From Pseudomonas sp. J452 (lineage in GTDB: Bacteria; Pseudomonadota; Gammaproteobacteria; Pseudomonadales; Pseudomonadaceae): a DNA stretch of 64,000 nt. The notes under the pieces were generated by a model. That model was not told the origin of the DNA and did no database searches. It saw only the letters and a list, made by a program, of their open reading frames with translations. The stretch is taken from the NCBI RefSeq assembly GCF_024666525.1, contig NZ_CP088294.1, forward strand, positions 2,604,001 to 2,668,000, written 5' to 3'. The position numbers and the translations under genes were made by a program. Numbering within the stretch: position 1 is the stretch's first letter; every line of letters starts with the position of its first letter. Shown here piece after piece: positions 1-64,000 of this stretch.

Positions 1-421
1 CGTCGGCCATTATCGCGGTGAAATGCTCAACGGCCACGGTGGAAGCCAGGTGCACCTTGGGCGGCAGATGTTTGCGCACAAAGGCCAGGCGGCGCTTCAG
101 GCGATGCTCCAGGTAGTCAAGGTCGTAGCCGCAGTGGCGCAGTGCCTCGCTGTAGCGATCATGCTCGCGGCTGTGGTGTGCCTCCTGGCCGATAAATCCA
201 CTGATCTGCTTCTGCAGGTGCGGGTCCGTGGCCTGGTCGCGGTAGTGCCGCACCGAGTCGATGAAGAAGCGCTCGCCATCCGGAAACAGCAGCGACATGG
301 CATCGAAGAAGTGGCTCTTGAAGGCATTGTCGCCGTGCCAGTGGCGCACCCAGGGCTGGGGCAGGGTAAAGCCGGGCTGGCGTGCCTTGATCAGCAGGTC
401 TGGCGGTGTCGGGCTGGGCAT
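1..421 (-). CDS. Predicted metal-dependent hydrolase, partial
   Basis: The reading frame runs off the left edge of the window, so only the first 140 or so residues are present. It begins at an ATG whose complement lies at 419-421. The product reads MPSPTPPDLLIKARQPGF and continues with FIDSVRHYRDQ and GQEAHHSREHDRY, which I recognise as the N-terminal half of the COG3687/PF10118 family of predicted metal-dependent hydrolases. The Glu and His residues of the QEAHHSREH stretch are probable metal ligands. The substrate is unknown. It is divergent from the AraC-type gene at 544, which fits the PAO1 PA0830/PA0831 neighbourhood as I remember it. The family call rests on pattern recognition; a homologue search would settle it. 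Confidence 0.75.
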   Translation of the reverse strand, partial: MPSPTPPDLLIKARQPGFTLPQPWVRHWHGDNAFKSHFFDAMSLLFPDGERFFIDSVRHYRDQATDPHLQKQISGFIGQEAHHSREHDRYSEALRHCGYDLDYLEHRLKRRLAFVRKHLPPKVHLASTVAVEHFTAIMAD

Positions 422-543
422 GGCGCCTCCCCTGTAATTGTTATGGTCTGCCAGGACTATGGGCTTGTGGGCTTTTGGTGGGCAAGGTTATCTTCTGCCA
501 TTATTCGGGTCATTTCCGGCCACTGCTGATAGGCGGCAGACTG

Positions 544-1572
544 ATGAAGAAGCTGCTCACGCTGAACTCCGCGCTGGTCCCGCTGGCGTACGCACAGGCG
601 TTGATCGAGCTTGCTGGGGAGTTGGGCGTGCCGCATGATCAGCTCTTGCTGGTCGCCGGCATCGGCCCGCAGGTTCTGCAGAATCCAGCTGGCCGGCTGT
701 CTTTTCTCGACTTCCGCCAGCTCGCCAACGCCGCGTTGCTCGCGGCTGACGATCCAGCCCTGGGGCTGCTGCTAGGGCAGCGCCTGAATGCCTCGGCGCA
801 TGGCATCCTCGGCTATGCACTGCTCTCCAGCGCCACCCTGGAGAAGGCCCTGCACTTTGCGCTCAAGTACTACCGCGTCCTCGGGCTGAGCTTCGATCTG
901 GAGCTGATCGAACATGCCGACCGCCTGGAGTTGCGCGCCAGTGAATCGATTCCGCTCGGGGCGCTCAGCCGTTTTGCCGCAGAGGGTCTGCTTGCCAGTC
1001 TGTACAGCATCGCCCAGTTCCTTCTCGGCGAGGCACCGCAAGGCGTGGCGGTCGGTTTTGCCTATCCGGCTCCCGCCTATGCCGAACGTTATCGCGACGT
1101 CTTCGGTAGGGTAGTGGCGTTCGAGCAACCCTGGCACTGGCTGAGTCTGCCGCGGGTCTATCTGGATCGGCCGATGGCCCTGGCCAATCCGGCGACCATG
1201 CAGATGTGCGAGCAGCAATGCGAAGCCCTGTTGGCGACGCTCGATGTCCAGGATGGCCTGCTCAGCCGGGTGCGCCGTCTGCTGCTGGCCCGTCCTGGCG
1301 AGTTTCCCGATCTGGATAGCGCCGCGCGGGCTCTGCATATCAGTGGCCGTAGCTTGCGTCGTCATCTGGCGAGCTCTGGTACCAGTTACCAGCAGATCCT
1401 CGATGAGGTGCGCAAGCGTCTGGCCTTGCAGTACCTGGGCACTACCCACCTGCCGCTCTATGAAATCGCCGTCTTGCTGGGTTTCAGCGACCCCTCCAAT
1501 TTCCGCCGCGCCTTCCGCAAATGGACGGGGCGGCAGCCGAACGATTATCGTGCCGGCCCTGATCACCGATGA
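544..1572 (+). CDS. oruR: AraC-family transcriptional regulator, OruR-like
   Basis: This encodes a 342-residue regulator starting at MKKLLTLNSALVPLAY; the open frame extends upstream to 406, but that extension reads like shadow coding. Residues 20-205 resemble the arabinose-binding-like effector domain of the OruR/ArgR-type AraC branch. The C-terminus carries two helix-turn-helix motifs (LDSAARALHISGRSLRRHL and PLYEIAVLLGFSDPSNFRRAF) ending with the usual P-x-x-YR. P. aeruginosa OruR (PA0831) is reported to control ornithine use. The name is assigned by domain layout and synteny with the next two genes, so the inducer should be treated as unproven. The following MBL-fold gene starts 10 bp after the stop, so the two are probably cotranscribed. 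Confidence 0.8.
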   Translation: MKKLLTLNSALVPLAYAQALIELAGELGVPHDQLLLVAGIGPQVLQNPAGRLSFLDFRQLANAALLAADDPALGLLLGQRLNASAHGILGYALLSSATLEKALHFALKYYRVLGLSFDLELIEHADRLELRASESIPLGALSRFAAEGLLASLYSIAQFLLGEAPQGVAVGFAYPAPAYAERYRDVFGRVVAFEQPWHWLSLPRVYLDRPMALANPATMQMCEQQCEALLATLDVQDGLLSRVRRLLLARPGEFPDLDSAARALHISGRSLRRHLASSGTSYQQILDEVRKRLALQYLGTTHLPLYEIAVLLGFSDPSNFRRAFRKWTGRQPNDYRAGPDHR

Positions 1573-1582
1573 GGATTGCCAG

Positions 1583-2230
1583 ATGAGCACCAGCCCCCAG
1601 CCCCAGCTGATTCGTGAAACCTTCCCGGTCGGGCCTTTGCAGTGCAATTGCACCATCATCGGCGACCCGCTGACCAAGAAGGCCATCGTCGTTGATCCGG
1701 GTGGCAATCCCGAGTTGATCATGGCGCGCCTGGAGGCCCATGGCCTGCAAGTGGTGAGCATCATTCACACTCATGCCCACCTCGATCACTTCCTCGCTTC
1801 GGGGCAGATGAAGGAGAAGACTGGCGCTACCCTGCACCTGCACAAGGACGACCAGTTCCTTTGGGACAACCTGGAGATGCAGTGCCGCATGTTCGGTGTG
1901 CCCTACACCCCGGTGCCGGCGCCGGACCAGTGGCTGGCCGATGATGAGGAACTGGCCTGCGGCTGTGGTGTGGCTCTGCATACACCAGGGCATACGCCAG
2001 GCTCGATGAGTTTCTGGTTCCCCCAGGACAAGTTGCTGATCGCCGGTGACACCCTGTTCCGTCGTGGCATCGGTCGTACCGACCTGTGGGGCGGTGACTA
2101 CGCCACCATCGAGCGTTCGATCAAGCAACGCCTGTACAGTCTCGACGAGGAGGCCACAGTAGTAACCGGGCATGGGCCGGACACGCGCCTGGGCGAGGAA
2201 ATGCGCGAGAATCCCTTTATTCGCGCCTGA
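1583..2230 (+). CDS. MBL-fold metallo-hydrolase (YcbL/glyoxalase II-like)
   Basis: The product is 215 residues of the metallo-beta-lactamase fold. The binuclear metal motif HTHAHLDH is at residues 62-69. Further metal-binding histidine and aspartate regions follow in HTPGHTPGSMSF, IAGDTLFRRGIGRTDL and VTGHGPDT. The short length, lacking the C-terminal substrate domain of true glyoxalase II, puts it with the YcbL-like type II glyoxalases or related thioester hydrolases. The ATG at 1583 was chosen because the upstream extension overlaps the AraC gene and does not look like the family. It acts in the cytoplasm; the exact substrate cannot be read from sequence. Confidence 0.85.
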   Translation: MSTSPQPQLIRETFPVGPLQCNCTIIGDPLTKKAIVVDPGGNPELIMARLEAHGLQVVSIIHTHAHLDHFLASGQMKEKTGATLHLHKDDQFLWDNLEMQCRMFGVPYTPVPAPDQWLADDEELACGCGVALHTPGHTPGSMSFWFPQDKLLIAGDTLFRRGIGRTDLWGGDYATIERSIKQRLYSLDEEATVVTGHGPDTRLGEEMRENPFIRA

Positions 2231-2353
2231 GGCTTGGCGCACTGGCTGTGGCTGATTGTGACGCACGTCTGTAGCGAGGGAATCTTCTGCGTGGCCAGTG
2301 CTCTAAACTGCACCTGTTTATCTGCACGCAAGACTGCCTCAGGAGCTTCAAGC

Positions 2354-3040
2354 ATGTTTACCCCCTCACGCCTCGTCCTCGCCGCTACCCTGGCTGCCCT
2401 GATGACCGGCTGTGCCTCGCAAAACCCCTATGACAACCAAGGCTCCCAGCAAAGCTCTGGCGGCATGAGCAAGACGGCCAAATATGGTGGCCTCGGTGCT
2501 CTAGCTGGCGCGGTCGCCGGTGCGGCGATCAACCATGACAACCGGGGCAAAGGTGCGCTGATCGGTGCCGCGGTTGCCGGAGCCGCGGGTGCAGGTTACG
2601 GCTACTACGCCGACAAGCAGGAAGCCGAACTGCGGCGCAGCATGGAAGGTACCGGCGTACAGGTCGAACGCCAGGGCGACAACATCCAGTTGATCATGCC
2701 GGGCAACATTACCTTTGCCACCGACTCGGCAGATATCGCCAGTAACTTTTACAACCCGCTGAACAACCTGGCCAATTCGTTCCGCCAGTACGACCAGAAC
2801 AGCATCGAGATCATCGGGCACACCGACAGCACCGGCAGCCATGCCTACAACATGGGCCTGTCGCAGCGTCGCGCGCAGAGCGTGGCCAACTACCTGCTGG
2901 CGCAAGGGGTCAATGCCGGCCGCGTGAGTACCCGTGGTGCCGGCCCGGATCAACCGATTGCCAGCAATGCCACAGAAGAGGGGCGTTCGCAGAACCGTCG
3001 CGTAGAGATCAACCTGCGCCCCTTGCCCGGCCAGCAATAG
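2354..3040 (+). CDS. OmpA-family lipoprotein with glycine-zipper segment (YiaD-like)
   Basis: The 228-residue product starts with a lipoprotein signal ending in LMTGC, placing the lipidated Cys at residue 20. Residues 45-90 are a glycine/alanine-rich zipper (GGLGALAGAVAGAAI, GALIGAAVAGAAGAGYGYYAD) that could insert in or line the outer membrane. Residues 110-228 form a peptidoglycan-binding OmpA C-terminal domain, with FATDSADI, EIIGHTDSTGSHAYNMGLSQRRAQSV and the closing NRRVEI. It should tether the outer membrane to the cell wall. A strong intrinsic terminator follows directly, so this is a single transcription unit or the end of one. It resembles PAO1 PA0833 in type and location. Confidence 0.88.
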   Translation: MFTPSRLVLAATLAALMTGCASQNPYDNQGSQQSSGGMSKTAKYGGLGALAGAVAGAAINHDNRGKGALIGAAVAGAAGAGYGYYADKQEAELRRSMEGTGVQVERQGDNIQLIMPGNITFATDSADIASNFYNPLNNLANSFRQYDQNSIEIIGHTDSTGSHAYNMGLSQRRAQSVANYLLAQGVNAGRVSTRGAGPDQPIASNATEEGRSQNRRVEINLRPLPGQQ

Positions 3041-3058
3041 CTGCAACTGCTGTACAAG

Positions 3059-3081
3059 AGGCCCCGATCAGGGGCCTTTTT
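3059..3081 (+). terminator. Rho-independent terminator after OmpA-type lipoprotein
   Basis: GGCCCC at 3060-3065 pairs with GGGGCC at 3071-3076 around a five-base loop, followed by a T5 run. It lies 20 bp after the stop codon at 3040. Confidence 0.9.
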
Positions 3082-3221
3082 GCATTCTGAGTGCCGGCCG
3101 TCGCGTGACTCGACGGCCTTAAATTCCTGACTAGACTGCTCAACATATGTTCTGCAGTCCGCGTTCCTGACAGGTGCGCATCCGCCGATTGCCGCGCATC
3201 GATCAAGGATCAGGAGAGTTC

Positions 3222-6200
3222 ATGGACGACACCACCCCGGCTTTTCCCCCGCGCAAACCCTGGATTCCCCTGCTGGTCACCCTGGTTCTGCTGGCGGGCC
3301 TGAGCGCCCTGGTGACCTGGCAGTGGCTGGTGCTGGGGGCCAACAACCGCGACGAACAGGACGCCCGCTTTGCCCTGGCGGTGGATGGCGTCGAGCAGAG
3401 CGTGCGCGAACGCATGCTGGCTTACGAAATGGTTCTGCGGGGCATGTCCGGGCTGATGGCTGGCAGCAGCGACGTGTCCCATGAGGAGTGGCAGCGTGCG
3501 GCGGACCAGTTGCAGTTGCAGGAACGCTACCCCGGCATCCAGGCTCTGAGCTGGGGCCGCTACCTGCGTGACAGCGAGTTGGATGTCTTCGTGCAGCGCG
3601 AGCGCGGCAACGGCCGGCCAGAGTTTCAGGCCTATCCCCCAGGGCCGCGTGACGAGTACCTGATCGTCGACTTCATCAACCCGTTGGACTGGCGCAACCG
3701 GCGGGCCCTGGGCTTCGACATGTACAGCGAGGCGACCCGGCGTCTGGCTATCAGCCAGGCCCGCGACAGTGGTGAAGCGGTGCTGACCGGGCCGCTCAAG
3801 CTCAGGCAGGAGATCGAACAGGATGTGCAGGCCGGAGCACTCTTGTACCTGCCGGTTTATCGCCAGAATGCGCCGCAGACCAATGTCGATGAGCGGCGTG
3901 CCGCGGTGCTTGGCATGGTCGCCGGCACCTTCCGCATGGGTGACCTGATGCACGGCATCCTCGGCAGCAGCAGCGAACTGTTCTGGGTCGAGCTGCGCGA
4001 CAGCCAGGATGCCGCCAATCCGCTGCTCACAGCGGTCTCGACAGATACCCAGCGACCCCGCTTCGAGACCCTGCGCACGCTGAACATCTACGGCCGGACC
4101 TGGCAGCTCAAGGTCAGCAGCACCCCCCAGTACGAGCAGACGCTGCACAACAGCAGCCTGAGTATCGGCCTGGGCAGCGGCTTGCTGGCCGCACTACTGT
4201 TGTCCTTGCTGATTGGTGGTTACCTGTTCCTGCGCGAGCGGGCGCTGGCCAGCAGCGAGCGCCTCAATCAGGGCGTGCGCGAGCGCGAAGAACGTTTCCG
4301 TCTGGTAATCGAGGCATCGCCCAACGCCATCGTGCTGGTCGACAGCCATGGCCATGTCGCCATGATCAATCGGCAGACCGAACTGATGTTCGGCTATGGC
4401 CGCGAAGAGATTCTCGGCCAACCGGTGGAAAAGCTCTTGCCGGAGTCCATCCGCAAGGCTCACGTCGGCATGCGCGAGAACTTCCAGGCGGCGCCGGAGC
4501 CACGTCGCATGGGCGGCAGCCGCGAGCTGTTCGGTCAGCACCGCGATGGCCGACAGATTCCCCTGGAAGTCGGCCTGTCACCGATCCGTGCCGGTAATGA
4601 GGTGCTGGTGCAGGCGGTGATCATCGATATCAGCGAGCGCAAGTCCGCTGAGGAACGCTTCCGCCTGGTGGTCGAGGCCTCGCCCAACGCCATCGTGCTG
4701 GTCGATGGCCATGGCCTGGTGGCCATGGTCAATCGGCAGACCGAGCAGATGTTCGGCTACTCGCGCGATGAGTTGCTCGGCCAGCCGGTCGAGCAACTGC
4801 TGCCCGAGTCCCTGCGCAAGATGCACCCACACCTGCGCGAAAGTTTCGTCAACGACCCGTCGCCGCGGCGCATGGGCGGCAACCGCGAGCTGTTTGGCCA
4901 GCACCGCGATGGTCACCTGATTCCCCTGGAAGTCGGCCTCTCGCCCTTGCGCAGTGGCACCGATGTGCTGGTGCAGGCAGTGATCATCGACATCAGCGAG
5001 CGCAAGGCTGCCGAGCAGCGCCTGCGCGAGCAGGCCGAGCAGTTGGCGCTGGCCAACCGCTACAAGTCAGAATTCCTCGCCAACATGTCCCACGAGTTGC
5101 GTACCCCGCTGAACAGCATCCTGATCCTCAGCGAGCAGTTGAAGCAGAACATGGCTGGCAACCTCACGGAAAAGCAGGTCAAGCATGCCGACATTGTCTA
5201 CAGAGCCGGCAACGACCTGCTGCAACTGATCAACGATGTGCTCGATCTGGCAAAGATCGAAGCCGGCCGGGTGCAGCTCAAGCTCGAACCGCTGAATGTC
5301 CACGACATGCTGGTCGAGCTGGATGCCAGCCTGCGGCCGATGGCCGAGCTCAAGGGCCTGCGTCTGCTCAATACCATGGAGCCCGGCGTACCGCGGGTGA
5401 TTCATACCGACCGCGGGCGCCTGCATCAGATCCTGCGCAACCTGCTGTCCAACGCGTTGAAGTTCACCGAAGCGGGCGAGGTGGAGCTGTCCATCAGCCG
5501 CTCGCCGACGCCGCTGGATGATGAGCGCGAAACCCTGCAGATCGTGGTGCGTGATACCGGCATCGGCATTGCTGTGGAGCAGCATGAGCGGATTTTCCAG
5601 GCCTTCCAGCAGATCGATGGCTCGACCAGCCGGCGCTTTGGTGGCACCGGCCTGGGCCTGGCGATCACCCGCCAGCTGGTCGAGGTACTGGATGGCAAGA
5701 TCAGCCTGGAGAGTGTTCCCGGGCAGGGCTCGCGCTTCATCGTGCAGTTGCCGGTGGTGGCCCTGACCCAGGTCGAGCCGGACCAGCCCCTCAGCAGCGT
5801 GCCCGTGCGCAGCGGCCAGGGGCCGGCACTGCTGATCATCGAGGACGATCTCAATTTCTCCGCGGTGATTGCCGAAGAGGCTCAGGCCCATGGTTTTTCC
5901 AGCGTGCTCTGCCGCAGCGGCAAGCAGGCGATCAACCTGCTGCAGAGCGAGCGTTTCGTCGCGGTGGTGCTGGACATCCTCCTGCCGGATATCAGCGGCT
6001 GGCAGATCTACCGACGTTTGCGCAGTTTGGCGCAGTACCGCGACACACCGGTGCACATCATCTCCTGCGTACCGCAGCCACAGGACTGGCATGAGGATGG
6101 CACGCGCTATCTGGTCAAACCCATCGGGCGCGATGACCTCGAACAGGTCTTCGTCGGGCTCGCCGGCCTTGGCCAGACGCTGCGTCCACTGTTGCTGGTG

Positions 6201-6974
6201 GAGGACGTCGAGATCGAGCGCGAGCATTACCACGAGCACCTGAGCCAACTCGGTTTCACCGTTACCTCGGTGAGCAGCGCCGAGGCGGCGCGTCAGGCCT
6301 ATGCGGAACAAGGTTTCAGCGCTCTGGTGATCGACCTCGATCTGCCGGATCAGGATGGTTTCGAGCTGCTCGAAGCCATGGATCGGCAGCGCCCCTTGCA
6401 GTCGACCCAGGTGGTGATCAACACCGGCCTGGATGTGACCCGCCAGGATCTGCAACGCCTGCGCCGTTACTCGGCCGTGGTGGTGCGCAAGAGTGGCGAC
6501 GATCTGAGCCCGCTGAGCGCTGCCCTGCAGGGCTTCCTTTCCGGAGTGCGCGAGCCGCAGAGCGACAGCTCCGGGCTGGCCGGCAAGCGCGTGCTGCTGG
6601 TGGATGACGATATCCGCAATATCTATGCGATGAGCGCGCTACTGGACGAGGTCGGCCTGGTCGTCACCCCGGCCAAGGATGGCGTGGAAGCGCTGGAGCG
6701 CTTCGCGCGCCAACCGTTCGATCTGGTGCTGATGGACATGGCCATGCCACGCATGGACGGCTACACCGCCACGCGCCTGCTCAAGGAAGAGCACGATTGC
6801 CGGATTCCGATCATTGCCCTGACCGCCCATGCGATGAAGGGCGACCGCGAGAAATGCATCACCGCCGGGGCAGACGATTACTTGGCCAAACCGGTCAGCC
6901 GCCAGGAGTTGCTGGAGCACCTGCATCGCTGGTTGATCGAAGCCCCGCAACCCTTGCGGCAGGCGTTGGGATGA
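3222..6974 (+). CDS. Hybrid sensor histidine kinase: CHASE-PAS-PAS-HisKA-HATPase-REC-REC-REC
   Basis: This 1250-residue inner-membrane kinase starts at MDDTTPAF, with CAGGAG just upstream of the ATG. A membrane helix at about 12-34 and a second at about 312-337 enclose a periplasmic CHASE domain. Two nearly identical PAS domains follow at about 356-470 and 477-590, exactly 121 residues apart. The HisKA motif NMSHELRTPLNS has its phospho-His at 624. ATPase boxes are at about 743 (LSNALKFTEAG), 776 (VRDTGIGI) and 807 (GGTGLGLAI). Three receiver domains begin near 870, 991 and 1124; their aspartate regions read VVLDILLPD, LVIDLDLPD and LVLMDMAMPRMDG. No Hpt domain is present, so phosphotransfer to the c-di-GMP protein encoded 49 bp downstream would need a separate carrier or act directly. 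Confidence 0.93.
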   Translation: MDDTTPAFPPRKPWIPLLVTLVLLAGLSALVTWQWLVLGANNRDEQDARFALAVDGVEQSVRERMLAYEMVLRGMSGLMAGSSDVSHEEWQRAADQLQLQERYPGIQALSWGRYLRDSELDVFVQRERGNGRPEFQAYPPGPRDEYLIVDFINPLDWRNRRALGFDMYSEATRRLAISQARDSGEAVLTGPLKLRQEIEQDVQAGALLYLPVYRQNAPQTNVDERRAAVLGMVAGTFRMGDLMHGILGSSSELFWVELRDSQDAANPLLTAVSTDTQRPRFETLRTLNIYGRTWQLKVSSTPQYEQTLHNSSLSIGLGSGLLAALLLSLLIGGYLFLRERALASSERLNQGVREREERFRLVIEASPNAIVLVDSHGHVAMINRQTELMFGYGREEILGQPVEKLLPESIRKAHVGMRENFQAAPEPRRMGGSRELFGQHRDGRQIPLEVGLSPIRAGNEVLVQAVIIDISERKSAEERFRLVVEASPNAIVLVDGHGLVAMVNRQTEQMFGYSRDELLGQPVEQLLPESLRKMHPHLRESFVNDPSPRRMGGNRELFGQHRDGHLIPLEVGLSPLRSGTDVLVQAVIIDISERKAAEQRLREQAEQLALANRYKSEFLANMSHELRTPLNSILILSEQLKQNMAGNLTEKQVKHADIVYRAGNDLLQLINDVLDLAKIEAGRVQLKLEPLNVHDMLVELDASLRPMAELKGLRLLNTMEPGVPRVIHTDRGRLHQILRNLLSNALKFTEAGEVELSISRSPTPLDDERETLQIVVRDTGIGIAVEQHERIFQAFQQIDGSTSRRFGGTGLGLAITRQLVEVLDGKISLESVPGQGSRFIVQLPVVALTQVEPDQPLSSVPVRSGQGPALLIIEDDLNFSAVIAEEAQAHGFSSVLCRSGKQAINLLQSERFVAVVLDILLPDISGWQIYRRLRSLAQYRDTPVHIISCVPQPQDWHEDGTRYLVKPIGRDDLEQVFVGLAGLGQTLRPLLLVEDVEIEREHYHEHLSQLGFTVTSVSSAEAARQAYAEQGFSALVIDLDLPDQDGFELLEAMDRQRPLQSTQVVINTGLDVTRQDLQRLRRYSAVVVRKSGDDLSPLSAALQGFLSGVREPQSDSSGLAGKRVLLVDDDIRNIYAMSALLDEVGLVVTPAKDGVEALERFARQPFDLVLMDMAMPRMDGYTATRLLKEEHDCRIPIIALTAHAMKGDREKCITAGADDYLAKPVSRQELLEHLHRWLIEAPQPLRQALG

Positions 6975-7023
6975 ACAGACGGTCGCGGATACGTACCTTG
7001 ATCCGGCGCTGAAGGAGGGCGAG

Positions 7024-9159
7024 ATGGCGCAGTTAGAGCTCGATACGCAGCTGGACTCCCAGGTGCTGCTGGTGGTCGATGACCGCGATGAAAACCTGGT
7101 GGCCATGGAGGCCCTGCTCGGTGATGGCGAGTGGGATGTACGCACCGTCAACTCCGGCGAGGCGGCGCTGCAGTGCATGATCGAGGAGCCGGTCGGCCTG
7201 GTCCTGCTGGATGTGCAGATGCCGAAGATGGATGGCTTCGAAGTCGCCCGCCTGATGCGTGGCAGCCCGCACACCCGGCATACGCCAATCATCTTCCTCT
7301 CGGCCATCGCCCACACCGAGGACTCGGTGCTGCACGGCTATGCCATCGGCGCCGTGGACTTCATCCTCAAGCCTTTCGATCCCAAGGTACTGCGGCACAA
7401 GATCAGCGCCTTGCTTGAGCATGAGCGCCATCGCCACGAGTTGCTTCAGCTCAGCCAGCAGCTGGACAGTGCGCGCGCCTTCAATGCCTCTGTGCTGGAA
7501 AATGCCTCCGAAGGCATCCTGGTGCTGGATCAGGATGGCCAGATCAGCTTTGCCAACCCGGCCATGGCACAGATGCTCCACGGCGAAGTGGCCGACTTGC
7601 AGGGCACCCAGTTGCTCTCCTACCTGCATGCGCCGCAGATGCCGGCTGACTGGAAAAGCTCCGAGTTCTACCGCAGCTGGCGTGCCGGCAAGACCTATCG
7701 GCTGCATGACGCCGTGCTGACCACCTTTAGCGGCAGTTACCTGCCGGTGGCGTTGTCCTGTTCGCCCCTGCCGCAGTACCAGAACGCCATGGTACTGATC
7801 GCCCTGGATATGTCGGTGGTGAGCAACCTGCATGCCCAGCTCGAATCGCAGGCGGTGACCGACGCGCTGACCGGCCTGTACAACCGTCGTGGTTTTAATC
7901 AGGCCCTGGAGGCGGCGCTATCGCGCATCGATCGCAGCGGCAAGCGCATGGCCGTGCTCTACCTCGATCTGGACGGCTTCAAACGGGTCAACGACTCCCT
8001 GGGGCATGCCGCCGGCGACGAGATCCTGCGCACGGTGGCCGAGCAACTGAAGACCTGCCTGCGCCCCTACGACATCCTTGCGCGCATGGGCGGCGACGAA
8101 TTCACTGCGCTGCTCGACTCGCTGGAGCACCCGGAAGATGCGGCGCGGGTGGCGGAGAAACTGATCGAGCTGGTGTCGGTGCGGCACAAGGTCGATGGCG
8201 TCGAGTTCACCCTGGGGGCCAGCGTCGGTATCGCCTGCTTCCCCGAGTGCGGGCAGACGGTCGATGGCCTGCTGCGCGCGGCGGACATGGCCATGTACGA
8301 GGCCAAACGCGCCGGCCGCCAGCAGTACCGCTTCTTTTCCCCGGAAATGAACGGCCGCGCACGTTCGCGGCTGATGCTCGAAGAAAGCCTGCGCACGGCC
8401 ATCGAACAGGACGACTTCGTGCTGGTCTACCAGCCGCAGATCGATCTGGCCAGCGGCCGCCTGCGCGGCTTCGAGGCGCTGCTGCGCTGGCAGCACCGGG
8501 TCGCCGGCACCATCGCGCCCGGGGTGTTCATTCCATTGCTGGAGGAAACCCGGCTGATCAACCGCCTCGGTGACTGGATCTTCCAGCGTGGCATCCAGCA
8601 GTGCCGCGCCTGGCGCCCGCAATTCGGCGAGGACCTGCTGCTCAGCCTCAACGTCAGTCCGGTGCAGTTCAGCATGCCGCAATTGGTTGGCGACCTGCGT
8701 CGGGTGCTGGAGACCCATCAGCTCAAGCCGTCACAGCTGGAAGTGGAAGTCACCGAGAGTGCGCTGATGCAGGACCTCGACACCACCCGCGAGCAGCTTC
8801 AGCAGCTGCGTGCGTTGGGGGTGCGCATCGCCATCGACGACTTCGGCACCGGCTACTCGTCGCTGGCCTACCTGCGTCATTTCGAGCTGGATACGTTGAA
8901 GATCGACCGCCTGTTCATCGCCAACATGCTCGACTCACCGAAGGATGCGGCGATCGTCAGCACCATCATCGACCTGGCTCATCACCTCGGCCTGGAGGTG
9001 ATCGCCGAAGGGGTGGAGACCATCGCCCAGCGTGACTGGCTGATCGCCCACCAGTGCAGCACCATGCAGGGCTTTCTGGTGGCGCCGGGCTTGTCGGTGG
9101 AGAAGGCCGGGGAATTTCCGCCCCGGCTCGATTGGGCCACTTGGGCGCCAGAAGCCTGA
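7024..9159 (+). CDS. Response regulator with PAS, GGDEF and EAL domains (c-di-GMP turnover)
   Basis: The 711-residue protein begins after a strong AAGGAGG site. Residues 13-140 are a receiver domain with the acidic pair D19/D20, phospho-acceptor D63 and K116 in FILKPFD. A PAS domain covers about 155-265. The GGDEF domain has an intact GGDEF at 356-360 and an RxxD inhibitory site (RPYD) five residues before it. The EAL domain has EAL at 484-486 plus NVSPVQF and IDDFGTGYSS. Both catalytic signatures look intact, so it could be bifunctional or have one activity dominant. It sits 49 bp downstream of the hybrid kinase and is probably its output partner. Its stop codon abuts that of the convergent acyltransferase gene. 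Confidence 0.93.
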   Translation: MAQLELDTQLDSQVLLVVDDRDENLVAMEALLGDGEWDVRTVNSGEAALQCMIEEPVGLVLLDVQMPKMDGFEVARLMRGSPHTRHTPIIFLSAIAHTEDSVLHGYAIGAVDFILKPFDPKVLRHKISALLEHERHRHELLQLSQQLDSARAFNASVLENASEGILVLDQDGQISFANPAMAQMLHGEVADLQGTQLLSYLHAPQMPADWKSSEFYRSWRAGKTYRLHDAVLTTFSGSYLPVALSCSPLPQYQNAMVLIALDMSVVSNLHAQLESQAVTDALTGLYNRRGFNQALEAALSRIDRSGKRMAVLYLDLDGFKRVNDSLGHAAGDEILRTVAEQLKTCLRPYDILARMGGDEFTALLDSLEHPEDAARVAEKLIELVSVRHKVDGVEFTLGASVGIACFPECGQTVDGLLRAADMAMYEAKRAGRQQYRFFSPEMNGRARSRLMLEESLRTAIEQDDFVLVYQPQIDLASGRLRGFEALLRWQHRVAGTIAPGVFIPLLEETRLINRLGDWIFQRGIQQCRAWRPQFGEDLLLSLNVSPVQFSMPQLVGDLRRVLETHQLKPSQLEVEVTESALMQDLDTTREQLQQLRALGVRIAIDDFGTGYSSLAYLRHFELDTLKIDRLFIANMLDSPKDAAIVSTIIDLAHHLGLEVIAEGVETIAQRDWLIAHQCSTMQGFLVAPGLSVEKAGEFPPRLDWATWAPEA

Positions 9160-10071
9160 TTAGCGGCGAGAGGTCGGGAACTGCTGGTGCAGCTGCGCCA
9201 GCTCGGCATCCTTGGCTTCCCAGAGCTGGTTGACCCACTGCTGGAAGGCCAGGCGGTAGGTTTCATCCTGGTCGTAGTTCTGGCCGATGAACTCGGCCGG
9301 AATCTCCAACTCCTCGAAACGCACCACCACTTTCTGCAGCCTGCCGCACAGCAGGTCCCAGAAACCCGGGCTGCCGCCTGGGTAATGGATGGTCACGTTG
9401 ATGATCGAGTGCAGCTGCTCGCCCATGGCGTCCAGCACGAAGGCAATGCCGCCGGCCTTGGGCTTGAGCAGGTACTGGAAGGCCGAGCCCTGCTGGTCAT
9501 GCTTGGCCTGGGTGAAGCGGGTGCCTTCGAGGAAGTTGAATACCGACACCGGATTGCTCTTGTAGCGTGCGCAGGCCTTGCGCGTGGTGGCCAGGTCCTG
9601 GCCGAGCTTCTCCGGGTGCTTGGCCAGGTAGGCCTTGGAGTAGCGCTTCATGAAGGGGAACTCCAGCGCCCACCAGCACAGGCCGATCACCGGCACCCAG
9701 ATCAACTCCTGCTTGAGGAAGAACTTGAGCAGTGGCATGCGTCGGTTCAACTGGTACTGCAGCACCAGGATGTCGACCCAGCTCTGGTGGTTGCTGGTCA
9801 CCAGGTAGGAGTGCTGGGTGTCGAAGCTCTGCATACCGGCCACGTCCCACTGGGTACGACAGACCAGGTTCATCCAGAACTTGTTGACGCCGATCCAGAA
9901 CTCGGCGATGCCATGCATGACGAAGCGCAACCCGCGCTGGATGGCCGGCACCGGCAGGAGCAGCTTGAGCAGGGCCACGGCGAACAGTGGCCAGCAGCAG
10001 ATCAGGGTGTTCAGGGCCAGCGTCAGGCCGGCAAGCAGGCCACGTAGCGGGGCAGGCAGAAAGTGCAGCAT
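9160..10071 (-). CDS. PlsC-type 1-acyl-glycerol-3-phosphate acyltransferase family protein (YihG-like)
   Basis: Taking the start at MLHFLPAPLRG gives 303 residues, with AGGAGG 11 bases upstream; the frame stays open to 10152 but the extra residues look non-coding. An N-terminal hydrophobic segment (ALNTLICCWPLFAVALL) anchors it to the inner membrane. The acyltransferase motif is NHQSWVD, followed by an FLEGTRFT block, both typical of PlsC-like enzymes. It probably transfers acyl groups to a lysophospholipid or related acceptor. Its size and motif wording resemble E. coli YihG more than PlsC itself. Its position before pta matches PAO1 PA0834. Confidence 0.87.
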   Translation of the reverse strand: MLHFLPAPLRGLLAGLTLALNTLICCWPLFAVALLKLLLPVPAIQRGLRFVMHGIAEFWIGVNKFWMNLVCRTQWDVAGMQSFDTQHSYLVTSNHQSWVDILVLQYQLNRRMPLLKFFLKQELIWVPVIGLCWWALEFPFMKRYSKAYLAKHPEKLGQDLATTRKACARYKSNPVSVFNFLEGTRFTQAKHDQQGSAFQYLLKPKAGGIAFVLDAMGEQLHSIINVTIHYPGGSPGFWDLLCGRLQKVVVRFEELEIPAEFIGQNYDQDETYRLAFQQWVNQLWEAKDAELAQLHQQFPTSRR

Positions 10072-10310
10072 GGGGGCGTGAGCCTCCTGACAGTGGGGGC
10101 ATTCTGTGTGCCCCGGATCGGTCGGGTTACCTGCGGCAGTTCCTTTGCACAAGGCGGTCGGCTGCCAAGGTTAACGCTTGTACACTGACCGGCAAGCGCT
10201 AGGGCTGACTTGTGGGTCAGGCGGCCCGGCGCATTTCGCCGCATTCAGGCGGGGCGAATTCTAGCGCAAGCCTCTTGCCGGGCGGGTGAAACCGCGTTGC
10301 GGAGGTCCGC

Positions 10311-10375
10311 CGTAGCCCGGATGCAATCCGGGGAGTTCTCGGTGTGTGCTTGCCCCGGATTGCATCCGGGCTACG
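10311..10375. repeat. REP pair, CGTAGCCCGGATGCAATCC type
   Basis: Two inverted copies of the palindromic word CGTAGCCCGGATGCAATCC enclose about 20 bp. Single copies of the same word lie at 41532 and 56704, so this is a dispersed family. The rest of the 320 bp gap 10072-10391 should hold the acyltransferase promoter; I see no further gene in it. The pair sits just downstream of pta and could form a transcript-end hairpin. Confidence 0.88.
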
Positions 10376-10391
10376 TTGACGGTGGGCCTGA

Positions 10392-12482
10392 TTAGGCCTC
10401 CCTGGCCGCGGCCTGGATGGCGGTGAGGGCGATGGTGTAGACGATATCGTCGACCAGGGCGCCGCGCGACAGATCGTTCACCGGCTTGCGCAGGCCCTGC
10501 AGCATAGGCCCCACGCTGACGCAGTCGGCACTGCGCTGCACCGCCTTGTAGGTGGTGTTGCCGGTGTTCAGATCGGGGAAGATGAACACCGTGGCGCGCC
10601 CGGCTACCGGGCTGTTCGGTGCCTTCTGCAGGCCGACGCTGGCGATGGCGGCGGCGTCGTACTGCAGCGGCCCGTCGATCAGTAGTTGCGGATTCTGCTC
10701 GCGGGCCAGGCGGGTGGCTTCGCGGACTTTCTCCACCTCGGCGCCGCTGCCGGAGTCGCCGGTGGAGTAGCTAATCATCGCCACCCGCGCGGCGACACCG
10801 AAGGCTTCGGCGGAGGCGGCGCTCTGCAGGGCGATCTCGGCCAGTTCGGCCGCGTTCGGGTCGGGGTTTACCGCGCAGTCGCCATATACCAGTACCTGAT
10901 CCGGCAGCAGCATGAAGAACACCGAGGATACCAAGTTGTAGCCGGGCGCGGTCTTGATCAGCTGCAGTGCCGGGCGGATGGTGTTGGCGGTGGTGTGGAT
11001 GGCGCCGGAGACCAGGCCGTCGACCTCGTCCAGGGCCAGCATCATGGTGCCCATCACCACGGTGTCTTCCAGTTGGGCAGTGGCCATCGGCGCATTCAGG
11101 CCCTTGCCCTTGCGCAGTTCGACCATCGGCCCGACATAGCGCTCGCGGATCAGGTCCGGATCGAGGATTTCCAGCCCGGGCGGCAGCTCGATGCCCTGGG
11201 CCTTGGCCACCGCCTGTACCGCTTCCGGCTTGGCCAGCAGCACGCAGCGGGCGATGCCGCGTGCCTGGCAGATGGCCGCAGCCTGCACAGTGCGCGGCTC
11301 GCTGCCTTCAGGCAGGACGATGCGCTTGTTCGCTGCCTGGGCGCGGCGCATCAACTGGTAGCGGAACGCTGGCGGCGACATGCGCGCCTCGCGCGGGGTG
11401 CCGCAACGCTGGGTGAGCCAGTCATGGTCGATATGGCTGGCGACGAACTCGGTGACCTTCTCCGCGCGCTCGCGGTCGTCGATGGGGATTTCCTTGTTCA
11501 GCCGGTTGAGGTTGGTCGCCGTGTCGTAGGAGCCGGTGCTCACGCTGAGCACCGGCAGGCCGCTGGCCAGGGCGCCGCGGCACAGCTCCATGATCCGCGG
11601 GTCCGGGGCGAAGTCGCTGCACAGCAACAGGCCGGCCAGCGGTACGCCATTCATGGCGGCCAGGCTGGCGGCGAGGATGATGTCGTCGCGATCGCCAGGG
11701 GTTACCACCAGCACGCCGGGCGTGAGCAACTGCACGGTGTTGGGCAGGGCACGGGCGCACAGGACGATCTGCTGCACGCGGCGCTGTTCGTAGTCACCGG
11801 CACTGATGATGTGCGCGCCGAGCAGCTCGGCGACGTCACGGGTGCGCGCAGCGTTCAGTTCGTCCTGCCAGGGAATGCAGCCGAGCAGGCGGAACTGCTC
11901 GGTCTTCAACAGCGGAGAAAGCTCCTGCAGGCGCGCGGCGAAGTTCTCACCGCGCACCTTGTTGAGGATGGTGCCGAGCACTTTCGGCTCCTGTGGCCCG
12001 CCGAACAGTTGGGCCTGGATCTCGATGCGGTCGGACAGCTCGGTCATGGCCTGGGCCGAGTCGCCCTCCGGTGCCGAGACCAGGATGATCTCGGCATCCA
12101 GGCTCCTGGCCAGGTGCACGTTGACCCGCGCCGCGTAGCTGGCGTGGCGGGTCGGCACCATGCCCTCGACGATCAGCACGTCCATGCCCTCGCTGGCCTG
12201 CTGGTAGAGACTGATGATCTCCTCCAGCAGTTCATCCAGCTGGCCGTCGCCGAGCATGCGTTCGACGTGGGCCAGGTCGAGTGGTTTGGGCGGCTTCAGG
12301 CCGAGGGTGCGGGCGATCAGCTCGGTAGAGCGCTCCGGGCCTTCGTCGCCGGGATGAGGCTGGGCGATCGGTTTGAAGAAACCGACCTTCAGGCCGTCGC
12401 GCTCCAGGGCGCGGACCAGGCCGAGACTGATGGAGGTGAGGCCGACACCGAAGCCGGTGGGGGCGATGAAGAAGGTATGCAT
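10392..12482 (-). CDS. pta: Phosphate acetyltransferase, long form
   Basis: The 696-residue enzyme interconverts acetyl-CoA and acetyl-phosphate. It has the long architecture: an N-terminal P-loop-like domain (FFIAPTGFGVGLTSISLGLVRALE), a DRTGG-type middle domain and the catalytic PTA_PTB domain from about residue 370 (RIVLPEGSEPRT, YGDCAVNPDPNA, MISYSTGDSGSG). It lies 45 bp downstream of ackA on the same strand, giving a DUF3565-ackA-pta order. Together with AckA it makes ATP from acetyl-CoA, and acetyl-phosphate from this step can also phosphorylate response regulators. Confidence 0.97.
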   Translation of the reverse strand: MHTFFIAPTGFGVGLTSISLGLVRALERDGLKVGFFKPIAQPHPGDEGPERSTELIARTLGLKPPKPLDLAHVERMLGDGQLDELLEEIISLYQQASEGMDVLIVEGMVPTRHASYAARVNVHLARSLDAEIILVSAPEGDSAQAMTELSDRIEIQAQLFGGPQEPKVLGTILNKVRGENFAARLQELSPLLKTEQFRLLGCIPWQDELNAARTRDVAELLGAHIISAGDYEQRRVQQIVLCARALPNTVQLLTPGVLVVTPGDRDDIILAASLAAMNGVPLAGLLLCSDFAPDPRIMELCRGALASGLPVLSVSTGSYDTATNLNRLNKEIPIDDRERAEKVTEFVASHIDHDWLTQRCGTPREARMSPPAFRYQLMRRAQAANKRIVLPEGSEPRTVQAAAICQARGIARCVLLAKPEAVQAVAKAQGIELPPGLEILDPDLIRERYVGPMVELRKGKGLNAPMATAQLEDTVVMGTMMLALDEVDGLVSGAIHTTANTIRPALQLIKTAPGYNLVSSVFFMLLPDQVLVYGDCAVNPDPNAAELAEIALQSAASAEAFGVAARVAMISYSTGDSGSGAEVEKVREATRLAREQNPQLLIDGPLQYDAAAIASVGLQKAPNSPVAGRATVFIFPDLNTGNTTYKAVQRSADCVSVGPMLQGLRKPVNDLSRGALVDDIVYTIALTAIQAAAREA

Positions 12483-12527
12483 GGGGTCTCCCGTAACAGC
12501 GAGCTCTGCTCGCGAAGCGCTTGCCGC

Positions 12528-13712
12528 TCAGCCGAGCAGGTTCAGGGTGTCGAGGGCGATCTGCCGCTCCTCGTTGGTCGGCACCACCAGCACGCGCGGG
12601 CTTCCCGGACTGTGGATCGGCCCGGCGGCGCCGCGGATGCAGGCGGCGTTAGCCGTTTCATCGAGGGCGAGATTGAACAGCTTGAGGTGCGCCAGCGTCT
12701 TGCTGCGGATCAACGGCGAGTTCTCGCCGATGCCGCCGGTGAAGATCAGCCCGTCCAGCTGCGGCAGGGCGCAGCTCATGGCGGCCAGGGACTTGGCCAG
12801 GCGGTAGCAGAACACCTCGATGGCCAGCGTAGCGCCGACATGCCCCTGGGCACGCGCCTGCTCCAGGCTGCGCATGTCGTTGGATAGGCCGGATAGGCCG
12901 AGCAGGCCGCTTTCCTTGTTCAGCAGACTGTCGATGCGTTCCAGGCTCCAGCCCAGGGTGCGCGCCAGATGGCCGTGCAGGTTGGGGTCGACGTCGCCAC
13001 TGCGGGTGCCCATTACCAGGCCTTCCAGTGGGGTCAGGCCCATGCTGGTGTCGCGGCTCTGGCCATTGACGATGGCGCAGGTCGAACAGCCATTGCCCAG
13101 GTGCGCCGACAACCAGCTGCTGTCGGCAAAGGCCAGGCCACTCATTTCGGCCGCGCGCTGGCTGACGAAACGGTGGCTGGTGCCGTGGAAACCATAACGG
13201 CGCACGCCATGCTCGCGATACAGCGCCTCCGGTACGGCGTAGCGGAAGGCGTGTTCGGGCAGGCTCTGGTGGAAGGCGGTGTCGAATACCGCGACCTGCG
13301 GCAGCTCGGGGAACAGCTTGAGCGCAGCCTCGATACCCAGCAGGTTGGCCGGGTTGTGCAGAGGTGCCAGCGGCGCGGTGGCGCGGATCGCCAGCAGGCT
13401 GAGCGGGTCGATCAGACAGGCGCTGGTGAACTGCTCGCCGCCATGCACCACGCGATGGCCGATGCCATGCAGCTGACCGCCAGCGGCACTCTGTACCAGT
13501 GGCAGCAGTTGGGCGAGGGCGGCGCGGTGGTCGCCACCCTGCAGCAGCAGGCTGTCCTTGCTGCCGGCATGCTGCCAGTGCAGCACCGCTTCCGGGCTGG
13601 CCAGGCGTTCAGCCAGGCCGCTGAGGATGAAGTCGGGTTGGGCCTGGTTGACCAAGGCGAACTTGATCGACGAACTGCCGCAGTTGATCACCAGAATATT
13701 GCGTGCCGGCAT
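12528..13712 (-). CDS. ackA: Acetate kinase
   Basis: This 394-residue ASKHA-fold kinase converts acetyl-phosphate and ADP to acetate and ATP. The phosphate-1 motif NCGSSSIKF is at the N-terminus. Substrate and ATP regions [37 protein letters not shown] and [13 protein letters not shown] are all present, and the length is normal for the family. The DUF3565 gene ends 2 bp upstream and pta begins 45 bp downstream, so the three genes are likely one operon. Confidence 0.97.
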
Positions 13713-13714
13713 GC

Positions 13715-14038
13715 TTATTCCTTATCCGTTGTCGGCGCCTTGTAGGCTCTACCTTCCAGCTCGGCCTGGCACCAGCCGCAGGCGAACGGCTGGCCGATGC
13801 GTTGCTGGCGCTGCTGGGCATCGATCACCCAGTCACGCTTCTGCCAGGGCGGCTGGTGGCGCAGGTGCTGAGTATGGCCGCAGGACAGTTCTGCCACCCA
13901 GTGGCCTTCCTCGTCCTGGTGGAAGCCCAGCAGTTGGCTGGGTGGTGCGCTCCGTCCGTCCGGCTTCTGGTCGCATTCGACCGAGCCGACAGGTAAACTC
14001 GCGCGTTCTTCAATCTTTTGCAAAAGGTCCCACCTCAT
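13715..14038 (-). CDS. DUF3565 protein, probable zinc-binding
   Basis: A 107-residue product is predicted if the ATG at 14036-14038 is used; a TTG at 14021-14023 preceded by AGGTGG is a credible alternative. The conserved part reads [26 protein letters not shown] with a later CGWC, so a CxH and CxxC set could bind zinc. This is the DUF3565 (PF12088) pattern as I know it; no function is established. The stop lies 2 bp before ackA, making it the first gene of the acetate operon. With the ATG start, its start codon overlaps that of slyD on the other strand. Confidence 0.8.
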
Positions 14039-14522
14039 GCTGATCGCCACTAACAAGGCAGTCTCCATCGACTATACCCTGACCAACGATGCCGGTGAGG
14101 TGATCGACAGCTCCGCCGGTGGCGCGCCGCTGGCGTACCTGCACGGTGCCGGCAACATCATCATCGGCCTGGAAAAGGCCCTCGAAGGCAAGCAGGCCGG
14201 CGACGAGCTGAAAGTGGCCATCGAGCCGGTGGATGCCTACGGCGAATACAGCGCCGAGCTGGTGGCTACCCTCAACCGCAGCATGTTCGAAGGTGTCGAC
14301 GAGTTGGAAGTGGGCATGCAGTTCCACGCCTCCGGCCCGGACGGCGGCATGCAGATCGTCACCATCCGTGACCTCGACGGCGACGACGTGATCGTCGACG
14401 GCAACCACCCGCTGGCCGGCCAGCGCCTGCACTTCCAGGTCAAAGTGGTTAGCGTTCGCGAGGCCCTGGCCGAAGAGCTGGCCCACGGTCATATCCACGG
14501 CGAAGGTGGTCATCACCACTAA
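14037..14522 (+). CDS. slyD: FKBP-type peptidyl-prolyl isomerase SlyD
   Basis: The 161-residue protein has the SlyD layout: an FKBP domain split by an insert-in-flap chaperone domain, with SSAGGAPLAYLHGAGNIIIGLEKAL at the fold's centre. The tail ends HGHIHGEGGHHH, a metal-binding histidine-rich end shorter than in E. coli SlyD. It folds proline-containing chains and may carry nickel. It is monocistronic and divergent from the DUF3565-ackA-pta unit. A terminator lies about 140 bp after the stop, beyond a small palindromic repeat. Confidence 0.95.
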   Translation: MLIATNKAVSIDYTLTNDAGEVIDSSAGGAPLAYLHGAGNIIIGLEKALEGKQAGDELKVAIEPVDAYGEYSAELVATLNRSMFEGVDELEVGMQFHASGPDGGMQIVTIRDLDGDDVIVDGNHPLAGQRLHFQVKVVSVREALAEELAHGHIHGEGGHHH

Positions 14523-14525
14523 GAA

Positions 14526-14571
14526 CTGTTCACGATCTGCAGCTCTCTCTGATCCGCAAGATCGTGTTTCA
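14526..14571. repeat. Short palindromic repeat related to the 140-190 bp element
   Basis: CACGATCT at 14531-14538 and AGATCGTG at 14559-14566 form an inverted repeat. The left part, CTGTTCACGATCT, equals the end of the larger elements at 19734 and 25823. It looks like the two ends of that element without its middle. Confidence 0.6.
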
Positions 14572-14658
14572 GCTCTTATTGGCAGCCTGATTGATGACCC
14601 TGCAAAACGACTTATGGTCGTTCCAACGCGGGTCGCGGCTGCTACGCTGAGTGAACGG

Positions 14659-14685
14659 AAAAGGCGCCCGCGGGCGCCTTTTTTG
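14659..14685 (+). terminator. Rho-independent terminator after slyD
   Basis: A perfect 20 bp palindrome, AAGGCGCCCG and its complement at 14661-14680, is followed by TTTTTT. It closes the slyD transcript before the glutathione peroxidase gene. Confidence 0.88.
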
Positions 14686-14725
14686 TCCTCTGCGCAGAAT
14701 CTCTTGCATTCTCAAGGAGTTATTC

Positions 14726-15208
14726 ATGAGTGCCTTTCACGACCTCAATCTGCGTGCGCTGGATGGCCAGGATCTGCCCCTCGCGCCCTATAAAGGCCAA
14801 CTGGTACTGGTGGTCAATGTCGCCTCCAAGTGTGGCCTGACCCCGCAGTACGCCGCCCTGGAAACCCTCTACCAGCAGTACCGTGAGCGCGGTTTCACCG
14901 TGCTGGGCCTGCCGTGCAACCAGTTCGCCGGCCAGGAGCCGGGCACTGAAGAGGAAATTCGCGAGTTCTGCAGCCTCAACTATGGGGTGACCTTTCCATT
15001 GGGCAGCAAGCTGGACGTCAACGGCCCCGGCCGTCATCCGTTGTACCGCCTGCTGGCGGGCGAGGGTGCCGAGTTCCCCGGCGACATCACCTGGAATTTC
15101 GAGAAGTTCCTGGTCGGCCGCGATGGCCGCGTGCTGGCGCGTTTCTCCCCGCGCACCACACCGGATGATCCGGCGCTGATGCAGGCCATCGAGAAAGCGC
15201 TCGGTTGA
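14726..15208 (+). CDS. Glutathione peroxidase family protein (BtuE-like)
   Basis: The 160-residue product starts at MSAFHDLNL, with AAGGAG just upstream of the ATG. The peroxidatic cysteine is C36 in NVASKCGLTPQY, where animal enzymes carry selenocysteine. The conserved Gln and Trp are in LPCNQFAGQEPG and ITWNFEKFLV. The family reduces hydrogen peroxide and organic hydroperoxides, and bacterial members often use thioredoxin rather than glutathione. It corresponds in place to PAO1 PA0838. Confidence 0.93.
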   Translation: MSAFHDLNLRALDGQDLPLAPYKGQLVLVVNVASKCGLTPQYAALETLYQQYRERGFTVLGLPCNQFAGQEPGTEEEIREFCSLNYGVTFPLGSKLDVNGPGRHPLYRLLAGEGAEFPGDITWNFEKFLVGRDGRVLARFSPRTTPDDPALMQAIEKALG

Positions 15209-15330
15209 TCGTCCTGGCGCATGTGCCCAATAGCGGGCAAATGCGCCAATGCTCCGGCTGTTTCCCCCGTATGGCTTGTCGAGCGGATCGTCGCCCTGCT
15301 TAATCGGCTGACTTGCCGAGGAGCTGCGCG

Positions 15331-16068
15331 ATGACCAGTTTTCCCCATGACGAAACCGTGGCCCATGCCTCTCCGGCGGCCCTGCGCGCGCTGATCGAAA
15401 GCCGCCGCGCGGTGCGTCGCTTCACCGACGAGGCGGTGCCGGAGGCGGTGATCCGCGACTGCCTGGAGCTGGCCGTGCTCGCGCCCAACTCCTGCAACCT
15501 GCAGCCCTGGAGCTTCCAGGTGATTCGTGATCCGGCGCTACTGGCGCGCCTGCACCCGGTGTGCATGAGCCAGAACGCGGCCAAGGCGCCGCTGATCATC
15601 GCCGTGTTGGCGCGCCCGGATACCTGGCGCCAGGCCTGCCAGAACATCGTCGACTACTGGCCCGAAGCCGAGGTGCCGGCGCGCATCCGCAGCTTCTACG
15701 CCAAGACTGCGCCGTTCCAGTACAACCAGGGCCCGCTGGGCCTGTTCGGCCTGTGCAAGCGCCAGCTGGTGCGCCTGGCCGCGCTACGCAAGCCGCTGAT
15801 GCGCACGCCCAACAGCCGGGCGCAGATGCGCATCTGGGCGGTCAAGTCGACGGCCCTGGCCGCCGAGAACCTGATGCTGGCCTTCCAGAGCCACGGCTAC
15901 GCCACCTGCCCGATGGAGGGCTTCGACGAGGTGCGCCTGCGCAAGGTGCTGGACATCCCGCGCCAGGCGTTGCCGATCATGCTGCTGGCCGTGGGCCGCC
16001 AGGGCGAGAAGGGCGTGTACAACCCGCGCCTGCGCTTTCCCTTGGAACAACACGTCACCTGGCTGTAA
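15331..16068 (+). CDS. Nitroreductase-family flavoprotein
   Basis: This 245-residue protein starts at MTSFPHDETV with GAGGAG 7 bases upstream. The FMN-binding signature is IESRRAVRRFTDEAVPE, followed by LAVLAPNSCNLQPWSF and, near the C-terminus, CPMEGFDEVRLRKVL. Family members transfer hydride from NAD(P)H through FMN to nitroaromatics, quinones or flavins. The physiological substrate is unknown. It stands alone between the peroxidase and a repeat-rich gap; I do not recall it between PA0838 and PA0839 in PAO1, so it may be a lineage-specific insertion. Confidence 0.87.
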   Translation: MTSFPHDETVAHASPAALRALIESRRAVRRFTDEAVPEAVIRDCLELAVLAPNSCNLQPWSFQVIRDPALLARLHPVCMSQNAAKAPLIIAVLARPDTWRQACQNIVDYWPEAEVPARIRSFYAKTAPFQYNQGPLGLFGLCKRQLVRLAALRKPLMRTPNSRAQMRIWAVKSTALAAENLMLAFQSHGYATCPMEGFDEVRLRKVLDIPRQALPIMLLAVGRQGEKGVYNPRLRFPLEQHVTWL

Positions 16069-16069
16069 G

Positions 16070-16209
16070 AATCTATTTAGGATCTTTTGATCGTCGGCCA
16101 TGCTGCGTTGAAATGGGGACTCGGACTGCTCATTTACACTTCGTAAACTCCGCGTCCTCGTCCCCATTTCGCCTTGCCTGGCTCTAGCTCAAAAAATCCT
16201 AAACAGATT
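16070..16209. repeat. Dispersed palindromic element, copy A
   Basis: The 140 bp element has inverted ends (AATCTATTTAGGATC and GATCCTAAACAGATT-like). Inside it holds GCTCATTTACACTTCGTAAA, a near-palindrome shared with copies B (19734) and C (25638), and GCCTTG-CTGGCTCTA near one end. No coding sequence is credible inside. Most of the 500 bp gap 16069-16577 is this element plus two REP pairs. Confidence 0.8.
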
Positions 16210-16255
16210 CTGCGCGCGTTCGCTTCTGCTGCTTAATCACCGAAAACAATAGTTG

Positions 16256-16310
16256 CGTAGGGCGGGTGAAACCCGCGTTGAGGTTTTTCGCGGGTTTCAC
16301 CCGCCCTACG
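16256..16310. repeat. REP pair, CGTAGGGCGGGTGAAACC type
   Basis: Two inverted 22 bp copies of CGTAGGGCGGGTGAAACC plus four more bases enclose 11 bp. The same unit recurs at 51936-51990. Confidence 0.88.
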
Positions 16311-16374
16311 TCGGTGGCTGGCCAAAGCCTGCCTGCAGCACGCTGGGTAGATACTGGTATTCAGCACAAGCTTT

Positions 16375-16442
16375 TGTAGGAGCCAGCTTGCTGGCGATCA
16401 GCGGGACGCTGTCTGCGTATCGCCAGCAAGCTGGCTCCTACA
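16375..16442. repeat. REP pair, TGTAGGAGCCAGCTTGCTGG type
   Basis: Inverted copies of TGTAGGAGCCAGCTTGCTGG enclose about 20 bp. Other copies are at 36448 and 63821, and a diverged form is at 54966. Confidence 0.9.
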
Positions 16443-16561
16443 GGATCAGGCCGGGTGGATAACGTTCTGCCTATCCACCCGCTTCCCCCCGACCGTCGCG
16501 GCGATCAGCACCCTGCCGGCTTCTGGGGCTAAATCACCAAAATCAATAGTGCTGGGCGGAG

Positions 16562-16575
16562 CGAGACGACCGGTC
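16562..16575. promoter_or_regulatory. Probable TetR operator, copy 1
   Basis: The 14-base word CGAGACGACCGGTC recurs exactly at 17203 in front of the flavin oxidoreductase gene. It contains the palindrome GACCGGTC. It lies directly upstream of the TetR-type gene, as expected for autoregulation. Confidence 0.65.
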
Positions 16576-16589
16576 ATATGCTCGCCGCC

Positions 16590-17183
16590 ATGAACACCAG
16601 CATTCGATTCGACAAGCGTGACCTGATCCTGGCCAAGGGCTCGGCGGTGATGACCCGCCGCGGCTACCACGGCACCGGGGTGCAGGAAATCGTCCAGGCG
16701 GCGGGCATCCCCAAGGGTTCCTTCTACCACTACTTCGCGAGCAAGGAAGACTTCGCCCTGCAGGCCCTGGAGTTCGTCTACCAGCCGCGCCTGCAGCGCT
16801 ATGCCGAAGCCTTGGGCAATCCCGAGCTGAGCCCGCGAGCGCGCATCCTGGCCTACTACCGCGAGCTGCAGGCGCACTTTCTGCGCCAGGAAAAGGCCGA
16901 ATACCACTGCTTCATCGGCAGCCTGAGTTTCGAGATGAGCGAGCTGCTGCCGGCCATCGGTGCACAGGTCGAAGCGATTCAGCAGGCCTCGGTGGACACC
17001 CTTCAGAGCTGCCTGGAACAGGCCCGCCAGGCCGGCGAGCTGCATGCCGAGGAAGACTGCGCCAACCTCGCCAGCTTTATCGCCAACGCCTGGCAGGGTG
17101 TGCTGGCACGCCTCAAAGTCGGTCGCAGCACGCAAGCCCTGGATGCCTTTATCACCCGTCTGGAGCTGCTGCTGCAGCCCTGA
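16590..17183 (+). CDS. TetR-family repressor (NemR-like)
   Basis: The 197-residue product starts at MNTSIRFDKRD; an in-frame ATG 12 bases upstream (16578) is possible but neither has a clear ribosome site. The N-terminal helix-turn-helix reads GTGVQEIVQAAGIPKGSFYHYFASKEDF, the TetR hallmark. The rest is an all-helical ligand domain with one cysteine in the region EYHCFIGSLSF that could sense electrophiles as in NemR. It lies upstream of an old-yellow-enzyme gene and shares an operator-like word with it, so repression relieved by reactive electrophiles is likely. It matches PAO1 PA0839 by place. Confidence 0.87.
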   Translation: MNTSIRFDKRDLILAKGSAVMTRRGYHGTGVQEIVQAAGIPKGSFYHYFASKEDFALQALEFVYQPRLQRYAEALGNPELSPRARILAYYRELQAHFLRQEKAEYHCFIGSLSFEMSELLPAIGAQVEAIQQASVDTLQSCLEQARQAGELHAEEDCANLASFIANAWQGVLARLKVGRSTQALDAFITRLELLLQP

Positions 17184-17202
17184 TTTTTTATAGCCCGATT
17201 AA

Positions 17203-17226
17203 CGAGACGACCGGTCGACCGACCGG
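17203..17226. promoter_or_regulatory. Probable TetR operator, copy 2
   Basis: CGAGACGACCGGTC is repeated here and runs on into GACCGACCGGC, giving overlapping GACCGGTC and GGTCGACC palindromes. It sits 15 bp before the oxidoreductase start codon. Confidence 0.7.
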
Positions 17227-17240
17227 CTTGAGGAGTCCCC

Positions 17241-18350
17241 ATGACCGCCCCCGTACAAGCCCTGTTCCAACCGTTCCGCCTGGGTAACCTGGAGTTGCCG
17301 ACCCGCGTGGTGATGGCGCCGATGACCCGTTCCTTCTCCCCGGGCGGCGTGCCCAATGCCCAGGTCGTCGAGTACTACCGTCGCCGCGCCGCTGGTGGTG
17401 TCGGCCTGATCGTCACCGAAGGCACCACCGTTGGCCACCAGGCATCCAACGGCTACCCGCACGTACCGCGCTTCTATGGCGCCGACGCCCTGGCCGGCTG
17501 GAAGCAGGTGGTCGACGCGGTGCACGCCGAAGGCGGCAAGATCGTCCCGCAACTGTGGCACGTGGGTAACGTGCGCAAGCTGGGCACCGAGCCGGACGCC
17601 AGCGTGCCGGGCTTTGGCCCGAGCGAGAAAGTGAAGGACGGCAACGTGGTCGTGCATGGCATGACCAAGCAGGACATTGCCGAAGTCATCGCCGCCTTCG
17701 CCCAGGCCGCCCGCGACGCCCAGGCCATCGGCATGGACGGCGTGGAAATCCACGGCGCCCACGGCTACTTGGTCGACCAGTTCTTCTGGGCCGGCAGCAA
17801 CCAACGTACTGACGAATACGGTGGCGACCTGGCCCAGCGTTCGCGCTTCGCCATCGAACTGATCCAGGCTGTGCGCGCCGCCGTGGGCCCGGACTTCCCG
17901 ATCATCTTCCGTTTCTCCCAGTGGAAGCAGCAGGACTACAGCGCGCGCCTGGTACAGAGCGCCGAAGAGCTGGGTGCCTTCCTCAAGCCGCTGTCCGACG
18001 CTGGCGTGGACATCTTCCACTGCTCGACCCGCCGCTTCTGGGAGCCGGAGTTCGAAGGTTCCGAGCTCAACCTGGCCGGCTGGACCCGCCAGCTGACCGG
18101 CAAGCCGACCATCACCGTGGGCAGCGTCGGCCTGGACGGCGAGTTCCTGCAGTTCATGGTTAACACCGACAAGGTCGCCGAGCCGGCCAGCCTGGAAAAC
18201 CTGCTGGAGCGCCTGAACAAGCAGGAGTTCGACCTAGTGGCCGTGGGCCGTGCCCTGTTGGTCGACCCGGACTGGGCGGTGAAGGTGCGCGACAGCCGCG
18301 AGCAGGACATCCTGCCGTTCAGCCGCGAAGCCCTCAAGCAACTGGTCTGA
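17241..18350 (+). CDS. NADH:flavin oxidoreductase, old yellow enzyme family
   Basis: The 369-residue TIM-barrel FMN enzyme starts at MTAPVQALFQPFRLGNLELPTRVVMAPMTRSF in outline. Characteristic blocks are FMN-binding VVMAPMTRS, the active-site region GVEIHGAHGYLVDQFF and NQRTDEYGGDL, and a C-terminal phosphate-binding VGRALL. Enzymes of this group reduce activated alkenes, N-ethylmaleimide or nitrate esters using NAD(P)H. AGGAG lies 5 bases before the ATG. It is paired with the TetR gene 57 bp upstream through a shared operator word and ends at a strong terminator. PA0840 is the PAO1 equivalent by position. Confidence 0.93.
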   Translation: MTAPVQALFQPFRLGNLELPTRVVMAPMTRSFSPGGVPNAQVVEYYRRRAAGGVGLIVTEGTTVGHQASNGYPHVPRFYGADALAGWKQVVDAVHAEGGKIVPQLWHVGNVRKLGTEPDASVPGFGPSEKVKDGNVVVHGMTKQDIAEVIAAFAQAARDAQAIGMDGVEIHGAHGYLVDQFFWAGSNQRTDEYGGDLAQRSRFAIELIQAVRAAVGPDFPIIFRFSQWKQQDYSARLVQSAEELGAFLKPLSDAGVDIFHCSTRRFWEPEFEGSELNLAGWTRQLTGKPTITVGSVGLDGEFLQFMVNTDKVAEPASLENLLERLNKQEFDLVAVGRALLVDPDWAVKVRDSREQDILPFSREALKQLV

Positions 18351-18396
18351 TCAGCCCGTTTTACCCCTGTGCGCCGGCTTGCCGGTGCACCCTTCG

Positions 18397-18421
18397 AGCC
18401 CCGGCACACCGGGGCTTTTTT
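18397..18421 (+). terminator. Rho-independent terminator after the oxidoreductase
   Basis: AGCCCCGG (18397-18404), a CACA loop and CCGGGGCT (18409-18416) are followed by TTTTT. Between it and the glycosyltransferase stop lies only a degenerate REP-like stretch. Confidence 0.93.
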
Positions 18422-18510
18422 ATGCCTGTCGGTTGGCGGCATGGGGCTTTGTGGGAGCGGATTTATCCGCGCTGCCGTTTGCCTTGCAGGCATCGCGGCT
18501 GCAGCCGCTC

Positions 18511-19656
18511 TTACGAAAGCCGCGCCTGCAACAGGTGTCCTTCGAACTGCTCGACGATTGCCGCCCAGCCCTGCTTGCCGGCGTGCTGGCGGGCGTTGAG
18601 GCGCACCCGACGCAAGGTTTCGCGGTCTTCCAGCAGCCAGTGGGCGGCGTCGATAAAGGCCTGCTCGTCGCCGGGCATGGCCAGCGCGCCGCTGTGCCCG
18701 TGGCGGATATGCTGGGCGGCGGCGGCCTGGTCGAAGGCGACCACGGCCAGGCCCGAGGCCAGGGCTTCGAGTACCACGTTGCCGAAGGTTTCCGAGAGGC
18801 TGGGAAAGAGGAACAGGTCGCCGCTGGCATAGTGCGCGGCCAGTTCCTCGCCACGTTGCAGGCCGCAGAAGATGGCGTCCGGCAGGGCGCTCTGCAGTTG
18901 GGCGCGCTGCGGGCCGTCGCCGACCAGCACCAGTTGCAGGCGCTGCTGCGGATAGCGTACCTGCAGGGCCAGGAAGCTGCGCTGCAGCAAGGCCAGGTTC
19001 TTCTCCGGAGCCAGGCGGCCGACATGCAGCACGGCAATGTCATCGTCATGCAGGCCCCAGCTGGCGCGCAGTTCGGCCGAGCGTCGCGCCGGGTGGAACA
19101 GCTGGCTGTCGACCCCGCGGGCGAGCAGTTGCAGGCGTTCGAAACCCCGCCGTTGCAGCTCCAGGCTCTGGCTGGCGCTGGGCACCAGGGTGGTTCTGGT
19201 ACGGTTGTGGAACCAGCGCAGGTAGTGGGTGAGCAGGCGGGCCAGCAGGCCCAGGCCGTAATGCCCGCTGTACTGCTGGAAGTTGGTGTGGAAGCCGCTG
19301 ACCACCGGAATGCCCAGGCGCCGGGCCGCACGGATGGCGGACAGCCCTAGCGGGCCTTCGGTGGCGACATACAGCACGTCCGGGCGGTTGTGCTGCCAGC
19401 GGCGCAGCAGCTTGTGCAGCGCCGATTGGCCCCACTGCAGGCCGCTGTAGCCGGGCAGCGGCCAGCCGCGGGTCAGCAGCAGGTCATCGTCGCTGCGCCG
19501 CTGCTGGTCGTCGTTCTGCCGTGGGCGGATCAGCTGCAGGCGGTGGCCACGCTGCTGCAGCCCCTGGCAGAGGCGCCCGAGAGTATTGGCCACGCCGTTG
19601 ATTTCCGGCGGGAAGGTTTCGCTGACGAGAGCGATATGCAGGCTTGTGACAGTCAT
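18511..19656 (-). CDS. GT4-family glycosyltransferase
   Basis: A 381-residue GT-B enzyme starts at MTVTSLHIALVSETFPPEINGVA; an ATG 24 bases upstream is in frame, and neither has a clear ribosome site. The N-terminal half has the acceptor signature SETFPPEINGVANTLGRL. The C-terminal donor half has VGRLAPEKNLALL and FPSLSETFGNVVLEALASGLAVVAF, the E-x7-E region of GT4 enzymes. Proteins of this type transfer mannose or glucose to lipids such as diacylglycerol or phosphatidylinositol. The acceptor here is unknown. It corresponds in place to PA0842. The 22 bases before the ATG form an inverted repeat (GGCAGCAG...CTGCTGCC) that could mask initiation. Confidence 0.88.
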   Translation of the reverse strand: MTVTSLHIALVSETFPPEINGVANTLGRLCQGLQQRGHRLQLIRPRQNDDQQRRSDDDLLLTRGWPLPGYSGLQWGQSALHKLLRRWQHNRPDVLYVATEGPLGLSAIRAARRLGIPVVSGFHTNFQQYSGHYGLGLLARLLTHYLRWFHNRTRTTLVPSASQSLELQRRGFERLQLLARGVDSQLFHPARRSAELRASWGLHDDDIAVLHVGRLAPEKNLALLQRSFLALQVRYPQQRLQLVLVGDGPQRAQLQSALPDAIFCGLQRGEELAAHYASGDLFLFPSLSETFGNVVLEALASGLAVVAFDQAAAAQHIRHGHSGALAMPGDEQAFIDAAHWLLEDRETLRRVRLNARQHAGKQGWAAIVEQFEGHLLQARLS

Positions 19657-19733
19657 GGCAGCAGTTTCGGCTGCTGCCATGTAGCGCAGATGACGCTGTG
19701 GTTACCGGGTTGTGACGGCGCTGGCCTCGGAGT

Positions 19734-19920
19734 CTGTTCACGATCTTCTGAATTAGAGCCAGACAAGGAAAAAACGGCTGAGGAAGCGCAGTTTACGATC
19801 TGTAAATGAGCATGACTCGCTCCGCTCGCCCCTTCGGGGCCGCCCCATGGGCGTTAGCCGCAAGAGGCTTTCCGAAGCCGTTTTTAACGCGGTATGGCCG
19901 CGAGTCAGGAGGTCGTGGAT
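19734..19920. repeat. Dispersed palindromic element, copy B, running into cysZ
   Basis: This copy is inverted relative to C. It begins CTGTTCACGATCTTCTGAAT and includes GTTTACGATCTGTAAATGAGC. It ends with bases complementary to ATCCACGACCTCCTGACT, which match the first bases of copy C. The right end overlaps the last codons and stop of cysZ. The remainder of gap 19657-19904 shows nothing else. Confidence 0.75.
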
Positions 19921-20651
19921 AGACTCTCGCGCTCACGCACCCAGAACAGCGTGGCCCCGGCCACCGCCGCCGGCATCACCAGGATATTGAAGAAGGGGAT
20001 CAGCAGCGCCACATACACCGCGCCGCCAAAGCCCAAGCTCTGCCAGCGCTTCTCGCGCAGCCAGGCGAGCATGTCGTCCCAGCTGACCTTGTTGTTGTCG
20101 CAGGGGTAGTCGATGTACTGCACGGCCATCATCCAGATGCCGAAGAGAATCCACAGCGGCGCGGCGATCAGGTTGAGCACCGGCACGAACGTGAGGATCA
20201 GCAGGGGAATGGCGCGTGGCAGGAAGTAGGCCAGCTTGCGCAGCTCGCGGCCGATGGTGCGCGGCATCATGGCCAGCAGCTCGTTCCAGCTGAACGGCGG
20301 GAAGTCATCGCGGCCCCGCACCACCACTTCGACCTTTTCCGCGAGGAAACCGTTGAACGGCGCGGCGATGATATTGGCCAGCAGGGTGAAGCTGAAGAAC
20401 ATGATCACCAGGACCAGCAGCACGAACAGCGGCCAGATCAGGTATTCGAGGAAGCTCAGCCAGTCCGGCAGGTTGGGCATGAAGGTGTCGACCCAGCCGC
20501 CGAACTGCTGCATGGCCAGGACGATCAGGCCAATGAACAACAGCAGGTTGATGGTCAGCGGCAGCAGTACGAACAGGCGCAAGCCGGGGCTCATTATCAG
20601 TTTCAGGCCTTCGCCCAGATACTGCGGGCCAGACAGGGCGGGTTTGAGCAT
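19905..20651 (-). CDS. cysZ: Sulfate transporter CysZ
   Basis: The 248-residue inner-membrane protein has the CysZ fold: N-terminal [30 protein letters not shown] in outline, four to six hydrophobic segments, and conserved [12 protein letters not shown] and [21 protein letters not shown] blocks. CysZ carries sulfate into the cytoplasm for cysteine synthesis. Normal length argues that it is intact, but the last residues (STTS) and the stop codon fall within repeat copy B. It matches PAO1 PA0846 by type and position, and the cyclase upstream matches PA0847. Confidence 0.92.
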
Positions 20652-20695
20652 GGTGAAGCTCCGGTAGGCTGATTAACGCGCCGACCTTACCGATT

Positions 20696-22648
20696 TTACG
20701 ACTCTGAAGAAAGCGCTTCGGGCTGGTAGACGCAGGCCCGGTTGCGCTCGCGCTTGGCCTGGTACATGGCGCTATCGGCAGACTTGATCAGGCCCTCCGG
20801 GTCCTGTGCGTGCTCGGGGTAGAGGGCGATACCGATACTCGGTGTAACAAAGTCGATGTGCTGCGCGCCCAGCTGCAGTGGCGTGCTGAGGGCGGCGATC
20901 AGGCGTTCGGCAAGCTTGAGCGCCATCTCGCAGGTGGCATCCTGCAACAGCAGGGTGAACTCGTCGCCACCCAGGCGATAGACCCGATCCGGCTGGCGCA
21001 TGGCATTGCGCAGGCGCTCGGCGATCTTCTGCAGCAGGGCATCGCCGGTGTCGTGGCCGAAGCGGTCGTTGACCTCCTTGAAACGGTCGAGGTCGAGGTA
21101 CAGCAGGGCCAGCTGACCTTGCTGGCGCTGGGCTTGCTCCAGGGCATTCTTCAACTGTTCGGCAAAGGCCTTGCGGTTGCCCAGGCCGGTCAGCGGGTCG
21201 CGGTAGGCCATGTCGAGCAGCTGGTTCTGGTACGCCACCTGGGCGCTGATGTCGCGCAGGATGCCGCGAAAGCCGCTGAAGCGGCCCTGGCCGTCGTGAA
21301 CCAGGGAGAAGCGCGTTTCGTAGTAGCCGAGGCTGCCATCGCGGCGGCAGAAGGGTGCGGCGAAGGTGGCGTTCTCGCCACTGTCGCGAGCCTGGGCGAA
21401 CAGCTGGCTGGCGCGTCGGCTGTCGTCGGCATTGAGGATGTTATCGAACCGGTGCAGCAGCAGTTCCTCGGCGCCGTAGCCGAGCATCTGGCAGAGCGCG
21501 CGGTTTACCGCCAGGATAACCCCGCTGGCATCCAGCTCGAAGTAGCCATCCTGAATGGCATCGAGAATCTGCCGGTCGCGGGCTTCGCTTTGCTCCAGGC
21601 GCTCGAGCATGCGGTTGGCCTCGCCGGCCAGTTGGCCGAGCTCGTCGCGACCGCTGTCGCTGAGGCGCTGGTGCGCGGAGTCCGGACCGATGGCGGCCAT
21701 CTCGTGGTTCATGCGTGATACCCGATGCAGGATCCAGCGCTCCAGGCCCAGGTAGATCAGCAGCCAGGCGAGCAGGCCGATGGCGCTGCTCAGTAGCAGG
21801 AAAATGCCGATGGTCTGGCGGCCATCCTGATAGAGACGCCGGTCCTTGGTCAGCTCCAGCAACAGCTCGGGCTCGCCGAGGTTGTTGCTGTACAGCAAGC
21901 GCCGCTGCTGGCGCTCGGCATCAAGCAGCCGGCGTGGGCTGATATGGATTGGGTTGAGGCTGTTGTTGAGGGTGGGGATCAGTCGCCATTTCGCCTGCGT
22001 GCCGTCTGGCGGCAGCAGGCGCAGCGCGGCATTGACCCGGGACTGCAGTTGCTCGGCGCGCTCGCCATCGATGAAGTGCCCGGCGATCAGGGTGCCGAGT
22101 GGTTGCAGGGTGCCTTCGCTGTTGCTGATCGGACTCATGGCCAGCACCACGGGGACGCCATGCACCACCACGACTTGGCTTTTGAGCTCGCCGCTGCCCT
22201 TCAGGCGTTTACTCAGGCTGAGGATACCTTCGCGCAGCGCCAGGTGATCGCTCGGGCGCTGGTCGCCGAGTACCAGCAGCTCCGGTAGATCCGGTGGCTG
22301 CCACTGTTCGGCGTAGACCCGATCCTGCCGGTCGAGGAAGACCATGAAGTCGAAGTCCATCAGGCGCATGGCTTCGGTATCCATGTTGCTGCGCATGAAG
22401 TCGGTGTTGCGATCCTGCATGAATACGTAGCTGTCATCCCACTCTGCGTAGCCGTGCACCAGGTCGAGAGCGTGTTTGAGACCATCGTCGAGCACGCTGC
22501 GCAGGCGTTTGGCCTCGGTGTCCAGCAGGGCGCTGTCCTGGCGATCGAAACGACTGAGGATGAGCTGCTGCGAGAGTACGAAGGCGCTGCTCAGAACCAG
22601 CGCCAGCAGGGGGCCAAACAACCAGAACAGACGTTTGCGCAGAGTCAT
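20696..22648 (-). CDS. Membrane diguanylate cyclase: CHASE4-HAMP-PAS-GGDEF
   Basis: Starting at MTLRKRLFWLFGPLLALVL gives 650 residues; the longer open frame to 22789 adds an unlikely leader. A membrane helix at about 7-29 precedes a periplasmic CHASE4-type sensor domain (HALDLVHGYAEWDDSYVFM is characteristic). A second helix near 270-290, a HAMP linker and a PAS domain follow. The GGDEF domain carries an intact RLGGDEF with an RQPD inhibitory site five residues ahead. No EAL domain is present. It should make c-di-GMP in response to a periplasmic signal. PAO1 PA0847 has this layout. Confidence 0.92.
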   Translation of the reverse strand: MTLRKRLFWLFGPLLALVLSSAFVLSQQLILSRFDRQDSALLDTEAKRLRSVLDDGLKHALDLVHGYAEWDDSYVFMQDRNTDFMRSNMDTEAMRLMDFDFMVFLDRQDRVYAEQWQPPDLPELLVLGDQRPSDHLALREGILSLSKRLKGSGELKSQVVVVHGVPVVLAMSPISNSEGTLQPLGTLIAGHFIDGERAEQLQSRVNAALRLLPPDGTQAKWRLIPTLNNSLNPIHISPRRLLDAERQQRRLLYSNNLGEPELLLELTKDRRLYQDGRQTIGIFLLLSSAIGLLAWLLIYLGLERWILHRVSRMNHEMAAIGPDSAHQRLSDSGRDELGQLAGEANRMLERLEQSEARDRQILDAIQDGYFELDASGVILAVNRALCQMLGYGAEELLLHRFDNILNADDSRRASQLFAQARDSGENATFAAPFCRRDGSLGYYETRFSLVHDGQGRFSGFRGILRDISAQVAYQNQLLDMAYRDPLTGLGNRKAFAEQLKNALEQAQRQQGQLALLYLDLDRFKEVNDRFGHDTGDALLQKIAERLRNAMRQPDRVYRLGGDEFTLLLQDATCEMALKLAERLIAALSTPLQLGAQHIDFVTPSIGIALYPEHAQDPEGLIKSADSAMYQAKRERNRACVYQPEALSSES

Positions 22649-22704
22649 GACGGGTTTACTGCTGGGGCTCGGTGATGAGGTTGAGTATAGCCATGCATGG
22701 ATAG

Positions 22705-23823
<1,119 letters not shown>

Positions 23824-23840
23824 GCGTTTTCCGTTGCTAG

Positions 23841-24182
23841 GAAAAAGCCCCGCGATTGCGGTAATACCGTTCACTTAAGCGCTTTTCTCCCCTCTCCCGT
23901 TTACGGGAGACGACTGCATGGATGCAGGAGGTAGGGCGACGCAGGAAGCCAAAGCCGAGGGGCCGGGGGAAAGGGTAGGGCAGGCCACTTGTAGTGGTCA
24001 GGTGCGCCCCTCTCCCTAACCCTCTCCCACAAGTGGGAGAGGGGACTGTCCGTGTTGCCGTAAAGCCATTCTCCCGTTGCATGGCTGCTGCATGTGCCAC
24101 CAAGAAAAACGCCGCAATCCGAACGGATATCGCGGCGGTTTTCTTATGTGAACAGCATTACCGCGGATGGCGGGGCTTTTTC
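23841..24182. other. Terminator-like hairpin split by a REP block
   Basis: GAAAAAGCCCCGC at 23841-23853, followed by GATTGCGGTAAT, is mirrored by ATTACCGCGGATG and GCGGGGCTTTTTC ending at 24182. The two arms would make a normal bidirectional terminator between trxB and the convergent glycolipid-binding gene. About 290 bp of repeats, including a second hairpin at 24110-24143 (CGCCGC/GCGGCG with T-rich flanks), lie between the arms. No gene is visible in the stretch. Confidence 0.6.
23889..24044. repeat. Composite REP element, CCCTCTCCC type, copy 1
   Basis: It begins CCCTCTCCCGTTTACGGGAG and ends CTCCCACAAGTGGGAGAGG. Between them is a core GACGACTGCATGGATGCAGG, then AGGAAGCCAAAGCCGAGG. The core and ends recur in opposite orientation at 53702-53842. 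Confidence 0.8.
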
Positions 24183-24768
24183 ATACCAGGGTATTCAGGC
24201 TCAGGGTGCGCGAGCTGATGCGCAGGTACTGCGCACTGGAGCGCATCAGCAGGGCGTCCTGGTCGACCAGTAGTTCGCTGGCGGCATGGCCTTCCGCCTC
24301 ACTGCGGTACAGGGTTTGGCCTTCACTGTGACTCAGGCATTGGTAGCGCTGGCTGCGGGCTTCCACGCGCAGGCTGAGCAGATCGACGTAGGCGACGTCC
24401 AGCTGTTCGCTTTCGCCGATTTCCAGGGCGCAGCGCTGCAGGGCAGGGGTGTGGGTAAACGGCGAGGCGGAAAGCATGACCTGCTGGCACTGGGCGAGAT
24501 CCTCACGCAGTTCGCCGTTGAGGAACCAGTGGCCGCGGATATCGCGACGCAGATCGAGGCTGCGCTGGCCCTGGTTGTCGACTTTCAGCCAGAGGCGGCG
24601 GAAGCGCCAGCGCACATCGCACTTGAGCACATAGGTGGCGGCAATGCTGTTGCCGCGGATGCTCTGCATCAGGTGACTGCTGGCATTGATGCCGTGGCTG
24701 TCGATATCCAGGCTGAGGTGCTCGACGCCCGGGTTGCTCCAGGGTTTCCAGACCAGACTTTGTTGCAT
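24181..24768 (-). CDS. Putative glycolipid-binding family protein
   Basis: The 195-residue product begins MQQSLVWKPWSNPGVEHLSL and contains ATYVLKCDVRWRFRRLWLKV and HWFLNGELREDLAQCQQVML-like blocks. I recognise this as the PF06475 'putative glycolipid-binding' family, a beta-rich fold. It has no signal peptide or membrane segment, so it should be cytoplasmic. The natural ligand and role in Pseudomonas are not known. It is convergent with trxB and about 155 bp downstream of the HopJ-family gene. Confidence 0.8.
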   Translation of the reverse strand: MQQSLVWKPWSNPGVEHLSLDIDSHGINASSHLMQSIRGNSIAATYVLKCDVRWRFRRLWLKVDNQGQRSLDLRRDIRGHWFLNGELREDLAQCQQVMLSASPFTHTPALQRCALEIGESEQLDVAYVDLLSLRVEARSQRYQCLSHSEGQTLYRSEAEGHAASELLVDQDALLMRSSAQYLRISSRTLSLNTLV

Positions 24769-24802
24769 CCTTGCACTCCACGGCTCAAGGGCCGGGGCCT
24801 CG

Positions 24803-24821
24803 CGTCAGCATCCTGCTGACG
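24803..24821. other. Small perfect hairpin upstream of the glycolipid-binding gene
   Basis: CGTCAGCA, a TCC loop and TGCTGACG form an eight-pair hairpin without a T run. It could be an operator or an RNA hairpin in the leader of the minus-strand gene starting at 24768. Confidence 0.45.
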
Positions 24822-24923
24822 ACCTTACTGGAGGCACCCGACACTCAGATGGCGGCAGAATACGGGGCTTTCTAGCGGCTGTCTGTCAGCCAAAGCCTAC
24901 AGTTGGGCAGCTTTTTGCGCAGC

Positions 24924-25262
24924 TCAGGCCTTGCGCGTGAGCGGCTGGTGCTCGAAATGCACGCTGTGCAGGCCAGTGTCCTGCAGGGCGCGAATATTAC
25001 CGTGGTCGCTGCCGTCCGGGCTGGCCAGCACGGCGCGGTAGTGCTCGCCGAAGGCGCGCAGGGTTTCTTCCAGGCTCAAGCCTTCGAGCAGGGCCAGGCC
25101 GAGGGTCTTGCAGGAGCCTTCATTCTGGCCGCTGGCGTTGTCCACGCTGCCGTTGCGAAAGGCGCTGGGCTGGTAGTCGTAGTGCGCGGCGACGAAGGCC
25201 AGGGTCTCGGCAAACAGGAACTGCTCGCTGTGCAGGCGGGCGCGGAAGTCTTGCAGGTTCAT
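24924..25262 (-). CDS. HopJ-family protein
   Basis: This 112-residue protein starts at MNLQDFRARLHSEQFLFAETLAF and includes HYDYQPSAFRNGSVDNASGQNEGSCK, the core of the HopJ type III effector family (PF08888). Despite that name, chromosomal homologues are widespread in non-pathogenic gammaproteobacteria and no secretion genes are near, so a housekeeping role is more likely. Its ATG overlaps the stop codon of the DUF1244 gene by one base, indicating translational coupling. Confidence 0.85.
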   Translation of the reverse strand: MNLQDFRARLHSEQFLFAETLAFVAAHYDYQPSAFRNGSVDNASGQNEGSCKTLGLALLEGLSLEETLRAFGEHYRAVLASPDGSDHGNIRALQDTGLHSVHFEHQPLTRKA

Positions 25263-25552
25263 CAGTGTTTTCCCTTGGCGAAGGCGGCCTGTTGTGCGGC
25301 GCTGGCTTCTTTCTGGTGTTTGGCTTTCCACTCGGCATACGGCATGCCGTAGATCTCTTCGCGGGCCTGGTCGACGCTGACCTCTACTTCGAGGTCGTCG
25401 GCGGCGGCCTTGTACCATTTGGACAGGCAGTTGCGGCAGAAACCGGCCAGGTTCATCAGGTCGATGTTCTGCACATCGGGGCGCGAACGCAGATGCTGGA
25501 CCAGGGTGCGAAAAGCAGCGGCTTCCAGTTCGAGGCGTTGTTGTTCAGTCAT
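25262..25552 (-). CDS. DUF1244 family protein
   Basis: The 96-residue product starts at MTEQQRLELEAAAFRTLVQHL; the frame upstream to 25663 lacks family features. The core DLMNLAGFCRNCLSKWY followed by REEIYGMPYAEWKAKHQ is the DUF1244 (PF06844) signature, with a CxxC that could bind metal. Its TGA overlaps the ATG of the HopJ-family gene by one base. The stable pairing suggests the two proteins work in one process, which I cannot name. Confidence 0.87.
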   Translation of the reverse strand: MTEQQRLELEAAAFRTLVQHLRSRPDVQNIDLMNLAGFCRNCLSKWYKAAADDLEVEVSVDQAREEIYGMPYAEWKAKHQKEASAAQQAAFAKGKH

Positions 25553-25637
25553 GGCAGGCTCCCGGACGACGATGGAGGCGCAGATGATAGAAGGCCGGGG
25601 CAGGGCCGGCAACGCCCGCCTCCTGAGCGGCGGCGGG

Positions 25638-25823
25638 GTTACGATCTCCTGACTGTCGGCCATACGGCGTTAAAAATGCCCTCGAAATGCTCATTTACAA
25701 CTTGTAAATTCCGCTTCCTCGGCCATTTGATTCGCTGGCGCTCACCCTTCGGGCCAGCCTGCGGCTGTTACTCCCGTTGGTCGTTTGGCCTTGTCTGGCT
25801 CTAATTCAGAAGATCGTAAACAG
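25638..25823. repeat. Dispersed palindromic element, copy C
   Basis: The ends are GTTACGATCTCCTGA and, inverted, TTCAGAAGATCGTAAAC. The inner near-palindrome is GCTCATTTACAACTTGTAAA. A GGCCATACGGCGTTAAAAA segment matches copy B. It fills the gap between the DUF1244 promoter and folX. Confidence 0.8.
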
Positions 25824-25827
25824 GTTT

Positions 25828-26199
25828 CTAGCGTTCGGCAGCCAGGGTGATCGACACCGATTCGGCGAAGCGCAGGGCGTGCAGCTTGTCGACTTCCACT
25901 TCGGCGTAGTGCACGGCCGGGTTGCTCATCACCAGGTCGAGGATTTCCTGGGTCAGGCGCTCGAGCAGGGCGAAGCGGTTTTCCTCGACGTGACGGATCA
26001 CCGCCTTGGTGATGGTGCGGTAGTTCAGCGCGTGGTCGATGTCGTTGTCACGCACCGCCTCGTCGGCCGGGTAGAGGATGGTCAGATTGATCAACACATC
26101 CTGCTTGTTGAGGATTTCCTCTTCCTTGATGCCGATATAGGTACGCAGGCGCAGATCCTTGACGCGGATACGCGCCATGCCGGGGTCCAGGCGTGGCAT
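25828..26199 (-). CDS. folX: Dihydroneopterin triphosphate 2'-epimerase
   Basis: The 123-residue protein reads [24 protein letters not shown] and keeps the FolB/FolX fold, with the active-site [14 protein letters not shown]. FolX epimerises dihydroneopterin triphosphate to the monapterin form, feeding tetrahydromonapterin, the cofactor of Pseudomonas phenylalanine hydroxylase. The name FolX rather than FolB is chosen because it sits directly behind folE and folM (as PA3439-PA3438-PA3437). Start codon and folE stop abut with no gap. Confidence 0.92.
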
Positions 26200-26760
26200 T
26201 TACTTGCTCCGTCCGATCAGTTGCAGGAATTCCTGGCGAGTGTTGCAGGACTCGCGGAAGGCACCCAGCATAACCGAGCTGCTCATCACCGAGTTCTGCT
26301 TTTCCACCCCGCGCATCATCATGCACATGTGCTTGGCCTCGATCACCACGGCCACACCGGCGGCGTTGGTGACCTGCTGGACCGCATCGGCGATCTGCTT
26401 GGTCAGGTTCTCCTGGATCTGCAGGCGCCGCGCGTACATGTCGACGATGCGCGCCACCTTGGACAGGCCGAGCACCTTGCCGGTGGGGATGTAAGCGACA
26501 TGCGCCTTGCCGATGAAGGGCAGCAGGTGATGCTCGCACAGCGAATACAGCTCGATGTCGCGGACGATCACCATCTCGTCGTTGTCGGAGGCGAACAGCG
26601 CGCCGTTGACGATCTCATCCAGCGACTGCTGGTAACCATGGCAAAGGTACTGCATGGCCTTGGCGGCACGCTTGGGCGTATCGAGCAGGCCCTCGCGCTC
26701 GGGGTTTTCACCCACGCCAATGAGAATTTCACGGTAGTGCTGCGGCAGTTGCGGATTCAT
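26200..26760 (-). CDS. folE: GTP cyclohydrolase I
   Basis: The 186-residue enzyme opens the guanine ring of GTP to form dihydroneopterin triphosphate. The zinc and active-site blocks are [44 protein letters not shown] (in part) and [14 protein letters not shown], where the second zinc cysteine lies. Length is normal for the short bacterial type. It is the middle gene of folM-folE-folX and abuts folX, supporting dedication to monapterin rather than general folate synthesis. Confidence 0.96.
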
Positions 26761-26781
26761 ATAAAGCCCTCGCGGCGCCCC

Positions 26782-27492
26782 TCAGACGAGGTGGCGACCG
26801 CCATTGACGGCAAGCGTGGTGCCGGTGACATAGGGGTTGTCGAGCAGGTAGCGCAAGCTCTGGTAGATGACCTCGGCGCCGGGTTCGATACCCAGTGCGG
26901 ACTCGGCCAGGCGTTTGGCGCGGTAGGCGGCGTCATCGCCCTCGTTGAACTGGATCAGCGCCGGGGCGATGCCGTTGACCTTGATCGCCGGGGCGAAGCG
27001 CGCGGCGAAGGACAGGGTCAGGCTGTCCATGCCGGCCTTGCTGGCGCAGTAGGCCGGGCGCTTGGCACTGCCGGCGCGAACCACGTCATCGCTGATATGG
27101 ATGATGTCGGCCGGCGTGCTGCGGCGCAGCAAGGGTTCGCAATGCAGGTTGATCAGGTACGGCGCGAGCATGTGCACGTTGACCATCTGCTGAAATACGG
27201 CGGCTTCGTTGCCGGGCATCTCGGTCAGCCAGTCGGAAGCGTTATGGACAATCGCACGCAGGCTGTCGGTGTGGCTTTTCAGGATTTCGATGAAGGCCAG
27301 GATGCCGGCTTCACTGGCGAAGTCGGCTGGCAAGGTCAGGGCGCCACGCTCACGCAGCAGCTCGAGGCCGGGACGTTCGCTGCGGTAGCTGACGATCACT
27401 GCTTGCCCGCTGTCGAGCAGGCGCAGTGCACAGTGCAGGCCAAGACGCTGGCTGGCACCGGTAAGCAGGATAGGGGCGGCGGAACCGCTCAT
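26782..27492 (-). CDS. folM: Dihydromonapterin reductase / pteridine reductase
   Basis: This 236-residue short-chain dehydrogenase starts MSGSAAPILLTGASQRLGLH, with the NADPH-binding TGASQRLG. The catalytic region has ISDDVVRAGSAKRPAYCASKAG, so the Tyr-x3-Lys pair is YCASK. The C-terminus ends GGRHLV. FolM reduces dihydromonapterin to tetrahydromonapterin. It is the promoter-proximal gene of the fol operon. The TGTACA box overlapping the predicted -35 at 27588-27593 suggests control by a local regulator. Confidence 0.92.
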   Translation of the reverse strand: MSGSAAPILLTGASQRLGLHCALRLLDSGQAVIVSYRSERPGLELLRERGALTLPADFASEAGILAFIEILKSHTDSLRAIVHNASDWLTEMPGNEAAVFQQMVNVHMLAPYLINLHCEPLLRRSTPADIIHISDDVVRAGSAKRPAYCASKAGMDSLTLSFAARFAPAIKVNGIAPALIQFNEGDDAAYRAKRLAESALGIEPGAEVIYQSLRYLLDNPYVTGTTLAVNGGRHLV

Positions 27493-27563
27493 GGATGCCT
27501 CGCATACAGGAGGATGAGGTGGCAGCCAGGGTATGTGGCCTAGGCTGTCGATGACAGGACAAA

Positions 27564-27593
27564 GTTATACCAGGCATAGGTTTTGTACAACAA
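27564..27593 (-). promoter_or_regulatory. Predicted folM promoter with TGTACA box over the -35
   Basis: On the minus strand TTGTTG (27593-27588) and TATAAC (27569-27564) are 18 bp apart, about 70 bp before folM. The palindrome TGTACA at 27584-27589 overlaps the -35, a position suited to repression. Confidence 0.55.
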
Positions 27594-27695
27594 TGCGCAG
27601 TTTGTGGGAATGCATTTTCCTGTCTTAAGTAAATTTATCTACATGATTTATAAGGTATTTAATTTATTTTGTTGGTTTTCATATGAGCGTGCGCA

Positions 27696-27720
27696 TGTAC
27701 AGCTTTTTTGGTTATGTACA
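27696..27720. promoter_or_regulatory. Paired TGTACA boxes upstream of folM
   Basis: TGTACAGCTT occurs twice, at 27696 and 27715, with centres 19 bp apart. They lie in an AT-rich tract (27590-27740) that contrasts with the surrounding GC-rich DNA. With the copy at 27584 this makes three boxes in the folM upstream region. Gap 27493-27794 holds nothing else I can identify. Confidence 0.5.
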
Positions 27721-27794
27721 GCTTGTGTAGATGGGTGCGCCTGCAGCACGGGTCCCGTAGTGGCGGTTCTGTCGGTCCCTACTGCTTTAACGGC

Positions 27795-28361
27795 TCAGCG
27801 TACCTGCAGGGCCGTATCTGTTGGCGCAGGCATTTTGCGCGCTTGCAGCCAGGGGGCGAGCAGGCGGGTCGATAGCGGGATGAACCAGTAGGTCATCAGG
27901 GGCGTCAGTGCCAGGGTAGTGAGCAGCACGCGCAAGGTCAGCGGCAGGTCGCCAAGCCAGCCACCTACTAACAGATTGAAGCCCAGCGATACGGGGAAGA
28001 ACGCCAGCCAGATGGCTACGCTCTGCTTCCAGCGCGGCGGTTGCTGCAGGCTGCTGCCGAACCAGGCATCGAGGCCCTGGATGCGCCGTTCTTGCGGGTC
28101 GGCGAACAGTCCGCTGCCGCGCTGCAGCCAGGTGCGGCGCGAGGCCGAGTGTTCCCAGGCGGCGAGCGTGGCCTGGTCGGCAAAGCGGAAGACGATCTGG
28201 AATTCGTCGTCGCCTGGCGGTGGCGCCAATACACCTGAACCCAGGTAACCGGCGAAATCGGCGGCGAGCAGCTGGCCTTCATGTAGCCAGGTGCGGAATT
28301 CGGGGAAGCGTTCGCGATGGACGCGACGGGCCACCATCAGGGTGACGGGATCAGCAGACAT
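27795..28361 (-). CDS. Antibiotic-biosynthesis-monooxygenase-fold membrane protein
   Basis: The 188-residue product starts at MSADPVTLMVARRVH, preceded by AAGGAG. The first 95 residues have the dimeric alpha/beta-barrel ABM pattern (RRVHRERFPEFRTWLHEG; FRFADQATLAAWEHS). The C-terminal half contains two membrane helices (AIWLAFFPVSLGFNLLVGGWL and LTTLALTPLMTYWFIPLS). Soluble ABM proteins oxidise quinone-like substrates without cofactors or act as dimeric sensors. The role of this membrane-bound version is unknown. It is divergent from the MerR regulator gene, with a 236 bp shared spacer. Confidence 0.8.
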   Translation of the reverse strand: MSADPVTLMVARRVHRERFPEFRTWLHEGQLLAADFAGYLGSGVLAPPPGDDEFQIVFRFADQATLAAWEHSASRRTWLQRGSGLFADPQERRIQGLDAWFGSSLQQPPRWKQSVAIWLAFFPVSLGFNLLVGGWLGDLPLTLRVLLTTLALTPLMTYWFIPLSTRLLAPWLQARKMPAPTDTALQVR

Positions 28362-28597
28362 TGTGTATCTCCTTGCAGCGAACGCCGGCCCGGATAGGGC
28401 TGGCGTATCCCGCAGCGCCGGGGTGATGGCGCTGCGCAAAATGACAGGCGCGATTATTGCGGTTTTTCTCGATTACGCCAGCGGTTTGCTCGCCAGTGGC
28501 TTGTGGTGCGGGCTCTGTAGTGCATGTGGCCTGGGCATTTCAGGCCTGGGCCTTGCCTGAGGTACACTGCGGGCATTCTCTTTCGGCGATTCATTCC

Positions 28598-29542
28598 ATG
28601 ACCGAACGCGCTGGCGCTGCTCTTGTCTCCGACTCCCTGCAACAGGAGGAGTTGTTTCCCATTCGTGAGGTCTCGCGGCTTACCGGGGTTCACCCGGTTA
28701 CCTTGCGTGCCTGGGAGCGACGCTATGGGCTGATCCAGCCGACCCGCACCGACAGCGGCCATCGCCTGTACTCGGCGGCGGACATCGAGTCGGTACGCAG
28801 CATCCTCGCCTGGATCGAGCGTGGCGTATCGGTGAGCAAGGTCGGCAAGATCCTCGCCCGCAGCAGCGCGATCAAGATGCCGGCGCCGGTCTATGTCGAA
28901 GTCACTGCCAGCGAGTGGGGCGAGTGGCAGGCGCGGATCCGCAGCGCCGTGGCGGACTTCGATGGGGTGCAGCTGGAGCGCCTGTACGGCCAGATATTCT
29001 CCACCTACCCGCTGCTGGTGGTGTTCCAGGATATCTTCGTGCCGCTGTGGCAGGAGTTGCTGTTGCACCGTGACGATTACGGCCAGGCCAGTGCCTGGCT
29101 GTTCCTCGATGCCTTCCTCCGTGCGCGCGCCCTGCAGCGCCTGCAACTGGCTGCCGCAGGGCAGGGCACGGTGTTGTTGTCGGCCTTGCCGGGGCATTGC
29201 CGTGAGCTGGAGCTGCTGGTGGCCGGCCTGTTGCTCGGCGGTGCCGAAGGCCGGGTGCAGGTGCTGGCGTTGGGCCAACCGCTGGAGGAGCTGGCGCTGG
29301 TCTGCGAGAAGGTGCAGCCCCAGGCGCTGGTGCTGTTCTCCAACCAGCCGCCGGCAGACGACTTGCCGCGTCAGCTCAGTCGTCTGGCCCTGGCGTTGCC
29401 CTGTCCGCTGCTGCTGGCCGGTGACGCCTCCGAGCTGGTCGAGGAAGAACTCAGCGGTTCGCCGATTGCCTGCCTGGGCAATGAAGGCCGTCTGATGCAC
29501 CAGCGTCTGCAGCAGTTCCTCGCCGGTCATCTGGATACCTGA
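28598..29542 (+). CDS. MerR-family regulator resembling class II LitR (no B12 ligands)
   Basis: This 314-residue regulator starts at MTERAGAAL. Residues 23-90 are a MerR helix-turn-helix (FPIREVSRLTGVHPVTLRAW, then RTDSGHRLYSAADIESV). The remaining 220 residues resemble the helical and Rossmann parts of CarH/LitR. The B12-contact motif W-x9-EH is not there: the matching segment reads LWQELLLHRDDYGQAS. This is what I recall of class II LitR of P. putida (PplR), which lacks B12 and relies on a LOV photoreceptor. No LOV gene is in the window. Divergent spacing and nearby TGTACA boxes suggest that it controls flanking genes. Confidence 0.82.
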   Translation: MTERAGAALVSDSLQQEELFPIREVSRLTGVHPVTLRAWERRYGLIQPTRTDSGHRLYSAADIESVRSILAWIERGVSVSKVGKILARSSAIKMPAPVYVEVTASEWGEWQARIRSAVADFDGVQLERLYGQIFSTYPLLVVFQDIFVPLWQELLLHRDDYGQASAWLFLDAFLRARALQRLQLAAAGQGTVLLSALPGHCRELELLVAGLLLGGAEGRVQVLALGQPLEELALVCEKVQPQALVLFSNQPPADDLPRQLSRLALALPCPLLLAGDASELVEEELSGSPIACLGNEGRLMHQRLQQFLAGHLDT

Positions 29543-29695
29543 CAGCCTCCCTAGGAACTCTGCGGGGGGCCCCAGCTCCCCTGCGGGCCACATGGCACCG
29601 CGCTTTTATCCCTAGGCTGAACACCACGCGCACCAGGGGGCTCTATGCCGGCTTGCTGCTGCGCATGGCGCACCCCGCCCAAAGCCTTTCTCTCT

Positions 29696-29814
29696 TGTAC
29701 AGCTAACGACCCAGGCGAATGGGGCGTCGCCGGATTTTGCCTATTTTCCGAAAAAAGCTTGCACTGTGCAGGCGGATAGCTATACAAAAGCTGTACATTA
29801 AATTTATTTGTACA
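29696..29814 (+). promoter_or_regulatory. Acyl-CoA dehydrogenase promoter region with TGTACA boxes
   Basis: TTGCAC (29759-29764) and TATACA (29781-29786) form a promoter with a 16 bp spacer. TGTACA occurs at 29696, 29792 and 29809; the last two lie just downstream of the predicted -10. The gap 29543-29831 has no gene. Confidence 0.5.
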
Positions 29815-29831
29815 GTTTAAGGGTTGAATCA

Positions 29832-31610
29832 ATGCCTGCTTACCGTGCTCCCTTACGTGATATGCGCTTCGTTTTCGACGAGGTGCTCGACGCTTATGCC
29901 ACCCTGCAGTCGCTGCCCAGTCAGCGCGAGTTCGGTAACGATCTCGGTGGCGCCATACTCGAAGAGGCCGCCAAGCTGGCGGAAAACGTCCTCGCTCCGC
30001 TGAATGGCCCCGGCGACAAGCAGGGCTGCCAGTACGACCCGCAGAGCAAGGCGGTGAAAACCCCGGATGGCTTCACGGCGGCCTACAAGCAGTTCGCCGC
30101 AGGCGGCTGGACCGCATTGGCCTGTACCCCGGAGTTCGGCGGTCAGGGCCTGCCCCATGTGCTGAACATGATGGTCGAGGAGATGGTCTGCTCGGCCAAC
30201 CTGTCGCTGGGCATGTACCCGGGCCTGACCCACGGTGCAATCAACGCGCTGACCGAGCATGGCACCCGCGAGCAGCAGGATCGGTACCTGCCCAAGCTGA
30301 TCAGTGGCGAGTGGACCGGCACCATGTGCCTGACCGAGCCGCAGTGCGGCACCGACCTGGGCCTGATCCGCACCCGTGCCGTGCCCCAGGACGACGGCAG
30401 CTACGCCATCAGCGGCACCAAGATCTGGATCACCGGCGGTGAGCATGATCTGGCCGACAATATCGTCCACCTGGTGCTGGCCAAGCTGCCGGATGCTCCG
30501 GACAGCGTCAAAGGCATCTCGCTGTTCCTGGTGCCCAAGTTCCTCGAAGACGGCACGCGCAACCCGGCGTTCTGCGGCGGCCTGGAACACAAGATGGGGA
30601 TCAAGGGCTCGGCCACCTGCGTGATGAACTTCGAGGGTGCCCGCGGCTGGCTGATCGGCGAGCCGAACAAGGGTCTCAAGTGCATGTTCACCATGATGAA
30701 CTCGGCGCGCCTGATGGTCGGCATGCAGGGCCTCGGCATTGCCGAAAGTGCCTACCAGGTCAGCCTCGGTTTCGCCAAGGAGCGCCTGCAGAGCCGTTCG
30801 CTGTCCGGGCCGAAGGCGGCTGACAAGCCGGCCGATCCGATCATCGTGCACCCGGATGTACGGCGCATGCTGTTGCGGCAGAAGGTGATGATCGAAGGCT
30901 GCCGCGCCCTGGCCTACTTCACCGGCATGCACCTGGATGTCGCCCACGACCACGAAGATCCGCAGGTGCGCCAGCAGTCCGACGACCTGGTGCAACTGCT
31001 GACCCCGGTGGTCAAGGCGTTCCTCACCGATGAAGGCTTCAACTGCGCCAACGATGGCCTGCAGGTGCTCGGCGGTTCCGGCTTCACCGAGGACTGGGGC
31101 ATCGAGCAACTGGTGCGTGATTGCCGCATCACCCGTATCTACGAAGGCACTAACGGCATTCAGGCCCTCGACCTGGTCGGGCGCAAGCTGGCCTTGGGCG
31201 GTGGTCGTGCGGTGCGCAGCTATTTCGCCCTGGTCGAGGGCTGGCTCAAGATCAATGCCGATGCGCCCCACGTCGCGGCTGTGGGCAAGGCGCTCAAGCA
31301 GCTGCAGCAGGCGACTCTGTGGATCGCCAGCGAAGGCATGCAGGACCCGGAACAGGCAGGTGCTGCCTCCGTGCCTTACCTGCGCCTGTTCGCCCTGACC
31401 ACCCTGGCCTGGTTCTGGTCGCGCATGGCGCTAACCGCCCGGCACAAGCTGGCCGCAGGCAGCAGCGAAAGCGCTTTCTACGGCGCCAAGCTCAAGTCGG
31501 CGGATTTCTACATGAGTCGCGTGCTGACCGAAACCGACTCTCTGCTGGCCGAAGTGCTGGCCGGCAAGAGCAGCCTGATGGCCTTCAGCGAGGAGGAGTT
31601 CGCCGCCTAA
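29832..31610 (+). CDS. Acyl-CoA dehydrogenase (FadE-type, about 590 residues)
   Basis: The 592-residue flavoprotein starts at MPAYRAPLRDMRFVFDE. It has the FAD/acyl-binding TMCLTEPQCGTDLG and YAISGTKIWITGGEHD, and the catalytic-base region RIYEGTNGIQALDLVGRKLA near residue 440. A C-terminal extension after about 470 is the domain found in the long bacterial acyl-CoA dehydrogenases. It oxidises acyl-CoA to the 2-enoyl-CoA in beta-oxidation. Chain-length preference cannot be read. Its promoter carries TGTACA boxes also seen before folM, and two terminators follow. Confidence 0.94.
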   Translation: MPAYRAPLRDMRFVFDEVLDAYATLQSLPSQREFGNDLGGAILEEAAKLAENVLAPLNGPGDKQGCQYDPQSKAVKTPDGFTAAYKQFAAGGWTALACTPEFGGQGLPHVLNMMVEEMVCSANLSLGMYPGLTHGAINALTEHGTREQQDRYLPKLISGEWTGTMCLTEPQCGTDLGLIRTRAVPQDDGSYAISGTKIWITGGEHDLADNIVHLVLAKLPDAPDSVKGISLFLVPKFLEDGTRNPAFCGGLEHKMGIKGSATCVMNFEGARGWLIGEPNKGLKCMFTMMNSARLMVGMQGLGIAESAYQVSLGFAKERLQSRSLSGPKAADKPADPIIVHPDVRRMLLRQKVMIEGCRALAYFTGMHLDVAHDHEDPQVRQQSDDLVQLLTPVVKAFLTDEGFNCANDGLQVLGGSGFTEDWGIEQLVRDCRITRIYEGTNGIQALDLVGRKLALGGGRAVRSYFALVEGWLKINADAPHVAAVGKALKQLQQATLWIASEGMQDPEQAGAASVPYLRLFALTTLAWFWSRMALTARHKLAAGSSESAFYGAKLKSADFYMSRVLTETDSLLAEVLAGKSSLMAFSEEEFAA

Positions 31611-31621
31611 CGTCTGCGCAA

Positions 31622-31667
31622 CCGGCAGCCACTTCCTTCCCCCTGTACTTTCGGCTGCCGGTCTTTT
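31622..31667 (+). terminator. Terminator after acyl-CoA dehydrogenase
   Basis: CCGGCAGCC (31622-31630) pairs with GGCTGCCGG (31653-31661), followed by TCTTTT. The loop is 22 bases. Confidence 0.75.
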
Positions 31668-31704
31668 ATCCCTGAGCACGGCTGGTTATCCAGCCTGCCT
31701 TTAC

Positions 31705-31729
31705 GACCCGCTCCCGGCGGGTCTTTTTT
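31705..31729 (+). terminator. Second terminator after acyl-CoA dehydrogenase
   Basis: GACCCGC, a TCCCG loop and GCGGGTC at 31717-31723 are followed by TTTTTT. Confidence 0.88.
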
Positions 31730-31735
31730 GTCCAT

Positions 31736-31766
31736 GAAAAAGCCCGGCACTGGGCCGGGCTTTTTC
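31736..31766 (-). terminator. Terminator of the fumarase gene, bidirectional
   Basis: AGCCCGGC at 31741-31748 pairs with GCCGGGCT at 31754-31761, with A-rich and T-rich flanks on either side, so it can stop transcription both ways. It lies 15 bp past the fumarase stop. Confidence 0.88.
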
Positions 31767-31780
31767 ACTGCTGCGCGGTG

Positions 31781-33304
31781 TTATTTGATTTCCACCGCCA
31801 GGCTGTCGTGGATCTTCTTCTGCCAGATCGCCGGGCCGGTGATGTGCACCGACTCGCCCTTGGTGTCGACTGCCACGGTGACCGGCATGTCCTTCACTTC
31901 GAACTCGTAGATGGCTTCCATACCCAGCTCGGCGAAGGCCAGTACCTTGGACTTCTTGATCGCCTGGGCGACCAGGTAGGCGGCGCCGCCGACGGCCATC
32001 AGGTACACGGCCTTGTTGTCCTTGATCGCGTCGATGGCGATCGGGCCACGCTCGGACTTGCCGATCATGCCCAGCAGGCCGGTGGTTTCGAGGATCTGCC
32101 GGGTGAACTTGTCCATCCGCGTGGCGGTGGTCGGGCCAGCTGGGCCGACTACTTCGTCACCGACCGGATCGACCGGGCCCACGTAATAGATGAAGCGACC
32201 TTTCAGATCGACCGGCAGCTGTTCGCCCTTGTTCAGCATGTCGACCATGCGCTTGTGCGCGGCGTCGCGGCCGGTGAGCATCTTGCCGTTGAGCAGCACG
32301 GTCTCGCCCGGTTTCCAGCTCTGCACTTCTTCCGGGGTGATGGTGTCCAGATTCACCCGGCGTGCGCTCGGGCCGGCTTCCCAGACGATTTCCGGGTAGG
32401 CGTCCAGGGGCGGCGCTTCCAGTTCGGCCGGGCCGGAACCGTCGAGCACGAAGTGGGCGTGACGGGTGGCAGCGCAGTTGGGGATCATGCACACCGGCAG
32501 GGAGGCTGCGTGGGTCGGGTAGTCCATGATCTTCACGTCGAGCACGGTGGTCAGGCCGCCCAGGCCCTGGGCGCCGATGCCCAGCTGGTTAACTTTTTCG
32601 AAAAGCTCAAGACGCATTTCTTCCAGCTTGTTCTGCGGGCCGCGGGCTTTCAGCTCATGGATGTCGATGGACTCCATCAGCACTTCCTTGGCCATCACCG
32701 CGGCCTTCTCGGCGGTGCCGCCGATGCCGATGCCGAGCATGCCCGGCGGGCACCAGCCGGCGCCCATTTCCGGCACGGTCTTGAGTACCCAGTCGACGAT
32801 CGAGTCGGACGGGTTGAGCATGGCCATCTTCGACTTGTTCTCGGAGCCGCCGCCCTTGGCTGCGACGTCCACTTCCAGCTTGTCGCCGGGCACCACGGAG
32901 TAGTGGATCACCGCCGGGGTGTTGTCCTTGGTGTTGCGGCGAGCACCGGCCGGTTCGGCCAGGATCGAGGCGCGCAGGACGTTTTCCGGCAGGTTGTAGG
33001 CGCGGCGCACGCCTTCGTTGATCATGTCGTCGACGCTCATGGTCGCGCCATCCCAGCGCACGTCCATGCCGACGCGGACGAACACGGTGACGATACCGGT
33101 GTCCTGGCAGATCGGGCGGTGGCCGGTGGCGCACATGCGCGAGTTGATCAGGATCTGCGCCATGGAGTCGCGCGCGGCCGGCGATTCTTCCTTCAGGTAG
33201 GCCTCATGCATGGCCTGGATGAAGTCGACGGGGTGGTAGTAGGAGATGAACTGCAGGGCGTCGGCGACGCTCTGAATCAGGTCATCCTGCTTGATCACGG
33301 TCAT
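31781..33304 (-). CDS. fumA: Class I (iron-sulfur) fumarate hydratase
   Basis: The 507-residue enzyme converts fumarate to malate in the TCA cycle using a [4Fe-4S] cluster. Cysteines of the cluster are in RMCATGHRPICQDTG, IPNCAATRHAHF and GAGWCPPGMLGIGIGG. The N-terminal alpha domain and C-terminal beta domain (about 330-507, with PAGPTTATRMDKF) are fused as in FumA/FumB. It is divergent from the SadC-like cyclase, as PA4333/PA4332 in PAO1. It is oxygen- and iron-sensitive by family nature, in contrast to class II FumC. Confidence 0.95.
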   Translation of the reverse strand: MTVIKQDDLIQSVADALQFISYYHPVDFIQAMHEAYLKEESPAARDSMAQILINSRMCATGHRPICQDTGIVTVFVRVGMDVRWDGATMSVDDMINEGVRRAYNLPENVLRASILAEPAGARRNTKDNTPAVIHYSVVPGDKLEVDVAAKGGGSENKSKMAMLNPSDSIVDWVLKTVPEMGAGWCPPGMLGIGIGGTAEKAAVMAKEVLMESIDIHELKARGPQNKLEEMRLELFEKVNQLGIGAQGLGGLTTVLDVKIMDYPTHAASLPVCMIPNCAATRHAHFVLDGSGPAELEAPPLDAYPEIVWEAGPSARRVNLDTITPEEVQSWKPGETVLLNGKMLTGRDAAHKRMVDMLNKGEQLPVDLKGRFIYYVGPVDPVGDEVVGPAGPTTATRMDKFTRQILETTGLLGMIGKSERGPIAIDAIKDNKAVYLMAVGGAAYLVAQAIKKSKVLAFAELGMEAIYEFEVKDMPVTVAVDTKGESVHITGPAIWQKKIHDSLAVEIK

Positions 33305-33548
33305 GCAAGCGCTCCTCTAGTACGGGAACATCGGTAGGGAAGCGCCGGACCACGACCCGGCGCACTGCATCAAAAAAGGCGCCAAAGTATAGCGCGGTAG
33401 AGGGCTGCGGCACAGTCGCCGGCAGTCGACCCTGGTCGTATGGACGCCATTTTCCAGGCGCCGGACACAGTGCAATGACCCTAGGTTTTTTGTGTCCGCG
33501 GGGGTAGAGTGAGGCCAGGTGCCAGTACGGGACGGAGCCCAGAGCACA

Positions 33549-34667
33549 ATGACTCATCGGGTAACCAGACGAACCTTGCAAAGCCTGTTGCTGAAGCGTT
33601 TCGGCATGGCAGCAGCCACCCACGGGCTGGCTCTGGCGTTGCTGTGGCTGGCCGTATTCAGCGACCTGTTCAGTGGCCAGATCTCCTGGGCACTGTTCTG
33701 CAGCGGGCTGGTGATTGTTTCCCAACTGACCTTCCTGCTGCTGTTCCGCACGGGTTACAACCTGCGCTTTCGCGATCCCAGCCTGACGGAAGCGCAGATC
33801 CTCGTCGCCCTGGCCCTGCATACCTTCGTCCTGGCCAGTTTCGACAGCGCCCGCGGCAGCCTGCTGATGTTCTACCTGATCATCCTGCTGTTCGGTATTT
33901 TCCAGCTGCAGCCGCGGGTCTTCGTGCGCTGCGCCTTCTTCGCCTTCTTCGCCTTTGCCAGCCTCAATCTGTGGGAAGGCTATGAGATGCGCCTGGCCGA
34001 TCCGGGGCTGGCGCTGCTGCAGTGCTGCGCCTTGTTCCTCGCGCTCGCCTGGCAAAGCCTGTTTGCCAGTTACATCCAGGGTTTGCGCCAGCGCATGCGT
34101 CAGCGCAGCTTCGCCTTGCAGGCTCACCAGGACACCTTGCGCGGCATGATGCGCCAGCTTGAAGACCTGGTGGCCACCGACGAGCTGACCGGCCTGTTCA
34201 ACCGCCGCCACTTCCTGCGCCTGGCCCTGCGTGAACTGGAGAACCTCGGCCCCGGTCGCCAGCACGGCCTGGCCCTGATCGATCTCGACTACTTCAAGCG
34301 GATCAACGATGTACACGGCCATGCCGCCGGCGACCGCGTGCTGCAGACCTTCGCCGCGGTGGCGCGGGCCTGCGTGCGCGATGGTGACGTGCTGGCGCGT
34401 TACGGTGGTGAGGAGTTCGTCCTGCTCCTGCCGAATGCCGACGCCGATCGCCTGACCACCTGCTGCGAGCGCCTGCGCGAAGCCTTTGCTGCGGCCGAGC
34501 CGCTGGGCGTGCAGGTGGCCAGCCTGAGCCTGTCCGCCGGGATGACCCTGCTCAGCGAAGGCGATGACCTCGATGTGGCCCTGCAACGGGCCGACCAGGC
34601 CTTGTACCGGGCCAAGCGTGGCGGACGTAATCGCTGCGATGCGGCCTGGGAGGGCGCCGGTGCCTGA
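33549..34667 (+). CDS. sadC: Membrane diguanylate cyclase, SadC-like
   Basis: The product of 372 residues starts at MTHRVTRRTLQSLL. Five or six hydrophobic helices span about 18-180 (ALALLWLAVFSDLF, GSLLMFYLIILLFGIF, CALFLALAWQSLF). A short coiled stretch leads to the GGDEF domain, whose active site reads YGGEEF with an RDGD inhibitory site five residues before. It should be an active, product-inhibited c-di-GMP synthase in the inner membrane. PAO1 SadC (PA4332) has the same neighbours and promotes surface attachment; this one appears about 100 residues shorter. The stop overlaps the start of the next gene by 8 bases. Confidence 0.85.
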   Translation: MTHRVTRRTLQSLLLKRFGMAAATHGLALALLWLAVFSDLFSGQISWALFCSGLVIVSQLTFLLLFRTGYNLRFRDPSLTEAQILVALALHTFVLASFDSARGSLLMFYLIILLFGIFQLQPRVFVRCAFFAFFAFASLNLWEGYEMRLADPGLALLQCCALFLALAWQSLFASYIQGLRQRMRQRSFALQAHQDTLRGMMRQLEDLVATDELTGLFNRRHFLRLALRELENLGPGRQHGLALIDLDYFKRINDVHGHAAGDRVLQTFAAVARACVRDGDVLARYGGEEFVLLLPNADADRLTTCCERLREAFAAAEPLGVQVASLSLSAGMTLLSEGDDLDVALQRADQALYRAKRGGRNRCDAAWEGAGA

Positions 34668-35598
34668 ACTTCACGTGGCCGGCCAGTCCTGGTCGGTTCC
34701 CAGCGCCAGCAACCTGCTCGATGCCCTCAACGCTGCCGGCTTGCGCGTGCCCTATAGCTGCCGGGCCGGTAGCTGCCATGCCTGCCTGGTGCGCTGCGTG
34801 CGCGGCGAGGTCGAGAACGCCGCGCCGGATGCCCTGAGCCCCGAGCGCCTGGCCGAGGGCTGGCGTCTGGCCTGTCAGTGCCGGGTCGTCGATGAGCTGA
34901 CCCTGGAGCTGTTCGACCCGGCCCGTGATGGTCTGCCGGCCACGGTAGTGGCCAGCGACTGGCTCAGCCCGAGCGTGTTGCGCCTGCGTCTGCAGCCGGA
35001 AAAAAACCTGCGCTACAGCGCCGGCCAGCATCTGGTGCTCTGGGCTGACGCAGCGCTGGCCCGGCCTTATTCGCTGGCCAGCCTGCCGGGCGAGGATGCC
35101 TGGCTGGAGTTCCACCTGGATTGCCGTCTGCCTGGCGCATTCAGCGATGCGGCGCGGCAGTTCCAACCCGGGGATGTCCTGCGCCTGGGTGAGCTGCGTG
35201 GCGGCGCCTTGCACTATGACCCGGACTGGCACAGTCGTCCGCTCTGGTTGCTGGCGGCCGGCACCGGCCTGGCGCCGCTCTGGGGCATCTTGCGCGAGGC
35301 CTTGCGCCAGCAGCATGAAGGGCCGATTCGCGTGCTGCATGTGGCCCACGACAGTTCTGAGCATTACCTGGCAGAAGCCTTGCGGGCATTGGCCGCTGCG
35401 CACCCGCAGCTGCAGGTCGAGTTGCTGACGGCGACCGAGCTGGCGGCGGTTTTGGCGGAACTGAAGCTTGTTTCCCGACAAACCCGCGCCTTACTCTGCG
35501 GCTCTCCCGCCAGCGTGGAAAGCTTCGCCCGCCGCCTGTACCTGGCCGGCGTGCCGCGCAACCAGGTGCTGGCCGACGTCTTTCTGCCCCGCGCATAA
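34660..35598 (+). CDS. Ferredoxin-ferredoxin reductase fusion (2Fe-2S, FAD, NAD)
   Basis: A GTG at 34660, with GGGAGG upstream, gives 312 residues and overlaps the sadC stop. Residues 1-90 are a plant-type 2Fe-2S ferredoxin: YSCRAGSCHACLVRC supplies three cysteines and CQCRV the fourth. Residues 95-190 bind FAD (RPYSLASLPGED). Residues 195-312 bind NAD(P)H (LAAGTGLAPLWGIL). The layout is that of reductases serving oxygenases or iron-sulfur enzymes. The electron acceptor is not apparent. PA4331 has the same position between sadC and the hydratase gene. Confidence 0.9.
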   Translation: MPELHVAGQSWSVPSASNLLDALNAAGLRVPYSCRAGSCHACLVRCVRGEVENAAPDALSPERLAEGWRLACQCRVVDELTLELFDPARDGLPATVVASDWLSPSVLRLRLQPEKNLRYSAGQHLVLWADAALARPYSLASLPGEDAWLEFHLDCRLPGAFSDAARQFQPGDVLRLGELRGGALHYDPDWHSRPLWLLAAGTGLAPLWGILREALRQQHEGPIRVLHVAHDSSEHYLAEALRALAAAHPQLQVELLTATELAAVLAELKLVSRQTRALLCGSPASVESFARRLYLAGVPRNQVLADVFLPRA

Positions 35599-35640
35599 GC
35601 TGCTTGCGTTCGGGGCGCCCCGAATCTGCAAGGAGTTGTG

Positions 35641-36414
35641 ATGAGTGAGCATGTACTGGTCGAGCGCGAAGGCGGCCTGCTGACCCTGCACCTGAACCGT
35701 CCGGACAAGATGAATGCCCTGACCCGTGCCATGTACAGCCAGTTGGCCGAGCAACTGGACGCTGCCAACGAAGACCGCAGCGTGCGTGCGGTGCTGATCA
35801 CCGGAGGCAGCGAATGCTTCACCAGCGGCAACGATGTGGCCGATTTTCTCCAGGCGCCGCCGACCAGTCTGGACAGTCCGGTGTTTCAGTTCATGCGTGC
35901 GCTCTTCGACTTCAGCAAGCCGGTGATCGCCGCGGTCAACGGCCCGGCCGTGGGTATCGGCACCACCCTGCTGCTGCATTGCGACCTGGTCTACGTCAGC
36001 CGCACGGCCAAATTGAAGATGCCCTTCGTCAACCTTGGCCTGTGCCCGGAATTCGGCTCCAGCCTGATCCTGCCGCGCCTGCTCGGCCAGGCGCGCGCCT
36101 CCGAACTGCTGCTGCTCGGCGAGAGCTTCACCGGCGAGCAGGCCGCGCAGTGGGGCATCGCCAATGCCGCCCTGGAAGGTGGTGCCGAGGTGCTGGATAA
36201 GGCCCGCGAGATGGCCCAGCGCTTCCTCGCCCTGGCCCCCTCGGCTGTGGCCGATAGCAAGCGCCTGATGCGCGCCCCAGGGCGCGCCGAACTGCGTCAG
36301 GTGATCGAGGAGGAGGGGGCGCTGTTCGGCCAGCGCCTGCGTTCGCCGGAGGCCATCGAGGCACTGTCGGCCTTTATGCAGCGGCGCAAACCGGACTTTT
36401 CCAAGTTCGCCTAG
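35641..36414 (+). CDS. Enoyl-CoA hydratase/isomerase family protein
   Basis: This 257-residue crotonase-fold protein starts at MSEHVLVERE, five bases after AAGGAG. The oxyanion-hole motif is in SGNDVADFLQ, and the second in VNGPAVGIGTTLLLHCDLVY. The acidic residue at the end of LKMPFVNLGLCPEFGSS is compatible with hydratase or isomerase activity. It lies 42 bp after the reductase gene as the third gene of the sadC unit, equivalent to PA4330. Its fatty-acid or catabolic substrate is unknown. Confidence 0.9.
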   Translation: MSEHVLVEREGGLLTLHLNRPDKMNALTRAMYSQLAEQLDAANEDRSVRAVLITGGSECFTSGNDVADFLQAPPTSLDSPVFQFMRALFDFSKPVIAAVNGPAVGIGTTLLLHCDLVYVSRTAKLKMPFVNLGLCPEFGSSLILPRLLGQARASELLLLGESFTGEQAAQWGIANAALEGGAEVLDKAREMAQRFLALAPSAVADSKRLMRAPGRAELRQVIEEEGALFGQRLRSPEAIEALSAFMQRRKPDFSKFA

Positions 36415-36447
36415 GGTGGATCACGCTTCACCGATCCACTGCGGCAT

Positions 36448-36512
36448 TGTAGAAGCCAGCTTGCTGGCGATGCTTTTGCTGCGAGCGGATCGCCAGCAAG
36501 CTGGCTCCTACA
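36448..36512. repeat. REP pair, TGTAGGAGCCAGCTTGCTGG type
   Basis: Inverted copies (the left one with A in place of G at base six) enclose about 20 bp. It lies between the convergent hydratase and pyruvate kinase genes. Confidence 0.88.
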
Positions 36513-36529
36513 GGTACAGCGACAGGCAC

Positions 36530-36558
36530 AAAAAAGCCGCTCGATGAGCGGCTTTTTC
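36530..36558 (-). terminator. Terminator of pyk, bidirectional
   Basis: AGCCGCTC, a GAT loop and GAGCGGCT at 36546-36553 are flanked by A6 and T5 runs. Confidence 0.9.
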
Positions 36559-36572
36559 ATTACAGCGGGGCA

Positions 36573-38024
36573 TCACACCATCGGATCGCCGACATGCAGG
36601 ATCTTCATGGTGTTGGTGCCGCCGGTGCCGTGGTAACTGTCGCCCTTGGTCAGGATCACCCAGTCGCCCGGTTCGACCACACCACGCTTGAGCAGCTCGT
36701 CCACCGCGGCCTGGCTGACCTTGTTGGCCGGCATGGACGCTGGGTCGAACGGCACGGTGTAGACCCCGCGAAACAGCGCCACGCGGGCCTGGGCCTCGCG
36801 GTGCGGGGTGAAGGCGTAGATCGGGATCGAGGAGCGGATGCGCGACATGATCAGCGGGCTGTAGCCGCTCTCGGTCAGGCTGATGATCGCCTTCACGCCG
36901 GGGAAGTGGTTGGCGGTGTACATGGTCGCCAGAGCCACGCTCTCGTCGCAACGCTCGAAGGTGCGGCCGATGCGGTGGCTGGACTTCTGGCTGGTCGGGT
37001 GCTTCTCCGCGCCCAGGCACACGCGGGCCATGGCCTGCACCGCTTCCAGCGGGTATTCGCCGGCGGCACTCTCGGCCGAAAGCATCACCGCGTCGGTGTA
37101 GTCCAGCGCGGCGTTGGCTACGTCGGAAACTTCCGCGCGGGTCGGCATCGGGCTGTGGATCATCGACTCCATCATCTGCGTGGCGGTGATCACTGCCTTG
37201 TTCAGGCGGCGGGCGTGGGCAATGATTTTCTTCTGGATGCCGACCAGCTCGGCATCGCCGACTTCCACGCCGAGGTCGCCACGGGCCACCATCACCGCGT
37301 CGCTGGCGCGGATCAGGCCGTCGAGGGTGGCGTCGTCGGCCACCGCCTCGGCGCGCTCGATCTTCGCCACCAGCCAGGCCGTGCTGCCGGCTTCGTCGCG
37401 CAGGCGGCGGGCCAGTTGCATGTCGGCGGCATCGCGGGGGAAGGACACGGCCAGATAGTCCAGGTCCATCTCGGCGGCCAGCTTGATGTCGGCCATGTCC
37501 TTTTCGGTCAGCGCCGGTGCGGTCAGGCCGCCGCCGCGGCGGTTGATGCCCTTGTTGTCGGACAGCGGGCCGCCGATGGTCACGCGGCAATGCAGCTCTT
37601 CGGCGCCCTTGAGCTCGACCTGCATGACCACGCGTCCGTCATCCAGCAGCAGTTCGTCGCCGACGTTGCAGTCCTGGATCAGCGCCGGGTAGTCGATGCC
37701 GACCACTTCCTGGGTGCCCGCGGTACGCGAGTGGCTGGAGGACAGGCGGAACAGGTCGCCTTCCTTGAGTTCGATACGTTTATCGGTGAACTTGGCGATG
37801 CGAATTTTCGGGCCTTGTAGGTCACCCAGCAGCGCCACATGGCGGCCGTGCTTGGCGGCCAGGTCGCGCACCAGTTGGGCGCGGGCCTTGTGGTCTTCGG
37901 GCGAGCCGTGGGAGAAATTCAGACGGGCCACGTCGATGCCGGCGAGGATCAGTTGCTCGAGCATTTCCGGCGAGTTGCTGGCCGGGCCGAGGGTGGCGAC
38001 GATTTTGGTGCGACGCAAGGTCAT
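36573..38024 (-). CDS. pykA: Pyruvate kinase
   Basis: The 483-residue glycolytic enzyme transfers phosphate from phosphoenolpyruvate to ADP. It begins MTLRRTKIVATLGPASNSPEM; substrate-binding blocks are ARLNFSHG, GDLQGPKIRI, AKIERAEAV and the signature MVARGDLGVEV. The MTATQMM-like segment reads VITATQMMESM. The wording ('RRTKIVATLGP') and neighbourhood match PA4329, the PykA isoform, rather than the second isozyme PykF. Terminator is 15 bp downstream. Confidence 0.95.
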   Translation of the reverse strand: MTLRRTKIVATLGPASNSPEMLEQLILAGIDVARLNFSHGSPEDHKARAQLVRDLAAKHGRHVALLGDLQGPKIRIAKFTDKRIELKEGDLFRLSSSHSRTAGTQEVVGIDYPALIQDCNVGDELLLDDGRVVMQVELKGAEELHCRVTIGGPLSDNKGINRRGGGLTAPALTEKDMADIKLAAEMDLDYLAVSFPRDAADMQLARRLRDEAGSTAWLVAKIERAEAVADDATLDGLIRASDAVMVARGDLGVEVGDAELVGIQKKIIAHARRLNKAVITATQMMESMIHSPMPTRAEVSDVANAALDYTDAVMLSAESAAGEYPLEAVQAMARVCLGAEKHPTSQKSSHRIGRTFERCDESVALATMYTANHFPGVKAIISLTESGYSPLIMSRIRSSIPIYAFTPHREAQARVALFRGVYTVPFDPASMPANKVSQAAVDELLKRGVVEPGDWVILTKGDSYHGTGGTNTMKILHVGDPMV

Positions 38025-38189
38025 GCAGGGACTCCATTTACAAGGCGTGGCGCGAGGCTACTACGGCAAAACACTGTAGTCATTGTTCCGATGCACTACC
38101 TTGAAAACGGTGGAAAACTCGCTGCCAGGCATCGGCCTCTGCAGAAACCGCCACAGCAGTCGATACACTGCGCAATGGAGGACAACACC

Positions 38190-38564
38190 ATGCGTACCCT
38201 GATCATGCTTTTCGCCCTGGCCAGTCTGGCCGGGTGCAGCCGGATGGCACTCGACAATCACCTCAACGATGCCTATCGCAATTACGACCAAGGCAACTGC
38301 GAAGAGGCCCTGCTCGATCTCTCACGCGCCGAGCGCACCAGCCGGGCGCGGCGTTATGTCCAGCCGGAAATCTCCCTGCTGCGTGGCCAGTGCCTGGAGC
38401 GGCAGAACCTGTTTGTCGATGCGGCGCAGACCTATCAGTTCATCATCAACCAGTACCCGACCAGCGAATACGCCTATCGGGCGCGGGCACGTCTGGAGAC
38501 ACTGCAACAACTCGGGCATCATGGCGGTGGAGAGCCGGCGAAGGCTTCGCCTGCCTCGCTCTGA
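38190..38564 (+). CDS. Small TPR-containing lipoprotein
   Basis: A 124-residue product starts at MRTLIMLFALASLAGCSRM with a lipobox ending at C16. The ATG at 38190 follows GGAGGA; an ATG at 38175 is also in frame but covers that site. The rest holds two helical repeats of TPR kind (YRNYDQGNCEEALLDLSRAE; CLERQNLFVDAAQTYQFIINQYPTSEYAYRARARL). It probably sits in the outer membrane facing the periplasm as a scaffold. I do not recognise a named protein. Confidence 0.82.
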   Translation: MRTLIMLFALASLAGCSRMALDNHLNDAYRNYDQGNCEEALLDLSRAERTSRARRYVQPEISLLRGQCLERQNLFVDAAQTYQFIINQYPTSEYAYRARARLETLQQLGHHGGGEPAKASPASL

Positions 38565-38633
38565 AGCCGCTGGTCGGCCGATTTATAGGGAGTTTCGACC
38601 AGGGTTAAGCTCTGGTTTTCGAGGGAGTGAACG

Positions 38634-39059
38634 ATGCGTCGACTGTTGTTGTGTGCCCTGCTGTTGCCCGCGCTGGCATCAGCGGAAATCTACCGTTGGA
38701 CCGATGCCCAGGGCCGCGTGCATTTTGGCGAGCGTCCGGGTGCGAGCAATGCGCAAACGGTGGAAGTGAAGCCGCAGGTGGTCGAGCGTGATGACGCCAC
38801 CCGCCAGCGCGAGCAACGTACCGAGCAGTTCTACGAAGCGCGTCGCGCGGAGCAGGCCAGGGACGACCAGCAAGCCGCTGTTGCTCAGGCCGAGCGTGCC
38901 GAGGAGTGCCGCCAGCTGCGCCATAACCAGGCGCAAATCGAGCAAAGCGGGCGCTTCTACAGCAGTGACGAGGCCGGCAATCGCGTCTATTACAGCGACA
39001 AGGAAATGGAGGCCGCGCGCAGCCGCCTGTCGACCCGGATCGCCGAACGCTGCAGCTGA
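38634..39059 (+). CDS. DUF4124 periplasmic protein
   Basis: The 141-residue protein has a signal peptide (MRRLLLCALLLPALASA) and then EIYRWTDAQGRVHFGERP, the DUF4124 motif at the mature N-terminus. A long charged helical region (residues 55-105, rich in Glu, Arg, Gln, Ala) looks like a coiled coil. The C-terminus repeats a related pattern, NRVYYSDKEMEAARSRL. Its function is unknown. It lies 69 bp after the TPR lipoprotein and could be in the same unit. Confidence 0.85.
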   Translation: MRRLLLCALLLPALASAEIYRWTDAQGRVHFGERPGASNAQTVEVKPQVVERDDATRQREQRTEQFYEARRAEQARDDQQAAVAQAERAEECRQLRHNQAQIEQSGRFYSSDEAGNRVYYSDKEMEAARSRLSTRIAERCS

Positions 39060-39120
39060 GCCTGGCGAGAGTCGAGTGCTGCGACCATACTCAGCAATCC
39101 ATCTGTAGCGATTGGCCATC

Positions 39121-39480
39121 ATGCATATTCCACGCAGCATTGAACGCCATCAGTTGCCTTACTACCTCAAGGTGTTCAACCGTATTACCGATAAGCCCAT
39201 GGGCTATATCGGCAACGTTTCCCTGGACGGCCTGATGCTGATCAGCCAGCTGCCGATGCTGGTCAATGCGCGCTTCGACATGCGCCTGAAGATCCCGGGC
39301 CGCGATGGCCACATCCATAACGTCGATTTCTATGCCACCTGCCAGTGGAGTCGCGAGGACATCACGCCAGGCAGCTACGATTCTGGCTTCGCCCTGGTGG
39401 CGCCGCCCTCCGACTATGTGGAGATGGTCGACGCGCTGCGTCACTACTTCAGCTTTCGTCCCTTGCAGGCCTCTGCCTGA
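39121..39480 (+). CDS. PilZ-domain protein
   Basis: The 119-residue protein begins MHIPRSIERHQLPYYLKVFN, followed by GYIGNVSLDGLMLIS, which carries the PilZ (D/N)xSxxG motif. The usual RxxxR motif ahead of it is reduced to a single candidate arginine (R9), so c-di-GMP binding is uncertain. It is a single-domain cytoplasmic protein. The presence of several cyclases in the window makes it a candidate effector, but nothing links it to a specific one. Confidence 0.8.
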   Translation: MHIPRSIERHQLPYYLKVFNRITDKPMGYIGNVSLDGLMLISQLPMLVNARFDMRLKIPGRDGHIHNVDFYATCQWSREDITPGSYDSGFALVAPPSDYVEMVDALRHYFSFRPLQASA

Positions 39481-39583
39481 GGCCTGAACACCTCACTCAT
39501 TGCTCGACACTTCGCCACGCTGGCGCCAGTCCGTGTCGGGCGGGTGCAACCCGCAGTTTCCTGCTACCGCTGCCATGCCGTTC

Positions 39584-40510
39584 TCAGGCAATCGACGGCA
39601 GGATGATCTCGTCGCTGCGGCTGATTCCGGCCGTGAGCTCGCGACACAGTTCCAGGAACTCGCGCATGGCGGCGGTCTGGTACTTCTGCCGGTGCCAGAT
39701 GAAGTAGAACTGCCGGGTCAGATCCAGTTGCGGGGTTTCCACGGCCACCAGGCTGCCACGCCGGAAGGCGTCACGCAGTGCCAGGCGCGAGATGCAGCTG
39801 ATGCCCAGGCCGGACTCCACGGCGCGCTTGATCGCCTCGGTATGTTCCAGTTCCAGGCGAATATTCAGCGGTGTGGGGTGGTGGCGCATGGCCTGATCAA
39901 AGGTCAGGCGCGTGCCCGAGCCCTGTTCGCGCAGCACCCAGGCCTCGCGCGTCAGTTCTTCCAGGCTGGCCTGGCCACTGCGGGCGAAGGGATGCTGCGG
40001 CGCGCAGAACACCACCAGCTCGTCTTCCACCCAGGGTTGCACCTCGATATCCGGGTGCTGGCAGTCGCCTTCGATCAAACCCAGATCCAATTCATAGTGC
40101 GCAACCTGTTGCACGACATGGGCGGTGTTGTGCACCTGCAGCTTCACCCGGCATTCCGGATGGCGCTGCATGAAGCTGCCGATCAGCAGGGTGGCCAGGT
40201 AGTTGCCCACGGTCAGCGTCGCGCCCACTTCGAGGGAGCCGAAACCGCTCTTGCCATTGAGCAACTGCTCGATCTCGCGAGCCTGGTCGAGCAGCGCCAC
40301 GGCTTGCGGCAGCAACTGCCGGCCGAGGGCATTGAGGGCCAGGCGCTTGCCGGCGCGGTCGAACAACTGACAGCTGGATTGCCGCTCCAGCTCGGTCAGC
40401 GACGTGCTGGCGGCCGACTGCGATAGCGCCAATGACTGTGCAGCCTTGGAGACGCTTTCCTGCTTGGCGACGGCGACGAATACCTGAAGTTGACGCAACG
40501 TAAATCGCAT
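39584..40510 (-). CDS. finR: LysR-family regulator of fpr
   Basis: The 308-residue regulator has an N-terminal winged helix (RFTLRQLQVFVAVAKQESVSKAAQSLALSQSAASTSLTEL in outline) and a LysR substrate domain. It is transcribed away from fpr across a 133 bp spacer. In P. putida the same pair is FinR-Fpr, where FinR activates fpr under superoxide or iron stress, and PAO1 PA3398/PA3397 has this order. The name is given on that arrangement. The inducing signal is not visible in the sequence. Confidence 0.85.
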   Translation of the reverse strand: MRFTLRQLQVFVAVAKQESVSKAAQSLALSQSAASTSLTELERQSSCQLFDRAGKRLALNALGRQLLPQAVALLDQAREIEQLLNGKSGFGSLEVGATLTVGNYLATLLIGSFMQRHPECRVKLQVHNTAHVVQQVAHYELDLGLIEGDCQHPDIEVQPWVEDELVVFCAPQHPFARSGQASLEELTREAWVLREQGSGTRLTFDQAMRHHPTPLNIRLELEHTEAIKRAVESGLGISCISRLALRDAFRRGSLVAVETPQLDLTRQFYFIWHRQKYQTAAMREFLELCRELTAGISRSDEIILPSIA

Positions 40511-40547
40511 ATCTATATAACCGATAAACCATATCTTAATAATTCAT

Positions 40548-40576
40548 TTCACAGATATTGTGGCCCCCTCTAGAAT
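40548..40576 (+). promoter_or_regulatory. Predicted fpr promoter
   Basis: TTCACA (40548-40553) and TAGAAT (40571-40576) are spaced by 17 bp. Directly upstream, 40508-40545 is AT-rich with repeated ATA/TAT half-sites (TATATAACCGATAAACC), a suitable place for LysR-type binding. Confidence 0.6.
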
Positions 40577-40643
40577 TGCGCGCAATCACTGCCAGCCCTG
40601 GCAGCATCCTGCCGACCTGATAGCGCCAGTCTTGGAGAAACAC

Positions 40644-41423
40644 ATGAGCAACCTGAACGTCGAGCGCGTAGTCAGTGTGCATCACTGGAACGACACCCTG
40701 TTCAGCTTCAAATGTACCCGTGACCCGGGCCTGCGTTTCGAAAACGGCCAGTTCGTCATGATCGGCCTGCAGCAGCCCACTGGCCGCCCGCTGATGCGTG
40801 CCTACTCCATCGCCAGCCCGAACTGGGAAGAGCACCTGGAGTTCTTCAGCATCAAGGTGCCGGACGGCCCGCTGACCTCGCAGTTGCAGCACCTCAAGGA
40901 AGGCGACGAGATCATCATCAGCAAGAAGCCCACCGGCACGCTGGTACTCGACGACCTCAACCCAGGCAAGCACCTCTACCTGCTCAGCACCGGCACCGGC
41001 CTGGCGCCGTTCATGAGCGTGATCCAGGACCCGGAAACCTACGAGCGTTTCGAAAAGGTCATCCTGGTCCACGGCGTGCGCTACGTGAACGAAGTGGCGT
41101 ACAAGGAATTCATCACCGAGCACCTGCCGAAGAACGAATTCTTCGGCGATGCCCTGAAAGACAAGCTGATCTACTACCCGACCGTGACCCGCGAGCCGTT
41201 CGAGAACCAGGGCCGCCTGACCGATCTGATGCGCAGTGGCAAACTGTTCGCCGACATCGGCCTGCCGCCGATCAACCCGCAGGACGACCGCGCCATGATC
41301 TGCGGCAGCCCGAGCATGCTCGACGAGACCAGCGAAGTGCTCGACAGCTTCGGCCTGAAAATCTCCGCCCGCATGCGCGAGCCGGGCGACTACCTGATCG
41401 AACGCGCCTTCGTCGAGAAGTAA
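40644..41423 (+). CDS. fpr: Ferredoxin-NADP reductase
   Basis: This 259-residue FAD protein starts at MSNLNVERVVSVHHWND with GGAG 8 bases upstream. The FAD motif is RAYSIASPNWEEHLEFF, and the NADP motif LLSTGTGLAPFMSVIQDPE. The C-terminus ends in YLIERAFVEK, the bacterial subclass tail. It moves electrons between NADPH and ferredoxin or flavodoxin, supporting iron release and iron-sulfur repair under oxidative stress. Control by the divergent LysR gene is expected. Confidence 0.96.
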   Translation: MSNLNVERVVSVHHWNDTLFSFKCTRDPGLRFENGQFVMIGLQQPTGRPLMRAYSIASPNWEEHLEFFSIKVPDGPLTSQLQHLKEGDEIIISKKPTGTLVLDDLNPGKHLYLLSTGTGLAPFMSVIQDPETYERFEKVILVHGVRYVNEVAYKEFITEHLPKNEFFGDALKDKLIYYPTVTREPFENQGRLTDLMRSGKLFADIGLPPINPQDDRAMICGSPSMLDETSEVLDSFGLKISARMREPGDYLIERAFVEK

Positions 41424-41440
41424 GCGTCAGTCGCCGTACA

Positions 41441-41471
41441 GACAAACCCGCCGAGAGGCGGGTTTGTCGTT
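41441..41471 (+). terminator. Terminator after fpr
   Basis: GACAAACCCGCC, a GAGA tetraloop and GGCGGGTTTGTC form a perfect 12-pair stem ending at 41468, followed by GTTTT. Confidence 0.88.
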
Positions 41472-41479
41472 TTAGAAAC

Positions 41480-41553
41480 CCTTCTCCCGCGAACGGGAGA
41501 AGGCAGGGGTCAGCCCACGGCAAAGGCCCTGCGTAGCCCGGATGCAATCCGGG
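41480..41553. repeat. REP remnants
   Basis: A CTTCTCCCGCGAACGGGAGAAG palindrome near 41481-41504 belongs to the CTCTCCC family. A single CGTAGCCCGGATGCAATCC unit is at 41532-41553. Both lie between convergent fpr and trmO. Confidence 0.75.
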
Positions 41554-41567
41554 ACAGACGCCTCCGT

Positions 41568-42260
41568 TCAGGCAGGCACGACTTCCAGCACGCGGATCAG
41601 CCCCGCCTGCGGGTAATGCCAGCGCACCTGCACATCCCAGAACTGCACACCGTAGCGGCGTTCCGGCTCCGGCACCTGGTAAGCCGGGCGTGGATCCTGC
41701 GCCAGACATTGCTCAATCAACTCCACCAGCGGCTCGCCCAAACGCAGTGCGTGTTGCTGTGCCTGTTGCAGGGCAGCGCTTGCCCACTCCACCGCGATCG
41801 CCTCTGGCGCCGCCTCGGCCAGCGCATTCTGCGCCTGGGTTACGCAGTCGGCGTAAGGCACATAGGGTTTGATATCCAGCACCGGCGTGCCATCGAGCAA
41901 GTCGATCCCGGACAGCCACAAACGGCCCGGCTCAACCTTGTCCAGCCGCACCACCGATTGGCCGATGCCATTGGGACGGTGCGTCGCGCGGCTGGCAAAC
42001 ACGCCGATAGACGCATTGCCGCCAAGCCGGGGCGGACGAACCTTGAGCCGCGGCTTGTCTTCCAGTGTCTGGTGGAAGAGAAACAGCAGCCAGACATGAC
42101 TGACCTGCTCCAGCCCAGCAATAGCCTCGGCCCGATCAAACGGCGCCACCAGCTCCAGCACGCCACGGGCTGCCGGCGCCAATTGCGGCTGGCGGGGAAT
42201 GGCGAACTTCTCCTTGAAACAGGAGCGGACGAAACCAATGGGGGAGACGGTGTAAGACAT
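41568..42260 (-). CDS. trmO: tRNA m6t6A37 methyltransferase TrmO
   Basis: Starting at MSYTVSPIGFVRSCFKEKF gives 230 residues; the frame stays open upstream but the added sequence is not family-like. The TrmO/YaeB beta-barrel signatures are GVLELVAPF, VSHVWLLFLFHQ, GVFASRATHRPNGIGQSVVRL and GTPVLDIKPYVPYAD. TrmO adds a methyl group to N6-threonylcarbamoyladenosine at position 37 of tRNA-Thr. The C-terminal 70 residues form the extra domain seen in gammaproteobacterial members. Confidence 0.93.
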   Translation of the reverse strand: MSYTVSPIGFVRSCFKEKFAIPRQPQLAPAARGVLELVAPFDRAEAIAGLEQVSHVWLLFLFHQTLEDKPRLKVRPPRLGGNASIGVFASRATHRPNGIGQSVVRLDKVEPGRLWLSGIDLLDGTPVLDIKPYVPYADCVTQAQNALAEAAPEAIAVEWASAALQQAQQHALRLGEPLVELIEQCLAQDPRPAYQVPEPERRYGVQFWDVQVRWHYPQAGLIRVLEVVPA

Positions 42261-42331
42261 GGCGAGACAATGCGGCGGAGTGAGCACGCATGGTAGCCGA
42301 TCAGCCGTCGGTCTGGCCGCGCGTGGTTGGA

Positions 42332-42691
42332 TCAGTTGCAGGCTGTACCGAAATGCGCGCATTGCCCGCTGGCGGTGACGTGATAGCAGGTCTGGTAGGC
42401 ATTGGCCTGCGCATTGAACATGCACTGCCCTGCTGTGCCGGTCGGGGCGCCGAAATGAGCGCACTTGCCGTCAGCCGTAACGTGATAGCAGATGTGGTTG
42501 GCAGCGGTTTGCGGGTTGTAGAACGCCTGCTCGTCCGGGGTGCAAACCGTACCGTAATGCGCACACTGCCCATTGGCAGTCACGTGGTAACAGCTCTGGT
42601 GGCTGCCGGAATCAGGGTTGAACAGGCAGGGTGTGTCTGCCTGGGCAATGCTTGTGGCGAGAGCTAGTAAGAGGGGGAGGAGTAGGCGCAT
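42332..42691 (-). CDS. Secreted protein of three 34-residue Cys/His repeats
   Basis: The 119-residue product starts at MRLLLPLLLALATSIAQA with a signal peptide cleaved near residue 18. The mature part is three tandem repeats with an exact 34-residue period. Each has an (F/Y)NP/NA start and the core CYHVTAxGxCAHxG at 34-47, 68-81 and 102-115. Repeats 1 and 3 carry an extra cysteine pair (C22/C50 and C90/C118); in repeat 2 the equivalents are A56 and T84. Ten cysteines and paired histidines suggest disulfide bonding or metal binding in the periplasm. I do not recognise a named family. Confidence 0.8.
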   Translation of the reverse strand: MRLLLPLLLALATSIAQADTPCLFNPDSGSHQSCYHVTANGQCAHYGTVCTPDEQAFYNPQTAANHICYHVTADGKCAHFGAPTGTAGQCMFNAQANAYQTCYHVTASGQCAHFGTACN

Positions 42692-42722
42692 AGGATCCTG
42701 CCATCTGACGCTTTTTAAGGGA

Positions 42723-43073
42723 GTGTTTGACCGGGCGATAGCAGTTGCCACGTATGGCGCTTATTACAGTGTGGCTGTTGGCAGGTGGGCGAAGGCCAGT
42801 GCCTGGCTTGATCTGAGTGCCAGACAGCCGGCCGGTGAGGCCATCGATAGCCGCACTGTACGCAAGCACCTCAATGACGTGTTGCGCCTGAGCCAACTGC
42901 TGTCGTCTGAACTGACCATTGGCTTGCCTGAAAACGTTGCGCTACAGATGCAGGCATTTTTGCAACAGCTGCCGGCCAACGCCCCCGACCTGAAAGGCCT
43001 GGGACTGGATCGCAGCAGCTCGCTGCCCATAGTGATCGAGTGTCTTCGTAAAATTTACGGCCTGGCAGAATAA
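42723..43073 (+). pseudogene. C-terminal remnant of an AbiEii-like nucleotidyltransferase
   Basis: About 116 codons remain open from a GTG at 42723, which is too close to AAGGGA to be a good start; the frame is open farther left without a better start. The segment WAKASAWLDLSARQPAGEAIDSRTVRKHLNDVLRLSQLL, ending IVIECLRKIYGL, matches my memory of the C-terminus of AbiEii/AbiGii-type nucleotidyltransferase proteins (type IV toxin-antitoxin or phage defence). The N-terminal catalytic part with the nucleotidyltransferase GS-x-D motif is missing. I therefore call it a decayed fragment. The family call is from recollection and less certain than the truncation. Confidence 0.5.
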
Positions 43074-43186
43074 GGTGCGGGCCTCGATGGGCCGGCGCGA
43101 AAGGGCATTCCTGGCCATCGCACTGATCTGAAATTGCGAAGCGTTTTCCACCGTGGATATCCGGGCTACCTGCTGAAATGAAAAAA

Positions 43187-43218
43187 AGCCCCTGAACGCT
43201 ATGCCGTCAGGGGCTTTC
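43187..43218 (-). terminator. Terminator of the 53-residue gene, bidirectional
   Basis: AGCCCCTGA (43187-43195) pairs with TCAGGGGCT (43207-43215). An A7 run lies on its left side, giving a T run on the minus-strand transcript. Confidence 0.85.
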
Positions 43219-43258
43219 GAATTCGAGCGGTGCAGCTGCTCGCGTGCTGTGCTTTGGG

Positions 43259-43420
43259 CTATGCCGCGGCCGAGTAGCCGATCAGCATGCCATGCTGAGC
43301 CCGCAACAGGCGTCCATTGACGCGAAGGGTGAACGGATAGCGCCCGATTACCTCGGCTCCGTTCTTGAGTAGATCGTCAATGTGGGCACGTAACGCGACA
43401 AATTTCCGTTGTTCCTTCAT
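43259..43420 (-). CDS. Small conserved-looking protein, 53 residues
   Basis: Reading the minus strand from CAT at 43418-43420 gives MKEQRKFVALRAHIDDLLKN, then GAEVIGRYPFTLRVNGRLLR and AQHGMLIGYSAAA before a TAG stop. AAGGAG stands 8 bases ahead of the ATG, and a strong terminator begins about 40 bp beyond the stop, so it has a complete gene frame. The peptide is basic at its N-terminus with a helix (KFVALRAHIDDLLKNGA) and a short beta-like end. There is no signal or membrane segment. I cannot name a function. Confidence 0.75.
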   Translation of the reverse strand: MKEQRKFVALRAHIDDLLKNGAEVIGRYPFTLRVNGRLLRAQHGMLIGYSAAA

Positions 43421-43589
43421 CGGAAAACTCCTTGGTTAGTTGCACCGCAGCCTAGCAAGGAATGTGACGGCATCGACACCTTGGGTGGTGGTTTAGTGTG
43501 ACCTGCATCACATTAGGTGATGGCTATTTGCCTGTAATTGCGTTTTTAGCCAGGCCAACAGTGGAGCTGTGCTGTTTCTCGATCCCCGA

Positions 43590-43880
43590 TAGCTCCCACG
43601 CTCCTGCGTGGTAGCAAGCCCGCGACGCTCTGCGTCGCGCTGTGGCTTCCGCCGCGTGGTTGCTGGCAGGTAGACGCTGGAGCGTCGAAGGCTGCATTCC
43701 CACGCAGAGCGTGGGAACGATCGGATTGGAGTTGCCTGACGGTCTGATGGCTCCCACGCTCCGCGTGGTAGCAAGCCCGCGACGCTCCGCGTCGCTGCGT
43801 GGCTTCCGGCACGTAGTTGCTGACAGGTGGACGCTGGAGCGTCGAGGGCTGCATTCCCACGCGGAGCGTGGGAACGATCA
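43590..43880. repeat. Tandem pair of about 130 bp palindromic repeats
   Basis: Two direct copies begin GCTCCCACGCTC at 43590 and 43751, 161 bp apart. They share GTGGTAGCAAGCCCGCGACG, GACGCTGGAGCGTCGA and GGCTGCATTCCCACGC, and end in GAGCGTGGGAACGATC. The outer arms of each copy are complementary. About ten positions differ between copies. Gap 43421-43917 holds nothing else. Confidence 0.85.
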
Positions 43881-43917
43881 AAATATGTCCCCCTTTCCTG
43901 GCTCGCGGAAGGGGGCT

Positions 43918-45486
43918 TCAGGTTTTGAATTTGCCCTTGCCCTTGATCAGCCTGAGAATCTCCGGGTTATTCAGCTGCTCTGCATAACCCAGTGCTGAGA
44001 TACCGCGATACTTCAAGGTGGACAGATTCACTCCGTTTTCCAATAGCAGCTGGACACCTTCCTTGTGCTGGTAGAACACTGGGATGAACGCCACGGGATA
44101 CTCCTGATCGCTGACCAGTTCTGTGGGTTTAGCCCCCAGTGCGATCAGGCGGCGAGCCGATGCTATGTCGTTGTCCATCAGCGCATAGGCGAGGGCATTG
44201 AGGTTGTTGTTGTCCTTGGTGTCGACGCTAATAAACTGTTGTTTCAGTTCATTGAGTACCTTGCTAGTGCTGTCGTGCTTTGACAGTTGATACAGAAGTA
44301 CTGGCGACTCCGGAAAGAAGACTTGGGCTTGTGCCAAATAGGCTTCGCGCTGATCGCCGGATATATTGGCCCAGGCCAGATAGTTTGCGATACCCATAAT
44401 CTGTCGAGATTCAGCAGAGTTGCATCCTGTGTCAATTGCCCGGCGGCTCGCGGAAATTGCGATCTGATAGTCTTCATATTTGGTGATTCTGAAGGCCGCA
44501 TAGTCGGAGTGGAAACAGGGTTGGTTGGGATACTCTTCAGCCCGCTTTGCGTACAGCTCATCTGCTTTAACAAGTCCTTCCCTTGAGTCAAGCAGCTCGA
44601 AAAGCTTGCGGTAGGCATCTAGGCGAGCTCTGTCGAAAGTGTTATATGGGCGAGGGGCGGCGATGGCCTTTAGGTAGATCTCAATGGCTCTCTCGTTGTT
44701 GCTCTGCAATGCATGTAGCTCCCCCCAATTTGCCCATAACCATAGGTTGTGAGTGCCCAGCTTTTCCGCTGTTTTGAACTCCTGCTCCGCTTCGTTGAAG
44801 CGGGCCTGGTGGGTATAAACATAACCAAGAAGTACATGGGAGTTAACGTGGTCTTTCTGCAGTGTGAGGCCGGTCGTTAGGTAATTTTCAGCCTGCTTTA
44901 GGCCCTCGGGGCCCCAGTTGCTCTTCATCGAAATACGGGCTAGTTCAGGATAAGCGTCAACGTATGTAGGCTCTTTAAGGAGGGCTCTTTCGAGGTTCTT
45001 CTTGGCTTGCTGGAGGGTGGCGTTGTTTGCCTGATCAATGAGGTCTACAGCTTCTGTGTAAAGTTCGCTGATTGTCTTTCTGTTGAAATCGCGATTTTGA
45101 TTGTAGTGGTGTGAGTCTGGCCACTCGATCAGATAGTCAGTTTCCTTCTCTATATTCATGGCGCTCTTGCCGTTCTCTAGAAAAGTGTCATTTTCGAGGG
45201 AAACTTTTAATGTGTGGCTGGTAAATGCTTTGTCAGGGGTTGGAGGGCGCTTTATTTCTATTCTGGTCGTGTGTTCGCCTTTTTCTGCCAGGGCTCTCTG
45301 GTCCTCATCATAGTACAGGTGGCTTTTAGGGTCTGGGCTGTTCGCAAGGACACGAATGCTGGGTAGCGCAAGTTCGCTGCCGTTATAGAAATAGGTGACG
45401 TCGGCATAGAGCAGGCCGTCATCTCCTTTGATAACGTCGATGCTTTTGATCTTGCTTTCACCAAGTAGTAAATCTTCCTTTATCAT
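43918..45486 (-). CDS. TPR and ankyrin repeat protein, possibly the body of a membrane-anchored protein
   Basis: The 522-residue product starts at MIKEDLLLGESKIKSIDV with no ribosome site. Residues 1-120 are a beta-rich region of unknown fold (DVTYFYNGSELALPSIRVL). Residues 135-400 carry TPR-like helical repeats (NLERALLKEPTYVDAYPELARI, HVLLGYVYTHQARFNEAEQEF). The last 95 residues are ankyrin-like (NALAYALMDNDIASARRLIALGA; GVQLLLENGVNLSTLKYRGISALGYAEQ). Codon use is AT-richer than neighbours, which suggests transfer. Its ATG overlaps the stop of a 39-residue membrane ORF, so translation depends on that ORF, or the two were once one protein of about 560 residues. Confidence 0.8.
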   Translation of the reverse strand: MIKEDLLLGESKIKSIDVIKGDDGLLYADVTYFYNGSELALPSIRVLANSPDPKSHLYYDEDQRALAEKGEHTTRIEIKRPPTPDKAFTSHTLKVSLENDTFLENGKSAMNIEKETDYLIEWPDSHHYNQNRDFNRKTISELYTEAVDLIDQANNATLQQAKKNLERALLKEPTYVDAYPELARISMKSNWGPEGLKQAENYLTTGLTLQKDHVNSHVLLGYVYTHQARFNEAEQEFKTAEKLGTHNLWLWANWGELHALQSNNERAIEIYLKAIAAPRPYNTFDRARLDAYRKLFELLDSREGLVKADELYAKRAEEYPNQPCFHSDYAAFRITKYEDYQIAISASRRAIDTGCNSAESRQIMGIANYLAWANISGDQREAYLAQAQVFFPESPVLLYQLSKHDSTSKVLNELKQQFISVDTKDNNNLNALAYALMDNDIASARRLIALGAKPTELVSDQEYPVAFIPVFYQHKEGVQLLLENGVNLSTLKYRGISALGYAEQLNNPEILRLIKGKGKFKT

Positions 45487-45602
45487 TGCTTGCGTGGATG
45501 TGCTAGAGGGTGTGGTGAGGGGGGTTGAGAGAATTTAAATATTATTATTCCAATTAGAACCAGGATTACGCTTACTAAGACTATTGTTTTTCGATCCTTC
45601 AT
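45483..45602 (-). CDS. 39-residue single-pass membrane ORF upstream of the TPR-ankyrin gene
   Basis: From the ATG at 45600-45602 the minus strand reads MKDRKTIVLVSVILVLIGII, then IFKFSQPPSPHPLAHPRKQ and a TGA. Positively charged residues followed by 15 hydrophobic ones form an N-in signal anchor; a proline-rich linker follows. GAGG lies one base before the ATG, so initiation is weak. The TGA (45483-45485) overlaps the ATG of the 522-residue ORF as ATGA. It is either a coupled leader peptide or the true N-terminus of that protein separated by a one-base frameshift. Confidence 0.6.
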   Translation of the reverse strand: MKDRKTIVLVSVILVLIGIIIFKFSQPPSPHPLAHPRKQ

Positions 45603-45734
45603 GCCTCGTCCCTATTTTTTGTTGGCCTGATTTTATGCCTGGCTATGCAAGCGTGTTGCTTGATGTTTCGGTTGATGATAGCGAGCGGTTTTTCTTTGCT
45701 CAAGAAAAGGTTGGTTGTGGAACTTTGGCACTCC

Positions 45735-45770
45735 CCAAAAAAAGCCCCGCACTAGGCGGGGCTTTTTTAT
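45735..45770 (-). terminator. Terminator of nrdB, bidirectional
   Basis: AGCCCCGC at 45743-45750, an ACTAG loop and GCGGGGCT at 45756-45763 have A7 on the left and T7 on the right. It is the first terminator past the nrdB stop at 45842. Confidence 0.9.
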
Positions 45771-45841
45771 CTTTTTACGCCCCGAACTGCAAATTCAGGT
45801 AAAGCGCTTACTTATTTATCACTGATCATGGCCAGAGCTGC

Positions 45842-47086
45842 TTAGTCCCAGCTCAACGCCCCACCAGTCTGATACTCAATAACCCGCGTCTCGAAAAAGT
45901 TCTTCTCCTTCTTCAGGTCCATGATCTCCGACATCCACGGGAACGGGTTGCTGGTGCCCGGGTACTCTTCCTTCAGACCGATCTGGGTCAGACGACGGTT
46001 GGCGATGAACTTGAGGTAGTCCTCCATCATCGCCGCGTTCATGCCCAGTACGCCGCGCGGCATGGTGTCACGCGCGTATTCGATTTCCAGCTGAGTGCCC
46101 TGCAGGATCATCTGGGTCGCTTCGTCCTTCATCGCGGCGTCCCACAGGTGCGGGTTCTCGATCTTGATCTGGTTGATCACGTCGATGCCGAAGTTCAGGT
46201 GCATGGATTCGTCGCGCAGGATGTACTGGAACTGCTCGGCGGTGCCGGTCATCTTGTTGCGGCGGCCCATGGAGAGGATCTGGGTGAAGCCGCAGTAGAA
46301 GAAGATGCCTTCCAGAACGCAGTAGTAGGCGATCAGGTTGCGCAGGAACTGGCGGTCGGTGTCCGGGGTGCCGGTTTCGAACTTCGGATCAGAGATCGAG
46401 CGGGTGTATTTCAGGCCCCAGGAGGCCTTCTTCGCCACGCTCGGGATCTCGTGGTACATGTTGAAGATCTCGCCTTCATCCATGCCCAGCGACTCGATGC
46501 AGTACTGGTAGGCGTGGGTGTGGATGGCTTCCTCGAAGGCCTGGCGCAGGATGTACTGGCGGCACTCGGGGTTGGTGATCAGGCGGTACACGGCCAGTAC
46601 CAGGTTGTTGGCAACCAGGCTGTCGGCGGTGGAGAAGAAGCCGAGGTTGCGCATGACGATGCGGCGCTCGTCTTCGCTGAGGCCGTCCTTGCTCTTCCAC
46701 AGAGCAATGTCGGCGTTCATGTTCACTTCCTGCGGCATCCAGTGGTTGGCGCAACCATCCAGATACTTCTGCCAGGCCCAGTCGTACTTGAAGGGTACGA
46801 GCTGGTTGAGGTCGGCACGGGCGTTGATCATCTGCTTGTCGCCGACGTGTACGCGGGCGCTGGTGCCGGCGAGGTCGTCGAGGCCTTCCTGGATGTCCAG
46901 GTCGTTCAGGGCCTTCTTGGCGCGGGCGATGGCGTCCGAGTCGTTGGCGTCTACGGCGCGGGCTTCCTGTACGGAACCGGCGGCTTCGTCGTCGAGCTTG
47001 TCGATGGCTGCGCCAACTACAGCGGCGGCGGGTGCGGCAGCAGCTTCTGCGCCGTCTTCCTTATCGAATTCGTCCCAGCTGAGCAT
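45842..47086 (-). CDS. nrdB: Class Ia ribonucleotide reductase beta subunit
   Basis: Starting at [12 protein letters not shown], seven bases after AGGAG, gives 414 residues; an upstream in-frame ATG at 47107 is less likely. The first 70 residues are an Ala- and Asp-rich extension found in Pseudomonas NrdB. The di-iron helices include [16 protein letters not shown] and [13 protein letters not shown]. The protein houses the tyrosyl radical that it passes to NrdA for reducing ribonucleotides. It lies 405 bp downstream of nrdA on the same strand, with repeats and hairpins between, which allows different subunit levels. Confidence 0.96.
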
Positions 47087-47277
47087 GGTGGTCTCCTGCT
47101 TGGTCATCAGGCCGGACTTTGTGCGGCCTGGATGAATATCCAGTGATTCTGATTATGTTCCGTTGCGGTGTGCACGCAAGGCTAAAACTGTGCCGCCTGT
47201 CTGGGCGGCGTCCCGCGCCAGTGGGCTGGCGCGGGGCGGTTATTCGTGGGGGGAGGGTGGCTCGGGGTTGCCGGGCC

Positions 47278-47314
47278 CCCTCTCCCTAACCCTCTCCCCG
47301 AGGGGAGAGGGGAC
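47278..47314. repeat. Composite REP, CCCTCTCCC type, short copy
   Basis: CCCTCTCCCTAACCCTCTCC is followed by its inverted partner GGGGAGAGGGG. The flank GGACTG...CAGTCCGTGTTGC resembles that of copy 1 at 24044. Confidence 0.75.
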
Positions 47315-47325
47315 TGGAAGCAGTC

Positions 47326-47361
47326 CGTGTTGCTTGTGGCTTTTCTACCTTAAGCAACACG
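47326..47361. other. 10 bp perfect inverted repeat in the nrdA-nrdB gap
   Basis: CGTGTTGCTT (47326-47335) and AAGCAACACG (47352-47361) enclose 16 bases. It could form an RNA hairpin in the nrd transcript ahead of nrdB. Confidence 0.6.
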
Positions 47362-47383
47362 CAGTAAGCGCGAAACTGAGCGA

Positions 47384-47481
47384 GTGAGCGCTAGGCGCCT
47401 GGCAGGTTGGAGCCCCTGAGCGTACTGCTGTACGTGATGGGGTCCGACCTGCCGGGCAACGACGCGGGCGCCGCTCAGCTT
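47384..47481 (+). ncRNA. Candidate structured RNA in the nrdA-nrdB gap
   Basis: Nested complementary arms can be traced by eye. GAGCG and GGCGCC pair with GGCGCC and CGCTC as the outer stem. GGCAGGT (47401-47407) pairs with ACCTGCC (47447-47453), GGA with TCC, and CCCC (47413-47416) with GGGG (47439-47442). CGTAC (47421-47425) pairs with GTACG (47430-47434) around a TGCT loop. The four mismatches between the last two stems are U-U, G-A, A-G and G-U on the plus strand. These are stable only in that polarity, hinting at an RNA antisense to nrd. No promoter or terminator is clear. Confidence 0.4.
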
Positions 47482-47491
47482 CGTGCGTACC

Positions 47492-50374
<2,883 letters not shown>

Positions 50375-50540
50375 GGAGGTCTCCGTGTTTTTCTTAATTG
50401 TTAGTTGGGCGCTTAGCAATAGATTGCTACGCCGTACCGCCGTTCATTCCATTTCAACAACGCCGCGCGGACGGCAGTGAGGCCGGGCGCGCGGGACTTG
50501 CAAAACTGACAGGAAGGTACGACCAAGCGCCTTCCTGGCT

Positions 50541-50592
50541 CTTCAAGTCTTGTGCCAGCAATCAGGCTGGCACCACTAGATGTTGTGTCACG
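50541..50592 (-). promoter_or_regulatory. Candidate NrdR box pair upstream of nrdA
   Basis: CACTAGATGTTGTGTC (from 50573) resembles the NrdR box, and CTTCAAGTCTTGTGCC (from 50541) is a weaker match. Their TTGTG cores are 33 bp apart, three helical turns, as in known NrdR targets. They lie about 170-220 bp before the nrdA ATG. Confidence 0.45.
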
Positions 50593-50847
50593 CTGCCTGG
50601 GGCTGCGTGCGCCGATCAGGACGCCCTCGCTCTGCTGGCGGTACAGGGTCCTGCTCTGAATCGATGGAGCTAAAGCGTTTAACTGAGCGGTCATCTGCAC
50701 TTTTTCAGTTCGGGGTGTGGACTGTTTCGGGGCAAATGTGCTTGGGTTGTTTCCGGGGCAAAAACCCAACATGTAGGTGTTTGTCGCGCTGGGGATACAA
50801 GATAGTGCGGTGCTCGGGCGAAGGCAAGCCGATAAAACTTGGCAGCC

Positions 50848-50868
50848 TGTGGATAAATCTGTGGGTTA
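50848..50868 (-). promoter_or_regulatory. DnaA box and a degenerate second box upstream of nrdA
   Basis: The minus strand of 50848-50856 reads TTATCCACA, the consensus DnaA box. A looser copy, TAACCCACA, is at 50860-50868. E. coli nrdAB is also bound by DnaA, so coupling to replication is plausible. The rest of the 788 bp gap 50375-51162 shows no gene; a 119-codon open frame there looks spurious. Confidence 0.5.
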
Positions 50869-51162
50869 CTTTGGGGTAAGTTTCGCCAGCCCCCGCGCTT
50901 GCTGGGGTCGCCCCCCTTACACCGTTCGTCGAGCCTGACTGAGCTTTTTTGCCGTTCCTTAACGTGACTTTTTAGTCAATCACACAAACACAATATGTAG
51001 GGTTTTTCTCGTTGCTTCTGGCGCGCTCTGTGCAAGCGCGTCGGCGCCTCTAACGGTGCCCTTGCGCTGCTGGGCATAGATGCTGGCGATTGCGCCTTTG
51101 CCGGGGCGGCGTTGCTACAATGCCGGCCTGATTGGCAGTCGTAAGCAGTTATTGGAGGGCGT

Positions 51163-51885
51163 GTGGAGCAAGAAGCCTGGCAAATCCTGATCGTCGAGGA
51201 CGACCAGCGCCTGGCCGAGTTGACCCGGGAATACCTGGAGAGCAACGGCCTGAAGGTGGCGATCGAATCCGATGGGGCCAAGGCGGCGGCGCGCATCCTC
51301 AAGGAGCAGCCGGATCTGGTGGTACTCGACCTGATGCTGCCCGGCGAGGATGGTTTGTCCATCTGCCGCAAGGTGCGTGGCCAGTACGACGGGCCGATCC
51401 TGATGCTCACCGCGCGCACCGACGACATGGATGAAGTGCTCGGCCTGGAAATGGGCGCCGACGACTATGTGTGCAAGCCGGTGCGTCCGCGCGTGTTGCT
51501 GGCGCGCATCCGCGCGCTGCTGCGGCGCCGCGAGGGGCATGCCGAGGCGGGGGTGGAGAGCCAGCGGCGCTTGCAGTTCGGCCAACTGGTGATCGACAGC
51601 GCCATGCGCGAGGCCTGGCTGCGTGAGCAGAGCATCGAGCTGACCAGCGCCGAGTTCGACCTGCTCTGGCTGCTGGCGGCCAACGCCGGGCGCATCCTCT
51701 CCCGTGAGGAGATCTTCACCGCCCTGCGCGGCATCGAGTACGACGGCCAGGATCGCTCCATCGATGTGCGCATCTCGCGCATCCGCCCGAAGATCGGTGA
51801 CGACCCGATGCACCCGCGCCTGATCAAGACCGTGCGCAGCAAGGGCTACCTGTTCGTCGCCGAGGCGGCCGAGGGCCTGTCTTGA
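51163..51885 (+). CDS. OmpR-family response regulator (RstA-like)
   Basis: A GTG at 51163, preceded by TTGGAGG, gives 240 residues. The receiver domain (1-125) has the acidic pair in IVEDDQ, phospho-acceptor D56 in VVLDLMLPGEDG, and the conserved lysine in YVCKPVRPR. The C-terminal winged helix spans about 140-235 (LTSAEFDLLWLLAANAGRILSREEI; RSIDVRISRIRPKIGDDP). It is followed, after a REP insert, by its sensor kinase. The pair next to nrdA corresponds to PAO1 PA1157/PA1158. The stimulus is unknown. Confidence 0.93.
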   Translation: MEQEAWQILIVEDDQRLAELTREYLESNGLKVAIESDGAKAAARILKEQPDLVVLDLMLPGEDGLSICRKVRGQYDGPILMLTARTDDMDEVLGLEMGADDYVCKPVRPRVLLARIRALLRRREGHAEAGVESQRRLQFGQLVIDSAMREAWLREQSIELTSAEFDLLWLLAANAGRILSREEIFTALRGIEYDGQDRSIDVRISRIRPKIGDDPMHPRLIKTVRSKGYLFVAEAAEGLS

Positions 51886-51935
51886 GGCGTGCCGTCTGTG
51901 GCCATGCCGCAGGGCTTGCAGGCACTGTGGTTCTG

Positions 51936-51990
51936 CGTAGGGCGGGTGAAACCCGCGGCGTTGGAAAACGCGGGTTTCACCCGCCCTACG
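51936..51990. repeat. REP pair between response regulator and kinase genes
   Basis: Inverted 22 bp copies of the CGTAGGGCGGGTGAAACC unit enclose 11 bp, the same arrangement as at 16256-16310. It lies inside what should be one operon. Confidence 0.88.
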
Positions 51991-52030
51991 CCTTGAGTTG
52001 CGCCGCGCGGCTGGTCGGGGTATTGGCGCA

Positions 52031-53650
52031 ATGAACTCGATCTTCCTGCGCATCTATGGCGGCATCATCGCCGCCCTGGTGCTGGTGGCGCTGCTCGGCG
52101 TGGGCGTGCTGCAGCTGACCAACGAGGTGCGCAGCGATCAGTACCGCGAGCAACTGGCGCGCGGCACCTTCCGTTTGATGGCCGACAACCTTGAGCGCAT
52201 GGAGTCGGTCGACCGGCGCCGTGCGCTGGTGACCTGGAGCCGCCTGCTCGGCGTGCCGCTGGCTCTTGAGTCGCTCAAGGCTGAACCTCTGGATGGCCGC
52301 TCGCGTGGCCTGCTGCTGCGCGGCCAGGTCCTGGTGGAGCAGACCGGCCCGCATGCGGCGCGGGTCTACAGCCTGGTCAGTGAGCAGGAGCAGCTGGTGC
52401 TGACCACCGAGGTGGAGCAGATCAGCGAGCAGCTGGCGCGGGCCACCGTCTACCTGCTGATGGACGAGCTGGTGCGCTATCCGATCGTCGAGCAGCCCAG
52501 GCGCCTGGCTGCGTTGAAGGCGGAGAAGAACTTCGGTTTCGACCTGCGCCTGGTCACTCTGGAAAAGGTCGACCTCGACGACGACCAGCAGCGCCGGGTG
52601 GACGAGGGCGACACGGTGCTGGCGCTGGGCAAGGGCGGCGACTCGATCCGCGTGATCGCCGGCATGGTCGGTACGCCCTGGGTGCTGGAAGTCGGCCCGC
52701 TGTACCAGATGAACCCTTACCCGACCGAACTGCTGGTGCTGGTCGGCGTGCTCGGCCTGAGCCTGACCGGCTTGATCCTCTATTTATTGGTGCGTCGCCT
52801 GGAGCGCCGCCTGCTCGGTCTGGAAAGCGCCGCCGCGCGGATCGCCAACGGCCATCTGGATGCCCGCGTGCCGACCCGTGGCGCCGACTCGGTGGGGCGC
52901 CTGGCATCCACCTTCAACGCCATGGCCGAGCAGTTGCAGCGCCTGCTGGGCATCCAGCGCGAGATGGTGCGTGCGGTGTCCCACGAGTTGCGCACACCGG
53001 TGGCGCGCCTGCGCTTCGGTTTGGAGATGATCGGCGACGCGCAAACCGACCAGGCCCGGCGCAAATACATGGACGGCATGGACGGCGACATTCAGGAGCT
53101 CGACAAGCTGGTCGACGAGATGCTGGTCTATGCGCGCCTGGAGCAGGGGTCGCCGGAACTGCACTACCAGCAGGTCGACCTGCATGCGCTGCTCGAACAG
53201 GTGATCGACGAACTGGCGCCGTTGCGCGCCAGCGTGCGGGTCGAGCTGGGCCAGTCGCAGGATGCGCCGGATGGCAGCGGGGCACGGGTCGAGGCCGAGC
53301 CGCGCTATCTGCACCGCGCCCTGCAGAATCTGGTGAGCAACGCCATGCGCCACGCCGATTCACGGGTGCGGCTGAGCTACCGCATCGGCCATCGGCGTTG
53401 CCGGATCGATGTCGAGGACGATGGCCCGGGTGTGCCGGAAGAGGCCTGGGAGCGCATCTTCACGCCGTTCCTGCGTCTGGACGACAGCCGTACCCGCGCC
53501 TCCGGCGGGCACGGCCTGGGTCTGTCCATCGTGCGGCGGATCATCTACTGGCACACCGGTCGTGCCCATGTCGGGCGTAGCGCCGGCTTGGGCGGCGCGC
53601 AGTTCAGCCTGGTCTGGCCAAAGCAGCAGGAAGGCGCGGAGCGGGCATAA
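52031..53650 (+). CDS. Sensor histidine kinase (RstB-like)
   Basis: The 539-residue protein starts at MNSIFLRIYGGIIAAL. Helices at about 7-29 and 232-255 enclose a periplasmic domain of about 200 residues. A HAMP linker (RRLERRLLGLESAAARIANGHLDARV) follows. The HisKA motif VSHELRTPVARLRFGLEMI has H318. ATPase boxes are NLVSNAMRHADSRV, DDGPGVPEEAWERIF and GGHGLGLSIVRRI. It should phosphorylate the regulator encoded 145 bp upstream. The REP pair between them may lower kinase expression relative to the regulator. Confidence 0.93.
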   Translation: MNSIFLRIYGGIIAALVLVALLGVGVLQLTNEVRSDQYREQLARGTFRLMADNLERMESVDRRRALVTWSRLLGVPLALESLKAEPLDGRSRGLLLRGQVLVEQTGPHAARVYSLVSEQEQLVLTTEVEQISEQLARATVYLLMDELVRYPIVEQPRRLAALKAEKNFGFDLRLVTLEKVDLDDDQQRRVDEGDTVLALGKGGDSIRVIAGMVGTPWVLEVGPLYQMNPYPTELLVLVGVLGLSLTGLILYLLVRRLERRLLGLESAAARIANGHLDARVPTRGADSVGRLASTFNAMAEQLQRLLGIQREMVRAVSHELRTPVARLRFGLEMIGDAQTDQARRKYMDGMDGDIQELDKLVDEMLVYARLEQGSPELHYQQVDLHALLEQVIDELAPLRASVRVELGQSQDAPDGSGARVEAEPRYLHRALQNLVSNAMRHADSRVRLSYRIGHRRCRIDVEDDGPGVPEEAWERIFTPFLRLDDSRTRASGGHGLGLSIVRRIIYWHTGRAHVGRSAGLGGAQFSLVWPKQQEGAERA

Positions 53651-53701
53651 AGATTGTTTAGGGTCGTTTGCGATAAGTAGATCCGGCGCGCAGTGCTTGT
53701 G

Positions 53702-53842
53702 CCCCCTCTCCCGTTTACGGGAGAGGGCTGGGGAGAGGGTGAGCTGGCCTTCACTCTCTCCCCCGGCTCCTCGGTTTTGGCTTCCTGCTTCACCCTAACT
53801 CCTGCATCCATGCAGTCGTCTCCCACAAGTGGGAGAGGGGAG
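53702..53842. repeat. Composite REP element, CCCTCTCCC type, copy 2
   Basis: Compared with copy 1 (23889), the core is inverted: here CTCCTGCATCCATGCAGTCG precedes the CTCCCACAAGTGGGAG end. The CTCTCCCGTTTACGGGAGAG arm is on the left. It fills most of gap 53651-53953; the first 50 bases resemble an end of the 140-190 bp palindromic element (GATTGTTTAGGGTC). Confidence 0.8.
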
Positions 53843-53953
53843 GAAGCTACCGTTCGGCGCCCTTCATCAAACTGTCACGCTTCTGTGGCAGCGCGCTGCA
53901 ACAAACGTCCGCACACTCGCGCTTCACTGGGGTTCTGCGTGTTGGTGTTGGCT

Positions 53954-54970
53954 ATGCGTGCGTTGCTTTTCCTTGTCGCGCTGTTGTGCGGCGTGCCGTC
54001 TATGGCGGCGTCCCGTTGCGATGTTCAGGTGCCGGTGGCCATGGCCAGCGTCGGCGAGGTGCGCCTGGCTTATCAGAGCATCGGCCGCGACAGCGATCCG
54101 GCCCTGCTGCTGTTGATGGGGCTGGGTGGGCAGCTGATCCACTGGCCGGACGAGGTGGTGGCGCGCCTGTGTGGCCAGGGCTTTCGGGTGATTCGTTTCG
54201 ACAACCGCGATGTCGGCCTGTCCACCTGGCAGGGCCAGCCGCCGAGCGCCAATCTGGCCTATGGCGTGCTGAGTTATCGCCTGGGTCTGGACGTCAGCGC
54301 GCCTTACAGCCTGCGTGATATGGCCGGCGACAGCCTGGGCCTGATGGATGCCCTGGGCATCCAGCGCTTCCATATCCTGGGTGCGAGCATGGGCGGGATG
54401 ATCGCCCAGCACATGGCCGACCTGGCGCCGCAGCGGGTGGAGAGCCTGACCCTGCTGATGACCAGTTCCGGTGCGCCGGGACTGCCGGCACCGCAGGCGG
54501 CCCTGCTGGAGTTGCTGGCCCAGCGCGAGGCGCCGGACCGTGAAGCGGCCATTGCCCAGCAGGCGACCTTGCTTGCCGCCCTTGGCAGTCCACGCATCGA
54601 CAGCAACCTGGCGGGCCTGCGCCGTGAGGCTGCGCGTTCCTATGACCGCGCGTTCAATCCGCAAGGCGTGCAGCGGCAGATCCTGGCGATTCTCGCCGAA
54701 CCGAGCCGGGTCGAGCTGCTCAAGCGCCTGCGCGTGCCGACCCTGGTGGTGCATGGCACGGCCGATCCGCTGCTGCCGGTGATGCATGGCGTGCATGTGG
54801 CGGCACATATAAAGGACAGCCAGCTGAAGCTGATTCCCGGCCTGGCCCATCGTTTCCAGGGGGCCTTCAAGGAGCCTTTGCTGGCGGCGGTGTTGCCGCA
54901 CTTACGGGCGCATCGCCTGGACGGGCAGCAGTTGGCCCAATGGCAGGGTGCAGAGGGTTCACCTCTGTAG
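53954..54970 (+). CDS. Exported alpha/beta-hydrolase
   Basis: The 338-residue product starts at MRALLFLVALLCGVPSMAAS, a signal peptide, so it acts in the periplasm or beyond; no strong ribosome site is seen. The fold is clear: an oxyanion loop MGLGGQLIHW, nucleophile S145 in GASMGG, acid in HGTADPLLP and histidine in PGLAHRF. Cytoplasmic relatives include aclacinomycin methylesterase RdmC-like hydrolases. Export and unknown substrate leave its role open. It is the only gene between the kinase and glpD. Confidence 0.85.
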   Translation: MRALLFLVALLCGVPSMAASRCDVQVPVAMASVGEVRLAYQSIGRDSDPALLLLMGLGGQLIHWPDEVVARLCGQGFRVIRFDNRDVGLSTWQGQPPSANLAYGVLSYRLGLDVSAPYSLRDMAGDSLGLMDALGIQRFHILGASMGGMIAQHMADLAPQRVESLTLLMTSSGAPGLPAPQAALLELLAQREAPDREAAIAQQATLLAALGSPRIDSNLAGLRREAARSYDRAFNPQGVQRQILAILAEPSRVELLKRLRVPTLVVHGTADPLLPVMHGVHVAAHIKDSQLKLIPGLAHRFQGAFKEPLLAAVLPHLRAHRLDGQQLAQWQGAEGSPL

Positions 54971-55033
54971 GAGCGAGCTCTGCTCGCGAAGCCTTTGTGC
55001 GGCCAATATTCGCGAGCAGAGCTCGCTCCTACA
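54966..55033. repeat. REP pair, TGTAGGAGCGAGCTCTGCTC variant
   Basis: Inverted copies of TGTAGGAGCGAGCTCTGCTC enclose about 20 bp. Its first bases overlap the hydrolase stop codon, and the pair ends 10 bp before the convergent glpD stop. Confidence 0.88.
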
Positions 55034-55043
55034 GCGAATCTTT

Positions 55044-56579
55044 CTAAAGCGCTTTAGCGCTGGCCGGCTGGAGTGACTGTGAGTTACTCAGATAACTCTT
55101 CAGCTTGGCCTGCTGGCTCGGAGTCATGAACAGGCCGAGTTTGGTCCGCCGCCAGAGAATGTCCTCGGCCTCCAGTGCCCACTCCTCGCGGCGCAGGTAG
55201 TCCACTTCGCGGGCATACAGGCCGGCGCCGAAGTGTTCACCCAGTTCGCTCTGCTGCTTGAGGCCGTCGACGATGCGCCAGCTGCGGCTGCCATAGGTGC
55301 TGGCCCAGCGCTGCGCCAACTGCTGGTCGAGCCAGCCGAAGCGGGCTTGCAGCTGTTCCACCAGGGCTTCGCGGCTGTCCATGTTCTCGCCGCCGGGCAA
55401 TGGCGCCTTGGCTGTCCAGGCCGGGCACAGGCGTGGGAAGTAGGGCGCCAGCTGGCTCATGGCGGATTCGGCCAGCTTGCGATAGGTGGTCAGCTTGCCG
55501 CCGAACACCGACAGCAGCGGTGCCTCGCCCGGTGCGCCGGATAGCGACAGGGTGTAGTCGCGGGTCACGGCCGAAGGCTGGTCGGACTCGTCGTCGCACA
55601 GCGGGCGCACGCCGGAGAAGCTGTGCAGGATGTCGCTGCGCTGCAGCTGCTGCTTGAAGTGCGCGTTGACCACCTTGAGCAGGTAGTTGGTCTCTTCCTC
55701 GCTGATCTTCACCTTGGCCGGGTCGCCCTGGTATTCGCGGTCGGTGGTGCCGATCAGGCTGAAGCGCTCCAGCCAGGGAATCACGAAGACGATGCGCTGG
55801 TCCTCGTTCTGCAGGATGTAGGCCTGCTCGCCATCGTGGATGCGCGGCACAACGATGTGGCTGCCCTGGATCAGGCGGATGCCGTAGGGCGAGGGTTGCT
55901 TGAGGTCGTCCTTGATGAAGCGCGCCACCCAGGGCCCGGCGGCATTCACCAGCACGCGGGCGCGGATGGAGAACAGGCTGCCGTCGTTGCGCTCCAGGTG
56001 CAGGTGCCACAGGCCCTTGCTGCGCCGCGCGCTGACGCAGCGGGTGCGGGTATGGATGTGCGCGTGGTGTTCGCGCGCGGCCATGGCGTTGAGCACCACC
56101 AGGCGGGCGTCGTCGACCCAGCAATCGGAATATTCGAAGCCGCGCGCCATCTCTGCCTTGAGCGGGCTGCCGGCGCCGAAGCGCACGCCATTGGAGCCCG
56201 GCAGTTTCTCGCGCTTGCCCAGGTGATCGTAGAGGAACAGGCCGGCGCGGATCATCCAGGCCGGGCGCAGGTGCGGGCGGTGCGGGAGGATGAAGCGCAT
56301 CGGTTTGACGATGTGCGGCGCCTTGGCCAGCAGCACTTCGCGTTCGGCCAGGGCCTCGCGCACCAGGCGGAATTCGTAATGTTCGAGGTAGCGCAGACCG
56401 CCGTGGATCAGTTTGCTGCTGGCCGAGGAGGTGTGGCTGGCCAGGTCGTCGCGTTCGCAGAGGAACACCGAGAGGCCGCGCCCGGCCGCGTCGGCGGCGA
56501 TGCCGGTGCCATTGATGCCGCCGCCGACCACGGCCAGGTCGTAGATTTCGGCGAGGGGGTGGGTCTGGCTGTTGGGCAT
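55044..56579 (-). CDS. glpD: Aerobic glycerol-3-phosphate dehydrogenase
   Basis: The 511-residue FAD enzyme oxidises glycerol-3-phosphate to dihydroxyacetone phosphate and feeds electrons to quinone at the inner membrane. The FAD motif is DLAVVGGGINGTGIAADAAGRG, followed by SSKLIHGGLRYLEHYEFRLV (in part) and, later, FGGKLTTYRKLAE. The promoter region contains GlpR-type operators at 56605-56636. It lies downstream of glpR on the same strand, with a 156 bp gap. Confidence 0.97.
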   Translation of the reverse strand: MPNSQTHPLAEIYDLAVVGGGINGTGIAADAAGRGLSVFLCERDDLASHTSSASSKLIHGGLRYLEHYEFRLVREALAEREVLLAKAPHIVKPMRFILPHRPHLRPAWMIRAGLFLYDHLGKREKLPGSNGVRFGAGSPLKAEMARGFEYSDCWVDDARLVVLNAMAAREHHAHIHTRTRCVSARRSKGLWHLHLERNDGSLFSIRARVLVNAAGPWVARFIKDDLKQPSPYGIRLIQGSHIVVPRIHDGEQAYILQNEDQRIVFVIPWLERFSLIGTTDREYQGDPAKVKISEEETNYLLKVVNAHFKQQLQRSDILHSFSGVRPLCDDESDQPSAVTRDYTLSLSGAPGEAPLLSVFGGKLTTYRKLAESAMSQLAPYFPRLCPAWTAKAPLPGGENMDSREALVEQLQARFGWLDQQLAQRWASTYGSRSWRIVDGLKQQSELGEHFGAGLYAREVDYLRREEWALEAEDILWRRTKLGLFMTPSQQAKLKSYLSNSQSLQPASAKAL

Positions 56580-56604
56580 GGCGAAAGCACCGGAAAGTTA
56601 CAAA

Positions 56605-56636
56605 GTGAACAATTAAATGTTCGTTTCCGAAAATAT
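56605..56636 (-). promoter_or_regulatory. GlpR operators before glpD
   Basis: GAACAATTAAATGTTC and, overlapping it, AATGTTCGTTTCCGAAAAT are inverted repeats of the TGTTCG/CGAACA type bound by GlpR. They are about 25-55 bp upstream of the glpD ATG. Confidence 0.7.
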
Positions 56637-56703
56637 GCTAGTCGAAGAATGCCGTTGGCGCCAGCCTGGTGTGGCGCCGAATGTCCGATTGGGAAGGGCT
56701 CTG

Positions 56704-56725
56704 CGTAGCCCGGATGCAATCCGGG
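56704..56725. repeat. Single REP unit
   Basis: One CGTAGCCCGGATGCAATCC unit lies just past the glpR stop codon, without an inverted partner. Confidence 0.75.
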
Positions 56726-56735
56726 AGCGGTTGGC

Positions 56736-57493
56736 TCAGGCGATGTGCAGCTGGATCTTCTGCTCGTGCAGCAGGCGGGCGATGGTGGCGGGGGGCGGAG
56801 CGTCGGTGAACACCTGATCGACCAGGTTCAGCGAGCCCAGGCGCACCACGGCGTTGCGCCCGAACTTGCTGGAGTCGGCAGCCAGCAGAACCTGGCGGGC
56901 GTTGTCGATGATCGCCTGGGAAACCCGCACTTCCTGGTAGTCGAAGTCGAGCAGGCTGCCGTCCTCGTCGATGCCGCTGATGCCGACCAGGGCGAAGTCG
57001 ACCTTGAACTGCTGGATGAAATCCACCGCCGCCTGGCCGACCACGCCGCCATCGGCGCGCACCGTGCCGCCGGCCACCAGCACTTCGAAGTCGGCCTTGC
57101 TGCTGAGCTGGGCGGCGACGTGCAGGTTGTTAGTGATCACCTTGAGGTGCTTGTGGCCGAGCAGGGCGCGGGCGATGGCCTCGGTGGTGGTGCCGATATT
57201 GATAAACAGTGAAGCGTGATCGGGAATCTGTGCGGCGATGGCTTCGGCGATGCGCTGCTTCTCGTCGCGCATCTGCCCGGCACGCATGGCGTAGGCGGTG
57301 TTCTGGATGCTCGATGCCTCGCTCGCTGCGCCGCCGTGGGTGCGCCGCAGCAAGCCCTGTTCGGCCAGCTGGTTGATATCACGGCGAATGGTCTGCGGGG
57401 TGACGACGAAGGCCTGGGCCAGTTCGTCGATACTCACGTAGCCACGTTCGCGGGCGCGATCCAATATGCTTTGCTGGCGGGGGGGAGGCTCAT
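56736..57493 (-). pseudogene. glpR: glycerol-3-phosphate regulon repressor, apparent frameshift after the start
   Basis: The body is a complete DeoR-family GlpR: helix-turn-helix [20 protein letters not shown], then effector blocks [24 protein letters not shown] and [13 protein letters not shown]. The natural start, MSLPP, is at the ATG 57491-57493, seven bases after AAAGGA. From there the frame would continue as SKAYW and miss the gene, because a C7 tract (57479-57485 on the complement) puts it one base out. With C8 it would read [20 protein letters not shown], the expected N-terminus. Without it the only in-frame start is a TTG at 57464 with no ribosome site. This may be a real mutation, a phase-variable tract or a base-calling error. 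Confidence 0.85.
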
Positions 57494-57581
57494 GGGCGAT
57501 CCTTTCTGGGCGACGGCGCAGTATAACGGGGAGCTGCCAGTCGACAGTTTTTTCGGCTATGGTACGCGCAAATCGTCATTC

Positions 57582-57600
57582 TATTTTCACATTCGAACAT
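57582..57600 (+). promoter_or_regulatory. GlpR operator at the ybaK start
   Basis: TATTTTCACATTCGAACAT is an imperfect inverted repeat of the GlpR type. Its right arm includes the first two bases of the ybaK ATG, so no room is left for a Shine-Dalgarno site. Confidence 0.6.
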
Positions 57601-58069
57601 GACTCCAGCCATCGATCTGCTGAAAAAGGCCAAGGCCGAGCACCAGGTACACAGTTACAGCCACGACCCCAAGGCGCCGTCCTACGGCCTGGAGGCGGCG
57701 GAAAAGCTCGGCCTCGATCCGGCCCGGGTGTTCAAGACCCTGCTTGCCGCCAGCGAGAAGGGCGAGCTGCTGGTGGCGGTGGTGCCGGTGGCCGGCAGTC
57801 TCGACCTCAAGGCCCTGGCCCACGCCGCCGGGGTGAAGAAGGCCGACATGGCCGACCCGCAGGCCGCGCAGCGCGCCACCGGTTACCTGCTCGGCGGCAT
57901 CAGCCCGCTGGGGCAGAAGAAGCGCCTGCGCACCTTTATCGACGAGTCGGCCAGGCTGCACGCGACCATCTATGTCAGCGCCGGGCGGCGTGGACTGGAG
58001 GTGGAGCTGGGGGCAGAGTTGCTGGCCCTGCATACCCAGGGGCAGTTTGCCGCCATCGGGCGGGAGTGA
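57599..58069 (+). CDS. ybaK: Cys-tRNA(Pro)/aminoacyl-tRNA deacylase YbaK
   Basis: The 156-residue protein starts MTPAIDLLKKAKAEHQVHSY and keeps YbaK residues in FKTLLAASEKGELLVAVVPV, where the catalytic-pocket lysine lies, and in TGYLLGGISPLGQKKRLRTFID. It removes cysteine wrongly attached to tRNA-Pro. Its start overlaps a GlpR-type operator, and glpK follows on the same strand after a REP block, so it appears to be drawn into the glycerol regulon by position rather than by function. Confidence 0.93.
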   Translation: MTPAIDLLKKAKAEHQVHSYSHDPKAPSYGLEAAEKLGLDPARVFKTLLAASEKGELLVAVVPVAGSLDLKALAHAAGVKKADMADPQAAQRATGYLLGGISPLGQKKRLRTFIDESARLHATIYVSAGRRGLEVELGAELLALHTQGQFAAIGRE

Positions 58070-58137
58070 ATCTGTAGTCCCCTTTCCTGTTTTGTGCGCA
58101 TGCAGAGGGAGAGGGTAATAAGCGGGGGGATGGCCAG

Positions 58138-58180
58138 TCCCTCTCCCCCGGCCCCTCTCCCACCAGTGGGCGAGGGGAGA
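58138..58180. repeat. Composite REP, CCCTCTCCC type, short copy
   Basis: CCCTCTCCCCCGGCCCCTCTCC precedes CACCAGTGGGCGAGGGG, a degenerate version of the right end of copy 1. It lies between ybaK and glpK. Confidence 0.65.
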
Positions 58181-58211
58181 CAAGCAACCCATAACAACAA
58201 GGAAATCCCGC

Positions 58212-59699
58212 ATGTCCCATTACCTGCTGGCCATCGACCAGGGCACCACCAGCTCCCGTGCCATCGTTTTCAGTGCCCAGGGCCTGCCGCTGGCGCGTGC
58301 TCAGCAGGAGTTCAAGCAGTATTTCCCCAAGGATGGTTGGGTCGAGCACGATGCCGAGGAAATCTGGCTGACCACCCTCAAGGTCTGCCGCGAGGCGCTG
58401 GCCCAGGAAGGCCTGAAGGCCGAGGACATCCGCGCCATCGGCATCACCAACCAGCGCGAGACCACCATCGTCTGGGATGCGCTGAGCGGCGTGCCGATCC
58501 ACCCGGCCATCGTCTGGCAGGACCGGCGCACCGCCGATTACTGCGCCGGGCTCAAGGCCGCCGGGCATGAGGCGCAGGTGGCGGCCAAGACCGGTCTGCT
58601 GATCGACCCGTATTTCTCCGCGACCAAGCTGCGCTGGATTCTCGATAACGTGCCGGGCGCCCGTGAGCGCGCCGAGCGCGGCGAGCTGCGTTTCGGCACG
58701 GTGGACTGCTTCCTGCTGTGGCGCCTGTCCGGCGGTAAGTCGCACAAGACCGACGCCAGCAACGCCTCGCGCACCCTGCTGTTCAATATCCACAGCCAGC
58801 AGTGGGACGAGGAGCTGCTGCAGCTGTTCGGCATCCCGCGCAGCCTGTTGCCGGAGGTGCTCGATTGCGCCGCCGATTTCGGCACTTGCGAGGCCGAGCT
58901 GCTCGGTGCGCCGATTCCGGTGTTGGGCATGGCCGGCGACCAGCAGGCCGCGCTGATCGGCCAGGCCTGCTTCCAGCCGGGCATGGTCAAAAGCACCTAC
59001 GGCACCGGCTGCTTCATGATCCAGAACACCGGCAGCACGCCGGTGGTGTCGAAGAATCGCCTGCTGACCACTGTCGGCTATCGCCTCAATGGCAAGGTTA
59101 CCTATGCCGTGGAAGGCAGCATCTTCGTCGCTGGCGCCGCTGTGCAGTGGCTGCGTGATGGCATCAAGCTGATCAGCGATGCGCGCGACAGCGAGGCGAT
59201 GGCCGAGCAGACCGGCGATGCCTGCGGCGTGTACCTGGTGCCGGCGTTCACCGGCCTCGGTGCGCCTTACTGGGACCCGAAAGCGCGCGGGGCGATCTTC
59301 GGCCTGACCCGCGACACCGGGATCAAGGAGATCGTTACCGCCGGCCTGCAGTCGGTGTGCTACCAGACCCGCGACCTGCTCGAAGCGATGCGCCAGGACG
59401 GCGCCGCCGAACCCAGTGCATTGCGCGTGGACGGTGGCATGGTGGTCAACAACTGGGTCATGCAGTTCCTCGCCGACATCCTCGGCGTGCCGGTGGAGCG
59501 CCCGGAAGTCACTGAAACCACGGCCCTTGGCGTGGCCTACCTGGCCGGCTTGCAGGCTGGGCTGTACCGCGACCTCGACGAGGTCGCCAGCCACTGGCAT
59601 CGCCAGCGCCGCTTCGAACCACGGATGGCCGACGAGCACCGCGGCAGGCTGTATCACGGCTGGCTGGATGCGGTGAAAAGGGTGCGCAGCGAAGGTTGA
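58212..59699 (+). CDS. glpK: Glycerol kinase
   Basis: The 495-residue FGGY-family kinase phosphorylates glycerol to glycerol-3-phosphate. N-terminal [14 protein letters not shown] binds [13 protein letters not shown] and [18 protein letters not shown] contact glycerol and the dimer interface. The ATP-site signature [11 protein letters not shown] and the C-terminal [27 protein letters not shown] (in part) are intact. No glpF facilitator gene precedes it, unlike PAO1. A REP unit fills the gap after ybaK. Confidence 0.97.
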
Positions 59700-59740
59700 G
59701 AATGGTACAAATGTACCAACTACCTGCCTGAGGTCGCTGC

Positions 59741-60517
59741 ATGCAGTTGCGTCGAAAGCTATTGGTCCGTGGCGCTTCTCTCCTGCTGGCTTTTCTGGCC
59801 GGCAGCGCATCCGGGGAAACCCTGACCATTGCTGGCGATATCTGGTGCCCGATCAACTGCGAGCCGGGTGCTGAGCGCCCCGGCATCTTCGTCGAGTTGG
59901 CGCGGGAGATTTTCGCCGAGTCCGGCATCACGGTTGAGTATCAGGCGCTGAACTGGGCGCGCACCCTGCACGAGGTGCGCCGTGGCGAGCTGAATGCGGC
60001 CATCGGGGCCGGCATCGAAGATGCCCCGGACTTTCTCTTTACTGCCACGCCGGTGGCGCAGTCGCGCAATTGCTTCTTCACCCGTGCCGATTCCACCTGG
60101 CACTTCAACGGCGTGCCGTCGCTGGCGCAGCAGCGTGTCGGGGTGATCAACGACTACAGCTACGGCGATGAGCTGAATGCCTATATCGACGCGCATCGTG
60201 GCGACAGCGAACGTATCCAGGTGGCTGCCGGTGACAAGGCGCTGGAGCTGAACCTGGGCAAGTTGCGTCTGGAGCGCCTGGATGCGTTGCTGGAAAACAG
60301 CTGGGTGGTGCAGGCCATGCTGGCCCGGCAGGGCAAGGCCGGTGAATTGCGCGAGGCCGGTTGCCGCGAACCGGATGCGCCGATCTACCTGGCATTTTCT
60401 CCGGCGCTGCCTAGCAGTGCGCGCTATGTCGAACTGTTCGAGCAGGGCCTGCAGCGCTACCGCGCCGATGGTCGGCTGCAGGCGTTGCTGGAACGCTATG
60501 GCGTGGGCCGGCCCTAG
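59741..60517 (+). CDS. Periplasmic solute-binding protein, family 3-like
   Basis: The 258-residue product has a signal peptide ending near residue 25 (LLLAFLAGSASG). The mature start ETLTIAGDIWCPINCEPGAERPG and the pattern GIFVELAREIFAESGITVEYQALNWARTLHEVRRGELNAAIG (in part) match SBP_bac_3 proteins. Two cysteines near the mature N-terminus (WCPINC) could form a disulfide. No permease or ATPase gene is adjacent, so it may serve as a sensor or feed a distant system. Convergent with the PilJ-N gene. Confidence 0.82.
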   Translation: MQLRRKLLVRGASLLLAFLAGSASGETLTIAGDIWCPINCEPGAERPGIFVELAREIFAESGITVEYQALNWARTLHEVRRGELNAAIGAGIEDAPDFLFTATPVAQSRNCFFTRADSTWHFNGVPSLAQQRVGVINDYSYGDELNAYIDAHRGDSERIQVAAGDKALELNLGKLRLERLDALLENSWVVQAMLARQGKAGELREAGCREPDAPIYLAFSPALPSSARYVELFEQGLQRYRADGRLQALLERYGVGRP

Positions 60518-60563
60518 GCCGTGCGCACCGACAACTCCGTGCGGGTCTCGGTGCGCAGGCTGA

Positions 60564-61346
60564 TCAGGAATCCTGCAGCATGACTTGTTCGTAGGCGCTG
60601 GTCAGTTCGTTCATCTGCCAGAGCAAGGTTTCTGTGGTGGTGGTGATCACCGTCGGTACATAACGCGAGTCGGCGGACAGGCGGAAACCGGCGCGGGCGA
60701 AACGCCATTGCGCCTCGACCTTCTGCAGGGCCTGGCTGATCTGCGCGGTGTTCTGCTGGGCGGCGAGCAGCTCCTGCTGGGCGGTTTCGAATTCTTCGGT
60801 GGCTTTCTGCAGTTCCGCTTCCAGACCTTCGACCGGCAAGCGCCAGCTGACGGCCAGGTAGAGCTTGGCGATGCGCTGGCTGAGCATGCGCTGGCGGCCA
60901 CTGCGGTTGACCAGGCGGGCGTTCTGGCTGCCGGTGTATTGCTCGATCAGCCGCACCACCTGTTCGCTTTGCGCCAGTAGTTGGTCGCTGAGTTGCAGCA
61001 GTTGTACGGCCTGTTCGCGGCTGGGGCGTGACAGGGCCAGTTCGCGATAGACCTGCCAGGTGCTGCCGGCCTGCTCCAGGGCGGCGCGGATATCGGCGTT
61101 GGGTGCGTATTCGCTGAGGGCGAGGAAGTTGCTCTCGAAGCGCGCCACGCTCTGGTCGAGCTGCTGGATCGCCACTTCGCTGCGCACTTCGGCGCCGATC
61201 ATCAGATAGGTCTTGGCGATACGCTGGCTGAGCATGCGCTGCATGCCGGACAGGTTCATCGCTTCGGCGTTGCTGATGGCCGCCGAGGCAGGCGGGCAGA
61301 GCAGGGCGAGCAGCAATAAAAAGGGTGTAAGCAGACGACTGAACAT
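60564..61346 (-). CDS. Free-standing double PilJ-N/NIT-type periplasmic protein
   Basis: Starting at MFSRLLTPF, with GGAGG upstream, gives 260 residues and a signal peptide ending ASA. Two copies of the PilJ-N helical sensor module follow. Each opens with a near-identical phrase: NLSGMQRMLSQRIAKTYLMI at about 42 and NRSGRQRMLSQRIAKLYLAV at about 158. In chemoreceptors and nitrate sensors such modules face the periplasm of a membrane receptor, but here no transmembrane or signalling domain is attached. It may bind a ligand and relay it to a partner. The porin gene lies 75 bp upstream on the same strand. Confidence 0.83.
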   Translation of the reverse strand: MFSRLLTPFLLLLALLCPPASAAISNAEAMNLSGMQRMLSQRIAKTYLMIGAEVRSEVAIQQLDQSVARFESNFLALSEYAPNADIRAALEQAGSTWQVYRELALSRPSREQAVQLLQLSDQLLAQSEQVVRLIEQYTGSQNARLVNRSGRQRMLSQRIAKLYLAVSWRLPVEGLEAELQKATEEFETAQQELLAAQQNTAQISQALQKVEAQWRFARAGFRLSADSRYVPTVITTTTETLLWQMNELTSAYEQVMLQDS

Positions 61347-61421
61347 ATGGACCTCCAGAGGCGCGTGGCGGCAGGCCGCCACGCGCCAGTCGGGCAGGGC
61401 CCCGTTGCGGGGCCGGGACGA

Positions 61422-62651
61422 TCAGTAGGTGTATTGCAGTTGCAGCCAGGCCTTGTCGGTGTCGACGGCGAAGTCGTCGGCATCGTAGCTGGCGTATTTG
61501 ACCAGGCCGACCAGACCCTTCACGCCCGGAATCGGGTGGGCGTAGGACAGGTTGATCTCCTCGCCATACTGGCTGCTGCCTTCCTCGGCGCGGAAGTCGT
61601 GGTACCAGGCCTGCAGGCTGCCGCCCAGCAGCGGTACGGTGGCGCCGACATAGGCATCCTTGACGCCCTCGGCCGGGGTGACGAGGAACTGGTCAGCCCA
61701 GCCCTGGAAGGCATGCTTGGTCGCCAGTGGGGTCTGGAAGGCGCGGTTGCCCGGGCCTTCATCGCCGCCCAGCACTTCGTAGCCGGCTTTCAGGGCCACG
61801 CCCTTGATGGTGTAACCCAGTTCGGCCAGGTAGTAGTCGCTGTCCAGTTCCAGCGGGTTGTCGGCGTAATCCTTCTGCTGGGCGTATTCCACGGCGTAGC
61901 TGACGCCCTGGATGGCGCCGTTCAGGCGCAGGCCGGTGGTCTGGCTGGACTGGGTATTGCCCAACAGGTTGTCGAGGCCGAGCAGGTAGCTGTAGGCGGT
62001 GACGGTCAGTTCCGGCATGGCCACGTACTGGGCGTTGATCAGGTGGCTGTGGCCTTCGATGTTGGCCGGGTTGCCGGCGGTGTCGTACTGGCCGTTGCCC
62101 GGGCCGAAGATGGTGTTGATGTTGTCGATATAGGCGTAGGTCAGGGTCAGCCCGTCGAGGGGCTTGAGCTGGGCCAGGGCGCCGTCGTAGGTCTGCTCGT
62201 TCTGGCGCCAGGCCACGCCGCCGACGTAGCGCTGGTTGTCCAGGTTGATGCGCTGGCGGCCGAGCACGGCAGCGCCGTACTGGTGGTCGTAGCGCAGCAG
62301 GGCCTGGTTGACTTCGCTGCCGTCCGGATCGGCAACCACCGAGTATTCGCTCTGGCCGTTACGGGTTTCGTTGTAGGCGGCATCGCCGATGCGGCTGACG
62401 TTGTCGGCTTCGATCAGCGCCGACAGGCCGTACCACTTGCCGCTCTGGAAGCCGACACGGGTGCGCAGGGTCTGGGCATTGGCGTGCTTGAGGGCGTTGT
62501 CCTGGTCGACGTGCTCATAGCGATAGCGCGCGTCGAGGATCGGCTTGCCCTCGGTGAACAGATTGCTGAAGGCCTCTTCGGCAACGGCGGCGTGACTGAA
62601 GGTGGTGCCGGCAATGGCCAGCGACAGCAGGGACAGTTTCATCATGCGCAT
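61422..62651 (-). CDS. Outer-membrane porin, alginate-export-like beta-barrel
   Basis: The 409-residue product starts at MRMMKLSLLSLAIAGTTFSHA, eight bases after AGGAA; the signal peptide ends near AVAEE. The rest alternates beta-hairpins with aromatic girdles, including LDARYRYEHVDQDN, LLRYDHQYGAAVLGRQRINLDNQRYVGG (in part) and a C-terminal KAWLQLQYTY that ends in an aromatic residue as outer-membrane barrels do. The GRQRINLDNQRYVGGVAWRQ wording is typical of the alginate_exp-type porins (PF13372). Its cargo is unknown. It may share a transcript with the PilJ-N gene 75 bp downstream. Confidence 0.85.
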   Translation of the reverse strand: MRMMKLSLLSLAIAGTTFSHAAVAEEAFSNLFTEGKPILDARYRYEHVDQDNALKHANAQTLRTRVGFQSGKWYGLSALIEADNVSRIGDAAYNETRNGQSEYSVVADPDGSEVNQALLRYDHQYGAAVLGRQRINLDNQRYVGGVAWRQNEQTYDGALAQLKPLDGLTLTYAYIDNINTIFGPGNGQYDTAGNPANIEGHSHLINAQYVAMPELTVTAYSYLLGLDNLLGNTQSSQTTGLRLNGAIQGVSYAVEYAQQKDYADNPLELDSDYYLAELGYTIKGVALKAGYEVLGGDEGPGNRAFQTPLATKHAFQGWADQFLVTPAEGVKDAYVGATVPLLGGSLQAWYHDFRAEEGSSQYGEEINLSYAHPIPGVKGLVGLVKYASYDADDFAVDTDKAWLQLQYTY

Positions 62652-62865
62652 AGCGGTCTTCCTGTAAGCCAAAAAACACAAAAAAAAACGCCACAGCGCC
62701 CACTGCTCCAGAAAGGGAGGGGTGCTATGACGTCGTTGTCGGTTGAGTGGCAGACACGCCGTTGTGCTGACCGGGGTGGGTCATAGCAGGCGGCGTGCCA
62801 GGATTTGTAAGTGTATGATTTATTAAGATTTAATGAATTTTTAAGAACTTTTTGCGATTTATACA

Positions 62866-62914
62866 TGCACTGCACTTGCTCGTAGTGCATTGATACAGTG
62901 CAGCTGTAGTGCAG
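62866..62914. promoter_or_regulatory. Cluster of TGCACT/AGTGCA half-sites
   Basis: TGCACTGCAC at 62866, AGTGCA at 62884, CAGTGCAG at 62896 and AGTGCAG at 62908 lie within 49 bp, in both orientations. They sit in the 346 bp gap between the divergent porin and PhzF genes, after an AT-rich stretch (62810-62860). They look like binding sites for an unidentified regulator; no other feature is visible in the gap. Confidence 0.5.
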
Positions 62915-62997
62915 GAAAAGCGGGCGACTGTACCGGGCGCCAGGCGGGCTGAAACGGCATGCTGCGGGTCATTCAAGGACAGCCACGGAACCGCGCC

Positions 62998-63777
62998 ATG
63001 CACCTGCAATTCCACCAGATCGACGCCTTCACCAGTCGCCCCTTTAGCGGCAACCCGGCCATGGTCTATCGCCTGGACGCCTGGCTGGCTGACAGCTTGA
63101 TGCAGCAGATCGCCGCCGAGCACAACCTGGCCGAGACCGCTTTCGTGGTGCGCGAAGGGGCCGTCTGGCATATCCGCTGGTTCACCCCGACCACCGAAGT
63201 GCCGCTCTGTGGTCATGCCACCCTGGCCACCGCCCATGTGCTGTTCGAGTTGTATGGGGAGCCGGGCGAGCGGCTGGATTTCATCTGCCGGTCCGGGGCG
63301 CTCAGCGTGGCCCGCGAGGCGGGCCGTCTGGTGCTGGACTTTCCGGCGCTGCAGGCCGCCGAGGTGGCGGTCAGCGTCGAGCTGGAACAGGCTCTGGGCG
63401 TGCCGGTGCTGGCGGCGCGGCAGGGCAATGAGCTGCTCGCGGTGCTGGAGTCGGAGCAGGCAGTGCGCGCCTGCCAGCCGGATATGAAAGCCCTGGCTAG
63501 GCTGCCGGGGCTGGGCGTGATCGTCACCGCGGCGGGGCTCCAGCACGACTTCGTCTCGCGCTATTTCGCCCCGGCTATCGGCATCGATGAAGACCCGGTG
63601 ACCGGTTCCACCCACTGCCTGCTGATTCCCTATTGGGCCGAGCGCCTGGACAAGACCGAGCTCAGTGCCTTGCAGTGTTCGGCTCGCGGTGGCGAGCTGC
63701 ACTGCCGCCTGGACGGCGAGCGGGTGAAGATCGCCGGGCAGGCGGTGCTGATGGCGGGCGGTACGCTGTTTCTGTAA
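62998..63777 (+). CDS. PhzF-family isomerase
   Basis: The 259-residue protein starts MHLQFHQIDAFTSRPFSGNPA, the hallmark of the PhzF/diaminopimelate-epimerase fold. The catalytic glutamate is in AAEHNLAETAFVV. A second half has DEDPVTGSTHCLLIPYW. No phenazine genes are near, so it is one of the many orphan PhzF-like proteins of unknown substrate rather than phenazine PhzF. An upstream ATG at 62959 is in frame but not family-like. Confidence 0.9.
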   Translation: MHLQFHQIDAFTSRPFSGNPAMVYRLDAWLADSLMQQIAAEHNLAETAFVVREGAVWHIRWFTPTTEVPLCGHATLATAHVLFELYGEPGERLDFICRSGALSVAREAGRLVLDFPALQAAEVAVSVELEQALGVPVLAARQGNELLAVLESEQAVRACQPDMKALARLPGLGVIVTAAGLQHDFVSRYFAPAIGIDEDPVTGSTHCLLIPYWAERLDKTELSALQCSARGGELHCRLDGERVKIAGQAVLMAGGTLFL

Positions 63778-63820
63778 GTGAGTGGTTTAGCGGCACAACC
63801 TAGGAGAGCACCGGTGTACT

Positions 63821-63879
63821 TGTAGGAGCCAGCTTGCTGGCGATCCGCCGACAAGCATCGCCAGCAAGCTGGCTCCTAC
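63821..63879. repeat. REP pair, TGTAGGAGCCAGCTTGCTGG type
   Basis: Inverted copies enclose about 12 bp. The remaining 120 bases to the window end hold no gene I can support. Confidence 0.88.
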
Positions 63880-64000
63880 GGTAAGCGCCGAGCGCGACGA
63901 TGCCCAGTGGCATGCGTATCCGCAAGCGCCGCTAGGCTTTCCTTCAGTTGCTGGTAACGCGCCTTACGCCGGATTCCGCCAGATTGACCTGGGCGGCCAC

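Follow-up and report, generated by a model that had tools for sequence, protein, structure and literature searches.

A one-base frame break beside the start codon of glpR in Pseudomonas sp. J452

The window, that is, the whole 64 kb stretch of Pseudomonas sp. J452 DNA analyzed here, carries glpR on the minus strand among genes of glycerol metabolism. On the same strand lies glpD, encoding glycerol-3-phosphate dehydrogenase (55044-56579), while a gene for a ybaK-type Cys-tRNA(Pro) deacylase (57599-58069, plus strand) is divergent from glpR and is found together with glpK, encoding glycerol kinase (58212-59699, plus strand). The order glpK-ybaK divergent from glpR-glpD, with ybaK between glpR and glpK, is the usual arrangement in this group and was found at 66 of 80 related loci; glpK is co-directional with glpR-glpD at 8 of the 80. 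Elsewhere in the window, the minus strand of 61422-62681 holds an open frame of 419 amino acids that is listed from a TTG and has no NCBIfam match at 0.001. By eye it is porin-like, its likelier start is a downstream ATG, and a relative differs by one base upstream.

The body of GlpR is encoded at 56736-57464 (242 amino acids), counted from a TTG at 57462-57464 that corresponds to GlpR residue 11 and to the start coordinate, 57464, given in the original prediction. An ATG at 57491-57493 occupies the start-codon position of orthologous glpR genes, and a ribosome-site-like AAAGGA, which is also found in the five best-matching relatives, is located six bases 5' of it (57500-57505). The frame of this ATG and that of the GlpR body differ, and between them lies a run of seven C at 57479-57485 (G7 on the plus strand). 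The closest relatives have one base more at this place, in the form of C3-T-C4 or C3-G/A-C4. Inspection of the sequence confirmed that the ATG, the AAAGGA and the C7 tract are all present as first described, and also that the ATG is out of register with the body: the reading from it (57434-57493) ends after 19 codons at a TGA (57434-57436). A GTG at 57435-57437, which is GlpR residue 20, shares bases with this TGA (GTGA) and is a candidate re-initiation point. The TTG is not preceded by an AGGA-like site, and the 37 open codons 5' of it in the body frame contain no ATG, GTG or TTG, although CTG, ATA and ATC do occur there. C7/G7 tracts are rare in this DNA, since the one described here is the only one in the window and dinucleotide shuffles contain 16.1 on average.

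A scan of a one-genome-per-species collection identified 570 related stretches, the best 80 of which were kept. An in-frame ATG was found at the equivalent position in all 80 kept loci, and all 29 non-window loci of a set of 30 were likewise in frame; these two sets and the further starts examined overlap. In the five best matches among the kept loci (P. guryensis SR9, Pseudomonas sp. R-28-1W-6, 8AS, N040 and P. alcaligenes NBRC 14159) the sequence reads CTC CCT CCC CGC; the window has one base fewer at this place, so that its C7 equals their C3 and C4 runs joined. At the next-best loci the fourth codon is mostly CCG or CCA. The last letter of this codon is variable, because the genome G194, whose protein is 96% identical to P. 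guryensis GlpR, has CCG where the top matches have CCT. It is never missing in the other starts seen, and the window alone is without it. When the P. guryensis protein was compared with 398 genomes, 394 matched at 1e-60 and four did not; among the matches listed, only the genome of the window aligns from residue 4, the others aligning from residue 1. An in-frame C7, with the leucine codon CTG, was found at seven loci. Since such C runs come from ordinary Leu-Pro-Pro-Arg coding, a C7 as such is no sign of a switch.

The original prediction had proposed aligning the glpR starts of relatives for tract length and variation. Those seen proved to be in frame throughout, with an interrupted tract in the best matches and C7 at the seven loci. 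The C tract that it had emphasized is thus present in the window, but close relatives carry another letter inside it rather than an unbroken run of C. It had also considered that the arrangement would be normal if relatives all had C7 and an active TTG start; this is not the case, as the TTG is present at only 2 of the 80 loci. A normal start at the TTG was accordingly rejected, the in-frame ATG lying upstream at 80 of 80. With the orthologues intact and the window copy broken in frame, glpR has the form of a frameshift pseudogene. The central claim that the gene is broken therefore stands: its start is out of frame, its body is otherwise intact and conserved, and the kept loci are in frame without exception. 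As far as the sequence goes, the frame break relative to the orthologues is real.

In the mechanism that we propose, one base would have been lost at the fourth codon of glpR, fusing the C3 and C4 runs into C7 and leaving the start codon in a different frame from the remainder of glpR. If events are counted, a direct loss of the T would be the simplest route. A run of eight, however, slips at a rate that exceeds the loss of one given single base by orders of magnitude; judged by rates, a silent substitution that first made the run continuous, with slippage as the second step, would be at least as likely. From the sequence the two routes are indistinguishable.

The consequences for the protein were assessed from domain matches and a predicted structure. 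The DeoRC sensor domain (PF00455) is complete in the GlpR of the window, with 173.6 bits against a cut-off of 31.8. Read from the TTG, HTH_DeoR is matched over model positions 10-54 of 57 with 65.2 bits (Pfam cut-off 21 bits), compared with positions 1-54 in two relatives and 74.4 bits in a relative. The window does not contain a complete DeoR-type HTH read from an in-frame start codon, the ATG being out of frame. A form starting at the TTG would be missing residues 1-10, of which only five (6-10) fall in the HTH domain. The match to PRK10906 (NCBIfam) reaches 319.2 bits against a cut-off of 331, and three intact relatives also remain below this value, with 327.2, 325.2 and 320.8 bits, so that this cut-off does not discriminate. 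A sequence-based structure search found only the sensor-domain chain 7l6l, which is without the HTH. In the predicted structure of a relative's GlpR (the best of five models, with a mean pLDDT of 85; 65 to 76 for the other models), the first DNA-binding helix, helix 1, comprises residues 5-17. A start at the TTG (residue 11) would therefore be expected to cut off 6 of the 13 residues of helix 1, and a start at the GTG (residue 20) to drop the whole helix. Little or no full-length GlpR would be made, and internal starts, either at the TTG or at the GTG after the TGA, would at best provide a protein in which helix 1 is damaged or missing. Most likely, GlpR would no longer repress, or would do so only with strongly reduced activity.

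Two operator-like palindromes were scored against what we take to be the consensus of the GlpR operator. The one before glpD (TATTTTCGGAAACGAACATT, minus strand, 56616-56635) agrees at 17 of 20 positions; when the mononucleotides of the window were shuffled 20 times, the highest score was 15, and four relatives have 16-17 of 20. The second, at the start of ybaK (57582-57601), is weak: its 14 of 20 lies within the range of the shuffles, and it recurs at 13-14 of 20 in four relatives. The original prediction held that loss of GlpR would derepress glpD and glpK. For glpD this is reasonable, because an operator-like palindrome precedes the gene. For glpK the proposal is more tentative, as the palindrome on the ybaK-glpK side is conserved but scores no better than chance. 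We infer from these sites that both units would be derepressed, more firmly for glpD than for ybaK-glpK. Under the proposed mechanism, glpD and probably ybaK-glpK would thus be expressed in a way that permits glycerol use without induction.

Past the break, the 242 codons of glpR contain 10 synonymous and 0 non-synonymous private changes, where a private change is one in which the window differs from five relatives that agree, a criterion that favours conserved codons. Measured against four relatives, the private changes are 10 synonymous and 0 non-synonymous in glpD and 21 synonymous and 0 non-synonymous in glpK, and ybaK has none. Compared with P. guryensis alone, glpR differs synonymously at 36 codons and non-synonymously at 3. 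These patterns suggest that glpR was under constraint until very recently, with no relaxed selection visible in them. The counts of 10 and 0 fit a fresh loss (possibly in culture), a base-call error, or continued production of the protein. We regard a real, ordinary and recent one-base loss that cripples GlpR as the best reading, with a probability of roughly 60%.

A second reading, which we consider unlikely, is that the isolate has an intact glpR and that one base was dropped from the record in a C-rich stretch during assembly or base calling. The C-rich site, the fully constrained body and the fact that no other relative seen is broken (neither in the overlapping sets of 80 and 29 loci nor among the matches listed) would all be expected in this case. 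On the other hand, the site of the closest relatives is interrupted by a T and should be less prone to error than a plain run. The homopolymers of the assembly also speak against an error. About 122 kb were aligned to one relative, G118, and runs of at least 5 were compared wherever their flanks matched; no aligned C/G run exceeded 6 bases. The length was the same in 85 of 89 runs, and the genome of the window was longer by one in the other 4. A general shortening of homopolymers was hence not seen in this alignment, with its C/G runs of up to 6. The genome of the window moreover has 21 C/G runs of at least 8 bases, up to 29, all kept. The two longest are G runs of 29 (4759225-4759253 of the assembly) and 18 bases (15098-15115), which may be genuine hypervariable tracts or else artefacts of the assembly; the remaining 19 have 11 bases at most.

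Frame integrity was examined in three further ways. In a crude GC3 test, a mid-gene frame switch was seen at 0 of 72 C7 tracts (73 are listed in the genome, and 72 entered the test) and at 0 of 21 longer tracts; this test has low power, as 57 of the 72 and 20 of the 21 tracts lie in no clear frame and breaks near starts are invisible to it. A filtered comparison with G118 (122,135 aligned columns, mean identity 91.4%) yielded 36 isolated indels whose length is not a multiple of three. Of these, 21 fall strictly within a frame that was mechanically predicted in one or the other genome. Seven of the 36 touch a C/G run of at least 4 bases, and three of these seven are inside a predicted frame: the one in glpR, one at 2666723 that is six bases into a predicted frame of the relative and lies 5' of what, by eye, seems to be the real start of that gene, and a third at 2728159 within long mechanical frames. 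Single-base frame differences from the relative are also found outside homopolymers, at 2717913 and 2714222, within or near predicted genes. When the 94 genes of the relative were compared one by one, 87 were full length in one frame and one was split over two frames; in the reverse direction, 81 of 99 were full length in one frame and four were split. This comparison is blind to breaks near starts, because glpR is not among its listed exceptions. The possibility of a base-calling error, which had been raised from the start, thus gains no support from the assembly tests, although these are weak for the glpR site. Taken together, the indirect tests make a sequence error less likely but leave some chance of one.

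It is also conceivable, if improbable, that active GlpR is still made despite the shifted frame, by a start at the TTG, by re-initiation at the GTGA, or because ribosomes or RNA polymerase slip by -1 at the C run. Such a product would account for the conserved body with its lack of private non-synonymous changes. Most of the HTH domain is retained in the TTG form, which scores far above the cut-off, the in-frame GTG overlaps the TGA, and two CCC codons lie ahead of the frame change. Against this, an AGGA-like site is absent before the TTG, and helix 1 would be cut or lost from a product of either internal start. Use of the TTG would in any case be no conserved device, because this codon is present in so few of the kept loci and all of them have an ordinary in-frame ATG.

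The original prediction further suggested that glpR might be switched by slipped-strand changes in the tract. In this reading the tract length would flip among the cells of a population, and the activity of GlpR with it. A mononucleotide C tract directly behind the start codon is typical of such switches, and an uninterrupted tract slips much faster than ordinary indel mutation occurs. However, seven C make a short tract for switching at a high rate, and the homopolymer is not kept in relatives in both on and off frames: none of the relatives seen has an out-of-frame tract, the five best matches are interrupted, and the seven loci with C7 are in frame, apparently as plain Leu-Pro-Pro-Arg coding. 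The idea of phase variation is therefore unsupported and, although a C7 can slip, we give it little credence. A newborn contingency switch, in which the fused C runs would form a slippable tract and glycerol metabolism would flip between repressed and constitutive in this lineage, appears more doubtful still.

Should the recent one-base loss be real, the glycerol genes of this isolate are probably expressed even when uninduced. Experiments on its growth and physiology would be affected by this, and an annotation that starts the gene at the TTG would miss the break in glpR. Such a loss would fit an easy loss of the GlpR repressor in culture. The finding itself is modest and ordinary, and it invokes no new kind of mechanism.

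The poly-C tracts of Neisseria and Bordetella are homopolymeric phase-variation switches. Like them, the window has a C run that adjoins the start codon and is out of frame; unlike them, its tract is short and not common to the relatives seen. In P. guryensis SR9, the GlpR of the DeoR family has a body that is 98% identical and the gene order is the same, but there, as in other relatives, the start is in frame. A parallel in kind is E. coli K-12 MG1655, in which a one-base length change affects the same regulator. There, glpR (b3423) is a 758-base annotated pseudogene in NC_000913.3, and it is intact with 759 bases in the MG1655 record NZ_CP010444.1; in E. coli strain 1A, glpR is identical to the 758-base form and annotated as frameshifted. 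A glpR match was found in 5375 of 5426 E. coli genomes. With the 758- and 759-base records, one-base losses of this repressor are on record. The E. coli genes were compared by length and annotation; the Pseudomonas break lies next to the start codon, within a run of C. If it is real, E. coli K-12 would be joined by a Pseudomonas in which glpR was likewise lost through a change of a single base.
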